Part shown: positions 1 to 64,000 of the stretch, piece by piece
Position numbering within the stretch: the stretch's first letter is position 1
How the letters are laid out: every line of letters begins with the position of its first letter
From: Armillaria gallica
Lineage: Eukaryota > Basidiomycota > Agaricomycetes > Agaricales > Physalacriaceae
Direction: 5' to 3'
NCBI GenBank assembly: GCA_037576215.1
Contig: JBANDB010000019.1
Span: 255,501-319,500 of the forward strand
Length of the DNA stretch: 64,000 bases
Translations under genes and position numbers: made by a program
Notes under the pieces: generated by a model
What the model saw: the letters and a program-made list of their open reading frames with translations, nothing else
What the model was told of the DNA's origin: nothing
Databases searched by the model: none

Positions 1-537
1 AGGGCTTGTTATGTGTTACAAATTACTGGGAGCTTCACTTCACAGGGTCTCATTATGTGTTACATGAATTAACAGTCAAAATTGAACAGTAGATGCTTTA
101 CTATTGCTCTTGAATTACATCTCTTTGCTCCTACATCTGCATCAGACTCAGAGCTCAGAGTGTTCTTTAAATATGCCTCCATCTGTATATATTTTGGATT
201 CAAAGTAGGGCTTCAATGCCTATAATGACAGATCTGCAGCTGTAATAATGCTGCTGTAGAAATGATGGTGTGAAATTTGAAGTTTAAACACTGCTAAGTC
301 CTATATTAAAGTGGTCATGTTGAAGGATAAGGCCCATGTTAGAAAATAAATTAGTGTGCAATACCAATCAAGTTCTAAATGGTCTCCTTGTATATGCATT
401 CAGGTGTTACAGCATAACTGTAGTATATATCTATAGTAAACCTCACAGCATAGTGGTAGGTAACACATGTATAATATAGACTCTTCTTCTTAGAGACAGT
501 GATCAGAATCCAATTTCCTCCTCCCTGTTGATTCTAC
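1..537. other. AT-rich sequence without a gene
   Basis: No open frame, RNA gene or terminal repeat could be supported. The stretch is AT-rich and contains two near copies of a phrase with TTATGTGTTACA (around 8 and 54), which suggests old repeat sequence. It ends at the target duplication of the hAT-like element that starts at 546. Confidence 0.5.
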
Positions 538-545
538 CTGCTGGG

Positions 546-1200
546 TAGGAATGCTCACTGTACCATATACAGTTATGGCCATAAACTATATGGTAAAAGG
601 GTCTCAATAGTATGGTACAGATTTTGCTTATATACTGTACCATACCTGTCCCTATATGAGTGGCATTTAGGAGGACAGTGACCTGTCTTGAGTGAGATTT
701 GTAGTTAAAACATTATATTTTGTTAATTGCACTCAGGAGTCAGGACATGTATCAAACAATGGGGGGGGGTCAAAATTAAAAATTATGCCTCAATAATGAG
801 AACAATTATGAAAATGATTGTGAGTCTGCTGTTTAAGCTGGAAATGCTTATTTGAAACCTACAGTGATATCACTTCTCCGAATGAGGCAGGAGGCATAAT
901 CATTGAAGCTATAATCATCCCTATTATTACTCATAATCCTCTACCCTCCTCTGGAGGAGGTTCTACAATTATGGTGGATGGCAATTATTCTCATGATTAT
1001 AGACTTATAATCAGTGTATAATTGTCTTCATAATTGCTCTCATAATCCTCATTTTGACCCCCTCCTAATAGGACCTACCCATGCAATACCCATTCAAATA
1101 GAGCTATAAAAAGTGAATTCCAAAGTGCTGATAGAATGGGTATGGGCCTGTATATTGGTTCCTGTATCTACCATATGCATGAGTATGGTGGGCATCCCTA
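546..1200. mobile_element. Non-autonomous hAT-like DNA transposon with perfect 8-bp TSD
   Basis: The left end reads TAGGAATGCTCACTGTAC and the right end is its imperfect inverse, GTATGGTGGGCATCCCTA. The 8 bases immediately outside are CTGCTGGG on both sides (538-545 and 1201-1208), an exact target-site duplication. An 8-bp duplication with short TIRs beginning TAGGG/CAGGG is the hallmark of the hAT superfamily. The 655-bp body holds no transposase frame, so it must have been moved in trans. Subterminal ATGGTAC-type words recur near both ends, as in other hAT elements. A second terminal-inverted-repeat element appears nested inside it. Confidence 0.82.
763..1065. mobile_element. Small TIR element nested in the hAT
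   Basis: A G-run followed by TCAAAATTAAAAATTATG (764-788) is mirrored by CATAATCCTCATTTTGACCCC (1041-1061), so the inner 300 bp is bounded by imperfect inverted repeats. Much of the interior is itself built of CATAAT/ATTATG words. A clear target duplication was not found, so the superfamily is open and the stretch could instead be a foldback sequence. Confidence 0.45.
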
Positions 1201-1323
1201 CTGCTGGGGAAGGCTTGCAAATGACTTATAAGTAACCAAATAGCATGACATCTGTATTACCTATATTTGAATTATCTCAGGACCTCTAATTCTACATGCA
1301 AACTGCACATCTGATGCTTGTTG

Positions 1324-1611
1324 ACTTGTTCAATGTTGCACAATGATTGTTAAATTTGCTCAATACTCACTTTGCAGCCTACAGCATGCATATTTGGTAA
1401 ATGGCCTATGTTCAGCAAATACTGGGTGCCATCCATGCCAATGATGTGCCATGGGGGGATTGCAGAGGCAGCACCACAGCGAAATTGAAGCTCATAAGGC
1501 GGCAGTAATGGCAGTGCAATGAAATTGAAACTCAGCCAGATTGGTCCATGGGATGGCAATGGCTGGAAATTCAAAGTCTGCCTTATTATGTCATCTTCGC
1601 TACCTCTCTTA
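1324..1611. repeat. Direct repeat copy A (about 290 bp)
   Basis: Strongly similar to 3135-3446 in the same orientation. Both run from a TGCACAATG(A/C)TTGTTAAATTTGCTCAATACTCACTTTG-like start to TCAAAGTC(T/A)GC-TTATTAT(G/A)TCATC. The two copies bracket the 1.5-kb segment 1612-3134, which resembles an LTR arrangement, but TG..CA ends, a primer-binding site and coding sequence were not seen. A shorter diverged copy lies near 2130-2240. Confidence 0.6.
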
Positions 1612-2401
1612 ATATATAGACAAGCCTATGCCCCATGTCTTCGTCATGATTGCCAGACCCAAGGTACGAGGGTCTTGGCAACCTGACTGCAACACGGGGC
1701 TTCAGCTTGTTGGGGCCCGCCCCAAACCTGGCTTTTTACTATGATATGTCTTTGAATCTCTGTTGTCTGTTTGGAGCCACTGCAATGGAGCAAAATGGTT
1801 TTTATGAGTGCTATAAAATACTGTTCTGTTACTTCTGTAAGCCATGTAATGGACAGGTAGGGACTCTCATGATTTAGGTGATCATTATTAATAGCTGTCA
1901 TTACTGACAGAAGAGAGGGAGATATATATTCTGGTTCTTATGTCTCTGACTCGGATATCTGACATGGTGGGCTGCTATGGTCATCATTTGAACTCTGATA
2001 ATTTCTATAAGACTTACATCCATTGTCATTCAATGCTCATCGTCAACTTGTTACTCAGTCATTGCTCATTGCCTGATACTTGCATTGTTGCTATAGCATG
2101 GATAAGTAGTCTCAATTGAAGCTCAGTTAGGAGCCAGTCACACCAATGATGTGCTGTGGGGAGAGTAGAGGCTTGGTAGAGGCAGCAAAATTGAAACTTA
2201 CCTGGCTTGCACCATAGTATGGCAATGGCTGTTTATGACATTGTAACTGGGTAAGCATGTTATAGCTGAATTGTTAAAGTCAAAAACCTCTGGAGCACCT
2301 CACATGCTGTCATCCCATCTTCTTGCTTGTCATTTCAATGATCCCCTTCTTGGATATTATAACTATTAGTTCATTTCCATGTTTTAGTTATTACTCATGT
2401 T

Positions 2402-2735
2402 TAGGGATGTGCATCATACCATTACAAATATGACTGTAGACTGTATAAGAATTATTGGCCATGGTATGGTATGGTTGATGTCATATCCATACCATGTCCA
2501 TACCATCTTCTGTATATAGATATCTGGTGCCAAAGGGTGAGTATTATGCACTTCTTTTAGGTTATAGGTACTAACCTTTATGGCATAAGATAGTTTTCTG
2601 TCCCTCCCTCAACGACCATATTCAAACCATATGAATACCACCATATTTTAGGTCATTAAAGTTGGCCACAGTACAGACCCATATCTGTATACACTATACA
2701 TAACTACCATACTACAGATATGGTACACATCCCTA
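2402..2735. mobile_element. Short hAT-like MITE
   Basis: Ends TAGGGATGTGCATCATACC (from 2403) and GGTACACATCCCTA (to 2735) are inverted. The flanks CTCATGTT (2394-2401) and CTTATGTT (2736-2743) match at 7 of 8 positions, an aged 8-bp target duplication. The interior is about 330 bp of TACCAT/ATGGTA-rich sequence with no coding capacity. A damaged copy sits at about 41455-41775 within the inverted repeat. Confidence 0.68.
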
Positions 2736-3134
2736 CTTATGTTCCCTTGCTTCCTCAGACTTTAAAGTAGTATGTATACATTGTATTTTGTACTCATCAC
2801 CTCAGGAGTCAGCTTGTTGCTTTACATGGACAGAAAAAGGCTGAGTTGAGCTGTTCTGTATTTCTTGTATTTATGCCTTACTTATATCTCATAGCATAGT
2901 ATAGCACATATTCTTACAGGTAATATCATCAGCTTATTGTTCTATGTGGACAGAGAAAGGCTGAGCATAGCACATATTCTTGCATAATTGGTCTCCTTGC
3001 CATTTCTAACTGCTGTGGAAAGGCTTGAGCCTTGTCAAAGCCTCATAATAAGCAAATTATGGCATAGTCAGTACATGTATATGTTTTACCTGTCCTTGGA
3101 TGGTCTCCTGGCTTCTATTCCTACCTGCTAATTT

Positions 3135-3446
3135 GTCATTTGATGTTTGATGTTGCACAATGCTTGTTAAATTTGCTCAATACTCACTTTGTAGCCAATA
3201 GCATGTGTAGTTGGTGAACAGTCTATATTCAGTGAGTACTGGGTGCCAGCCATGCCAATTATGTATCATGGGGGGATCGCAGAGGCAGCAGCACAGTGAA
3301 ATTGAAGCTCATTGCTGTAGAGAGGCAGCAATGATGGCAGTGCAATGGAATTGAAACTCAGCCAGAATTGGCCAGGGTATGGCAATGGCTGGAAAATTCA
3401 AAGTCAGCTTATTATATCATCATCCACCTCTCTTCATATATAGATG
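3135..3446. repeat. Direct repeat copy B (about 310 bp)
   Basis: Second copy of the repeat at 1324-1611, same orientation. A third copy is at 41000-41330 in reverse. Shared landmarks are the CATGGGGGGAT run followed by GCAGAGGCAGCA and the GGCAATGGCTGGAAA block near the end. Confidence 0.6.
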
Positions 3447-6400
3447 TTCAGACCCCAGAGAAGGGCTTATATAATCTCGACTGCTTGCCTGTCAAGAGAT
3501 AAGAGTCTGCCTAGGGGAGACTAAGAGAAGGGAGGATGGATGACAGATGTAAGGGATTAATGGAAAGGCAGCAAAGTGAGACGCAGGATGTAAAATACAG
3601 CATAAACTGTTATGGCCAAGTGAAGCTGCGGAATGAGATGAGAGATAAGTATTATGAATAAGTCTTCAAATGGAATAAGGATGGAATTTGAGATACGAGA
3701 CAAGAAATCCTTGATTTCTTGGGTTTGGGGGGGGGAGAGAACTCGGCTTCAAGAGAACTATCAGTTGAGCAGAGGGAGACCAGCAATGAAACAGGTCCCG
3801 GAATGAATACCGGGATGAAGGGATGCTGGAGGCTCAAACTCGAAGCATTGGAAGCCGAGAACTCAGTCATTCATGAAATCTGAGCAGTTGAAGGACGTAG
3901 CTGCAGCATCAGACCAGGCGCTACCCAAACAAAGAAGGGAGTAGGTGGGTGGGTCAGCGAAGAGTGATGAAAGGACAGAGCGATGATAGAGAAAGCACGA
4001 AGTGGGAACAAAGTAAAAATACAAGAGCACAGAATAGCACAAGACAGTCACATTGTTTGGCTGACTTCACTGGGCCAAACATCTGGGAAAACACGACACA
4101 AAACACTGGGGAAAGGATCTCTCTATTTCGCTCTGCTTTACTTGGCCAGTCACAGAGTCTAAACTATTTGTGCCTCACATCAAACTTGTGTGGCAAGAAA
4201 ACAGGAAGGAAGGTTTGTTTTAGACCTGTAACCAATCGTCTCGAATGGTCACCGGTCACCAGTCATGACCATCGGTCACAGGTCAAGGTTTGTTTGGCTT
4301 CCAGTGCTCCCGAACACAAAAAAACAAGAGCAAGTAGCCGCTGCCAATGCCCTACTAAGCCTTCTCTTTTCCTCTCGAGTTCAGAAAGAATCGGGGGACA
4401 ATCGTTCATTCAACCCATTTTTGTGCTCTGCATCCACACTTGTCCATGTCACTCTTTTGGCTTTGATGGCCATGCCAGCTTGCTATTCTCTTTCTCTTAT
4501 GTCATCCTCACCTATCCATTGTCTTGCTGTTGGGATCAAAAGTGAATAGCTTTTTGACGAAGCTCTCACCATGGCTTGCCAGCTGGCCTTCAGGCTTTCC
4601 ATGCTTCAAAATTAAGTAGGACGAACTGTATGTCCAGACGTTCTCTCCTTCACTGTGAAAAAGAATTCTATGGTTGCTACAAAGAACAGTATGTTGTGGA
4701 TTTGTGTACCATGAATATCTCCTTATACTACTTTAGGCTCTGTTCATTGAGCGTCAACTGCAGGAAGCCTTTCTCTAGCCTCAAGGATGTTCTCCTTCCC
4801 AAAACCTTGAAAGCCATTGCCGTCAAGTCTTTCAAACTCTCCAGCATGACCACCATGCAAGAGGAAGACCTGTCACTTCTTCCAGCCATCACAGCGACGA
4901 TGCCAAGCCCTATCATCTGAATCTACCTCCACCCGCGATCTCCTCATCTGTGCATGCACTGGCTGCTCTGTGTTCCTTTGATGCTCTATAGCCTATTGGT
5001 GCTGATAACTGCTTGCAGAACTGTTTATCCTGGGTGTCACTCCTTTGCACGGACAACATTACCAGCCTCATATTGTTCTAGCATCTTCCTTCCTCTTCGT
5101 CATCACAGAGAATCTCATTTGATCCCTTTTGAACTTCAATAAACCCCTCGCCACAATCTGCAGTCAGAAATTGCTTCTATTACTAACATCTTGCAGACTC
5201 GTAATCAAAATGATCAAAGACTCCTTGGACGATGATTTTGTGCCAAGCCAACGTATCAACATCCAGTAAGCAAGGGCACGAGCTTGGGATACTCAGACAT
5301 AGGGTATGTATGTGTGGTCATTGCTGACCATTTGTCACATCTCAAGGCACATTCAACACAGTGACAATGGGCAAGAGATGGTCACAGGCTGTGCCAGATG
5401 AGGTATGTAGCTGGCATGTGAGCAAATACCTTGATGACTCATTTTTTGCATGCAGACTTCCAAGACGAAGACAAAAAGATGAGTCAACATCCAGCAAGCC
5501 TAGTGCTATTGTTTCCCAGATTATGAGTGGTATCTGGTTTGCACAACAACCGCATATCTTGTGGCGCCATTCAGGGAGAAGTCAGAAAAACGGAAACTGT
5601 ATGTATCCCCACAGTTCTCTTCTCTCTTGTTCTATACTAACTAGTATTCTGTTTAGCTGTGTAGCCCCAAGCACAATGAAAATCTATTTTCGGTGAGTTT
5701 TTTTGGTACTCAAATTGTGTATTTTGACTTAGGCTGCATTTTTAGATTCACATTGACACTGCATCAAGCTGAAACATAGGGTTTAACTACCTTACGCCTT
5801 TACTCGACCACATTTAATCATGGCAGCTGATTGATATCTACTGTTTGTTGAGGGCAGCTCTGGGTTGGATAACTACTTAGGGTGTCGCTCAGTAGCATCG
5901 CAAAGCCACTGCAAGTGATGCCACAAAAGCCTTCATGACAATGCCATCATCGTGCAGTTCCACCTTTACATTCTGAAATGGATCTTATCATGATGGCCAG
6001 ATAGTCGATGTCTTTAAGCAGCATTTCTCAGCTCTGATGACACAGCTCATTGAGGTGATGGCTTCTTTGTTGGCTCATAAGGTTCAGTTGCAGAGCACTC
6101 TGATGGAGTTCCCGTGCACGGAGGGTATCATCACAGATGTGGACAGGCCGACCGGCAGTGGAAGTCCAAGCAGCAAAGGGTAGGGCGATTGCGAGAAGGC
6201 TCCTTATGGAATGCACAATGGATGAAGTGAAGGTGCAAGGTTACAAGGAGGGATACAAGGAAGGGTTTGGAATGGCTAGATTGTTCTGGGAGATCAGGAC
6301 TAGGAAACATTTGGCGAGGGACAGAGGTGCTCTGTACCAGTAATCCCTCCAACCCATGGCAGGTATGTCTTTCAGCTATATGTTGTGCAACATATGCAAT

Positions 6401-7586
6401 TTCCTTTTCAGGACTGCAAAGTCAAGTCTGTCTATTCCTATAATGGTTGATCATGAAGACATGTAGGAGAAACTGAAAGCCTCTGTTTATCCCAAATTCA
6501 ATAGTCACTGTCATGTGGTGCATGCCTTTTCATATTGATTGGCAATCTAAATGTTGTGCAACTCTTGATCAATGTCCTGACAAACTATATCTGCCTATCT
6601 CATGGGAAACTGTTTTATCGCCTTCTCACGACTCACAGAAACACTCTGCAAGCCCATCGTCCTTGCATCTGGAAACTTCCTCACCTCTTTGTTGGTTCTC
6701 CATCTGGCCTGAAGGCATATGCCCGATACCCATGCAGGCCCCTTGCTTTGTCAGCCTCTGGATATTTCTGTCGCTGCTGGTCAACAGCCTTGGTGGTAGT
6801 TTTCAACGATGCAGCACTTTCAGCATCCTCTGACACATAAGTACGCTGGCTTCATCGGTACTTGAGAGAGAACGGCAGCCCTGTGTCAATGGTCAGGCTA
6901 AGTTCACGTGACAGTGGGGTGGTTGCTTTCGGGTGTTATGTAGGTGCTTTATTTGCAAGTTTGTGTTTCTAGGCTATCCTTTATCTCGTATCTGCTTAGA
7001 AGATTAGGACATTGCTATGTACCTTGGACAAATTACAACTAGATCATGTATTACATTTCTATCAATTTCATTCTCTTTTTGCCCCCATGCTCCCGGTTGA
7101 CATTACCCTCTAACTGCATGCCATTCAAAAGGTCGAGTGCATTAGCGGGCCTTGCCACTTGTCAGCCTTACTTAGTTATAGTCTGCGGCTAATGGCGGAA
7201 ATTCAGCTAACGTGCGTGACTAGATGGTAAACAGGCACTTTTACAGCTTATAAAAGTCTCCCTGCTTCCTGCCTTCTGAACTGCGGTGACAGTTTGCTCA
7301 TTGCCAACACCAGGAAGGTTCCCAGTTTATAATCACTCTTGATGAGTTTTGAAGAGACTTGATGTGCAGTCAGTGCTTCATTGCTGTTTCATCACAATTG
7401 CATCACGGATTAAGACGGTAATGAATACTCTGACGGGTGCGAACATGCCATGGACAAAGATTACATTATAGGACACTGTAAGCAAGCAATAGGAAGAACA
7501 AATATGTTTGAATTGTCGGTTTATCCAATCCATACTTGACAAAGCGTGAATGAAGCATGCTTTGATATCAGCTGTGACAAGGTTGG
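3447..7586. other. Unassigned tract, no supported gene
   Basis: GC content is higher than in the repeats on the left. Open frames are short and none chains convincingly. The longest (3949-4545 plus, 198 codons, alternative start) shows no recognisable motif and low coding character. Near 4245-4285 the word GGTCAC recurs several times on both strands. Splice-like sites occur near 5401-5457, but the joined frame closes quickly. TATAAAA occurs near 7249. This may be eroded host or element sequence. Confidence 0.4.
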
Positions 7587-7594
7587 GACAGCTC

Positions 7595-8676
7595 TAGGGA
7601 TGCCCACCGTCACCGTACATACGGTGGATATGGGCACCGTATATACAGGACCGTACCCGTACCGTCAAGCCCTCAGACTGACATCTTACAGTACGGTTGA
7701 CAGTATGGGTATAACCCGTAAAACCCGTACCGTAATGCAGTATTACAGCCGTAAATACGGTATCTCATTTAGGCAGGTCAGTGCCTGAAGAAGGTTGGAC
7801 TCAGACCACAATTACATCTTTTCTGCCATGTCGATGCTTGGTTGACATGCTTATTTTGTGATTTTTCCATTCCCCTTCCTCAAGTAAACTCCAATCCTTT
7901 ATGTGTACTGCAGCAAGATACAATCCCAGCTTGTCCGGTGGTACCACCTTCTCAGGAAGAGTATCTAAGAGCTAAGAGCCTTCCCGAGAGACGTCTTGGA
8001 AGTTTGAGCACTTCTCCTACTGGAGTATTCAACCGCATTTCATTCAACTGAAAATTTCTTTCTATATCCGAAAGCTTTGCACTACTCCATGAAAATAAGT
8101 ATATCTTTCCCTTCGCAAACTCTCAGTCATGCCTGCCATGGTAAAGAGAGGTATTTTGATTCTTTGATTGAAGTTATACATTTCGAGCTCAACTTACATC
8201 TTTTTAGGCTCCTACCAACCAACTATATCACTGCCGGTGCCCAACTGCGCATTGGTCATGAGCACCCACACCCGAGATCTGTTCTTTGGGCTTTTAAAAT
8301 GTCTTTGCCATGCTGCTTATACTGATTTCTTCTCGGTCGCTTGCAGTATCGGTCAATCCCTCATCTGAGGCTCATGGAAACCAGGTAGTCGCTCTCCAGA
8401 TCGTGGCAGAGTCGTTTTACATTCTATAAGTTGACATTGAACAACTTTTACTGGCTGATTTTAGTGGTTGTTCTCTTTCAGAGTCACTGCTCAGTCCGTT
8501 GTAATCGTTTCGAAACCATATTATACTTGCCTTTGCCCATATTAGCCGTATACCCGCTTTACAGCTGTACCGTACACCGTACCATACCGTTGAGCCTTCT
8601 TTAGCAGTACCCATCCCTGTAAGGTGTCCGTAAACTTTACGGCCGTACCTGTATATGAGTACGGTGGGCATCCCTA
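7595..8676. mobile_element. Non-autonomous hAT-like element with CCGTA-rich ends
   Basis: The ends TAGGGATGCCCACCGT (7595-7610) and ACGGTGGGCATCCCTA (8661-8676) are perfect 16-bp inverted repeats. The flanking octamers GACAGCTC (7587-7594) and GACGGCTC (8677-8684) match at 7 of 8 positions, which fits hAT. The 170 bp inside the left end and the 140 bp inside the right end are packed with CCGTA/TACGG words, like the subterminal transposase-binding repeats of hAT elements. No transposase frame is present. The termini belong to the same family as the elements at 546 and 2402. Confidence 0.8.
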
Positions 8677-8684
8677 GACGGCTC

Positions 8685-9794
8685 CAACAGTGTGGGGTTT
8701 GGAATACCACCCACATCCTTGTGCATGCATCATCCTGTACCTCGCGGGCACAATTGTTCGGTGAGTGAGTGTGCAGTAGGTAGCGCAGGGGAGGAATAGT
8801 AATGATGGGTGGATGGCACTGTACGCTTTTTTACATGTCTTGAAAGGGCCATGAGCATTCAAGGGAGGTATGAGCGGATCACGGCGGGAGAGCCTACATA
8901 GTTGATTTCAACATTGCTTAAAAACATGAGAATCGTGTAGTGCGACAGCCCGCTGGATCAGGCTGAGCCTCTGGGTTTGGTTCCCTGGCCTAAAACAAAA
9001 AAGTGAGGTAAGAACCAAGAAAAAGTCAATGAGATTGATGTACATGTACATTGACTTTGGATGCATCAAGTAGGGGAACCAGTACAGGTTCAGGGATAGG
9101 TGTTGAAGCGACGAGGACAGTCACTAGAGAGGCAGGCATGTTGTGATCATTATCCCAGACCGATAGAAATACAAGGTAAGAAGAACTCATGGAAGCTCAA
9201 TGTTGTCAACACCAATATGGCTAGTGAAACCTGGCAGTGCATATTGAATTAAGTGCAAAAAATTGTTTGACAAAAGAAGGACTGCGAAAGGAGAACAATA
9301 AACCCCCCCTCCCCATTCCAGGAGGTTTATATAAGAAGGGCCTAGTAGCAAAGCTCAAAGGGAGTTCCAAATGTGGACAATACCTTGTCGGTGGCCGGCG
9401 GATTTAGATAGATGCATTTTGGTTCCGAAGACAGTATAATGGTATAATGAGATGTGAGAGGCACTGGTGACGTCCTCATCGTCAAACTTGACTGCACTCC
9501 TTTCTAAGCTCAATATAATGCATTATTCACTAGAACCGGGTCATTAGTGAGGAAGACACAGATATCAGAAGGTAAGGCAAGGCCAACATTATTCTCACTG
9601 GATAATCTAGGGTCCTTGATCCACGCCGGCCTTGAACTTGGTGTTGCCAGCTTTGGTGCTTTGGGACTTGGCAGTGAACTTTTCCTAAAAACTCGTCGTA
9701 GATGGACGAAGATACAGGAGCCAGCACAACATGTTTGACAGCGGATCCAGCTACTTTGTGTTGTTGTTGACGATATTTGAGGCTCTTTCCGCTG
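8685..9794. other. Intergenic sequence, possible tRNA-like patch
   Basis: No supported gene. Around 8940-8985 a GC-rich patch ends in GGGTTTGGTTCCCTGG, faintly like a tRNA/SINE B box, but no cloverleaf could be drawn. Two overlapping minus frames near 9510-9877 cross the terminus of the next transposon and are rejected as genes. Confidence 0.4.
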
Positions 9795-9800
9795 AGCCTG

Positions 9801-10686
9801 TATGGGCGTAATAGCATCCAAAAAATTGGGTAGACGCAAGTGGACATTTTCCGGACACAAGTTGAGTAATCAAGCACCCAAGTTAACTTAGGCTTTCATC
9901 CTCCCACAAGTTAACTGATTTTCCAATTATTTCTATGAACACGGAATATGTACGTCAGGGACAATTGATACCGTAGTCTCATAGACGTCCGTGCGGGTCG
10001 CGAGAGGGATGAGGTGGTTGAACAGGCCGACATCATTTCGGTGGCTGCCATGAGCCTTGGCTTCATTGTTGTGGTGGATCGAACGCATTAAAATTTAAGC
10101 CTTGTATCTGTTGCCTTCACCGATTTCTTCATCGTCGTTTCATGCAATGGAGACTAACATCAGATTTCTCTGTCTTAGGCATTGAAAACGGTGGTTTGTT
10201 GCTCAGTAGCGGGTCCTGTTCAGAATTAAGGATATGTATGTCTTTTGTGCCATGATTTACTTCAAAACTGGCGTACATTTTGATATCATTCTGATAGTTA
10301 ATCAAGCATTCAAATGCTCTTCGAACCACCACAGATTAAGCTCAAAGAAGGCTCAACGAGAACGAGATTACAGATGGTTCAAGGCTTCATGATAAAGCCT
10401 ACTGAAAGGCATAGATACTAGGCTGTATCATTTCTCAGAACATTGGCATCGGTATCCTCTACGGAATCAAGGATTACATATCCAACCTCAGCAGGTATTA
10501 GCTGTCAGTGCGGAGATTCGCCTAAGTCACGGGTTTCTTATTTCGAAGCCGTAGGCAACAACGTCCTTCAAGTTTTGTGAAATGCCTCTTAACTTGAGGG
10601 AGGATGCAAGGGAACTTGCACACCAATAATTTACTTGTGCCCGAAGAAATACCACTTGCACGCATCGGAATTTTTGGATGCTATTA
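9801..10686. mobile_element. Non-autonomous relative abutting the core element
   Basis: This segment has its own inverted ends: TATGGGCGTAATAGCATCC at 9801 and GGATGCTATTA ending at 10686. Both are followed inward by an A/T run and by a GCAAGT/ACTTGC word. The right end lacks the final CGCCCATA and runs directly into the core left terminus at 10687. The segment has no target duplication of its own between 10686 and 10687. The simplest reading is a small non-autonomous element fused to a full-length one, the pair then moving as a unit. No coding sequence was found inside. Confidence 0.65.
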
Positions 10687-10712
10687 TATGGGCGTAATAC
10701 TGTCCGGAAAAT
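10687..10712 (+). repeat. Core left TIR (26 bp)
   Basis: Perfect 26-bp inverted match to 17303-17328. It starts TATGGGCGTAATACTGTCCG and continues GAAAAT. It matches the right terminus better than the outer left end at 9801 does (13 bp), so this is the original partner of the right end. Confidence 0.88.
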
Positions 10713-11179
10713 AAAGAAGGGACAAGCGCACATGCAAGATGGGATGCGGGATGCAATCAGGCACAAGTTAAGTGCATCATGATCCCCCAAAGCACACATG
10801 TGTCAACAACACGCATCTTGAAATGATCTTGCCACGTACTGTTATCACAAGTTATTTTCTCTCATGCACAAGTTCGTGCTCTATCCGCTCATGTACTCAA
10901 CTCTAAATTCACATTCACTCTCAAGTAGGGATGTTTCGATCATGATCGACACAAGATTGATCTGCCAGTGGATTTCATCACAAGTCAGGGACTTGACCCT
11001 TTTTGCACAAGTTTTATCCTCTCTTTCCAATACTCACAGGTTGACCTTATCCCATTTCTTTTGAAAAACATTGTTTCTCATTATTTGGTTCAGGGTAATG
11101 GGTAAACGGGTCCCCGTTTTGGAATTCCCTCTTTCTTCCCGTCTTTCTCCCGGAGCCTCGTCTTCCTCGGATCTCTACA

Positions 11180-14100
11180 ATGTTCAAGATACCTGCCGAG
11201 CGACTGGCGGGCTGCAATAAATGCGGTGTACTCTGTGGGCAGTTCTTCCCTCAACAAGACACTGTCGAGGTTACTGGTACTTCTGTTGGGCCCAATATTC
11301 AGTGCGCTATCTGTGGTTGCAAAGCTGGGACCCACATGGTAAGTATGACCCTCTCTGTGAAAATTTGAATCCTTAATATTGTCTGCTAGAAACATGGAGC
11401 CTCCGACACCACAAAGCAGGCCGACAGCACGACGGAAACACCTGGAGAAGACAAGGTATTATTGACTTTTAAAATCCTGTCACGTAGCATGCTCACCTAG
11501 TGTGGACCAGCCTTCGCATACCGCTTTCGAGAAGGATACGAAAAATACTGAGCGACCCCAGGTGTGTCTACGTATCTCTCTTCACTGCTTGGGTTTATGT
11601 AGGACTCCTCCCTAGTCATCCGGTCATCAAAACAAAGGTGGTCCATCTGCTACTTCAGCGTTGACAAAACGCCCATGGTCTGCTACTGAGTCGACAATGA
11701 ACGCCTCCCGCCCACAGCAGATGCCTAGAGCCCCTTCCAGTGGCATCGGACAGCCGCCCTTCCGTGATATGGCAGATAGGAGGAATGCACAGCATGAACA
11801 GAACATATCCACGAGTTTTGATCCTGCCATGGAGGTAAGTGATCTCCTTGACAACACGCTCATCCTTGATTGATGTCTTTCACGATGTAGGCATCAAAGA
11901 AGAAGTTTGCCGAAACGCTTGGACGCCCAACAAAGAAGAAGAAGATCAGCACAAAAACACCCTCGAGCGCATCGGCGACATCCACGGCAGCAAATTCAAA
12001 ACCGGCTGATACAAAGGAGGAGTGGAACGTTGGACTTGTTGAAGATACGGACGCCGTTTATAGAGAAAAGTACTCCAAACCTGACCGGGACAAGTATGTG
12101 ATCTTCATTGTGTCTGCTATGTTTTTCTTTACATCTATACACGTAGAGTTATGGCTCTATACCAACAACGGTACATACATGATGTGACGTTGTCCAGATC
12201 TGCGAGCGACTTTGAAATTCGGCAATCCATCAATGCTGTCTTCGCTGACCTTCAACCTCAACCGCTCACTTCATATGGGGAGTTCACCGTCCTCGTTGCC
12301 ATTGGTGCTGGCCAAGGAAGCAAAAGCTATCTCATGCCTCTCAGGCTTATCAACGGCGAGATGCTCACTATGCGAGATCTGGATATGTACAAACATATGT
12401 CTTTCACTTTTGCAATATCACTGATGGTCTTTCAGGGGGAAAAATAATGCTAAACCGCGTAATACAACATCTGATATGTTGAAGAAGCTCTTTTATATTG
12501 CGTTACCATGTGGAGAACCTAATCTTCCATTGAAGGTTATGAGTAAGAAGGCCAAGGAGAGCACCGATGTCGAGATGGACAATGGTGAAGATTATGAAGG
12601 CGACGATGAAGATCAGACTGTCCCGGGTGACGATACCCAAGTACGTTATCTCATATTGCTATGAGTATTCCTTGCTGATCCAGAGTTAGCCGGCCACGGC
12701 TGACAGCAAGATAGGGAGTGAAGCTCAGGTAAATGGTGCCAACAGTGTACTCACTATGCTTTTCTAACGTGGCAATTTTCCTTCGCCAAAGGGAGATGAA
12801 GGGCCAGGTGATGCTCAGGACCATCCTGCGCACCAAGATCAATCCACCGATGAGTATATTTTTAATACATACACAAACGTTTGTCTGATTTACTATCTTC
12901 TGACATTATACTCACATATTTTGAAGATTCCGCCACCAGGAAGGACCTCAGACGACGAACCTCCGACTCCACCCCCAGAGGAAGACTTTGGGTCCCTTCC
13001 ACCAGCTGATTACTTGGTCGCTACTCGCCTTGTCACATTCATGGCACGGCCAACTTCCGATCAATCCTGGGTAAGTGATTTCACGATGCGAGGCAGTATG
13101 TTAATGCCCATCATGACATTATAGTGGGTGTCGTCAAGCAAGAAGATTCATCCAACCTTTCAGAGTTTCACGCCGGAAGCTACCGGTCTTGTAGCATTCC
13201 TCACCGTAGTCCGAGCGGCGGGACCAAACATCTTCCCTCCAACATCCATTGCTGCGTTTCTTTCGCAGGCTTGGGAAAACAGTCCATTGAACACTGTATT
13301 CCCTCGCTTTGCCAACCTGTCGACGTGGACTGCAGCCGACGAATCAGAATTTGATGCGGTTTTTGCCCTGGGACCAGGAGCGTTTTCAGTTCTCACTCAG
13401 TTTCTCGCGAGTGTCTATGACGTTTTCTGTAAAGAGCTCATGTACATCTTTCCATGATATTTCGGTGTTTAATGCTTATGTATACGATTTGACAGTGATA
13501 TTCACGATCCGTCGGTCATTGCAGCTCGAAGGAAATATTATCACAGTGCGACGGACCTTCTGATTCTCGTGAAGAAAGTCAGGAGCAAATATGATCGCTC
13601 CTTGTGGGATCCAGCTGGCGGCTTCCGTGAACTAGCTGTGCTACTGCATAAAAACTCGCACCGACTGCCGGTTTGTTTGTTTCTACTCAAGGATGTTCTC
13701 ATAGTAACTCTTTCATTGAATAGGATGGCGACCCAAACAGTCGGATGTATCGAGAGCTTCAAAAGATCAATATGGGTACAATGTCAGTCGAACACGTCAA
13801 GTTCCACCTTCGTGATGCTTTTCATTCTGCGACGGAGCCGTCGGAGATGTACGAAGATGTTGTTTGTCTCGGTCCATTTGGGCTTGATGGGTTTTACTCC
13901 GACTGTGTCCAGTATATATTGGACGTCATGCCATGTTCAGATCCTCGCTTCGAGGGCATGTATGACCTCTTCATGGCAACAAGTAAGGCTCTAGGTCGCA
14001 AGGTCGCAAACTATCTGAAGAAGGCACGTATGCCATCTGCTACTGTTTCTTCTCCCTAATTAACAAAAATATGCAGCCAAACGCTCGGCGGAATGAAGAT

Positions 14101-15039
14101 GACGGTCATGGCAACCAGGTAGTCCACCGCATCAAATTTGAGTTTGCTTGGCATTGATGAAGATTTCTCAGGACCAAGAACCGCACTGCACACGATCATC
14201 GGGCACCCCGGGTCCAGGTCAAGCTCGCAATCCCAAGTATACTGCCTGATCCTTGTATGCAGTTTTCAAATAATAATATAATCCTTTGCTTCACCTATAG
14301 AACAGGAAAATGGTGAGTACCAACGGACTCAAGAGCTGATACTGATACCGCTGATGGTAATCTGGCTTTTCACTTCTGCGCGAAAGACTGATCTAGATAT
14401 ATATAGATATGACCAACTCAGACTCTTTAGCTTCAGACTGGCACAACGATGTCCAAGAAACTATGGATGACATCAAGACTCGTCGCTCCCGTAGACATCC
14501 TGTATCAGTCCATGATTCAGACTTGGAGCCGGAGAGAGCTGGTATGGTATCATTCTATGAGTTCCGGTGTTGGTATCTTCATTGATTATCAGGTCGTACT
14601 AACACAAAACCTCGACCGTCTACATCTTCCAAACCCCACCCAGAACCGGCAGCATCATCGGTGCCTAAGCCAAAACCACGGCCCCGTCCGATTCCAGTGG
14701 AGAGTGCCCGAGTCCGTAAGGCGCAAAGGCTTGTTGACGAAAAACTTCCACTTGAGGCTCTGATGACTCGCATACTTCATGATTGGCCCCATCCAAACCC
14801 CGAGAGACATCCGAAAATGAATAGTTGGAGTGCGCTGCCTCTCAAGAAAAAGGCACAGAAGTTGCAGCTGGTGAATATGGTTTCCATTATCTACGCTCTG
14901 CCGATAGCTTATGATCTCTGGGTTTATACCATAGGTTTACCACTACGATAAAAATGTCAAGGAGACGGAGGAATGGAGAAAGATTTCAGCTGCTCTTGCG
15001 ACAGCGCTAAATTTAGCTCTCAAATCGGCAAACCTGTAG
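11180..15039 (+). CDS. Second protein of the transposon, N-terminal Cys-rich finger, otherwise unknown
   Basis: Starts at ATG 11180. Thirteen exons join in phase through 14023 (735 codons): 11180-11338, 11390-11455, 11511-11561, 11616-11834, 11891-12093, 12147-12386, 12436-12640, 12690-12728, 12792-12878, 12927-13070, 13125-13441, 13496-13670, 13724-14023. Introns are about 48-68 bp and GT-AG. The next junction is ambiguous. A canonical donor after 14027 gives a stop a few codons later. A GC donor after 14023 allows tail exons with P/K-rich stretches, ending at TAG 15037-15039 (about 900 aa). Residues 12-51 carry CNKCGVLC and a later CAICGC then H, a likely zinc-binding unit. The middle is basic and Ser/Thr-rich, with an acidic patch near exon 7. 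I do not recognise the remainder. It lies 75 bp upstream of the transposase within the same termini. An accessory role in transposition, such as end or target binding, is inference only. Confidence 0.8.
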
Positions 15040-15114
15040 CCTCTTAGTAGATTTAATGAAATATATGTGATTGGCTAAGAATTAACGGTCTGATCTTTTG
15101 TTCTGACCACCATC

Positions 15115-16759
15115 ATGGAGTCGCATGGCCATAACCGTGATCCCGTTCACCATTTCCTCACGGAAAGCTATTCTATATGTACCCAGGCTCTATTCATCAT
15201 TGATTCGCTGCCGAATGCAGAGCTTGCTGCAGTGGAAAGGGTGGTTCATCAGCTGTATGCTGTTCGTACTATATTTCTTTCCCTCGACGATCTCCATCTC
15301 AATTCAGAGGATATCAATATCTCTGTTGATTACATCAACAATGTCCTGATGCCATTGCAAGACTTTCTTGATAACCCACCCCCACTGCCATCCAGCAGCA
15401 TTCCGCGACTTTATACAGGAAAGAAAGGCCGTCCTCGATATATTCTAGATCTGGAAAGATGCATCTTACTGCATGACCTCGGAAACAGCTGGGAGGCAGT
15501 AGCTGATGCACAAGGCATTGCCCGAAGTATTTTATATGAGCACATGAACCGTGCAGGATTGGTGACAGCACGACAGGCGCACACAGCCATCTCCGACAAC
15601 GATCTGGACGAGATTGTTGCCGAGATATCAATCTCTCATCCCTTCAGTGGATCCTCACCTCTCATGGGCCTTCTCGAATCAAGGGGCATTCATCTCCCTC
15701 GAAAACGAGTGCAGGATAGTCTGCGTCGAGTCGATGCCATTGGTGTACTTGTACGGTAAGCTTTCTTTATTTCTTCGCAATATTTCGGCTGAGTTTTCGC
15801 CAAAGGTGGTCAGGAATAATTAAACGTCGTGTGTACAAAGTGCGTGGGGCAAATGCACTTTGGCATAATGATGGTAACGAGAAGCTTCGTCCTTGGGGGT
15901 TCTGGGTACATGGCTGTGTCGACGGACACTCCAGACTGATTATATACCTCGAATGCTGTTCAAACAAACGCTCCGACACTGTTCGCACCTTATTCCTGCG
16001 TGCAGTCCGCATTTTTGGATGGCCAAGTCGTGGACGAGGGGATTATGGCAAAGAGAACAACAGAATGGAACGCGAGTTAATTCTTCATTGGGGTGAGGAA
16101 CATAGGGCCTATTTGCGAGGGCGGTAAGTATCTCAATCACTATCAATTTATTTTGAGTCTGATTGTGGGGAATCTTTAGCTCAACGCACAATGTACGAAT
16201 TGAAAGATTATGGGTGGATGTTCACAAGGACAGCCTCGAAACATTTCGCAAAATATTCACCTATCTGGAGGAGCAAAATCTACTGGACATGGAGAACTCG
16301 GTGCATCGAATATGCCTGTTTTTAGTGTTCCATCCACGTATCCAGGCCTCCCTCGATCGCACTCGTGATGCTTGGAACCATCATCAGCTGCGCACTGAGC
16401 ATTATAAAACACCCATCGCGATATACGAACTCAGTCGGGAGAAGGCTATTCGACGAGGGTACTGGACTGGTGATCCTGGCGACAATGCAGATCAGGTCCG
16501 CGGCGATCCTCTCTATGGCGTTGATGGGGACATTGAAGATGATTATCCATATGCACCACCAGAAACTCAGGAAGATCCAGCTGACACAGAGGTTAATTGT
16601 GAGGAAGACATCGACATGGCAAGGGAGATGATGGGAGATTTCGATTTTGAAAGAGATGACATGAACTGGGGGATTGAGGTATACTGTGAAGCAGTATCCA
16701 TCCTGACCGCTATCTTAGCTTCTGCAGCTGACAATGTAGATCACTCAGGCTCAGAGTGA
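15115..16759 (+). CDS. rve-type DDE transposase/integrase (IS3EU-like)
   Basis: Three exons, 15115-15755, 15806-16123 and 16180-16759, join in phase through two arginine codons and give 512 aa. Residues about 107-160 hold a helix-turn-helix-like segment (LERCILLHDLGNSWEAVADA, then SILYEHMNRAG). The catalytic core follows: WHNDGN supplies the first Asp, RGDYGKEN the second, and RIERLWVDV the Glu, with 34 residues between second Asp and Glu, spanning intron 2. That spacing and the NxRIERLW signature are typical of the rve/RNase H-fold integrases related to bacterial IS3 and found in fungi and animals. The C terminus (from about residue 420) is acidic. No frame break is seen, so the copy could be functional. 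It should cut and join the 26-bp termini of the surrounding element. The start ATG follows a 75-bp gap after the upstream gene, so both may share transcription or have a compact promoter. Confidence 0.9.
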
Positions 16760-17133
16760 TTTACTTAGTTTAATATATGTGGCGGTAAATGTGTTTCGAA
16801 ACTCGACAACCTTGAGATCTTGGATGAAATCTGGATAATATAACTATATGTTCATTGACTATGCTACAGAAAAGGGTTACTACATTACAGAGGATGCATA
16901 GAATATCATTGAAAAATACTTGCACCGACATTTTGAGGTGTTTAGCGAATGTTCAGGTAGGAGCATCATCGCTCAATCTGCGTGATGCGACCGCCTTCGC
17001 TTGCCGAAAGCCCGGCATTCCTGATATGGCTACACTGAATAATGCCGAAGGACAACTGGGATCGTACTCCTACTGGTGCGAAGTCAACTGTCCTAGTGCT
17101 TACTTGCGCACCTTCAATAGAGCTGTGCTATAC

Positions 17134-17290
17134 TTGTGTGGTAACCTCTGCTTATGTTCTCATCTTGTGCTGGATCTGAGGATCATTACTTGTGCATGAA
17201 ATCATTCTGCATCTCGACTTGCATGAATTTGTAATACAGAAGTAACTTGTGTAAGTCATCTATTTAAAAAAGTTGTGTTCCAAATACAGA
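17134..17290. repeat. Right subterminal ACTTGTG repeats
   Basis: At least five copies of ACTTGTG or one-mismatch variants lie between the transposase 3' side and the right TIR (near 17134, 17163, 17190, 17219 and 17245). The inverse word CACAAGT recurs near the left ends (about 9862, 9905, 10763, 10848, 10866, 10981, 11008). Such mirrored arrays are typical transposase-binding sites. Confidence 0.65.
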
Positions 17291-17302
17291 GGAATGAACT
17301 CT

Positions 17303-17328
17303 ATTTTCCGGACAGTATTACGCCCATA
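17303..17328 (-). repeat. Right TIR (26 bp) of the two-gene transposon
   Basis: Exact inverse of 10687-10712. It is followed directly by the AGCCTG target duplication (17329-17334), which matches the bases before 9801. Confidence 0.88.
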
Positions 17329-17893
17329 AGCCTGAGGGTGACATTCTTCAAGATGGTTTCGGCAGTGGCCTACGACTTTCGGAAGTTCGGAAAATTAGAA
17401 ATTCAAAGTACACACCTTTTTGACGTGGAAGCTGTGCTACGACAGTCTGGCCATATGTAACCGGTGCTAGAGCGCTTGGATAAGGTCCGGAGATACGGCT
17501 TGGCCTAGAGAGTCGGTAACCATGGCAGAAGAGAAAGACTTTCCGCCACTTTGTTCGGTCGGTCGGACTGGCTAGAGGCTGTGCTGGGCCAGCCAATCCA
17601 GTCTTCCAGTCTTCTCATTCCCAGCCCTGCCGATATGATCATCTCAAGATAAAGCTTCAAGATCAACAAGCATATATACTGTGGGGTAATACAGAAAGAA
17701 AGAAACAATGGAAGCGCACGATGCTCCACTACTCTTCAAAGTCAGCACCATCATTTTAATGATACACAAGATTCGTAGTACCTCACTTGGTTTCACACTC
17801 TATATTCTAATCATCGTCACTGCGCGCGAAGGTCGACTAACCCAGAAGAGCCGAATCTAGCTTTTATGCCGTTGTTGGTCTCCCTCGGTAAAT

Positions 17894-19930
17894 CTAGCAG
17901 GCAAACGAGCTACTTGGGGTGTCTGACCTGCCACTTTGCTAAGCTGGTTGGTTCAGCATGAAAATGGTGACTAAGGGACGGGCATACATACCTCTGCTAT
18001 GCTGTCCGACAATGATCCGTTGCCCTGCGAACCTCCGGCAACAGGTTTGCGAGGTGATTTTACCGACAATAGCCAGCTGTATAATGTCAACTACCGCAAC
18101 AGGATTGGGAAAGAGAAAGAACTCACGTCCGAGATCTATTCTGCTTTCTAGATATCTTTCTAAGACTCACTGGCAGCCAGTGCAAAAACGTCCATAACCG
18201 CATGGTGACGTTGTGGCTCCGATGAAGGTCAACGAGCTACGGCGGACTACTACTGACCATATATGGTTCAGCTCCGCACGAGCTTGGGCTCGAAAAATTG
18301 GTGTTAAATATGAGGTCTAAATTGTTAAAAGGATTGGTAAAATGCCGACTTGAATGGCGAGCTACTGACCATGGCATGGGCTCAGTGCATTTGAACCAAT
18401 TTTCGTTGCGCGTATTCAAGCACGATCCCGAAACTAGATGCAGGCAATGTTAGCAAAATAACCTTTGATAAAGCAATCCTTATCGGCCATCACTTTGACT
18501 GTATAAGGTTTCGCTCGTGGTTTACTAAACGATGGATTTCGTGGGCATTTGGCTTGAAGAGGAAGGCATATAGCGATATCCTACAAAGACTTAGCAGCTT
18601 CAATCCAAGAATAGGGAATTACTTACTATTTAGTCATGTTGGGTTCCGCAAAACTTAGATCCTGGAATTTGCGGGGCTCTATTTTGATCAAGTAAGCATT
18701 GTGAAGGGGTAAAGAAAACTGGAACGAACGACTAACAACGAGTGTTAGCGTGGCGATGCCTTCTGTGGTAGTTTTGTCTTCAGTGGTTCAAGCCATATGG
18801 AAAAAACGTAACGTCACTGAAACGCCGTACTGAAGACTTACATTGTTCGCAGCAGCTGTACCGGTACAGTGGACAACGGCACTAGACTGAGTTTGATTAA
18901 CGCTGTTGCCGCTATCAGCGAGCCAGTGGCTACATAAAGTGTGGCGGACAATAAGCTACCCGGCGTGTATCTCGCTGCAAGCTTCTTCGGGAGAAACTAG
19001 ACCAAGTTAGTACAGGGACATATGGTGTAGACGTCGAATAACTCACGCTTGCTGGCGGGACGGCGATCTGTAGAGGTCCTGGCACCGTTCAACGTCGGCC
19101 GCCATCCAAAGGTTTTTGATGTGCAATGATCCTCCGGAAAGAAGAGAACACAGCTTACTGTACCCTACCACTGCCAAGTGTCCCAGTAGACTTCGAGTCT
19201 GAGATCTGAGATCTGATGCATCGATGGCTACAGATGAGTATGCCAGCGACTGAAGACCTGGAGGAGTATACCTGTCGTTTGTCTTCGTCGACGTTCAACC
19301 TGGACGCACGGAACCCCTCGTGTATGCTGGCCGAACAACTATCTATCGTCTGTCCGTGATAACTGAACGTCTCGGCCTCGCCATACTCTCTGGCGTTGTT
19401 TTCTGGCGGGTTTTGAAAATAAGTTACACGTAGATACCACGCGAAACGTACCTCGTCTCGGAGAGTAATTGGACGGGAACTACATTCGTGTGCCCTCGTC
19501 AGATATTCCTGCCGCTGGAAGAGTAGAATTACGCGCCTTTACAATCTCATTCGAGAGTCCTGTTTCGTATTGTACCACAAAGTGCCTCGATGGCGCACGT
19601 CTGTGGATATGAAAACATGTCAGTCAAACATCACGATATGAAACTCGTTTACGCACCGCATTTAGACATGGCCCTACCTATAATGCATCATGGAACCGGT
19701 TTGGTGTCGGTCGAAGGAGGGGTTCTTGAGCGAAGACCACGACGAGTTGTCAGGAATTCCGCATCCTGAGAATATGGCTTCAGCAGCGCCGGAGAAAGAG
19801 TAGAGAGGCAACATCAGAGCACGAGAGCGGCAAGACTCGATGGCCAAGAGACGGCGCCATAGAGGACGGAGGAAGAGAAGCCATAGATCGAAGGTGATGG
19901 AGATAACTGCAAGTCCGGTCCACAGCCTGC
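17894..19930 (-). CDS. Putative short-exon membrane protein gene, one in-frame stop
   Basis: No long open frame, but six minus-strand exons chain in phase with GT-AG introns of 77, 49, 73, 80 and 50 bp: 19930-19678, 19600-19452, 19402-19272, 19198-19159, 19078-19047, 18996-18842. The last exon encodes a hydrophobic stretch (SLLSATLYVATGSLIAATAL), a probable membrane span. Exon 2 contains one in-frame TAG at 19480-19482, so the copy is broken or that exon is spliced differently. Downstream exons are less certain. The most distal one ends at TAG 17894-17896 after a Ser-rich tail. No in-frame ATG begins exon 1, so the true start is probably further right. Family not recognised. Phase-consistent chains can arise by chance, hence moderate confidence. 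Confidence 0.42.
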
Positions 19931-19998
19931 ATTAATCCGTTGACTCGGTTGTTGCCGTTTGTTGATTTCCATTTTCATCGTCTCCCCATCATCATCTC

Positions 19999-20242
19999 AT
20001 GCACCTCATAAGCTGTCACGCTGACGAGCCAATCAAGGTGAATTTTCTTTCTGTGACTCTTATCACTCGTTTTCTGATGAGTTGTGCTTAGATACTAATA
20101 GGACAATGCCGTGGTGTGCACTGCGATTGACCCTCTCGAACGCCGGATATGCCTTAGAATCAACACACTCGATCATACGGAGACATCGTTGGAGGGCCTA
20201 CGCATGATCCTGCAAAGTCTGCTTAGACTCAGCAGCTATTGA
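19999..20242 (+). CDS. Putative small two-exon gene
   Basis: ATG 19999 opens a 13-codon exon to 20037. A 64-bp GT-AG intron ends at 20101, and the second exon runs in phase to TGA 20240-20242, giving 59 residues. The second exon has ordinary coding character but no motif I know. It could be the first part of a larger plus-strand gene continuing rightward. It is divergent from the minus-strand gene at 17894-19930. Confidence 0.3.
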
Positions 20243-20353
20243 GATGGCTCCTAGCAGTACGCATATCTTAATCGAGCGAGCGACGAAACGAGATGGCAAA
20301 CGAAAACTTCAAGGTGGTGTTCGTACTTCGCGTGCCATCTCCTCTTGTCCACC

Positions 20354-20576
20354 ATGGCGCGGAGCCTTGATCTACAGCGTATAAAACGGCAAACCTGCAT
20401 GGAGACGCTAACAAGGAATTCGCATGGAGTTATGGATCTGGTTGTTTCGCGAGCCATCCAGGTACGTCGTGCTCATGCCTTTTGTTATTTCTCCTGACAT
20501 CCTTCTCTAGCTTTCAGAAGAACAAATAGATCATAGTTCAAATTCCTCTTTCTCCACCGAAGATCTTACGGGCTGA
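20354..20576 (+). CDS. Putative small two-exon frame
   Basis: ATG 20354 in an ACCATGG context opens a 36-codon exon to 20461. The intron 20462-20510 (GTACGT..TCTCTAG, CTGAC branch-like word) joins in phase to an exon closing at TGA 20574-20576, for 57 residues ending in a Ser-rich acidic tail. No family is recognised. It may be an internal piece of a longer gene, because open frames and splice-like sites continue to 21000. Confidence 0.33.
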
Positions 20577-21962
20577 CCAAGGGTTACCCAGCCTACGATG
20601 CGGAAGGATTGTTCAACGGCCAAACTACCAGGCAGAACGTGCATACCTTCTCTTCACTTGTTTACGTACTCATCAGTCCCCGTAGCCATTATCATATTAC
20701 TGCCGTCAATTACCTCAGTGTTTCGGCCTCTTCTTTACTTCTTGGATAGCTGAGCACCAATGTGGGAGGGAGTAGAACTGTGGATTACATTCGTGAAGCC
20801 GCTGGTATGTTGTTTTTGAGTAGTCCTCTCACCCAGGTGATGCTAATCCTATCTGTGCAGGGAACGTTGGCCCGCACAGGACAATAGTCATAATCCTGGT
20901 ATTCAGGCGCCATAACACGATTATCATTCAACTGGGTGCCTAGTCTGTCCTTACCACATTTCGAAGTCACGGCTGAAAATCTCTGGCGCAGAAGAGCATG
21001 CGTTGGTTGTATGCTTCACCGTTCGCCTTCTTTTTACCACTGTTGTCGATATAAAGTACGTGATTGTTGCTGATGTTGACTGGGATCATCAAACTTTATT
21101 TCCCAGGTCCGAGGGGTTTTGGCCAGTGTGATGTAACTACAACATTTCGGGATACCGTACTCAAGTCTGAATTTTGATTGGTGTTGGAATAAGTACTAGC
21201 GTGACGGCAAGGCAGAATGTATGTTTACTCTTCCTCCACGCTGTCCAGCGGCTAACGCCTCTAGTAGATTGCACCCTCGCTTGCACGATCACCAGAGATC
21301 TGCAACAGGGTTGACCGCATTTCTTCTTGTATGTCGCCACTCGCTGTAACGACAGGTGTCGCAATTTGGACATGAGCACCGGAACACCGCTTGCCAGTGG
21401 TTGGACGGCTTCATGGAAACGACTCCGATAGGTGGATGTTTGGGGAGAAATGAGCGTGTCGAGTCGGAGAGATGCTCCTTGGTAAGTTGTTAGCTTATTC
21501 ATGCACGATAACCTGACTGATAGATACATATCTGGTGCCCAAATGTCTCTTCTCAACCTACAGTTATGATTAGACATTCCGTTGTCTCTTTTAGTGACAA
21601 TAATTGATTACACTTTTATCTTTTCCTGTGCGGCTGAACAAGACGGATGTCGAGTGAGCCAGTATCCCTCCGCCGTCCATCTCTGACCACCACTAGCTCC
21701 TTTTTGCCATGCGCCATAACTCCAGCCATTCCTCCGATAAAGGAGTCGTCGTCGTCAAGCTCATCACTTGTGATGAATATTGATTTTGTACGAGGCTAGC
21801 TACATCTCAAAAAAACAAGTCCTCAACAGAAAATCCTCCCGGGTCTTCGTTTTAGTGTCTCGCCCAGTGTCAGTGTTCGGCGGGGAGGGATGGATGCGGT
21901 ATCCAGATTCATGGTAGACTTGATTTGTCGTTCAAGGCCGACTCCGAGCTCCTGTCCGCGTT
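20577..21962. other. Splice-rich tract, gene structure unresolved
   Basis: Short open stretches and GT-AG pairs occur on the plus strand (for example around 20760-20900), and ATG 21647 opens a 50-codon Ser/Pro-rich reading. I could not join these reliably to the better-supported exons from 21963. GC content matches the neighbouring putative genes rather than the repeats. Confidence 0.35.
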
Positions 21963-22552
21963 ATGGAAGGCGTAGAAACAATTTGCGCAGGCATACTGAA
22001 AGGCCGTATAGCGAGTTACCTGCGATACAGCGAACAAGTCACGATATACGGACGGAATGGCGAGACGGACGTCGATTTTGAGACTGACGAGAGGGGATGT
22101 CGGTAACGTAGCTCGTTCTTCACCTAAGTTGGATCAGTTCCTCACTGTGCTTCGTATACAGGAATGTTTGTGTCAAGAAATTTTTGAAAGGGACAAATCT
22201 TACTCCGGCTGTCATCTTCGAATGTCGCCTGTGTCTCGCTGTTCTGCGAAGCCTCCAGGAACTACAGGACAGTACGACATCCCCTCGAACTCTGAGAAGA
22301 GTGTCATACGTATCTCATCATTATGGGGTGATATGATGCGCGATGCTGAGATTACAGCACATGCTTGAGACGTCTTTGGGGACGCCAAGAATGGGTAGAA
22401 GCTGCGAAGGGTTCCAGCTCATGATGGACGAGCTTGATGGCATTACTGCTGCGAGGTAAGCTCTTGGCTCTTCGCTGAACCAAGCCTGACTATTATTTAT
22501 TGCAAGCGAGAATAAGAGGCATACAGCTGCCTTTTCTTTTTCCCGGATTTAA
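21963..22552 (+). CDS. Putative four-exon gene of unknown function
   Basis: Exons 21963-22102, 22162-22309, 22358-22455 and 22507-22552 join in phase (split codons Arg and Ser) across introns of 59, 48 and 51 bp with GTAACG, GTATCT and GTAAGC donors. The product is about 143 aa ending at TAA 22550-22552. The middle contains a Leu/Arg-rich helical stretch (ECRLCLAVLRSLQELQDS). No signal peptide or known domain was seen. The upstream frame stays open to about 21925, so the gene may begin further left. An alternative reading of the last exon continues to 22703 with another intron. Real gene likely, exact ends uncertain. Confidence 0.48.
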
Positions 22553-23478
22553 TGTGACCTATGATAAACGAACGAGAGCGGCTTCGATCATAGTGGGAGC
22601 AAAGGTACTCTTCACTGCATGGTGGTGCTCATATCTTAATCCAATATATTCAATAGAACAAGGAATTCCATGTCCCCGAGTGCCAGATATCCTTCACATC
22701 TAAACACGCCAAAGGCAGATAGATCTCGTCCTCCGTCCTTCGTTTTCTAGTTCTCATTCCAGGCTCTTTCATCATGCCCTCGGCGCCATTGATTGCGTGC
22801 TGATCAAGTCCGATAATGAGGGGATAAGCGCCGTTCATCTTTCTTGCCTTATATTTTGGCTAAGGAATGATTCCAATGAGTGCCCGAAATGTTGATTCCT
22901 CTCTGATTTTTCCTGCATCGTCATCGTCGAAACTGTATTGATATCGCGACCACTGTGGAACGAGGCGACAGCTCAAGACGGCCCAGTATTTGACTATGAG
23001 TAAAACAACATTGTCCAGGTCCACTGACGTACCGTCCGAATGCATAAAGCCGCTATCATCTACCCCTACCTTCGAGAAGCGCCCATCAGATTCAATGTGA
23101 CGGCTCTGCACCAGACACGGGACCCTACATCAGGAAAACCCAGAATAGGTCTTTCCCTGCTTGGTCTTAAACTGGCGATCTTTCGGTGTCTTGATCTTAC
23201 CCACAGAGTCTTGATCTTGGCCGGATCATCTTACACATCTTTCCGAGTCTATATATATCTTGTACTAGCCGTAGATCTTCTAACTAAATATAGTAGCAAG
23301 TATTAACAGTCCACTTCGCGTTGTTTATATCACAATCTTGATTTTGTCGCAAGAAATGATAAGTGACAAATAGTATGAGCTTGAATACGGAGATCAGAAA
23401 GATATATATCAACCCTATGCGTGAAGATCCAGCCTGCTGCCCAACACTTCGATAGCAGAGAGACACCATCATCATGCC
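22553..23478. other. No supported gene
   Basis: Short frames only. The plus-strand continuation 22507-22703 is an alternative 3' end of the preceding gene. A minus frame at 22860-23111 has no recognised motif. Confidence 0.35.
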
Positions 23479-24228
23479 TTAGTAGACAGTATCATGGCCA
23501 ACGGAGCCATGGTTGCTCAAACTGTCACTCTCCGACTCCTCGATGACCTCGACTACCGACACCACTCCACCCGGCATGCTTACACTTGTCTTAAGCTGCT
23601 TGGCCACCTGATGTCCTACGCACTCGAGGCTCTTTGCCATCTCTGAAAGCTGTCGGTCGAGCCGTGTCAAAATGATGCGCCGTGGTTCAGCGGTGGCAGC
23701 GCCATCTGCCTTGATGAGGATGCTGATGAGGAAAAGAGTCACTGAGGAGATCCTCTGGATATTCTCATAGCAAAGTGGGGGTTGGGGATTGTCAGATGGT
23801 GCAAAGACGAAAACCGTGTCACCAAAAAGGGTGAATTGCACATCTGAATGAGAGATGTCCTCATCTCGAAGCTGGGGAGTGGTGTGATCGCAGGATATTA
23901 TAACCGAGGTAGTGACAGAGGTAGTCGATGCTAACAGCTCGGAGGTTGTATGTCTTTCGACATGGATGCTACTATATTTCGGACCTAGTTGCCTAAACAA
24001 AGATCAGCATCACAAGACAGTATAGATAGAAATGACCACGCACCTGGCACCAATACCTGGGAGCCGTAATCCCAAAAGAAGACTCAGAGTCCTCCACCAC
24101 CCATCCAGCACCTCAATCATATTCCAGGAAGATTTCGAGGGCACAAATTTAGGCCCCACGGAGGAATCAATGTCAAAGATAAGAGAGCAGGTGGTTGTCG
24201 AAGATAAGCCAGAACCTCCGATGATCAC
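23479..24228 (-). CDS. Hypothetical two-exon protein
   Basis: Exon 24228-24044 and exon 23992-23479 join in phase at an Arg codon across a 51-bp intron (GTGCGT..TTTAG), giving about 232 codons. The first exon has no in-frame ATG before residue 36, so the true start may lie upstream or the 5' end may have been lost. Residues about 42-60 are rich in Trp/Leu. The second exon contains FTLFGDTVFVFAPSD and an Ile/Leu-rich helix, then an acidic Ser tail. No family is recognised. It ends 50 bp from the 3' end of the Plavaka relic, so that insertion may have removed its promoter or first exon. Confidence 0.55.
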
Positions 24229-24277
24229 ATGAGCATCCTAATACAGATTCCAGGCGATGACATCACTCAACAAGTTT

Positions 24278-27200
24278 TCAAAATGCAATTTCATGCGCAT
24301 GGTGATCTATATACTTGTTGACAAAAAAAGAAGGAAATACATCGAGAGTATCACCAGGCTTCAGGCCTTTTGGTACTGATTCCTGCCCTGTCACCCCAAT
24401 CAAATGCGCTGCATGAAGTATACAATCCAGATGAATCACAGACATAATACACTGGCCTCATGCATCTGTGTCTGGCTCAACCACCCACATACTGGTATCT
24501 GCACAGGGACCATCACTGACTGGTGAAAACCATGTTACCAGGGCACACTTGTGATACTTCCCCTCGTGCTGAAGGCTGAACAAGAGGAGCACACAAGCAA
24601 CATGCAGGGAACGAAAGCCTTTTACATCATCTCTGATACCATCGGCCTCACAATATACACAATCGTAATGTGCAGGACCTCTTCACCATGAGGTCATTGC
24701 ACATATATGCTCTCAATGTAGGCCCTTTATTCCTGATAAATCACTGGGTGCGTAGTAGGTAGAGACAGCAGAAGGATAGACAATGATCTTTCCCTGATAT
24801 TTTGGGCATTGCCGAAGGTCAACTTCTTCCAGTGGGAGGCATAGCTCACCCACCGTCTGCTCATACAGAAATCTCCATATAAGTTCTGGTAGGCAAGGAA
24901 GACGGAGTCACTGCGCTAGTAGTATAACATTGCGGGGTGCCTTAGCTGCAGGCACTGCAGCAATGCATAAGCACATTATTTCCAGAAACAAACAACTTGA
25001 ACACAACTTACCAGGCATTTGTGCTAATTTAACTTCAGCAAGCACATCTGGCCACTCAACAGCATCTCCATCATCATCCTCATTGGTATCTGTTGCTGAT
25101 GTATCTGCCTGACTGGGCTCTGATCCAAAGAGTGAGTCGGCAAGCATCTTTTGTGCTTGGAAGTCCACACATACAGCAGCCAGTTTGTTGAGCCGTTCAT
25201 TGATAAGAAGCATCTGGCCTAGAGCTTTGAAGTGACTAGAACGTCACCACAGTTCTTTGACGGCCTTGATATGCTTTGATTCGGTTATGGAGGAACAGAG
25301 CCCATTTGGTGCTCCAAACTCTTGGATGAGATGGCGATAATGCAAAAGAGCATGTTGGCATGGCAAAGAGAATGCATCAATACGAGTACCATCATTTTGA
25401 ACCTCATCCTTGCAAACACTGACTGTACAAAAGATCTCTCACTCTTGATGGAATTTGGTGACAGTGGCATCAATCTTGACTAGATCGTCCTCATCAATAA
25501 TGGACTGACAAACATGGTAGCAAAAATCCATGAAGGCTGCCAAAGCTCAGACCATCTGTGGCAGAACATGGCCAGAAATCGCTGGAAGATAGACCTATAA
25601 CCAAGTCAGCACAAGGAAGAGATCATACATAGGCAGACAGACCTTCATAAGTGCCTTGGAATCATCACCAGTCCACTGCTTGAAACCTCGTCCCTCAGGA
25701 AATCGGCGTAAACCAGGGAATGGTGGCATGGCAGCAATCCTGGGATGGTCTCAGATTATGGCATGCTTAATGTGACATACGTTGACTCACCTGCGATCAA
25801 TATCAGCGAGAATTCGAGTGGCTTCTTGAGGGGTGTGTGCAAGCTTGATATAATCCTCCACCCAAGTCACTAGGTGATCTTTGAATGTGCCCTTAATGAT
25901 CTGGTGGAGAAGATCAGGGGAAAGTAATTCATGAATGTCTGCTCTTGGGAATTCAGATGTGAATGGCTGTAGAAGGTTATGATCAGCAAGAGCATGCAAG
26001 ACAGTAAGCCGTGAGGTGCTTATGCTCACCAGGATTCTGTCAATAATCCCATAGTCATCCCACATTTCCTTCAAAGACATGGCACGAAAGCATGCCAAGG
26101 TGTGTTCATGTGTGCGACAGCCTCCGGAACCATCAAGATGATGATGTGATGCTGTACACCTAGGAATAAAATATATCAGAACAATGGTATTTGCCAATGA
26201 GACCACTTATACTACCTGGCACACGATCCTTGAACGATACAGGCTAACAAGGCCTGCTCTGGATAATCTGCGATGTATGGTCCAAGCCCAAAGATGGTTC
26301 TGTGGTAGTGACCATCACCATAACGTATCACTTCTGGTGTCTCCATTCCAGCACGTAGCAACTGAAAGATCTCGCAGAGTGATCCATGGAATAGCTGGCA
26401 ACGGAAAGTTCAAAACTCGGAGCTATCATGATGCTCACAATCCACTGGTAGTTGGACAAACAGATGAGTTAAAAACATACAAAGTATGAATTAAAAGATG
26501 TACTTTTAGGTATTGAGAGGAAGCCAAGAAGAGAAACCCCATCCCAATGGGCCCATTGTATGTTGTTGTGAATAAGACCATTTGAAGTGTATACAGGGTA
26601 ATATTCATTTTGACTGGTGGCCACCGAAACCATTGTCTTGTCACTGCCCACAATGACCGGATAGAAGGTTATATCACTGAGGTTGAGTTCTTCGGAGATA
26701 CAGTCCTAGACAGAATATCTGAGTGACTTGTATCTTGGAAGTTCAAACAGGTGGAACTACTTACAGCTTGTTTCCATGCCCAATTCCCCGACATAAAATC
26801 CATATAACAGTGTTTTCCTTGTCTATCCATCACTTGCTTGGGTGAGAAATCCATCTTGCACGCAAAGTCAGGATTCCCAAGCTGGTTTTGGAGCACTGCG
26901 CAAGGATCATGGAAGAAAACTTCATACTCAGCAGTTTTCCAGGCGGGTGGTTCACCTGGTCCTAGGTCCCCATTGAAGGACACAGTAAAGGACTGCCATG
27001 GAACATTGCCGATCGTGGTTGCGTCAATAGTGTGATAGAGATCATTGGCATTGGCAAAAGGCACACTCTCTGATCCGTTACATGCATTTGCACACCAGAT
27101 CTGCAGTAGATCATTGATCTGGCTAGCTGGCATCTGGTTACAGCGATAGAGTAGGTCTGCTAGCTCGAATGATGGTCAATCATTGAAAGGGGTGAAGTCG

Positions 27201-27663
27201 TCTGGGGGACCATGTAGAAAGGGCAGTGGAGGTGTTCCATCAGGGAGAATGAACCCATCCTTATTGCACGGTCTACCTAAACAACGTAAGCATGTTGTCA
27301 GTATACATGTAGGGTACATTAAGTCCTATACAATGCACCATTGACTGTGGGATGGTACTCAATGAACTCCTGTGGGGCCCTCCTTGGTATCTCATCTGGC
27401 AGCGGAGTCTGCAATTCAGCATCTGATGTGTTGAGGGGATTATGTGCATGAGGGTGTGGATTGTCATCTCCAGGCTCGCATTCTGGAGGAGTTGGCAAAC
27501 CTTGTTGTCTGCGAGGAGGCTGGATTGTTGGACCAAAAGTCTGCCACTGAAATTTACAAGAGGCGAGGTGGATGGATATGCCGTTCAAAGATGCAAAGTA
27601 CCGTGTGCACCCTGCAGCTTTGTTCTTGCATGGGATCATCTTCTGTTTGAGTGATCTAGTCAT
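24278..27663 (-). pseudogene. Plavaka-type (CACTA/CMC) transposase, decayed
   Basis: Read from ATG 27663-27661 to TGA 24280-24278. The N terminus has a C2H2-like finger (CKNKAAGC, then H and C). The central core contains YPVIVGSDKTMVSVATSQNE (about 26610-26660), the catalytic-domain signature of Plavaka transposases, followed by FPRADIHELLSPDLLHQ and LVTWVEDYI (about 25840-25960). Then come GLCSSITESKHIKAVKE (about 25250-25310) and a C terminus with MWVVEPD and VNKYIDHHAHEIAF. Domain order and span match full-length family members. In-frame TGA codons interrupt it near 27177, near 25240 (in W-stop-RSS where Arg is expected) and near 24466, and several exon joins are unclear. The copy is therefore probably dead. 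Element termini were not identified. Confidence 0.9.
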
Positions 27664-27807
27664 CACGTTGAGTTGAAACTAAGAGAGGAGCTGGCAAGGC
27701 CTCAGAAGGAACTTGGATGTGGTGGAAAAAAGATAGATATTAGCAATATCCAATAAATGTCAATGCAAGCTCCATGATCTACCAATAGCTTTCTCTACCT
27801 CACAGCC

Positions 27808-30638
27808 ATGGCACCTTCCATCTCTGAGTCACGCTCAAAGAAAAAATTGGTGCTCCCTGCAAGCATGGCCACTGGCGCACCAACAACAGAGAAAATGCAG
27901 CTCTGTCAAGGTAACAAAGGTCACCATCCAGGCGTGGTCGATGATTGGAAGGACCCAGATGATATGGAACCTATCAGCAAGAAGTTGAATAAAAGATCGC
28001 AGAAGAAAGTGGAGCAGATTGTACTGCAGGATGAGCAGGACAAGAACAAGGTAAACATTGCCGACATCAAGGACAAGCTTTGCCAGGAGGATGTCAAGCA
28101 GGCCTTGGTGGCTAATCATCCTGGTGGAACCAAAAGGAAGATGACAAGCTCTGCTATGAAACCATCAGGTGAGTAATTTACCCAGGGCAAGCATGCACTT
28201 ACATATATTCCATAGCCATGCCTCGTACAGAGCTCAGTATTGATAGCCAGACTGATATCCTACCCACTGCTGTCGAACTTGAGTCTGTATGACCGCATGA
28301 TGTTGCCAGCATGACCGAGGAACAGCACAATGACCGTGAGTGCCACCTCAGTACTATCAAGCAAAGTGAGTTTGAGTATACCTTTGAATACTGCCTACAA
28401 GCTTACCATCTGCTAGCGGAAACGTCTCTCAACCAGGCCGTGCTCCCAGTTGTTGGCAGTGCCAATGAGGGCTCAGGCTCTGGTGAAGACTCAGATGAGT
28501 ACATACTGCCAGCACCAGCACATGACTTTGTTGAAGGCCCAGATCATGGGAACATTGCTACGAAGGCAGCTAAATGAGGCCAGCAGTCTAAGACAACCAG
28601 CAAGGTCTCAGCTCAGAGTGCTATTGCCAAGGCTCATTTCACCAATGATGGAGTTGCTATGCCTCCTATTACCTCCCAGTCCACCCAGTTGGATTTGCAG
28701 AAACTGTCGCAGCATAGTCTCAAGTGCAAAAACCAGATGATTGTTCCAGAGTCAGACACTGGAAATGCCACATATGTGTTCACTGCTGTGGCATTCTGAC
28801 TGACTCAGACCACACTTTCTTTATTTAGCTTTGTCTCTGATGATGAACATCAAGTCACCATTCCTACAGTCACTGTCCTAGCAAGTGTGTCCGAGTCCCA
28901 GGAACTGCCCAAGAAGAAGAAGAAAAAGACATTGAAGGCAAAGGCAGGCAAGAATAGTAGCAAAGCAAAGCCAGTATTGGAAACTGCAGAATCGCCCACC
29001 AACAGTGGTCCACTTGCAGCAAACTGGGTGAAGAAGAGAGAACATGATAAAGCTAGTATGAGAAAAGGTATGAAGCCATGCCACCATTTACTTTGCCACT
29101 GACTCTGAGTCCATGGTGCCCCACTTGAAGATAGTCGCCACACAGAGGCAGCGAATGATTCCCTCATGCAGATGGGTGGTATGGTTGATGATGATGAAGA
29201 TGTCAAACCCGAATTTGTTGATATTGTCAAGGTGCCTGCCACAGCAACCAGTATTCAAGCAGGTACCACTGTTACTGATACCGTATGTGAATTGTTTGAA
29301 TACTGTGTTCTTTTCCTCACACTTCTTTCAAGGATGCTGTCAGAATCTCGAAGAAAGGGCCTGCCAGTATCACAGCCAGGCAGGTTCATGGTGGTGCCTA
29401 TAAGTGGAATGCCAACCATCTACCAAATGGAACTCAGGAAGGATTTAGCAAGCGAATCGTGCCTTATCTTCATGAGAAAATTGAATGCTCAACCAAGCCT
29501 TGGGCTCTGCTTACTGTTGATGATGTTCAGGAAGCTGTCAACCTGGAATTTGGACTGGGAAATTATCTCATTGCAGAGAAGGGCGCATGGATGGGTCTGG
29601 TAAGTTGTTATGATGTCACATATCCATCCTAACATACAATTTTACAGGCCAATTATTGCATGACCGACTTCCATCACGATATCAGTATCAAGGCTGAAAA
29701 AGCAGTTGACGTATTCATCAAGGACCATAGTGACCAGCTCTCAACACCAGGACAGATCAGCCAGTACATCAATTGGCTCTTGACCGCCACGTCTCCCAGG
29801 AACAGGATACAACCTAGCATGCCTTTTATGTGGCAGGGATTGAATGTGGATGGAACAAAGTGATGGGTATGTTCTCTCTCGCATTCAGGTCAGTCACTAA
29901 AAGCTACTACCTAGGGCATGTTTTGGCATGAACTGATTGTTCGTGTCATGGTGGAAGCTCACTTCATGGCATTACCCGGGACCATAGATGATGTGTCAAC
30001 CATCGCCTACCCAAAGGGTGCTTTATTGCTGGCAGCTCAAGCGGTATGAATCTCACTCTGTATCACAAGCTAGACTACTAACTTGATCTATGGTCCAGGT
30101 TGGACAAGTGTTATCAATGTGGACTACTGGTGTCCTCATCAATGGCAGTGCTCCCACATTTTCACGGCAGAACTTTGATGATGTCACTGAGGAGTATGCA
30201 TTGAGCGCAGCTGAGCATGCTAAACACAGCAAAGACACAAGAAAGAAAACCATCAAGACCAAACGGGTATCATTGTACCTCCCCATGCTTGAAACCTGGA
30301 TGCAAGCTAAGTGGAATGATCTCCTGACTGACATCCAGAAGGCCATTGAGACCAGCACCTCAAAGAGGAAGTGCAAAATGTCAATGTCAGCACATTCTGC
30401 ATCTCTGGATTTTATCGAAGAGGATGTTGATGTCATGTTCAAATCGGATCCACCTGAACCTGATTTGGGGGGAAGCAGTGCTAGCAACAACTCCAGTTCT
30501 GGTAGCAGGGAAGATGATGAGTCAGAGGATAAGGGTTTGGACTCGGATGAGATGCAAGGTGTTGTTGCATCTGGCAGTGCTGGCAGTCCCAAGGAGGCAT
30601 TCAAAGGTGGCGATAGTACAATGGTCATTATTGGCTAA
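27808..30638 (+). pseudogene. TE-associated gene, DUF6532-like, divergent from Plavaka
   Basis: ATG 27808 starts a Lys-rich N terminus (27808-28170). A GTGAGT..CATAG intron leads to acidic, Ser-rich exons (28215-28800). A basic stretch (KKKKKKTLKAKAGK) lies near 28900-28950. The conserved half runs from about 29330 to 30440, with YKWNANHLPNGTQEGFSKRI, ANYCMTDFHHDISIKAEKAV, then MFWHELIVRVMVEAHFMALP and an LLLAAQAVGQVLSMWTTG segment, ending in an acidic tail at TAA 30636-30638. Domain layout (large polar N terminus, helical C-terminal block with an F-S-x-x-N-F-D-D motif) resembles DUF6532-type mushroom proteins that accompany transposons. That match is tentative. An in-frame TGA at 28575-28577 and one near 29861 suggest decay. 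The start lies 144 bp from the Plavaka start, head to head. Confidence 0.65.
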
Positions 30639-32643
30639 ATTTGGACTGCTGGTTCGTTGTCTCTAGGTAGTACTACTGCACCACTTTCAATAGGTCATTT
30701 GTTGTGTTGCTATGTACACTGTCAATGGATCCTAGTATTGACGCATCAGTATTTTCAGTCTTGGAGCCAGAATCACATGTCTGATGCAAGATAAAATCAG
30801 TCTTGACAAGACCAGCCAGTTCTTTCAAAGAGAATGTACCTCACTTGGGCAAGATACACAGTCTTGCGTCTTTATTGGCTTTCTGATCTTGCTCAAGATC
30901 GAAAAGATGGGAAAGACCTGTTCTGGGTTTTCCTGATGTAAACCTTGATTTCCTCAGGTCTGGGTATTCGGGAACGAAATGACTGTCACAAAATCGTGGC
31001 TAGAGTACCGAGGGTGTCCTCAACAGTGATGTTGACAAGTTTGCCATCAACTGGTGTGAGTAGGTTTGCTCTTCGTCATCAGATCAGCAGCACATGATGG
31101 TTGTTGTGGACAAGGTGAACATCAGAGTCTAAATTTGGTCTAAATGGTCTTGGCCTGGCCTGCTGAATGCCACTGCCACCATCATCGGCGACTTTGTACG
31201 ACTGCATCCAAATACACTGACTTATGCTGAAAACCATTACAGACAAATATCAGTGTTCAAACCCATAATTGACTCCAGAATTTACTTCTTGCCCATGCGT
31301 TCCACAGATGGTGCTGTTCATTACAGTTCGTGAGTTAACAACCTTCGAGTGGGCCACAAGCAGGATGGATGCAATCATGTAATGCCTCCAGAAATACTAC
31401 TCACTCGGGGGTTATGCAGCTTCCAATTTGCTGTTGTGTGCCAAATCTCTCTCACTGTAAATGAACCAATGTGTGCCGTGATGTGTTGGACAACCATTCA
31501 ATTATCCAATTTTGGTGAGCCAAATTTCTCTTGTCAATAGCTTCTCGTGCCAACCTTTCTTCAACAGGCTTAATGCACCTTCAAAATTCCCACATGGAAT
31601 ACCCCTTCCATCCCAGTCGGTATGTTGGTACACCACACAGGGTATAAATTCGGAGCCAAACCCACATAGAAGCTCTCTCCCTCCCACAATGCTGATAGCA
31701 TCGCAGAGCCTTGAAGTCGGCACCATTTCTCCTCTTCTTTCTTTTTGAATTCAGACCTTCCAGTTTTCTATGTTCCTTGGTCGACTCCCACCTGCTTTTT
31801 CACATCCAACACAATACATGGCGTGCTGCCTGGACTCATACATTATTACCGATACCTAGTGCCTTTTGCGAGATGCATACTAGGGGTTTAAGACATGACG
31901 GTGGACTTCAGGATAAAGGAGAACTATGTGGCAGCTGAAGTGAGTTTCATACTGCTTGAGCTTTGTCGACAGAGCTGATGCTCATGCCATTAGGATGCAA
32001 TGACAATACTACAACAATATTCGATAACATGATCTTTATCGCAAATGCTCAGCATATACAATAGCTGTGGTGCTGGTATCCCCACGCTGATAACCCACTG
32101 TGAACGAGGGGTCAGTCACGTAACTCTCCTCTGCAGGCCAGGGCTCACCTAATAGCGCCTATAGTCAGACTTTGTGAACGTACAAAGCACATTTAATTAC
32201 AGCTCCTCATGAGCACAGAGCTCTGTTGTACCATCTATGGAAGTGACCAACTTGAAAGCAATGACAGGGCACTCTCTGCTGTCAGTATTTGGCGAACGAC
32301 TGTAACTGTATGTGTTATCTGCGACCTATTCACAGGCATCTAATATGGCACATATAGCCACACCCACAACCCCATGAACTTTGCGAGAGCAATTCCATGA
32401 GCCATCTCAGCTGACCCTTGATCTTACAGGCATGCCACTCCTACTTCTTGACTTTGGCAATACCAACTTACTCATGTGTAACTTTCAGATCTGTCTCAAG
32501 CAGTATTTTGGATGAAGAGCTCCTCCTGGTTCATTCAAGCTTGATAATACACTGGCTGGCACCTGGTAGCTCAGACAAACATGGGCGATGGAAGGATTTT
32601 TAGCCATGCTCGCTGGAGGTAGCAGCGTGGTACGTATCTTCCT

Positions 32644-32684
32644 TCTTACTTACTTACTTACTTACTTACTTTACTTTACTTTAT
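32644..32684. repeat. TTAC microsatellite
   Basis: About six tandem TTAC units followed by TTTAC units. Simple repeat. Confidence 0.9.
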
Positions 32685-33918
32685 TGGGTCAGGCGGTGTA
32701 CCTCCCAGATTATTTTTTCCCACACAGTCCCCCAAACCCCCCATCCAAAGAGGGAGGGGGGCAGGGGGGTGGGATGGTCAGTGGGATGGTAAGGGAACCC
32801 CAGGCTAGGGTTTGAACATTTTTTCACCTGTTTCACCACCCTCTTTTTTATTTTTATTTTTTCTTTGGAAGGAGGGAGGGAGGGGTGCAGGACCATTGCC
32901 ATGCCCTGAGTCTCTGCTGTGATCATGTGATGCAGGGTGAGCTCATTGGCACCACATGACCGAGGAGGGAAAGGAAGGGGCTGATGGGACGGGACCATCC
33001 CCCCACTCTCACCCACCTGCTCTTCCCTCTCCCTCCCTCCCTCTCTCTCTCTCTCCTCAAAAACACAATGCTTTGATTTTCTATTTTCTATTTTTCTCAA
33101 AACTTGAAGGAGAAAAAAAACAAAAAAAGGTGGGGGTGGTCAACGATGCCCTCTCCTCTCTCCTCCCTCCCTCCCCTCCCCCCAGGGAGGGCCTTGAGAG
33201 ATTGTGAATGAGATACGAGATCTGATTGATTCACTTGTCTTTTGAAATTATTTCCTGTTGTGTTTTTCCCTTTAGCACATGTGTGAGAGAGAGAGACGCT
33301 TGCCTCAACAAAGCTCCTCTTCAAGGTCCTGTACTCTGTACACTGTATAGCGGGATAGTTGCTCATGGTGTCGGACCGTACCTACAGTTACAGTTGTATG
33401 CACACAGCCACATTTGCTATGGTGAGCTGGTTCTCTTGTGTAAAAATCAAAAATCAAAAAAATAAATAAAGGATTGACACGTCCGTTATGCAAAGCCATG
33501 ATAGATACGGCATCGATAAAGTGAGTGATAAATTAAACTGTACTGACCAGTTTTGTTTCTATGGAAAGTGAGCATCTTCAAAAGAAGAAATTGGCCATTC
33601 TAGGTGTGCTTTAAAATACTTGGAGGTTTGCAGTGCAACATCAGAGTCGGAAGAGCACGGTATACTGCAGAAAGCTGAAAGAAGACAGACATGAGCTGTT
33701 GTTAATTCACTTTTGGACATTGTGCATGTTGCTCAAAAACCCCCCTGAAATCCTTTCAGGGATGGCCACCTAAATTGTCGACAGCGGTGTTATATGGCAT
33801 TGGTAGCCCCTTGAAGTGCTCACACCATAAATAAATAAATAACCGTACAATAGTGGTCATATGGCATGCAACCCTGGATGGAACAACTACTCGCTACTTA
33901 CTTGGGAGGTCAAAGCAT

Positions 33919-33984
33919 GGGAAAAGTCTGACTTTAGGCTGCATGGGGTCCAACAATGATGTGGCCTAAAGTCAGACTTTTCCC
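33919..33984. repeat. Perfect 21-bp inverted repeat (hairpin)
   Basis: GGGAAAAGTCTGACTTTAGG plus C (33919-33939) is mirrored exactly at 33964-33984 with a 24-base loop. With two mismatches the arms extend to 27 bp. It may be a tiny foldback element or a hairpin in a transcript. Confidence 0.85.
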
Positions 33985-34687
33985 ACACTTTCCCCACAGT
34001 CAGACATATGTGCCCCTTTCTTTTTGCAGAAAGAGAAAAACGTCAAGGAAACAAGTGGACAAAAAATCAACTACTCACTCTGAGTCAGCATTGATAAAAG
34101 TGGTGGCTTCACCTCCCTTGGTTGGTGACATGTATCGCCTCTTGGCTATGGCAGCAACACTCCTGGGCCCAGTAAGCATAAAAGGACAAGCATTTGGCTG
34201 AGTGAAAAACAAGTCTTGGTTCCCCTCTGCAGGGGGATGAATCATTGTGAGTTCCCCAGAGACCATAGCCAGCACACTGTTGAGGTCCCTCGCCATTGTG
34301 GAAGTTGGTCCAAATGCCCATGATGCATCTGATGGATGATGGTGGTGATGAAGGTGTGTGCACAGTCTGCAGAGAGGACTGTGAAGATGGACTGATGCTG
34401 AGACATTTGACGCAGCAGATGTGGAGTGCACTACCATGACATGCACAGACTGCCATCATATCTTGGAGCCAGGTGATGAGGATGATGTCTTTCTGTCTGC
34501 ATGTCGCCGCCACTGCCTTGTACCAAGCACTGATGATGAGGATGATTGGCACAGTGAGCAAAGACGTTGGCTGCTCCCACAAGACTGTCCTGCAGGAACA
34601 GTGCATCATGGAAGGTACCATTCAGCTCCACGAGACGAAAATCATGAGAGCAGGCAAGAGGTGGAGGGCAATTGACGGGATCACAAT

Positions 34688-37566
34688 ATGCAGGGTGGCC
34701 AAGGATCAGACCAAGATGCGAGGGGGCAGGTTGAGATCCATGCTTGGGGAGACCATATGACAACCGATGTCTCCCTGCACCAGTTCATCAACAGCATGGA
34801 GCAGTTGCAGCAGACGCAGAACATGGAGGGCCAAGCTGATACTCAGGAAGACTATCTTTGCTATGTGTTGTGCAGAGAACACGCAGGGGATCAACACATC
34901 AATCTCAGCATAGCTGGAGCTCAACCCCCAGTAGAGAACACTAAGCTGATGAGGGACTATGACTCCATCATCACTGTCTGTGACCGAATTCCAGAGCTCA
35001 GACTAGACTTTGAGTGCGTCGTCACACATCAGACCAGGAAGGCAATGGAGGGGAAAGTAGGTGTCCATGTACCTTTTCAAATGTGCAATCCTGACACTGG
35101 AGAAGTAAGCAGCCCCCTCCCAATTGTGTTAATTAACACTAACCCAAAGAATGATCCATAGGTTTCAGCGGTCACTGAGGCTCTAAAGGATCCAGGAAGC
35201 ATTCCAAATGTCTACCTCGGAAAGCTCGGACACCACTGCACTGTCTATCTCCTGCTGCCAAATCTGGTACAAGGCGGTAACGATGAAACCCTTCTCATCA
35301 TGGAGGAGCAGTATACAGTCATCTACAAGGCATTCCGTGAGACATCAGGATGACATGATCCTATGATTGAGGCCCATAATCCTCTCACTTACACCTCAAA
35401 GGTGTTCAGCGCAGGAACTGGTATCAGCAGGACTACCAGAGAGATGACAGAGCTGATCAAGCATGAGGTGGTGAGAGGCTTCATGGAGGATTTCAGTGAG
35501 AGTCTGGGAATGAAAGTGGAGGAATGGGGAGTGGGACACTGGTTCCTCATTCAATGGCGAGGGATCAAGACACTGACAGTGTATGATCCTCAGGATGAAC
35601 ATGGGTGGTGAACAGCCCTTAGGCAGGCCATTGGCACAGATCCCCAAGTCTTCTCAGCTCCAGGGAACAATGTGTTTGTTGATGTCGCACTGGAACTCGC
35701 AGTGAAAGGCAGGGCAGTCTTGTGGCACTCCAATGGGTATGCAGTCGCACTGCAGAAGCTTCTCATCATTCACTGGACTACTGCAGAGCGCTGGACATGG
35801 TTTGGGTATGGCAATTACCACTGGGACACATGTGCACACCTGACCACTGTTGCTGGCTGTCACATCACCTCAAACTCACAGCCACTCAGACCATACCGTG
35901 CATTGTTGTTGCAGCTGTACACAACAGACAAATCACTGACATACAACATGAGGACCAGGAACAAGGTAAAATTTGTTACAATGGAGAACCTGATGAAGAA
36001 GCCTCAAGACAACCTGGCATACAATGTGTTTATGACCCAGGTACAGGATATGTTCACTGACGCTGCAAAGAGTAACGATGTGCATGCACAGATTGAGGCA
36101 TAGGTACTGCTAGAGAAAGTGAAGCAGGTGTTCACAGAAGCAAAGCTGGAGGATTTTGAGGACTTGGTCTATTGCCATCAATGAGAGCACTGGTGGTGAG
36201 TTCCTTATCTGCATGACAGGCAGGGAGGAGCTAATAATGTGAGATATGCAGGCGGTTCAAAGCCACTAGAGTCCAAGGATTCGCATCTTTGGTAAAATGG
36301 CACAATGAGGAACCAGATGTGAGGGTGAGAGTTCAATACAGGCCTGTACTGCTGATGAGTCTAGTCGCGTTCATGGTCAATTCAATCTACGCACGACTGG
36401 AGGAATGGTCAGGCCACAAGGAGCTTATGCGAGCGGTTCGGCCACACACAAGCAGTCCAGGACAGCACTGCATGATCCTGCCATGCTCAAAGAAGATCGA
36501 TGGGATGGAAGAACTGGGGCCATATGCGGTGGGAGGGTGCTGGTGGATCCCAGGGATGGTCATTGAGTGGCCAGGACGTGGTGCAGAGAGAGTAAGAATA
36601 CCACAATGTGAGGGGAGCATTCAAGTCAGGAGCAAGGCTGCATGGGATCTATTGGGGCCCAAGGAAACATTCGAAGTGTTCTGCTCTCCAGATCACCACT
36701 CAAAGTGGCAGTGATTATCAGTGGTGAGGCGAGGCAGGCAGCAGGCGCAAGGACCCACACCCAAAAGCCAACCTGCAGCCCCCCATCCTGAGACAGAGAA
36801 CCATCTAGAGCTAGCCATTCGAGCTGATATTGCTGCAGAAGACTGCATACATGACAATATATTTTGGGAGTGCTCCAGGATCTCTCTCCATCAACTGCTA
36901 CAGCAGATGGTGTCTGACTACATGCTGATGGTGGGGACAATGAAAGATGAATGGAAACATGGTCGGCTAGCACAAGAGGAATGCCAGCATGCGGACATCC
37001 ATATAATGCAGGAACCTGACTTGGGAGGTGTCTTTACACATGTGCAAGTCTATGAAGGGACAAGGGTGCAATGGGACAAGCTTTTTGACAGAATTTTCAG
37101 ACCATACGAGACAGCCACCTCAGGAGGGGAGCGGTCAATGAACTGCAATCTGCCAAGAATGTGAGCAGTGAAGATTTGGGAGAACTTTCTGTTGAGGATG
37201 CCATCAGGTCTGCAGGTGGAGGGGGTCTAAACAGCATTGAAAAGGGGGTTTGATCAGCTACTGTGGTGTGTGTGGTCCAACAGGAGGCGGGCATACACAT
37301 ACAGCAAGACGGTAGGCAAACTGATTCACCTTCATGGAGATGATGTTGCTTCGATGTCAGCAGTGCAGCTGATATGGAACCTGAATCCAGAACTCTCCCA
37401 TGAACAGTTCATCATGACACATGGACACTGGCTGGCATTATGTAATGACAATGAGGATGGGGAGGTGAGTGGTGAAGAGGCGGAATATAATATCCAACAT
37501 CTGAGAGAGGGAGAAAGAGTGCAACCAATAGAAGAAGAGGTCATTATGCAGGAAACGCTTAGATGA
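34688..37566 (+). pseudogene. Long decayed gene, unknown family
   Basis: One reading frame runs from 34688 to 36103 interrupted by stops at 35159 (TAG), near 35351 (TGA), 35609 (TGA) and 36101 (TAG). A shift in the interval 36104-36288 leads to a second frame that runs to 37566 with stops at 36712 and 37162 (TGA). About 900 codons are legible, with strong coding character and Trp/Gly-rich patches such as GVGHWFLIQWRG, WTWFGYGNYHWDTCAH and GPYAVGGCWWIPGMVIEWPG. The TGA after HGW precedes TALRQ and probably replaced an Arg codon. I do not recognise the family. Large proteins of this sort are common near transposons in mushrooms, so a mobile or multicopy origin is likely. The 5' end is unclear, since a shorter frame at 34421-34675 may belong to it. 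Confidence 0.6.
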
Positions 37567-37715
37567 GAAGAGCTTATCAATCTTCAGAGGGAGGAAGAGG
37601 AGTCATCAGAGGAGGAGGACCCTGCATCTGGACATGCACGGGGAACCTAAGAGGGTCACCACAAAAGATTCTCAGGCCTTTGTGATTAAATGTGGGAGGT
37701 CCTTCAGTGTATATA

Positions 37716-37830
37716 TATAGGTGTAATAGCATGTAAAAATTCAGGTGGGCGCAAGTCAACCTTTTGCAGTCACAAGCTACATGCAAGTGCACCAGTTTGT
37801 GTCCTCCCTTGTGTGAGTCATCTATAAGTA
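37716..37830. mobile_element. Single terminus related to the 9801-17328 transposon
   Basis: TATAGGTGTAATAGCATGTAAAAA matches the 9801 terminus at all but a few positions, and both continue into a GGGCGCAAGT-like word and CACAAG/CTTGTG repeats. No matching right end or target duplication was found before the solo LTR at 37952, so this is a truncated copy. Confidence 0.6.
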
Positions 37831-37951
37831 AGCGAGGTGTGCATGAGGTGGAAGTGAACTAATCAGTTCCTGGCTCCACCTGTGTCGGAGATTCTGCATA
37901 AAGAAGTAAGGCCAGCGAGCAGCAATGCCTACTACCTTGACTCAGGGTTGC

Positions 37952-38544
37952 TGTTAGGATTCTGCTGAAATTGGATATGCAAGCATGAGGCAAGATGCAA
38001 TGATGGAAGTGAGGTAGGATTGATTAGAAATGATGTATGTCGTTTAGGGAATAGAATGGATTCCAGCAAGGGTTTGTAAGGAGACCTGAGTGGTCCGGTT
38101 TGCAAGGTTAATGAGATCAGTAAGTGTGAAGCAATTACTGTAAGACATAGCCAGTAAGTGCACGGAGCTATTACTGAGGGGAAAACTGATACAGAAGCCT
38201 GTAAGTGTGAAGCTATTACAGGCCATAGGTGAAGGCAAGCACTAAGCGTAACCTTCAGATTGGTATTGGAAAGCACTAGGCATAGCTGAGGGTTCACGCA
38301 GTGTGAGGGTACTGAAAGTAATAGATTTGATAATATTATTATACAATGTTATCTATGAGTTTATATACTAATGAAAGGTTTGAGTCATCATTATTCTATA
38401 ATGTTCCATAATATTCTAGTATCAGTACAAAGATTAGAGAAAGTGTGAGAAAGTATGAGCAAGTCACCATTAAGACTGAGAAGGCCAAGTATGGGCATGT
38501 GTTGACTCATGCACCAAACCAATGGATACATGATATCCATAACA
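37952..38544. mobile_element. Solo LTR 1 with 5-bp TSD
   Basis: Starts TGTTAGGAT and ends ATCCATAACA, the usual TG..CA inverted LTR tips. It is flanked by GTTGC on both sides (37947-37951 and 38545-38549). The 3' third (about 38340-38544) matches LTR 2 closely. No internal coding sequence is left, as expected after LTR-LTR recombination. Confidence 0.8.
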
Positions 38545-38817
38545 GTTGCTCATGGTACAATCCGAGACTATCTTAGATCTTCAGAAGAATGAGTGGCCGG
38601 TGTGATAATCAGAGAGTGAAATGTAGTTGCTCGTACCAGATTCAATAGAAATTCACTTTGTGTAGGGTGCGAGCGATAGTGCGTCCTTGCATGGCAAGAA
38701 ACTTAAGAGTCAATTATACAAATTTTACATGTCACCACAGTTTGTAAATGTACAGAATTCAAATTTAATTAGATAAATCTTACCTCCAAACCTATTTTTA
38801 AGATAGTTCCTCAGCAT

Positions 38818-39245
38818 TGTTAAGAATCAGGGTATTTAGAGTAATACATGAAGTAATGAATACTTGAGTAAAATCCCAGTTGTGAGCGAGAATGTCCTAA
38901 AGCTGAGTTCCAACCACCAAGAGGGATCCAATAGGGTGCTAACAAGCACTAGGCATAACTGATCAGGAATGCTCAAATCACACAGTTAAGTGGACTTTCG
39001 AAGATGGGTAGAATTAGATTAAGATCTCCCTAATACAATTTATCTACAAGTTTATATACTAAGTGAAGGTTCGAGTCATTATTATTCTACAATGTTCTAT
39101 AATATTCTAGTATTAGTATGAAGAATTGAGAAAGTAACAGAAAGTGATAGAAAATACTAGCGAGTCACTGTTAAGACCAAGAAGGCCAAGTATGGGCATG
39201 TGTTGACTCATGCACCGAGTCAATGGATGGGTGAAATCCATAACA
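38818..39245. mobile_element. Solo LTR 2 with near-perfect TSD
   Basis: Starts TGTTAAGAAT and ends ATCCATAACA. The flanks are AGCAT (38813-38817) and AGCCT (39246-39250), 4 of 5 matching. It shares about 200 bp of high similarity with LTR 1 and is about 165 bp shorter. Its right edge meets the 3' end of the F-box reading frame. Confidence 0.75.
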
Positions 39246-40761
39246 AGCCTGGAGTGATGGGATCTTGGACCCTTAAAGGATCAGAATGATGCAGTGTCAA
39301 GGTACAGGCCGATGCACTCGAGAGAGACATATAGTGAGTCAGCAACATACAGCTCATGTATGCAATATTGTCATCCATATGCAAATCCCATGATATATAC
39401 TTGAGGGCGATCAAACAAGGAAGATATCTCAGGCTCTGACGTAACTCATCAAAGAGGTGCGTACAAAACATAGGAATGATGAGGTGTAGGCTCGTGATGT
39501 TTGGAAGCGATTGCATACAGGCTATGGCTGCTTTGTCATGATATCTGAAGTCAATTACCGAAGCTGTGTTTGATACATTAAACGACGTGATCTCTGTTTT
39601 AGGCGATGATAAAATGAGCAAAGTGGGTGCTATGATGTTACAGTTGTAAATGAGCCCTCAGTTGCAAAGGTTTTCAAGTTGAAGCATAGACCACACAATG
39701 GGTAATCCTTCCATGGACTCGCTATCTTGAAGGGTGAGTGATGTGATTGAGGGGAGTTTTATTACACAGTGGAATTCTACAACATCGGTGTCACATGTGA
39801 TACCCAAGGACAAAATGCTGGCCATATGAGGCAATATGTTCAAAACCTCGGCAGCTTGTCTATATAGCTGGACCTCAAATTTTGTTAAACCATGGAATGC
39901 AGCTGGAGATGTGATGAAAGTGTGAAGTGGAATGTTGCATATGGGTAGAGTCTGAATCTTTGGGAGGAAAGAGAATGCTGAGATAAGTTGGTTCCAATAT
40001 ACAGCTTCACGTTGAGATGTGTAACCAGAATCATATATCTGCAAACTAGTCAACTCATTTAGCGATGCTTGGCAAATGTGCATTAATCGCCATATTCCTG
40101 GAGGAGCATCCATCTAGAAAGAATGCCAGCAATCATATTGGTGGAGGATATTTTGAAAGAGGGAATTGTCTGCATTGTGTAGATGGCATGCCATTATCAT
40201 CACATCAATTGGTTGAGTTCTGACCCTATCCAAGTGTTTGTCTAGGATGCACAGGGAGTTCTGATTGATGTGTGTATCAGAAAGAAGTAGGTCATTGCTG
40301 GAGCTAAAGTTCAGGCATACATTTGTCCACAGTGCCAGTGCCATAAAGCATATAGCTCGCCATTGTTGGAAAACTTGTGTGCATCTCCACAGTTCATCCA
40401 TAGGAGAGATACATGCATTAACTCTGCCCTTTCTTCCATACTTGAATATCTCCTGAAGCAGCTCAGGGGGTATCAGACAGACGGGATGAGTAACAGCCTT
40501 GATAGAATCAATGTCAAGCTTGGCCACCAAAGGCTCTGTCCGAAGCTTTGAATGCAATCTTTTACATTCATCTAACAATGCATATAATAATGTGATATCT
40601 GATGTGTGGCAAGCCTTGGCAGCATCCAGAGGGCTTCTTTGCAGGTCATTAGGATGTGTACTGACAGTAAAGAGATGCATCAATTCTTCTGAATTGAGTC
40701 TATGCAATTCAGATGGGAATGAAGCCATGAATGGAGCATTGTGGCTCAGGTTGTTGGACAT
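39246..40761 (-). pseudogene. F-box-like gene with two nonsense codons, abutting a solo LTR
   Basis: ATG 40761-40759 opens an intronless frame of about 505 codons. Residues about 98-150 form an F-box-like motif (LIPPELLQEIFKYG, then LWRCTQVFQQWRAIC and LWTNV), as in the large families of mushroom F-box proteins that recruit targets to SCF ubiquitin ligases. The C-terminal half has leucine-rich repeat-like hydrophobic periods (LTSLQIYD, ITSLTLQD, ITSLHLII). In-frame stops are TAG at 40116-40114 and TGA at 39660-39658, and the frame on both sides of each stop is intact. The frame reaches the solo LTR at 39245 and the last codons before the observed stop (39222-39220) are LTR sequence. The original stop may have lain at the insertion point. 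Probably not functional as one protein. Confidence 0.85.
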
Positions 40762-40999
40762 ACCAGCTACATAAGTGAGGTAATTAACTTATGTTTGGGG
40801 AAAAAAGTGGAAATACATGAACTATGATACAGGTGGTTAGAGAGGGTTGGTATGTTACATCTTGGTAATAGGCTAGATATATATTATCCCTTTGAAGCGC
40901 TGACAGCCAAAATATATTGGAAAGATCTGGTGGCTGTATCTTAGCATCATCGGCATTTAAGTGAGTTAGTCATCATGTTCTAGGGTACACACTCTATCT

Positions 41000-42785
41000 A
41001 TATATTAATACAGGTTGATGATGATATAATAAAGCAGACTTTGAAATATTCGGCCATTGCCATACCCTGGCCTATTCCAGCTGAGTTTCAATTCCATTGC
41101 ACTGCCATCACTGCCACCTCTCTATGATAACAAGCTTCAATTCTACTGTGGTGCTGCTTCTGCAATCCCCCCATGACATATCATTGGCATGGATGGTACT
41201 CAGTACTCATTGAATATAGGCCATTTACCAATTATGCATGCTGTAGGCTGCAAAGTGAGTATTGAGCAAGTTTAACAAGCATTGTGTAACATCAAACATC
41301 AAATGACAAATTAGCAGGTAGGATTGAGAGCCAGGAGACCATCCAAGGACAGGTAAAACATATACATGTACTGACTATACTATAATTTGCTTATTATGAG
41401 GCTTTGACAAGGCTCAAGCCTTTTCCCAGCAGTTAGAAATGGCAAGGAGACCACTGTACCTGTAGTATGGTAGTCATGTATAGTGTATACAGATATGGGT
41501 CTGTACTGTGGCCAACTTTAATGACCTAAAATATGGCCATATTCATATGGTTTGAATACAGTCATTAAGAGAGAGACAGAAAACTATCTTATGTTATAAA
41601 GGTTAGTATCTATGACCTAAGAAAAAATGCATAATGCTCACCCTTTGGCACCAGATATCTGTATACAGACAATGATATGAACATGGTACAGATATGACAT
41701 CAACCATACCATACCATAGCCAATGATTTTTATACAGTCTATGGTCATATCTGTAATGGTGCAATGCACATTTCTAAACATAAGTAAAACTAAAACATGG
41801 AAACAAACTAATAGTCATAAAATCCAAGAAGGGGATCATTGAAATGACAAGCAAGAAGATGGGATGACAGCATGTGAGGTGCTCCAGAGGGTTTTGACTT
41901 TAACAATTCAGCTATAACATGCTTACCCAGTTACCATGTCATAGACAGCCATTGCCATAGCATGGGTGCACACCAGGTAAGTTTCAATTTTGCTGTCTCT
42001 ACCAAGCCTCTACTCTTCCCACAGCACATCATTGGTTTGAGCAATAAGTTGACAATAAGCATTGAATGTCAATGGATGCTGTTAGAGTTAATGTGGCTCA
42101 GCCAGTCATGTAGTTGTCATGAACAGCTGTATTATACATGCTACCTGTTAGAGTTAATACAGCTATACAAAGGTAGCATAAGATATATGTAAATGATGAT
42201 AAATAGAAATAGTATATGCACTTCAGTCAGTCATGTAGTTGTCATAAACAGCTGAGGTGCAAAGAAAGGGGGAAATAGTAGATATATCTGACAAAAGAAA
42301 GGAGTTGTGATCTAATTATAGTAAGCATGGTTCAATATGTGAAATAATGGACCATTGAGATAGGCTGAATCCTCAACAGATGTAAGTCTTATAAAATTAT
42401 TAGAGTTCAAATGATGACCATAGCTGCCCACCATATCAAATATCCAAGTCAGGGACATAAGAACCAGAATATATATCTGCCTCTCGCCTGCCAGTAATAA
42501 CAGCTATTAACAATGATCACCCAAATCATGAGAGTCCCTATCTGTTCATTACATGGCTTACAGAAGTAACAGAACAATGCTTTATGGCACTCATAAAAAG
42601 CATGTTGCTCCATTGTAGTGGCTCTAAACAAATAACAGAGATTCAACAAGATATCTTAGTAAAAAGCCAGGTTTGGGGTGGGCCCCAACAAGCCAAAGTC
42701 CCGTGTTGCAGTCAGGTTGCTGAGACCCGAGGTATGAGGGTCTGGCAATCATGACAAAGACATGGAACATAGGCTTGTAGAAGAT
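41000..42785. repeat. Dispersed repeat, right copy of the long inverted pair
   Basis: Inverse of 1612-3446. The leftmost part (41000-41330) is the inverse of direct repeat B. The hAT-like relic lies at about 41455-41775 but has lost the tip of one TIR together with the 250 bp that follow it in the left copy. No gene found. Confidence 0.75.
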
Positions 42786-44033
42786 ATTGCCAGTGATTAA
42801 TGATGACATAACATTCAGTGTAGCTAACTATTCAAATGCATTTTTCAGTTTTTTATATGTTGCTGTATTTAACTTGATGGATAATCTCAGAGCATCAATC
42901 TCATCCTTGAGCATGTCAAACTGTCATACCATAACAGTTTCATTCATCCTCTCCCACTTTTTATCCAAGTCACTGTCGACAGTTTTGAAAACAAGAGTGG
43001 TGTTTGAAGCGTGCTTTGATTTAAAACATGACAATTGAAATAAAGCACATTCACAGCACTTCAAGTTCTGGATTCCAGGTGCTTGCAACTGACAATTGTG
43101 ACATTTTCACTTACAATTGGAGCACTACACAACACAAGAACGATAAATCAAACAGAGAACCAGATACTTGACTTGGTGATATAGTGTGAAGGGAATAAAT
43201 CCCAGTCCACAAATTTGACCTTTCCTACACTCAAGTCCATGAGCACATGGTGTGGGCTGCTCTTGTCTTCAGTAACATCAGGAAGACTCCCACCCACAGG
43301 ATTACATCAAGATTTAAATTCAGTGATTTTGGTTGAACTCATATGAGAAGCAATTGTGATTATGTGACTTGACCATTCAGCCATATGGACTGGGACAGTA
43401 TGATCAATGATCTAACACAAAGTGCATCACTTATGATGACATTTAGATTAGGATATACTTGTTTAATTGGGACTCACCTCAGTAACAAGATTGACGCTGC
43501 TAGGGGCAGGATTCTTCATAATGATTAGCAGTACATATACTGTCTCAGTGTCATACACGCACCATGTCAGGTAATGTCAATTTAGAAGAATGAACGGTGA
43601 CACCATTCTCTGTCACTACCCTTGACATCTTTATCTGGTATACAGTTTGAGAACACAGTAAAGAAGCTCAATGTAGGATGTGTACCTTCAGTTCTTCAAT
43701 CTGAAAAGTAGGATGTTGTTCTTCTATGGCTGTGGCTAATGCTTTCACGTACATGTCAAGCAAACTCTTCATTAGCTGATTCAAGTTTGATCTAGTAAAG
43801 ACAGTTAAAAGACAGCCCAATTCTTAGAGAGAGATCAGAGGCAGACATGGCAGGAGGGAAGCATAAAGAAAGGGGTGAATAGGAGTAGTACCATTTGTGT
43901 AGGAGTGTACAAACAACAGCAATGATAGTGGCACTATAGATAGTACAGATGGCAAGTGTGCCGGGATCCACATTTCTATTGATTGAAAGAATAAAAGGGT
44001 ACACAAATGTATAACTGAGGAAAAGGGATGAGT

Positions 44034-44064
<31 letters not shown>

Positions 44065-45780
44065 CGCACTGGCAAGCAGTCTCTAAAAAGGAAACAGCCA
44101 ATGTTTTCTGTGCTGTTGCTACCAAGCCATTAAAATACTTAATAGTAGCATCACAGACCATGTGGAACCGCTGCCACTGTGACTGACATCATAGTGGCAG
44201 AAACTATGAAGCATCTCACAGGTTTGGATCCATATGAAGGGACTAGGATATATAGAAAGAAGTATGTGTAAATAGACATTCAAAGAGGTCAGTGTCTGTA
44301 CAATGTTCCCCCAAAGTGGGAGGTACATAACCAGGGACCATCACAAATATACCGAGAATATGATGCACACATTTAGCTCAGAGCAATCTTGCATTTCAAG
44401 ATGTATGTCTCCAAAAAACGGTGCAAGGTCAATGTGACCCATATGCATAAGGTGCTATCTCAATGAATGTCATCATGCCAGTGTCATAACACTGATACAA
44501 CTGAAACCATATGAAGTCTATGTGAGACAATGTCTTCTCAGTGCAGGACAGAGCCTGAGGTTTGGTGTATATGAAGAAAATGCAGTGTTGAGGCACAATG
44601 CTAGGAAATCCAAGGCACTGATGATACATGTAGTTACAGTGCAAACTAGAATCACTACAGGGTAGCAAAGCTGGATAGCATGTTCCAATGCCACAGACAC
44701 CTGATGCCAGTTCAGCATGATACAAGCAACAGAGGGTCTACAAGCAACAGAGGGTCTGCAACTGAATCACAACTGAAAGTAGCCATTGTTGCATGTTGAA
44801 TTAATGCAATAAGAGCAAATACATGGGGGCAAAGTGTGATCCAGGTGCAGGGCAGCAAATAAACATTCTGAGACCTTTTCAGCAAGAGAAAAAAGGGGAG
44901 GTAAAATATTGCACCAGCTAAAAATGCACCCTTCCAGTGATCAACAAAAGGTGCCAGCCAAGTATTGTGTACATATTGTGAGCATAAGTGTGAGTGGGAG
45001 ATGAAAAAGGGAGAAATAGTAAATCAATGGTTAAAGTAAGTGATTGAACTCTAGCGATCAAACCTATATTTTCAAACTGGTCATGTAAGTTGATCATATG
45101 ATTTGACCTTTTTTATGCCCTCTCATGAACACTCAGCAATCATAATTAAGTCTCTGGTCTTTATTCTGTCTAAATTCTTTCACAAAGAATTCTGGAAGCT
45201 ATCCATTTTTCTGTAGCAGGATACAGGTTTAATCATTGCAGGGGAACAAGCAATGTCTTTTTTCACAGAAGAATTGACCAATGCTGATCTGGAGTTATTT
45301 GTCGAGTATGAGTACTGACATCTGGCAATGCAATTTATCCTTGGCCAAGGGTATCAGTTCATTCCAACACAGGGCCAAGAAAGGGACATGATGAATACAA
45401 TGAACACTCATTGAGACAAAGATGACATTGCAGTGGATGCAAATGTATTGCTCAATTTTCCGAGAGTTGTACAGGAAGATACCTTTGTTGTCAAATTGCT
45501 ATTCAAGACTGACATAGTTGGGCAGCAAATATGTTCTCACATTACATGCAGCACTCCTATTTGAAGTATCCTTCTATTTCAACCCAGTGAGTGTAATATT
45601 GGTATTGAACACAAGACTAACCACATCAATACTAGCTTGTATGATGAACTTTATCATGTGGGCTTATGCTATTTTGCTGTGCCCAGGCCACCAGGTGCAA
45701 CATTCATCCAGGGTTATTCTGCCTACTTGCATGATATGACCCAATGCAAAGACATGGACTGGTTACTGTCTCTCTGACCC
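42786..45780. other. AT-rich tract, no supported gene
   Basis: No frame shows known motifs. A (GTA)n microsatellite at about 44035-44063 generates the poly-Leu/Tyr minus frames there. Between 45240 and 45760 short plus-strand frames in two phases look like eroded coding sequence that leads into the LTR fragment. Confidence 0.45.
44035..44063. repeat. GTA/AGT microsatellite
   Basis: About nine tandem trinucleotide units. Confidence 0.9.
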
Positions 45781-46051
45781 TTGACATTGCAAGCAAGAAA
45801 GGGTTTTCAGAGAGACTGGTAAATCTGACTTTGAAATCCCAGTGGCTGAAAAGAGGTCATGTGAATATCATGTGTGGGTTTTGGACCAAGACATATCCAC
45901 CATGAATACTGCCATTTACACATCTCCCTTTTACATGTTGATGTGCTCGGTAATGGGCAGCGCACAAATGCAACAAGTGTCTAGATCGTCAATTTAGATG
46001 CTAAATCACACACACAATTACCAATGTTAAGTTCAAGGGTGAGTATGATAG
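45781..46051 (-). repeat. LTR fragment, minus orientation
   Basis: Two homologies define it. The right part (45940-46059) matches 51741-51880, the LTR start next to the Gypsy relic, with a TATCATACTC start on the minus strand. The left part (45781-45895) is the inverse of 48302-48423. Together they suggest part of a Gypsy LTR. Confidence 0.5.
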
Positions 46052-48301
46052 AAGCACTCATGGTGTACTTAGATATTAATAATCAATTGGGTTTGCTTCA
46101 AAACAACTTCAATTCAAGTCTAAAAGTGTTTACATGAGATACACTAATTGTAATAGTGAGGTATATGGATGTGGGGGTTTTGTAAGGTATAATTTGAGTG
46201 GTTTAGACTTGCAATGACTTCATCTAGGAGAGCTGGTAAGGCTTTAACTAGGGAAGCTTTAACAATTGAACAATTAAAGACCTAGAGGTTTACAAAGAGC
46301 TTACTTGCTCTGGAGTATATGGACTCAATTACAACACAGGCACATGCACTTGTGACAAAGAACTGAATTTCTACAAAGAGTACACAGACTCTACAAAGAA
46401 CTCACAGGTCCTGGCTTCAAGTATGATACTTGCAAAGAGTACACTGACTCATTAACTGTTTGAACTTAAAAAGCATTCTAGGGCTTATTTCACTTCAACT
46501 AGGCAATGCCTTTAGTCTGTGGTCAACTTAGTATGTCCAGATCACTTTAGTTGGTGAGGGATCATGAGGCCTTTGGATGTGGAGCAGTTCAATTAACTAG
46601 CAAGGTGCAAATGTGAGGACAACTCTTCTTCTTACTTGGTTCTTCTAGATTACTTGTAGCTGCCCTTTTGAGGTTGACTTGGTAAACTTAATTCACTTTA
46701 GTTGAGGATATGCAATTAAAACCAGTGATTGATTAGGCAGCTATAAGGCTACTAGCACAAACATGGGGGCAATGCTTTCCTGCCATTATGCATCTAGTTG
46801 CTGCTAATTTATACAATTCCTAGCCTAGGTATAGGAGCTTGTATCTAAAAGTAATTATAGTATAAGCTTTGGGTATCAATACAAATGATGAGTAATTAAT
46901 TTACAAGGATTGTGCCATTCTGAGGTTTTTATTCAGTTGGATGGGATGACTAGTGGACAATCTATTGCTGAAGAGTCCCCCAATGGTCTGTAGGAACTCC
47001 TTGCTTCTCCTTCATGCCTTGCCACATGGATTTCTATTCAATACTATGGATTGAGCAGTATCTCAAGGGTGTAACCACTGATTGTGATTGATTGTTGGAC
47101 CAAGATTGTATTGCTTCAATCACTGCATGATCTTTAGCTTATCTCAGCACCAAGCATTGGTTATTCAGTTGTTCCAGGTTTATTCATGTTCTAGACTAAG
47201 TTCATTTCACATTGTAAATCATTGTTAAACCTGAACTTCAAACAAGAGTACACAACAGCTGTCTTGTGTTTGGACAATCACCAATGAGTCTTGTAGTAAA
47301 TGAAGTCTGGACTAATGTCATAGTCTAGGCAAGACTTTGAGCAAAGAGAAAAGTTTGGTATAGATAAACTTTTGCTCAAAGCTGGGGAATATACAGCAAG
47401 AGCTACCCTACTTATATACTACAGTTGAGGGTTTTAAATATAAGTCTGTGGTGCATAAAAGAAGGGAAAACATGTGTAAGGTGCATAATGGTTGCGAGCT
47501 GTAGTACAATTGCTGAAGTCGTTTGGTATAGTCATGGTTGCCAGTCTGCATTGCCTATAGATAAGATGAGATAAGAGAAGTGCCAAAGATAAGATAGATG
47601 CTGAAGCACTTAGATAAGGAAAATGGAAAATTTGTAACAATCATTGTGGACTTAGCAATTCCTTTCTAGGTTCTCTCAAATCGTTGAGATGACAAGTAAT
47701 CAAGTTTTTCTGTGTTCTGCTTTTAGGTTGGCAACTCATTGAGATGTGTCTCTTGGTTCCAATAGTAATAGTCTTGTTTTGAGCAGGGAATAGCATTCAG
47801 TACTGAAGGCTTATAGAATTGACTCATCTAGATATTGCTTCTAAGTCTGTTCTGGTACTGCTTTGCTCATTATGTTATGTAGTTCTTTAGCTATCAGTGT
47901 AAAGCCTTCACTACAGCTCTTATTACTGCTTGTAGACTGTGCTATTTGATAGAAAATTCTAAAATCTACCGGTAGCCTGATACCAAGTGTATCAATGTCT
48001 CCCTCCTGTATTAATACTATGAATACCTCACATAGCTCCCTACATATCCCAGACACCTATAACTTGTTCTTTGAACTAGTCAAGCAGACCCCAAGCAGCC
48101 CAGGAGGGTTAGAATTGCCCTTGAGGGCAATTTACAAAGGTTGATGTATCAAGGCACAAAGGTTTTGTTGGTAAAAATAGATTCAGCATTCAAAACAGGT
48201 CAATAGAGACAGACATGGTCAAAATAATGGTGTTATATTTGAGGGGCATTCACATTACATTAGAGTAAGAAGCAAGTGAAAATAATCAGCAACCAGTTGG
48301 G
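46052..48301. other. AT-rich interval between inverted LTR fragments
   Basis: No coding frame is supported. A 71-codon minus frame at 47841-48056 has regular amino-acid usage but no recognised motif. Multiple ACAAAGAG/TACAAAGAACTC words recur between 46290 and 46440. Confidence 0.4.
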
Positions 48302-48423
48302 GTCAGTCCAAAGTCCACATGTGATATTCACATGACCTCTTTTCAGCCACCTATGTAGCATTGGGATTTCAAAGTCAGACTTACCAGTCTCTCTGATCAC
48401 ACCTTCTTGCTTGCAATGTTAAG
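48302..48423 (+). repeat. LTR fragment, plus orientation
   Basis: About 110 bp that is the inverse of 45781-45895, including TTCACATGACCTCTTTTCAG and GGGATTTCAAAGTCAGA. This copy has a 10-bp insertion (CTATGTAGCA) relative to the other. Confidence 0.6.
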
Positions 48424-51400
48424 TGCCCAGAGAGGTGGTTACAAGTCTAGCAAAGACAGATGTCTGATGAGTGCACTAGAAGACAGAGGTTATATTTACC
48501 TGGACAGTTTGGATGACAAATACACCAAACAGTTCCATCCAGGTATCACTGGACAGGTAGGAGACAGATACTGCTGGGTTGTAGATCTTGGCAATGAAGC
48601 TAACAGTGAAGACAATAATAGTCACTGGACAATGGTGAACATATGGACTCTTATTGATTATGAAACCACTGGATTTTGGATGGAAAACAGACTTATGCAA
48701 TTGTGTATCCTCTAGCATTCATGCTGTATAGCTGGTTCAATTATGGGTATTTAGTCTTGCATGTATAATGAGTGGTATGCACAAGGGGGATGTGAAAATA
48801 AAATCCCTGACATGACATACATTTTCATGTTTGAGGTCAAGGGGACCCCCCCCTTCCCTCACTCTTATACTATATAGGGTAGTAATATAACTATAGTAAG
48901 CATAATTTATAATGCTGTTGCCATCATTTTGACCATGTGAGTCTCTCACAGATTTAGCTGAGCTTAGCTGTGGCACATTGGAAGGTAGAAAACAGATTTA
49001 AAATGTATGTATGATGTTAAATATCTTCATTTGCAGTATAATTCTCATTATTTCATGCAAATGACACCCAGCAGACCACACAAATACCTATATATAGTAA
49101 ATTAGGTTATCAATAACTACATGCTTGAGTCTGAAAACAGTCACAGCCAAACATTGTAAGATAGGCCTCAAGCGGAACCAAGTAGATTATGTGCATGTGA
49201 CACTTTGTGACAGTCCATGATTCATTAAGGCTGTTGGTCTCTCTCAGTTGCCGTTTATGCTTAGGGCATTCACCAATCAATTAGATATCATTTCAATGAA
49301 TGTGTGCCTTCTCTAGCTCATCATAAATCCACTCTGGGATTGTGCAGTGACCCCAATACTTCTTTGTAGCCCAAGCAGCCTGATTTTCAGTCAATCCTTT
49401 CCTATAAGCATCCATGAAGCACAATAAGCAGACTGTAAAGCTGAGAAACATGGGTTAGAGAAGCCTTTAGATATTCAATGACTACATACTAATGCATGGT
49501 CACCACATTCACTGTTGCAAGAGCCTTCTTAACATTGATTTCCAGATCAGCTTCTTTTGATGAAGGGGGATATATCCAGTACTTGCACTTTTCATAGGAG
49601 TGTTGACCAAACTGGTCAGATTTGACTTGGGCCCAACAGTCTGAGTTGTACTCCGGCAAAGTCTGAGTACGACTCAACTCGTCTGTCCCAGTAGTTTCGA
49701 TAGGATTGTGTTATTGCTTGTCCTGTCATCCTGCCCTCAGAGTGCATCCCTGCAGCTCATGCGCCAACTTCCCATCTCAGTTTAGTGGCATTCAATGATG
49801 TCAAACACTTCAGTCCCACCAAACTCTTGAAAATCAACTTCATACTCGTTTGGTGTCATATTATACTTAATATTGCTTAGCATACTACATGTGTCTATGC
49901 CATACCATACAGATAATTATAAGTTATACACATCTGATGCATTAATGTCTCCCACATGTATGGATCATACACAACTTCTTCTGAGGCCACATAAGTGTTC
50001 AGGAACCAGGGCTTCAGGCTTTCCTCATGAGTAATCTGGGTGCAAGAGAAACGAGCAGAAAGATCATTATAATATTCAGTACTGATATGGAGGTGGTGTA
50101 AATTCAACAACAGAGGGTGGCATAACTAAAATAAGTGGCACTAATGGCAGGAGGTGGAAGCGTTGGTCGTAGACCTCAATCAGATTGGTGAAGGTCAAAT
50201 CTGACTGTCATTCTAAGTTGGACTGAGTACTCTTACTCTGAATCAAATCTTACTATTCTCATATATACTCTTTGCATAGCCCCAGCATTAATCGATAAAA
50301 TTGAGCTCACAATGGAATTTCAAAAGAAAAAGAAGATCAAAACCACATGCCTTGACCTCTGTTGATGAGCCTCCAGGCTCTGTATACTCAGAATTCACAT
50401 ATTTTCTCTGCAAATTATTGCTATTATCCCTTCAACGGCCTTTCAGCAAACCAATGGTTGCACACACACTGATATCACTTTCATCCTATGGCAATTACTC
50501 CTCACATGCTTTGTTATCCATCCCATCTTGCTATGCATTATAATTGCCATATTTCATCATGGAAAGGCACCTTTGATTGACAACCACCTCAAAAATGGAA
50601 CTGCCACATCACTCAAAAGCACTCAGTTGATGTGCCCATTGATCACTTAATGAAAATGACATAATTGATGCGAATACCCTCCCAGCTATGGCAACTACAG
50701 ACCGTGTTTACTAAGGCTCACTGCTGGGGCCAATACATTTTCCGATTGGAAAAACAAGACCTCAAAATGTTGCGACATTTCATTTAATTTTCTAAAGGTA
50801 AAAACAAGTTCAGAAAAACAAGTTAAAAGGCAGGATCATTTATGTACTCTTTTGAGGTAAGGAAAAGAGCTTGAAAAATGAAATGTAAAACATGTTTCCC
50901 ACAGTCAGAACAAAGGAAACCGCTTTTCATTTGTAGAAAAGCAGCTATTTTTGGAACACAAAAGGAAAGCTAAAAAGGACAAGTTTTTCATTGAGTTTTC
51001 CTTGTCCTGTTTTTGCAGCATACAAAGTTAACAAAAAGTCACAACATTCTTAGATTACCTTTTTCCATCTTGAAAAGAAACCGGCCTCAGCGGTGGCTGT
51101 TACTTTGCCAAGACCTCAAGAAAACATTGCCCCACATGTACTCCTCAGTATGACAACTATTGCTCAGTAATCCACAGCTAAACAGCACCTAATAATCCAT
51201 TTGTCACTCAATAAAACAATACAGTTTTCATCCATACATGACAATGTCGAGGAGTTACTGCTACTTTTGAAGGCAAAGGACCATAGGTACATTACAATTT
51301 TGACTAAGCTAAGTCCTTACAGCCTTACTAAGTCTCACATATTTACTCTATTTATAAATTTGTACTTGTAGTATAAAAACTAGCTAGAAAAACTAGTTAA

Positions 51401-51699
51401 GGAGTTAGTTCATCTCCAGTTGACCACAGTCTATGTCAATTATCACCACACTCTAATCTATCACCCATAAACCATGTTTTTCACCATTCTATGGCAATAT
51501 ACCATTAACTCCAGCATATTCTTGATTGCACATCAACTCATAAAACTCACTCCATGGTTTTGACTGTGAAGAGTCCTTTGATACTTGCTCTTTGCTTTTA
51601 ACACTATTGGTACATGCTCATGTTGTGCCAATACATGATCGCTGCACCATACCTCACTCACATTATCTTTTATAGGCCATCATTACTTCACTTTCACAC
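48424..51699. other. AT-rich tract, no supported gene
   Basis: A plus frame at 48407-48715 (102 codons) has an orderly composition (YIYLDSLDDKYTK.., NSHWTMVNIWTL) but no family I recognise and no visible partner exons. The remainder holds short frames and A/T runs. Confidence 0.4.
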
Positions 51700-51866
51700 T
51701 ATTGGAGTTTCACACTTTCTCTTTTGCCCTTGTTATCGTAGATGTGCTCAGTAATGGCAAGTGGCAAATGGACTAGTGGCTGGCAATGAACACCAACAAC
51801 ACTAAACCTATCACTAACTCTACACTTATCACCAATGTATTGAATCTGGGTGTTTCGAGTATGACA
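51700..51866 (-). repeat. Probable 3' LTR start of the Gypsy relic
   Basis: On the minus strand an LTR-like start TGTCATACTCGAAACACCC lies at 51866, downstream of the integrase frame and preceded by a purine-rich patch. It is homologous to 45940-46059. The far end of the LTR was not located. Confidence 0.55.
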
Positions 51867-52218
51867 GAAGCACTCTGCAGACTTCAATGATTAAGGAAAG
51901 TTGTTTTAAAGACATTTTATTCATTACTAGTGAGCTATACAAACATACTATGGGTGACTTAGTGACTAGTAGCCACTTTGTTGAGGTTAAGCACAAATGC
52001 CTTTAATTAGGGCACTAGATACTGACTAGTAGGTTACAATTGCAGGGATAGCTTGCCTAAGCCACATGTGCACCTATTCTACTACTTATATACTGACAAA
52101 CAAGATACGATTGAGATATAAATAACTGATTAGAGGGGTATTATTGATAAGAATTTCTTGGCTAGTCATGAATAATGATGAAAATTCAGGCAATAGTCAG
52201 TCTAGAAACAGTTGCTTG

Positions 52219-55164
52219 CTAACTAGTGGGCCTAACAGCTCCACTAGTGGGGGTATTCTGTGTCCTTAGCCCAGAAATGCTCTTTCTGGCAAAGTACAGC
52301 AATAGCCTAAATGTGGCCACTGGTCTTGCAAAGGTTGAACCATTTAATTCACAAAGAATATATGCACCACCTTTATTCCTCCTCAAGATCACTAAGGGGC
52401 CCAAGTATCTGGCATGCATTTTACAGTTTAGAGTCTTATCTATCTGTGTGTTGCACATCAAAACTAAATCTCTCTTCTGGAAGTTGAAGTCTGTGATAGA
52501 GTATTCATAGTTCTTCTTAAATTTAACTGTGACATTCCTTCTAGCTTCATAGACTTTAGACCTCAAAGACTCAAGATCTTGAGAACATTTTTGAAGACTA
52601 ATGACTTGGTATGCAATTAATAATGTGGTACTGATGATGTTGTCTGGTGGCAGCATCAACCAAGTAGATTTGACTATGTCCATTGGAAGAAGGGGTTCCA
52701 TCCCAGTTGTGGCAAAATACCATGAGCAACCCATGTGTCTCCTGATCATTATTCGGTCTACCCAAAATATAGAATAGGCATTTTGACTCCACTTCTTTTG
52801 ATTACCATCAGACAGCTTAAACAGTCCTTGATAGATGTCAAAATGTGGTCTTTCGGCAATTCCATTGGCTCTGAAGTTATAGCTGGAGATGGGGATGTGA
52901 TTGATATAGTATTTCTTGCTCAAATAATTTATTGCAGCAACAAAGGCGGATCTGTTGTCAGTAACTATCTCAACTAAGAATCCCTATTGGCATAAGATAT
53001 TCTCAAAAATCCATTTCCTAAGGTTCATGCCATTTCTTTGCACAAGTAATGAAATTCTAGATAATGACTGAGTGAACATCTGCCTTGGATGATGTAACAG
53101 TATTGTCCTGAGACTGGCATGATCATAGTATCCATATACATCTTGGAAAACAAAGGAGCAGGAAGAGCAATAGTAGACAGGATACATATTTGTTGGGTTT
53201 GTGATGGATTTGGCATAGATGACATGTCCTTACAAACCAAGCAATATTGTACTTCATATCAGGCCACCAATAGTGTTCCTTGATTAGTGCATATGTTGCA
53301 TAAAAGCCCTTGTGAGTGATGTTATCATGACAAGACATCATTACTTGGATGCAATGGTCAGAGAACAATATGAGCTGATGTCTCCCATCTACATTTTTGA
53401 GCCATAGCTTCCCTTGTCTCTTAAAGAAATGAATGGCATATTTGATGAATTTTTTGTATGCAATATCAACAAATCCTGAAAGTCTTTTGAGATATAGATG
53501 CCATGGCAATAGATGTGTTAGCCATTCATCAAGACATTTTTACTTTGCAGTACAAGGAACTGTCAAGTATGAAATGGTTTTCATGGATTCTACAGCAACT
53601 TCTTGTTGTAGAACTTGAATTAATTTGATTAGTGAATTAACCGTAGGTGAGGTTGAATTAAAAAAATGCATAAGCCTGTAATGAGTGTGTAAGAAGTTTT
53701 CCATGCTGTCTTCAGGCAGAGAAGGGTCTCCTAGTTGTGGTGGGTGTCACAATAATCCATCTGGACCATGCTGGGAGTCTGGTACATGGACTAGAATGAA
53801 ATGAAAAGATAGAATGCTGATAATCCATCAGTTAACTGCTGCTGAGGGCACAATATCAGGTTCTTGAGCATTTCCTTGATAACACTGGCATCTACTTCAA
53901 CAATAAATATTGGAAGACCAATAAGATAAATTTTGCAATCTCCTAGAGCATAGTAGAGTCCAAATATCTCTGTCTTGGCTTTAGAATATTCACACTTGCA
54001 TTCGTTAAGAGTGATTGAACTGAATCTGTCAAAATATCAGATCTTTGGGTCAACAGGGTTGCCCTGTGCAAGATAATAACCAACTGCAGCAGGTTCTGTA
54101 TCAATGGCAAGTATAACAGCTCCAGTTGACATGTAACTGAGGGGCCTTGGTACTGGGCTGACTCTAACTGTGTCTTTAAAATCTTCTTGTGTAGCAATCT
54201 CTGCTGATTTGAATTTGAAAGGAACATCTTTTCTGAATAACTTGGTAATGGGTAGAGCTTGGGTTGTGAGATTATCAATGAATATTTGTAGGACTCCAGT
54301 GGTACCAATGAAAGCATGTGCATCAGAGATGTCAATACAAGCTCCCCATTGTAACATTGAAGCAACAATACTTTCAAGAGGGAGTTGGCCAGAATATGTG
54401 CATCTATGGTCTAGCATGGTAATTTCTGCACAACAAAGGTAGGCTTTCTTGCCTGAAAACCTGCCTCCACAATATTTCATGCATTGAACAATTTTGTTTA
54501 GGTTTTGGAAATGTTCCCAAACAAAATGTCAAATGCCATAATTGAGAGGAACAGTTTCATAGCCTCCTATGATTTCATATTGAGTTTCTGGTCATGGGAT
54601 GTGGTTAAGGATGTGGGGATGACCACAAGGAATCATCAGGATAGTGGCAGTCTTGCTAGTATTCATATCATAAGTGGTAATGGTCTGGTCCTCATCTGAA
54701 TAATTGCAAACAATGTTCTGAGTTACTGTGTTGAAAGGTCTGCTGAGCAAGGTATTATAGGCAGATTGCTGAATAATATGCACTTGAAAGTATAGCATGA
54801 TATCTCCAAACAAAAATGCAACATCTCATGCTAGATCCAAGGAATAATTTGTAGTTCCATTGGCTGACTGCATTTCCAATATAACTGTAGGATTATAGAT
54901 CAACCCCAAGTGCAAGCACATGGCTTCTGACATGGAGATCACTTGTGATCCAGGATCAATGATGCACTCAACTTTGACCTGATGATCCACCACTGGAACA
55001 ATAGATCTTAATGAAATGGAATCTGCTGTGCATTTCAAGGGTCCAATCTTCTCCCCTTTCTTAATGCGAGCTTTGTATAGGTCTGGGATGACTGACAATC
55101 CTGCTGGTGGTTCTTTCTGAGCATTACTGGTCTGCTCAAAAGTCTGAATAAAATTATCCAGCAT
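52219..55164 (-). pseudogene. Ty3/Gypsy pol relic with reverse transcriptase largely deleted
   Basis: Minus strand, 5' to 3'. 55164-54826 is a retropepsin-like protease (CIIDPGSQVISMS carries the D-x-G-S site) that continues to 54592 (SAYNTLLSRPFNTVTQ). Only about 110 bp follow before 54480-54040, which encodes the end of the reverse transcriptase and the connection (KYCGGRFSGKKAYLC, EITMLDHRCTYSG) and the start of RNase H. 54060-53800 is RNase H-like. 53509-53123 is the integrase zinc finger (H and C residues in HDNITHKGFYATYALIKEHY and RTCHLCQ). 52923-52219 is the integrase end (NGIAERPHFDIYQ, MHARYLGPLVILRR). Several frameshifts and stops separate the parts. The palm motifs of reverse transcriptase are missing. 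Cannot transpose by itself. Confidence 0.85.
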
Positions 55165-58100
55165 GCTGTATAAAAGAGTGGAAGTTTTGCCATTTCATGG
55201 TCTTCTGGCACATTTACTGTGATTCTACTGTTTTGGGTTCAGTAAACAGTAAAGCTATCTCCTTTTGGAACTGTTCTATGGTATTTGGCACTCTGTGCTT
55301 CATGTTATCCTTCAATCATTCATAACATTTTTGTCATCCATACCAAGGGCAAGGGAGAGATGATGTGTCAAGCCCTATGAGGGCAGAATATCCTATGCCA
55401 GGTCTCATGGAAAGAATGTTGTGGTGGATGATAATGACCCTGAACATGTCAATGGTGAGGAGTGGTATTCCAGTGGGATACACAGCCAATATTGTTAAAG
55501 AGAGAGGAGAATGTCACAGTCAGAAGACTGCACATGGGAAAATATCAAGGCATCAACATTGAAGTTGATTTGATGCATGTAGTAGTGGTGGTCCACACTT
55601 AATATTAAAGAAAGAGAGGCATGAATATGATGGCCATTTCTCTGACATCAGTAAGCCAACTGTCTTTGCTAGTCCTGAGACTCTTCTGCGAATGGAAAGG
55701 GAAATGCAAACTTTTCATTTTTGCCCCAGACTGAGTAGGGACAGCTTCTTTGTGTGGAGGATTAAAGGGGCCGAGCAAGGTGAAAGCGTCCATGCTGGAG
55801 TCCCAACTTGCCACATAGTGAAGTGTATGCAAATTCAGAGAGCGGCACATAAAAGATGCTGAGGGGCAGGATTTGGTGCTATGGTCTTTGACTCTTCTAT
55901 ATAGAAGTTTAATGAGATCAGTGTAGATATAAACCAGCAGAGCAATTCAAACACAAATGAGGACATACTGTACTATCATATGTTACAGTTGGTGGAGGAT
56001 TGTGGCACACAATTCTTTGGTAATGGAAATAAAATATTAAGGTTCTTTTCCCCAAATAGCTATGAATAGGGAACTGGCACGAGAAATGAGCAATGATGAA
56101 TCAGAAATGTAAAAGCAATGGAACACCTGTCTTACAATGACAAAAATTCCAGAAGATTTTTCTCATCCAGAAACAGCTTGATGCAAAACGAGGTTGGCTG
56201 AGGGCCAACTGTCAATGTTCTGCTGCCTGTTGTAATGATTACTTGATGATTACTTCCCTCCTCAGTTATAGACATATTCAAATCTACAATCAACTAGAAC
56301 TTCAGTTTTGGTCACACCAATCATACTCAAAGCAACAGCAAGTCAACATTAGGTCAGAGAATCACATATATCACAAAAAGTTCCATTGGGCAGCCTCGTA
56401 AGTATAGTATAGCATGACACTGGTCTCCACAGATTCTTGAGTCACCAATAGTGCCATATTAAGCAAGCCTGGCAAGAAAGAGACTGGCCAACATCGGTGA
56501 GAAGCAATCAAGGCTTCTGCTCAAGATATAAAGCCCTCTTTCCCTGACCTATTTAGCGAAGTGATCAACTTCTTTGCCAAGAGAAGTACAGATATTGAAT
56601 CCACTGGGATGTGCCATCACTACCAATGAGTTTAGCTCATATACAGTTGTGAGAGAAAATCCAACAGGCAATTACACAATGAAATGGTGCACCATGCTTG
56701 TACTTAGTCCAGCAGTCCACATTGGGCAGATAACTCAGAGATTATTTTACCTTCACTTATCAACTTGGATCCAAAGGAGAAAAAGATTGCCATCACGTGC
56801 TATACCACAAACCAACTTAATAATATTGATTTTTGTCGGTAGGAGTAGTTAGATATACTGTAGGCTATAACAGTGGAGAGCAGGGGCAGACTGCAGTCAT
56901 CGGCAGGTTCTGGTTAGTAGCCATCCATGGGAAACCTGAGTTTAGACACCAGACTGACTGACTCTTCCAAAGAATGAAATAGTCCGGACTCACTGGCTTC
57001 CAGCGCATTTCTCCATGTGTATACAATCACCTCATCTATGAATTTCTGCTTGCCTACCAAAAATTCTGACTCTTTTCTTCTCTGCCATGCAGTGTACAAT
57101 GACCTGGTTCATCGCTGACCCAGAATTTGAGGGGTAGTGGCCTCATTCGAATTCTTGAGAAGTGCAGTGAGCAGCTTCCTTTATCATGCCAATGAACACT
57201 GCTGATAATGGTCACAGATTTACGCTGTCGAGGCCGCCTCCATTGTCAACAGGTGCTGAAGAAGGATACTGACAGGACCACTGTTCACTATTTTGCTGAG
57301 GGATTTATGTGGCACTGGGATTCAGTTGCGCTCTAGGTCTGAGCAGTGCCTTGGTCGCTCTTAGAATAACTTCGTTGAACAGAACAGATAACATTGGCGG
57401 GATGTGGAATGGCGTGTGAGTGTCCTTTGCTTCTAGCAGCAGGCATCCGTCTGATATGTGGCTGTTTAAGTGATCTATAACAGCTAAGACTGTTGGAGTG
57501 ACGGCGACAAGCAACATAAAAGCGATTGACCGAGGTACAGCGACAGACGAAGGAAGATGTAAACTATTGGTTAGGTTCGATTCTGTTTGTCCTTGGGTGC
57601 TTTGCTTGCTAATCGCCACCACAGCTTTGTATGTATACCAGGTCTGAGGGATGGGGTTGGTTTACAGTTGTACAGAAGCAGAGGGAGACATGGACAAGCA
57701 TGGTATCGGAATGAAATGACAGGTATGTGTTTCCATTGGTGGTGTTATGATGGAATCTGACGAAATGAAAGGAAACATATAATAAACAGGGCCTTATGAA
57801 AACACAACTCCAACCCTCTCTACAATGCATTTACATCAAGGCAAAGGCGCAGTATCCAACAATTGCCAACTTTTGGACCAGTTCAGATGATAGTAGGGCG
57901 ACAGTAGGCTGGGAGGTGCTCATCGGAAAGGTTTGAATGCTGTCCCTTGTTAAATAGCCTCCTTTTTAACCCGTCAATGCAGATGATCCCAGGTGTAGAC
58001 AATCACGAATAGTGCAAGCAGACATAGTTCAGCAACTTCTTGTTGAGTGGAAGTCAGGGAAACACTTCAAGTTTCAAGCGAACAGTTGGTATGTGGTTAT

Positions 58101-58527
58101 AATGATAGGGCTAGGGCGAAGACTCATAAAACAAAATGCAAGGCAACAGAACTGCCATCTTCATTTCAACAGTGTACAAATTCAACCTCTCACGCTAGCC
58201 GGGTGTAGTCTAAATCTGTATGATTGGACTCGGACCGAGGAAACAGAGTCCTGCTAGTCCTGCCTGGTGCCACCAAAATGGGACGAGTCGTACTATGCTA
58301 GCCCTCTCACTGCCATGAAATGAGATTTTCTCAGACACACTTCCCCTTTCAAGCTTCATACATCAATGCCTCATACCTCAGGACATCAATCATACTCCCT
58401 TGGGTTTGCTACCTGGGTGCTCAGACACTTGCAGGCACTTCTTAATGATGATTTACGCAGAGAAGACGTCACTGAATATTGGCATCAATTTTCTGGGCAT
58501 GGGCAGGACGGTAGGAAATGGGGTGGA
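55165..58527. other. Mixed tract, no firm gene
   Basis: Sequence just right of the protease (to about 55330) reads on the minus strand as eroded Gag-like coding sequence. The rest has scattered frames. The best is minus 57622-57305 (105 codons) with a hydrophobic segment (SIAFMLLVAVTPTVLAVI), which could be an exon of a small membrane protein, but no neighbouring exon joined convincingly. Confidence 0.4.
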
Positions 58528-59337
58528 TCAAGTCGACATGACAGACAAAAGCAGAGACTGCAGGCAGGGAAACACGAGTGAAGTTGGACATGAAGCCTTG
58601 GTCTGGCCTTCCGGCATCCTCTCCAGCCCACCAGCTTCATCATAGCTGTCTTGCACCAGAAAGAAATGAAATATTTTCAGATGAACATCATGTTTGACTC
58701 TTTGGGTTGACGGGGGAAGATGAGGGTCATTATCGACTTTCATGACAGATTCTACCTGGGTGGTTTTGGTGTATTGTGGGCCTATGTTGACATTTTTGAA
58801 TGCTGATTGAGTGGATAGGCTGGATAGATGAAACAAGAGCCTTCATGGGGGTTCGATAGTACTTACCGCCTTGGGCTGTCGGTCTTTCTATGTTGAACTT
58901 GTTGGTGCTGGATAAAACATTGGGTTGGATGTATTCTAGGCTCCCCGAAAGCTGAAGAGGAGATAACAATGGATGAGGTTCAGAGGATATATGTGATCCA
59001 TCAAAAAGATGTCAAGACATTGAATTCATGTACCTCTACCAGGATCAGACCAGGTGGCTCCTTCTCAGCGACTAAGCCAGGGCACCTCAAACTCAGGTAG
59101 AGGCCATAGCCATAAGTACCCAGCAACTGGGGATGTGAATTCCTTCCACCCATAGACTTCAAACAGTGGATATCCCATACAAGGACGACTATAGTGTTCT
59201 GGGAATGTTCAGTGCTTACCAACTCATTGAAGATGAATTCTGAGTCCTGTGTATACAGGCTCAGTCTTATGCAGTTTTTGGGGTAGGTCCTCGGTGGCGG
59301 TGCATTTTTGTTATCCCAGGCTGTGCTGATTCTTAGT
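58528..59337 (-). CDS. Three-exon protein of unknown function
   Basis: An open frame from about 59337 to 59034 joins in phase at GTACAT..TTCAG (82-bp intron) to 58951-58867, then at GTAAGT..CAATCAG (64 bp) to 58802-58528, ending at TGA 58530-58528. About 220 codons are legible. The first exon begins without an ATG, so an upstream exon is missing. It contains ordered hydrophobic periods (TIVVLVWDIHCL, YGYGLYLSLRCPG). No family recognised. Splice phases and continuous coding character across three exons make a real gene likely. It is divergent from the plus-strand frame that starts at 59740. Confidence 0.55.
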
Positions 59338-59739
59338 CAGCAAACCTTAGTTGTTTTTCGGCTCAACTTTCAGCATTGTGTTGGCAAGTGTTCATCTTTT
59401 ATTTCCTGATGATTCCTTTGATATGGTTAGAATGGCCAACCTCTCATTTTGCATACGAAAAAAGTCTATTGCTCTAAGCTTCAGCTAGTGGTGGATGGCC
59501 CTCTCAAGCTCATAAATGATCAAATCTTCTTCCTTACTACAGCAAATCCCCATTCCATTTCCTGCACATTTCCTGTGTTAATGTCCCAGCATTCATCACT
59601 ATTTTCACCTGGTCAGCCTGAGACCGATATGCTTCCCTGAGACATGGTTGACACTATGCCCTCTATGTGGAGGAAAGTTAGTGGCTAGGAAGACATTCAT
59701 CGCTCGTGGTGATCATTCCACCAACTTTGAACTTGCAAG
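59338..59739. other. Intergenic interval between divergent genes
   Basis: No conserved promoter motif identified. One minus reading near 59450-59530 could supply a 5' exon for the gene on the left. Confidence 0.35.
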
Positions 59740-60455
59740 ATGTCTCCATCACAGTCATTTCAGCAGAGAGGAATGGGTGGAGAGCCTCTAGATCCTTCAC
59801 TTATGGCAGAGCTCTCTGCATATCGAGAGCCTTTGACATCGAGCAAAGGTAGGGTTTCCTCAGGAGACAACCTCGACAGCAGCTATGATGTCACCTATCC
59901 TTGAAGAGACTAGACAGCCCCTTGTAGATCCAGCATCCCTCTCAAAGATAGCATCCCAATACAGTGCTCGGGCTCATCTACAACATTATTCTCTAGTCAA
60001 AAGAGACATTCCAAATTTTCGTGGGGGCAGCTCGTGATACACTCCCCGTATCAGTATATCATGTTGTCTTTGATTACTACTCTTGGACGTGAGTGTCTTT
60101 GGGTACACGAAGCATGTCTCTTGCCTAGGAAGGCAAAGGGGCTTTGACAAGCTCAGTTATGGGAGAATATGCTCAGTGCATTTTACCCTCTCTTTTGATG
60201 CCCTTCTCTGCTGACGCATAGCTTTTGCAGGTCTTATGAATCATCACACATCAAGAGTGATGTTTCATGGTGCAGTTGTACAAATTGACTTGAACAACAT
60301 CATCCCTGACATTCTACCCCAGAGGAATGGCCTTTTAGATGTTTCGTCCAACCATGCCAGACTTTCTCATTCCCCCCAAATGCTTCCTCGCCTCATTCAT
60401 CCCAAACATGGACCTTTCCCTCAAGTGAGAGCAATAGCTCTTCACATGCCCACTT
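59740..60455 (+). CDS. Partial, possibly decayed gene
   Basis: ATG 59740 opens a polar N terminus (MSPSQSFQQRGMGGEP). A possible 34-bp intron (GTAGGG..CAGCAG) joins in phase to a coding-like exon near 59881-60030 (EETRQPLVDPASLSKIASQY). A later frame to 60455 (VVQIDLNNIIPDILPQRNG) also looks coding. The joins past 60030 are not resolved, and frames beyond 60455 are broken. No family recognised. Confidence 0.35.
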
Positions 60456-63400
60456 AGCCTCTGGATATTCAAAATCAGCTGTCATCTCAGTGGGATAGGT
60501 TGTTCTGGTACCGGCTGCAGGGGACACTGATTGACAACAGCAATCAATGACGCAAACAGGATGCGTATGCACTTTGCTGATGATGCCTCAACAATCTTGA
60601 CCAGGTTGACGAGATGCCATTTCAACAAGACTGCCATTCTTCGAGCTCTGTAAAGTGCTCATCAAGCTACCTTGCGCTTTCCTTGAACCAATACCTTCTG
60701 GTGTCTTGGTCACTTACCTTTTGGTCTGATAGACTTCCCACACAGAACTCGGACCTGCCACGCTCTGTGACAGCTTACCACTTCATATTTTGCAGAACAG
60801 TAATATCAACCCACAACAAATGACTTATCTTCTTAACCTGCTCAGATGTTACCAACACTTGCAAAACCGAGTTTAGGTGATGTATGTGCATCTCCACTAG
60901 TCACATTTATTTTTTCTAATCTTCATTTTAGATGCGTCAATGAGGAAGGATATAAATTTCACCCATGCAGTGGGCGAATGATCCCTCTTAAGGAGACAGT
61001 ATGCAACAGAATAGTTTTGGTCTTGCTCCATGAATATCATTGTTCTAATTCTCTGAAGAGAGCAGTGCATATGACCCAGTTGGCACCAATGGGCTTGTGG
61101 AATTCACACCAGCAAAGGTGCCTTCGGCAGTCCGGTGTTTTCTTCCCATGCATGCCTGAAGTTTTTCCTTATTCTCATGCACTGTACCCGTTCTATGTGC
61201 AAATGGTCATGCTGTCACTGATGAGTATGGAGTGATGGAATTGAAGCTGAAGCTATCATATGGTGGGTTCTCTTACAGGTTACCATTCTTTGATTTTAGA
61301 CTGACTCTTTCATATCAGGACACTGATTCATATGTACTCGGAAATCCTTATGCTTGTACTGAGGTATTCCAAAGCGCCATTGTGCGTTTAATGTTGCCAC
61401 AGCCATAGCCCTACATTGTCTGCATTGGTGATAGGCTGATTCATGTATGACATGGCTTATTCTGATGAGCAGGGGCTTAACGAGTATGTTCTGTCATTCC
61501 ATTGCAGTTGTTCTCGACTATGGTTTCAGTGTTGGGCCTTGCTCGGTCCTGCATCATGCCCCGAAATGTTATCACTCATAGCTGTATCCACGACCTTTAC
61601 CAGCCTCTCTCAAGGACCTAGCCAGATGGGTTGCGTATCAGACAACTACATACTGATTACTCCATTCTCAATAGTGTAAATGTTGTGATCCATCCTTCAA
61701 TTTCACAGACATCTTTTATCTCTGACCAACCAATGCGATACATATGGATTGCCCACGGCATCCTTTCCTTGATGCTATACCACAAGCATGGATAAATGGA
61801 TTCCACCATGTTATGTATACCTCTGTGGAGGATATATTTATGAGCTTCAGTGCTCATTTCCTTCTTTTAAAGGGTCAGCTGCTCCTGGCTCAGGGAGCAC
61901 TAGATTCATACAATGGGATGACAAAATATCGGAGGCGCAGAAGAATAGGCTGTCGCATGGACCCATTATGGAAAGGTGCTGGCTGTGACGAGCAAGATTT
62001 CGCGTATGCTTAGTCAGTACCTCGATGCTCAATTCTCATCAAGAATGTAATACTAACTCTGCCTGACCAGTTGTCAGGAAAGGTGTTCATTGCATGTACT
62101 CCTTCTTTTGACTCTGATAACATATGGCAATCTTGGCAGTAGCAGCTCCAATATGCTGGCTTGGAATTTGTCCTTCCTTTATCATAAACCATTCATCACG
62201 GTTAACTTCAGGAGTCTTGTTGGACTTGGTCCCTCACACGACAGAACAGGCTCCGAGTACCTTCTTGACAGGTGACTGAGCAAGGAAGGGAAGGAGCACA
62301 TGTTTCCAGCTCGAGTGAAACGTCTGTTTGTCTGAGAGTGCACAGCAATGGTGTTGTTGGTGGATTATCTGCACGATGCTCTGGTTCAAGGTGAGGAGTT
62401 TTTTTCTGATGTTTAGGTGGCCCTCATTGGATTTTCCCAGATGCAATGTGGTGGGACTGGAAGCATCTTCGTCGCTGAAGGGCATGTTCCAGACACTGTG
62501 TTAGTAGCATGGAGCAGTCTTTTCCTTTGCATGGACAGTACTTCAGTGCTCTGGGACTTTATCTTGGTGTGTAGTAAGTGCTGTCTGCAAGCAATGCCCC
62601 ATATCTGAGGCTCAAGCCTCAGTGCTTACTATAGCAATTGTAATTCTGCTGGAGGAACTTCAAGGTTACGATTTGGAACCATGTTCCGGTTCCTGAACCC
62701 TGAACCCTGCCTGCAAGTCTTCTACATAGTCCAATTTTTCTTGACAGCTTGCAGTTCCAGACCAAATTATGGATTCATTTGAAAGTTCCCCATACGACTA
62801 GCCATTCAGCATCTTTCAGCTCCACATTAATGTGCTTTTCATCCAGTATCATTCAATACTCTTGCAATACCCCGCCAAGTAGTCTTTTGTGGTTTGGTTG
62901 CCTGTTGATTTTGGGGGTTCTTCTACTGCTCGAGCACTGATATCACACATCTGTATTGGGAGAAAGTGCGATCTTAGACATTGAGGAGGGTATAGAACTA
63001 CGGTATGCTCTGTCTGTATGTGGCTGTCATATATTTGACTCCTTCATAGACTCGGTTATTAAAACAAATATTTTCTGAAGATCATTGCTACGGTGTTTAG
63101 GCCTTAGGCTCTGAGCAGCTCAGAGACCCTCCATCCATTGTGATAATGGATGGATGTTTCACTTTTCAAACACCTAGCAGGATCAACCTGCCCAACTTGC
63201 CCAAGGTCGCTCGCATGCTCCTGACTCCTGCTTGCTTAGGACACTACCAACACTGCACCCCATTCATACATTGATGTGCAACAAGTAGTTAACCCCCACA
63301 ATGATGATGATGGTGTATACGGTGGGTTGGTGCTACCATGATATCAGACTTGAAGCGAATTGACGGGCTGACTGCGCAAGGGAACTGCCCTACATATCAT

Positions 63401-63775
63401 CACTTTCATAGAAACTATCCTTGCTCCTATCCATAGCCCAGGTGATGGGCATCTCTATGGACATACTGCAAGGCAAGGGGCATTCTTCCATTCTGTAAGT
63501 CGTTCAATTCTCAGTCACATCAAGCTAAGTTAATAACAGTGCAAAGTGCTTCCTTGAAATTCATGACTACCTATAGTGTTACTACTGTTACATATATGGT
63601 ATCCATTGTGATCCGGTTTCACCTACTGTACAATGTCTTTGATTTGTTTCCTCTCAAATTCTGTGACTATAGTCTGGACTTCACCCTCCTCAAGTGCATC
63701 CTCCACCTGTTGAGTTCCACGTCGCTGCCTCTCACACTCAGACCATTGAAGACTGTCATGACATCACTCTTCTGA
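60456..63775. other. Eroded plus-strand coding sequence
   Basis: Coding-like fragments in shifting frames occur at 60846-61235, 61443-61679 and especially 61744-62013, where two frames share the load (for example ELQCSFPSFKGSAAPGSGST with FIQWDDKISEAQKNRLSHGP in one frame). Interrupting stops and shifts indicate a dead long gene. The family is not recognised. Small-scale introns might explain a few breaks. Confidence 0.4.
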
Positions 63776-64000
63776 TCAACATACCGCACACCTGCACTTC
63801 TCTTTGTAGCACCTGCCCATCACTCTCAGCTTAAGGCATTCCCTTAGCACCTTCTGCACCCACATGAGGATGTCTTCGACTGTGAGGATCCCATCCTTGC
63901 AGACGATCTCAATGTTGAACCACTTGACACTCTCTATTTCAACGAGGATGGGGACCTTCTGAAAGGCCGGTTTGGACATGGGTTCATACGCGATTTTGGA
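63776..64000 (-). CDS. C-terminal part of a protein running off the window, DUF6699-like
   Basis: The minus frame is open from the window edge to TGA 63778-63776 (74 codons), with an internal ATG at 63979. The pattern P-x-F then VEIESVKWFNIEIVCKDG and LTVEDILMWVQKVLRE resembles the mushroom DUF6699 fold, in which a W-x-I-x-I strand is followed by a helix starting VxDVL. The match is tentative because only this piece is visible. No stop or shift is seen. Confidence 0.45.
   Translation of the reverse strand, partial: SKIAYEPMSKPAFQKVPILVEIESVKWFNIEIVCKDGILTVEDILMWVQKVLRECLKLRVMGRCYKEKCRCAVC

Follow-up and report, generated by a model that had tools for sequence, protein, structure and literature searches.

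A two-gene IS3EU-like transposon inside the terminal inverted repeat of a small relative in Armillaria gallica

Does the AGCCTG pair at this Armillaria gallica locus mark the limits of one transposon, or does it enclose two? Within the window (the whole 64,000-nucleotide stretch that was analysed), the original prediction was of a single, intact and possibly active two-gene 7.5-kb element of IS3EU type, framed by a perfect 6-bp duplication. The AGCCTG copies are present at 9795-9800 and 17329-17334, together with the inverted termini that they adjoin, TATGGGCGTAATA starting at 9801 and its complement finishing at 17328. The sequence between them is not one element: a two-gene element (B) sits within the right terminal inverted repeat (TIR) of a small non-autonomous relative (A).

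Anatomy of the locus

The features of the locus are the following:

9795-9800, no strand: left 6-bp duplication AGCCTG, adjoining the left end of element A
9801-10686, no strand: element A, the host, a non-autonomous relative of 886 bp with the 8 bp of its right tip gone (from its arms and A-type alignments)
10681-10686, plus strand: CTATTA (= TAATAG), at TIR positions 9-14 of A, the site targeted by B; single copy of the target-site duplication (TSD) left
10687-17328, plus strand: element B, two-gene IS3EU-like transposon of 6,642 bp (from its TIR pair and ends common to B-type short elements)
10687-10716, plus strand: left TIR of B, 97% over 30 nt
11180-15039, plus strand: model of gene 1, 964 aa encoded in 18 exons with 17 introns (from the gene model and homologues)
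15115-16759, plus strand: transposase gene, 512 aa, D236/D293/E328 (from three exons, Pfam and the fold of a homologue)
17299-17328, minus strand: right TIR of B, 97% over 30 nt against 10687-10716
17329-17334, no strand: right 6-bp duplication AGCCTG, adjoining the right end of element B

A second left end is found inside the locus, at 10687, and over 30 nt its arm pairs with the right end at 97%, whereas the arm at 9801 reaches just 77% over 31 nt; the 26-bp TIR proposed earlier joins the ends of two different elements. Element A has inverted arms of its own (9809-9862 and 10633-10686), and A-type relatives with both tips occur at C2 (881 bp, 77.6%) and C4 (891 bp, 76.4%), both of which cover the whole of 9801-10686 and leave only their final 8 bp unpaired. 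Because these relatives align throughout save for the last 8 bp, B is placed inside the right TIR of A, after CTATTA. The remainder, 10687-17328, has both ends in common with B-type short elements elsewhere in the genome. The final 13 bp of the right TIR of B coincide with the tip of A in every base and can be attributed to either element.

A second CTATTA was sought past 17328 and is absent; B is thus accompanied by one copy only and lacks a TSD pair of its own. The unit absent from the locus amounts to 14 bp, comprising the second TSD and the last 8 bp of A, and AGCCTG therefore brackets the composite. Joining the flanks, a check suggested for finding the empty site, retrieved from this genome these same two flanks alone and no unoccupied copy, and no other full-length near-identical copy of B was found there. 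It is reasonable to call B intact, considering its ends and both modelled reading frames.

The transposase, its partner gene and the family of element B

The transposase is encoded by three exons (15115-15755, 15806-16123 and 16180-16759), so that the predicted "uninterrupted" 512-aa protein is obtained after splicing, the genomic DNA having two introns. Its integrase-type DD34E triad is as predicted, D236, D293 and E328, with 34 residues between the last two. In Pfam the protein matches rva_4 at 4.6e-63 and rve at 0.0037, the latter under its cut-off, while a homologue at 61% (P0001) gave IS481 (3.4e-13) and IS3 (4.7e-6), both under the cut-offs of those models, as well as weak helix-turn-helix matches. 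A fold search with the predicted structure of the 61% homologue retrieved retroviral integrase and IstA folds. When the transposase alignment was searched against PDB sequences, resolvases came out on top at 0.00027, through the N-terminal part, and HTLV-2 integrase was found at 0.02. Residues 1-225 contain only two cysteines (22 and 116), hence no HHCC zinc motif.

IS3EU/GingerRoot elements are described as having TA..TA ends (TAYGG..CCRTA in rusts), 6-bp TSDs and an IS3/IS481-related DDE transposase without HHCC, and multi-gene fungal members are known (PMC10045372; PMC12730594, in the passages available). Element B resembles them in its ends (TATGG...CCATA) and transposase type, and its family does so in the 6-bp TSDs. 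Termini, TSDs, transposase profiles and the absence of HHCC support, for these sequence features, the assignment to IS3EU/GingerRoot, in line with the predicted IS3EU-like type. According to the same passages, the TET+ IS3EU elements of rusts carry TET/JBP and alpha-kinase genes and are given TIRs of >30 bp (PMC10045372; PMC12730594). Neither gene was recognised in B, its sole modelled partner being an unrelated 964-aa protein assigned to no Pfam family. The TIR match of B is of 30 nt at 97%, not extended beyond that. The IS481EU elements of parabasalids share the IS481-like transposase core and do not form a group apart from IS3EU in the published tree, but their TSDs are of about 4, 15 or 25 bp in the passages seen, versus 6 bp here (PMC10045372).

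A second long gene is readable at 11180-15039, and the two-gene organization holds as a model. The first automatic models of gene 1 were dropped, as they ended early or continued in the wrong frame; the present one was set by hand, with the GC-AG intron at 14024-14076, one of the 17, and the unspliced 12854-12926 being choices. The modelled protein has a Cys-rich N-terminus. Pfam searches returned nothing for the modelled gene-1 protein with an E limit of 0.1, nothing for its five homologues with a limit of 1, and no match for four ORFs of L062, within a long B-type element, with a limit of 0.01. An alignment search regained just two of the five homologues, and the predicted structure of one of them (P0084; mean pLDDT 49.5) was too poor for a fold search. 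A piece of a Mycena homologue matched Pfam DnaJ at E 0.01, under the cut-off, and 12 of the 14 PDB sequences listed for it were DnaJ-like (E 0.12-1.6); neither the Armillaria piece nor the window's gene-1 model gave a DnaJ or other Pfam match. The Mycena homologue thus offers a hint of a J-domain-like C-terminus. D-type copies carry a gene-1 homologue together with a transposase, and because the homologue precedes the transposase in this second family of the genome, we infer that gene 1 probably encodes an accessory transposition protein.

Insertions into the ends of relatives

The exact 13-bp tip occurs 104 times in the genome, versus twice for the reversed control pattern. Of 53 pairs of ends that converge within 9 kb, 29 are flanked by a 6-bp TSD when one mismatch is allowed (27 exactly), where 1.5 are expected by chance, and the other copies with 6-bp duplications that the original prediction called for are thereby provided. 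Ten of the 32 adjacent end pairs lack a TSD, implying that clean boundaries are not universal among these elements; the ten consist of four composite guests, one member of the C21 chain and five ordinary-looking elements, the C2 copy that serves as the reference for an intact A being one of the five.

Relatives in this genome sit repeatedly in one another's ends, mostly at TIR positions 9-14. We resolved 13 insertions inside the TIR of another element, nine of them at positions 9-14 (TAATAG or a variant), three of these with a perfect six-base duplication; tandem tips at L056, L057 and C9:96753 were excluded from the count, having no recognisable host body. The hosts of the nine have A- or C-type TIRs, with no B- or D-type host at that position (0.013 by chance). 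The rest of the host tip is missing in six of the nine, and in three of those six (C4, C5:1171230 and C10) the hexamer is altered.

Typing of 113 flanks against a library of 14 elements, with which interior insertions in diverged host sequence may escape detection, showed 20 that run into another element: 15 guest flanks in hosts, corresponding to 12 events, two just beyond a neighbour, three belonging to tip-overlap pairs and none in an interior. All 12 guests lie at most 40 bp from the host tip, for which the chance is about 5e-13 with hosts of 850 bp. Seven of the 15 B-type elements seen are guests. Once joined, the flanks of seven guests agreed with host TIRs in 35-44 of 43-48 positions; the TSDs of three guests fell at TIR positions 9-14, and those of the others at 22-27, 34-39, 3-8 and 31-36. 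Exact TAATAG/CTATTA adjoins 11 of the 104 exact tips, versus 0.04 expected, and is absent from all 23 sites that are not TIR-nested.

Origin of the nested pair and target choice

The alignments show B nested in A at TIR positions 9-14, and we consider highly probable the overall reading in which relatives would serve as landing pads, the 14 bp would have been lost by collapse, and gene 1 would be accessory. The integrase-fold transposase would carry out strand transfer with a 6-bp stagger, and the transposase or its multimers, binding the same subterminal sequences in resident TIRs, would be drawn there. Such an insertion would create a tandem TATTACGCCCATA repeat, whose collapse would lose the 14 bp and leave A's own AGCCTG duplication around the A+B pair. 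In the six of nine events at positions 9-14 that lack the host-tip remainder, collapse is deduced and not seen. By analogy with OrfA of IS911, which, going by the title of a study, reportedly steers target choice, the partner gene may do so here.

A reading as one 7.5-kb IS3EU element whose TIRs are imperfect, the tip at 10687 being a repeat that is decayed or due to chance, would explain why AGCCTG lies exactly around 9801-17328, but it is very improbable, considering that the right end is matched better by the internal TIR (97%) than by the outer one (77%), that 9801-10686 is homologous over its full length to separate 0.88-0.89-kb elements, that the ends of 10687-17328 are those of B-type short elements, and that copies with the 9801-17328 layout were sought and none was seen. 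A more serious, though still secondary, possibility is that B was nested in A elsewhere and the left end of A then moved together with the right end of B, as a 7.5-kb pair. AGCCTG would in that case be a fresh TSD, generated as the composite landed; the 14 bp following B would have stayed behind, with no need for collapse. The perfection of the AGCCTG pair agrees with this, with 13-bp tips in common the use of mixed ends is plausible, and four further composites have one TSD around the ends of two families, exact in three (C21:414126-415605, TGACAG; C4:847907-849687, TAAACA; C10:2268833-2270900, CGATAA) and with one mismatch in C5:1171230-1173038 (TGGAA[CT]). However, a search for CTATTA joined to a tip gave five exact places, with the host-guest pair or the side different in each and no composite found twice, a donor with the full A+B nest was not found, and a local 14-bp collapse yields the same structure without an extra jump.

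As for the clustering in TIRs, a local preference for DNA sequence or shape (CG-TAATAG-CG, for example), without recognition of relatives by the transposase, is a tentative alternative, in agreement with the nine of 13 events at identical TIR positions in A- or C-type hosts only; against it, unrelated hexamers at other TIR positions are used too, and about 31,000 TAATAG/CTATTA hexamers are expected genome-wide, extrapolating from the density in the window, yet such a hexamer was used at not one of the other 23 sites. A purely structural preference would give the same picture as tethering by the transposase. Insertion of one transposable element into another is often neutral, and harmless insertions might simply have been retained; this should favour host interiors equally, in contrast with the 12 guests near host tips, and such survival is improbable as the explanation. 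We give even chances to the general proposal that IS3EU elements in this genome prefer the ends of relatives, where TIR positions 9-14 are a hot spot, and that the nests become two-family composites, either fixed or mobilised as new elements.

Insertion directed at the ends of resident elements is also described for bacterial IS911 and IS26, although there it occurs beside the resident IS or into the DNA that flanks its end (PMC7986276), and here within the TIR itself, accompanied by a 6-bp TSD. The Drosophila P element likewise lands in its own copies; it belongs to another superfamily, has an 8-bp TSD, and the example in the passage seen concerns an internal marker gene, not a TIR (PMC4744444). 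The available passages on IS3EU/GingerRoot make no mention of nesting inside TIRs (PMC10045372; PMC12730594), and no report of IS3EU insertion into the TIRs of relatives was found among titles, abstract openings and passages, a search mostly outside the subscription literature.

For annotation, the locus is a warning that a perfect TSD may enclose two nested elements. Target choice in IS3EU transposons has been little described so far, and a fixed site that recurs in the ends of relatives is a natural record of DNA selection by an integrase-fold transposase, linking these eukaryotic elements with the end-targeting of bacterial insertion sequences and giving transposon families a simple route to exchange ends and carry each other.

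Two elements at the 9801-17328 locus

The original prediction treated 9801-17328 as a single element; its AGCCTG flanks, tip sequence and transposase were all found in the window, which spans C19:255501-319500, while its one-element reading overlooked a second left end at 10687. Using a repeat finder on the window, we observed that 10687-10716 pairs with 17299-17328 (97% over 30 nt), that identity drops to 77% over 31 nt for 9801-9831 against 17298-17328, and that 9809-9862 pairs with 10633-10686 (74% over 54 nt). These three pairings therefore separate two elements, listed here with the genes of the second:

9801-10686: element A, small non-autonomous host; repeat pair 9809-9862/10633-10686
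10687-17328: element B, two-gene IS3EU-like guest; TIR pair 10687-10716/17299-17328
11180-15039, + strand: gene 1 of B
15115-16759, + strand: transposase gene of B

The A-type elements C2:5819013-5819893 (881 bp, 77.6%, without TSD) and C4:847907-848797 (891 bp, 76.4%) both retain their two tips. Each aligns along the full length of window A, and what stays unmatched is just the final 8 bp of the element itself (CGCCCATA, CGCCTATA); window A therefore stops 8 bp before its right tip. The truncation point is the exact start of B, directly after CTATTA. A closer relative, C19:1452681-1453520 (89.5%), is shortened at the other end: 8 bp are absent from its start, and its right tip is preserved.

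The transposase (three exons, 512 aa) carries D236, D293 and E328, with spacings of 56 and 34 residues. In Pfam its hit to rva_4 has an E-value of 4.6e-63 and that to rve one of 0.0037, short of the rve cut-off. Among 7,995 candidates scored, 83 proteins match at E <= 0.001; the named ones come mostly from mushrooms (Agaricomycetes), with a few animals lower in the ranking, and many matches are nameless. The predicted structure of the homologue P0001 (61% identical, mean pLDDT 84.5) retrieved 40 PDB chains at E <= 0.001, mainly retroviral integrases, as well as IS21 IstA and one TnsABCD complex; normalised to query length, no TM-score exceeds 0.30. The NCBIfam matches of P0001, IS481 (3.4e-13) and IS3 (4.7e-6), both lie below those models' own cut-offs.

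For gene 1, the splice model (17 introns, 964 aa) matches nothing in Pfam at E up to 0.1, nor do its five homologues, from Desarmillaria tabescens, Armillaria solidipes, Mycena polygramma (two) and Daedaleopsis nitida (one), at E up to 1. Judging from these homologues, the source genome is probably Armillaria-like. On C16 a gene 1 homologue (25-55% over pieces) directly precedes a transposase that shares 52-73% identity with that of B, and thus the two-gene layout is common to a second family. The C-terminus of the Mycena homologue P0086 contains YHPDRN in a DnaJ-like, J-domain-like context, where window gene 1 (14593-15039) has YHYDKN. ACAAGT-like motifs occur five times in the first 400 bp of B, five in the last 400 bp and five across the 5,842 bp between, and so are denser towards the ends; they could be binding sites.

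Copies and target duplications in the genome

In the searched genome (86 Mb, 28 contigs) the tip TATGGGCGTAATA has 104 exact occurrences (100 among the matches listed), against 2 for the reversed control. The end survey, which covered the surroundings of part of the copies and allowed up to 3 mismatches to the tip, yielded 147 matches. Of these, 113 could be assigned to type A, A2, B, C, C2 or D (93 with the exact tip); the other 34 had no type or a flank of insufficient length and were left out. Among the 53 convergent end pairs within 9 kb, 29 are bracketed by a 6-bp TSD that is perfect (27) or has a single mismatch, against 1.5 expected; one of the 29 shares its left end with another (C21). 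Selection was made on 6 bp; rescored at 4, 5, 7, 8 and 9 bp, the pairs show at least two mismatches each. Ten of 32 directly adjacent end pairs have no TSD; four are composite guests (window included), one belongs to the C21 chain and five are ordinary-looking elements (C16, C2, two on C4, C8).

The window copy is the sole full-length B found. The second-best match to its left end reaches 80% across 84 of 120 nt, and the best remaining matches to the transposase DNA are partial (65-76%). Short B-type elements retain the two termini together with fragments of the 3' portion. C12:867191-886003 (18.8 kb) and C20:84483-94242 (9.8 kb) are apparently very long B-type elements, as judged from B ends and matching TSDs (CACCTA and CAACTA) with interiors partly read; four ORFs within the latter have no Pfam match. 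A near-perfect 17.1-kb palindrome at C16:133444-150559 (stretches L036, L109, L063) consists of a head-to-head pair of D-type two-gene elements, 99.9% identical over 8,542 bp and with CTCTGG adjoining both outer ends. Either an assembly artefact or the joint insertion of an inverted dimer may explain it.

Insertion into resident TIRs

For seven guests, the two flanks and the TSD lie inside a host TIR. Once joined, these flanks agree with the host TIR at 35-44 of 43-48 positions.

Guests and the host TIR positions of their TSDs
C5:1419292-1420291: 9-14
C11:1161878-1162772: 9-14
C20:82606-83613: 9-14
C4:441570-443338: 22-27
C15:457041-457875: 34-39
C3:7233027-7234015: 3-8 (one TSD mismatch)
C12:867191-886003: 31-36 (ends paired via common CACCTA and the host's CATCTG outside; interior only partly read)

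Six further events have no host-tip remainder: the window, C21:414822, C4:847907-848797, C5:1171230-1172226 (one TSD mismatch), C10:2268833 (guest end read by eye) and C19:1452680. All except the last are composites, in which a single TSD links ends of two families. The hexamer at TIR positions 9-14 (TAATAG, or CTATTA on the other strand) is intact in the window, C21 and C19 events and altered at C4 (four bases gone), C5 (TTATGG) and C10 (TAATAA). Nine of the 13 events thus fall at positions 9-14, and because guests, hosts and TSDs differ, they speak for independent origins. Counted by hand in the examined stretches, 7 of 15 B-type elements lie inside TIRs (window, C20:82606, C4:441570, C5:1171230, C5:1419292, C3:7233027, C12:867191) and eight elsewhere (C15:456128, C3:7288087, C7, C8, C9, C16:111328, C16:48348 with one end seen, C20:84483).

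When the 113 typed flanks were compared with a library of 14 elements, requiring homology up to the junction, 20 qualified. Fifteen, from 12 events, come from guests lodged in a host, every one within 40 bp of the host tip; two fall some 10 bp beyond a neighbouring element (C21), and three belong to tip-overlap pairs; none is an interior insertion, within a 14-element library where diverged interiors may conceal some. The rows for the window and C12 guests are trivial because their hosts sat in the library, and the C12 position comes from the joined-flank comparison, not from this test. With 850-bp hosts, the probability that all 12 fall by chance in the terminal 40 bp on either side is about 5e-13. 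Exact TAATAG adjoins 6 and exact CTATTA 5 of the 104 exact tips, 11 in all where the hexamer density of the window predicts 0.04; some are two sides of a single event, and three (C9, two on C21) have no recognised host. At 23 non-TIR sites (of 28 tabulated, composites included) there is a weak CRNNYG preference, which TAATAG does not fit. All nine hosts at positions 9-14 are A- or C-type, which is mildly unusual (0.013) given that such ends make up 70 of 113.

Other loci are more intricate. C21:414126-418236 (L038) is a chain of elements inserted about 10 bp or less apart, with TGACAG and GAACCG duplications; an additional TGACAG at its far end suggests a local duplication. At C21:223287 and C21:276984 (L056, L057) tandem 14-bp tips stand beside nearly identical outside sequence, itself repeated in L056, and no host body was seen at either. 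At C19:1451882-1453520 (L034) two element ends overlap by a common TA (CACCCATATGGGCG) and the guest's right side lies within the TIR of a third element, an arrangement for which no simple insertion order accounts.

Mechanism and related systems

The anatomy of the window reveals the landing site of B. Insertion at positions 9-14 would create a tandem of two 14-bp tips, from which the window structure could follow either by collapse of the tandem, with loss of one 14-bp copy, or by a later jump using A's left end and B's right end. Collapse, which would account for the missing 14 bp, is slightly favoured over the later jump.

In their termini, TSD and transposase the elements agree with published descriptions of IS3EU/GingerRoot (PMC10045372, PMC12730594); the rust IS3EU families carry TET/JBP and alpha-kinase genes, unlike B with its different partner gene. 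None of the titles and abstract openings found for IS3EU, or for nested and TIR-directed insertion, describes such nesting. Related target behaviour has been described for IS911 and IS26 (PMC7986276, IS911 via citations there) and for P elements (PMC4744444). We infer that the TIR bias is best explained by a transposase bound at, or recognising, resident ends.
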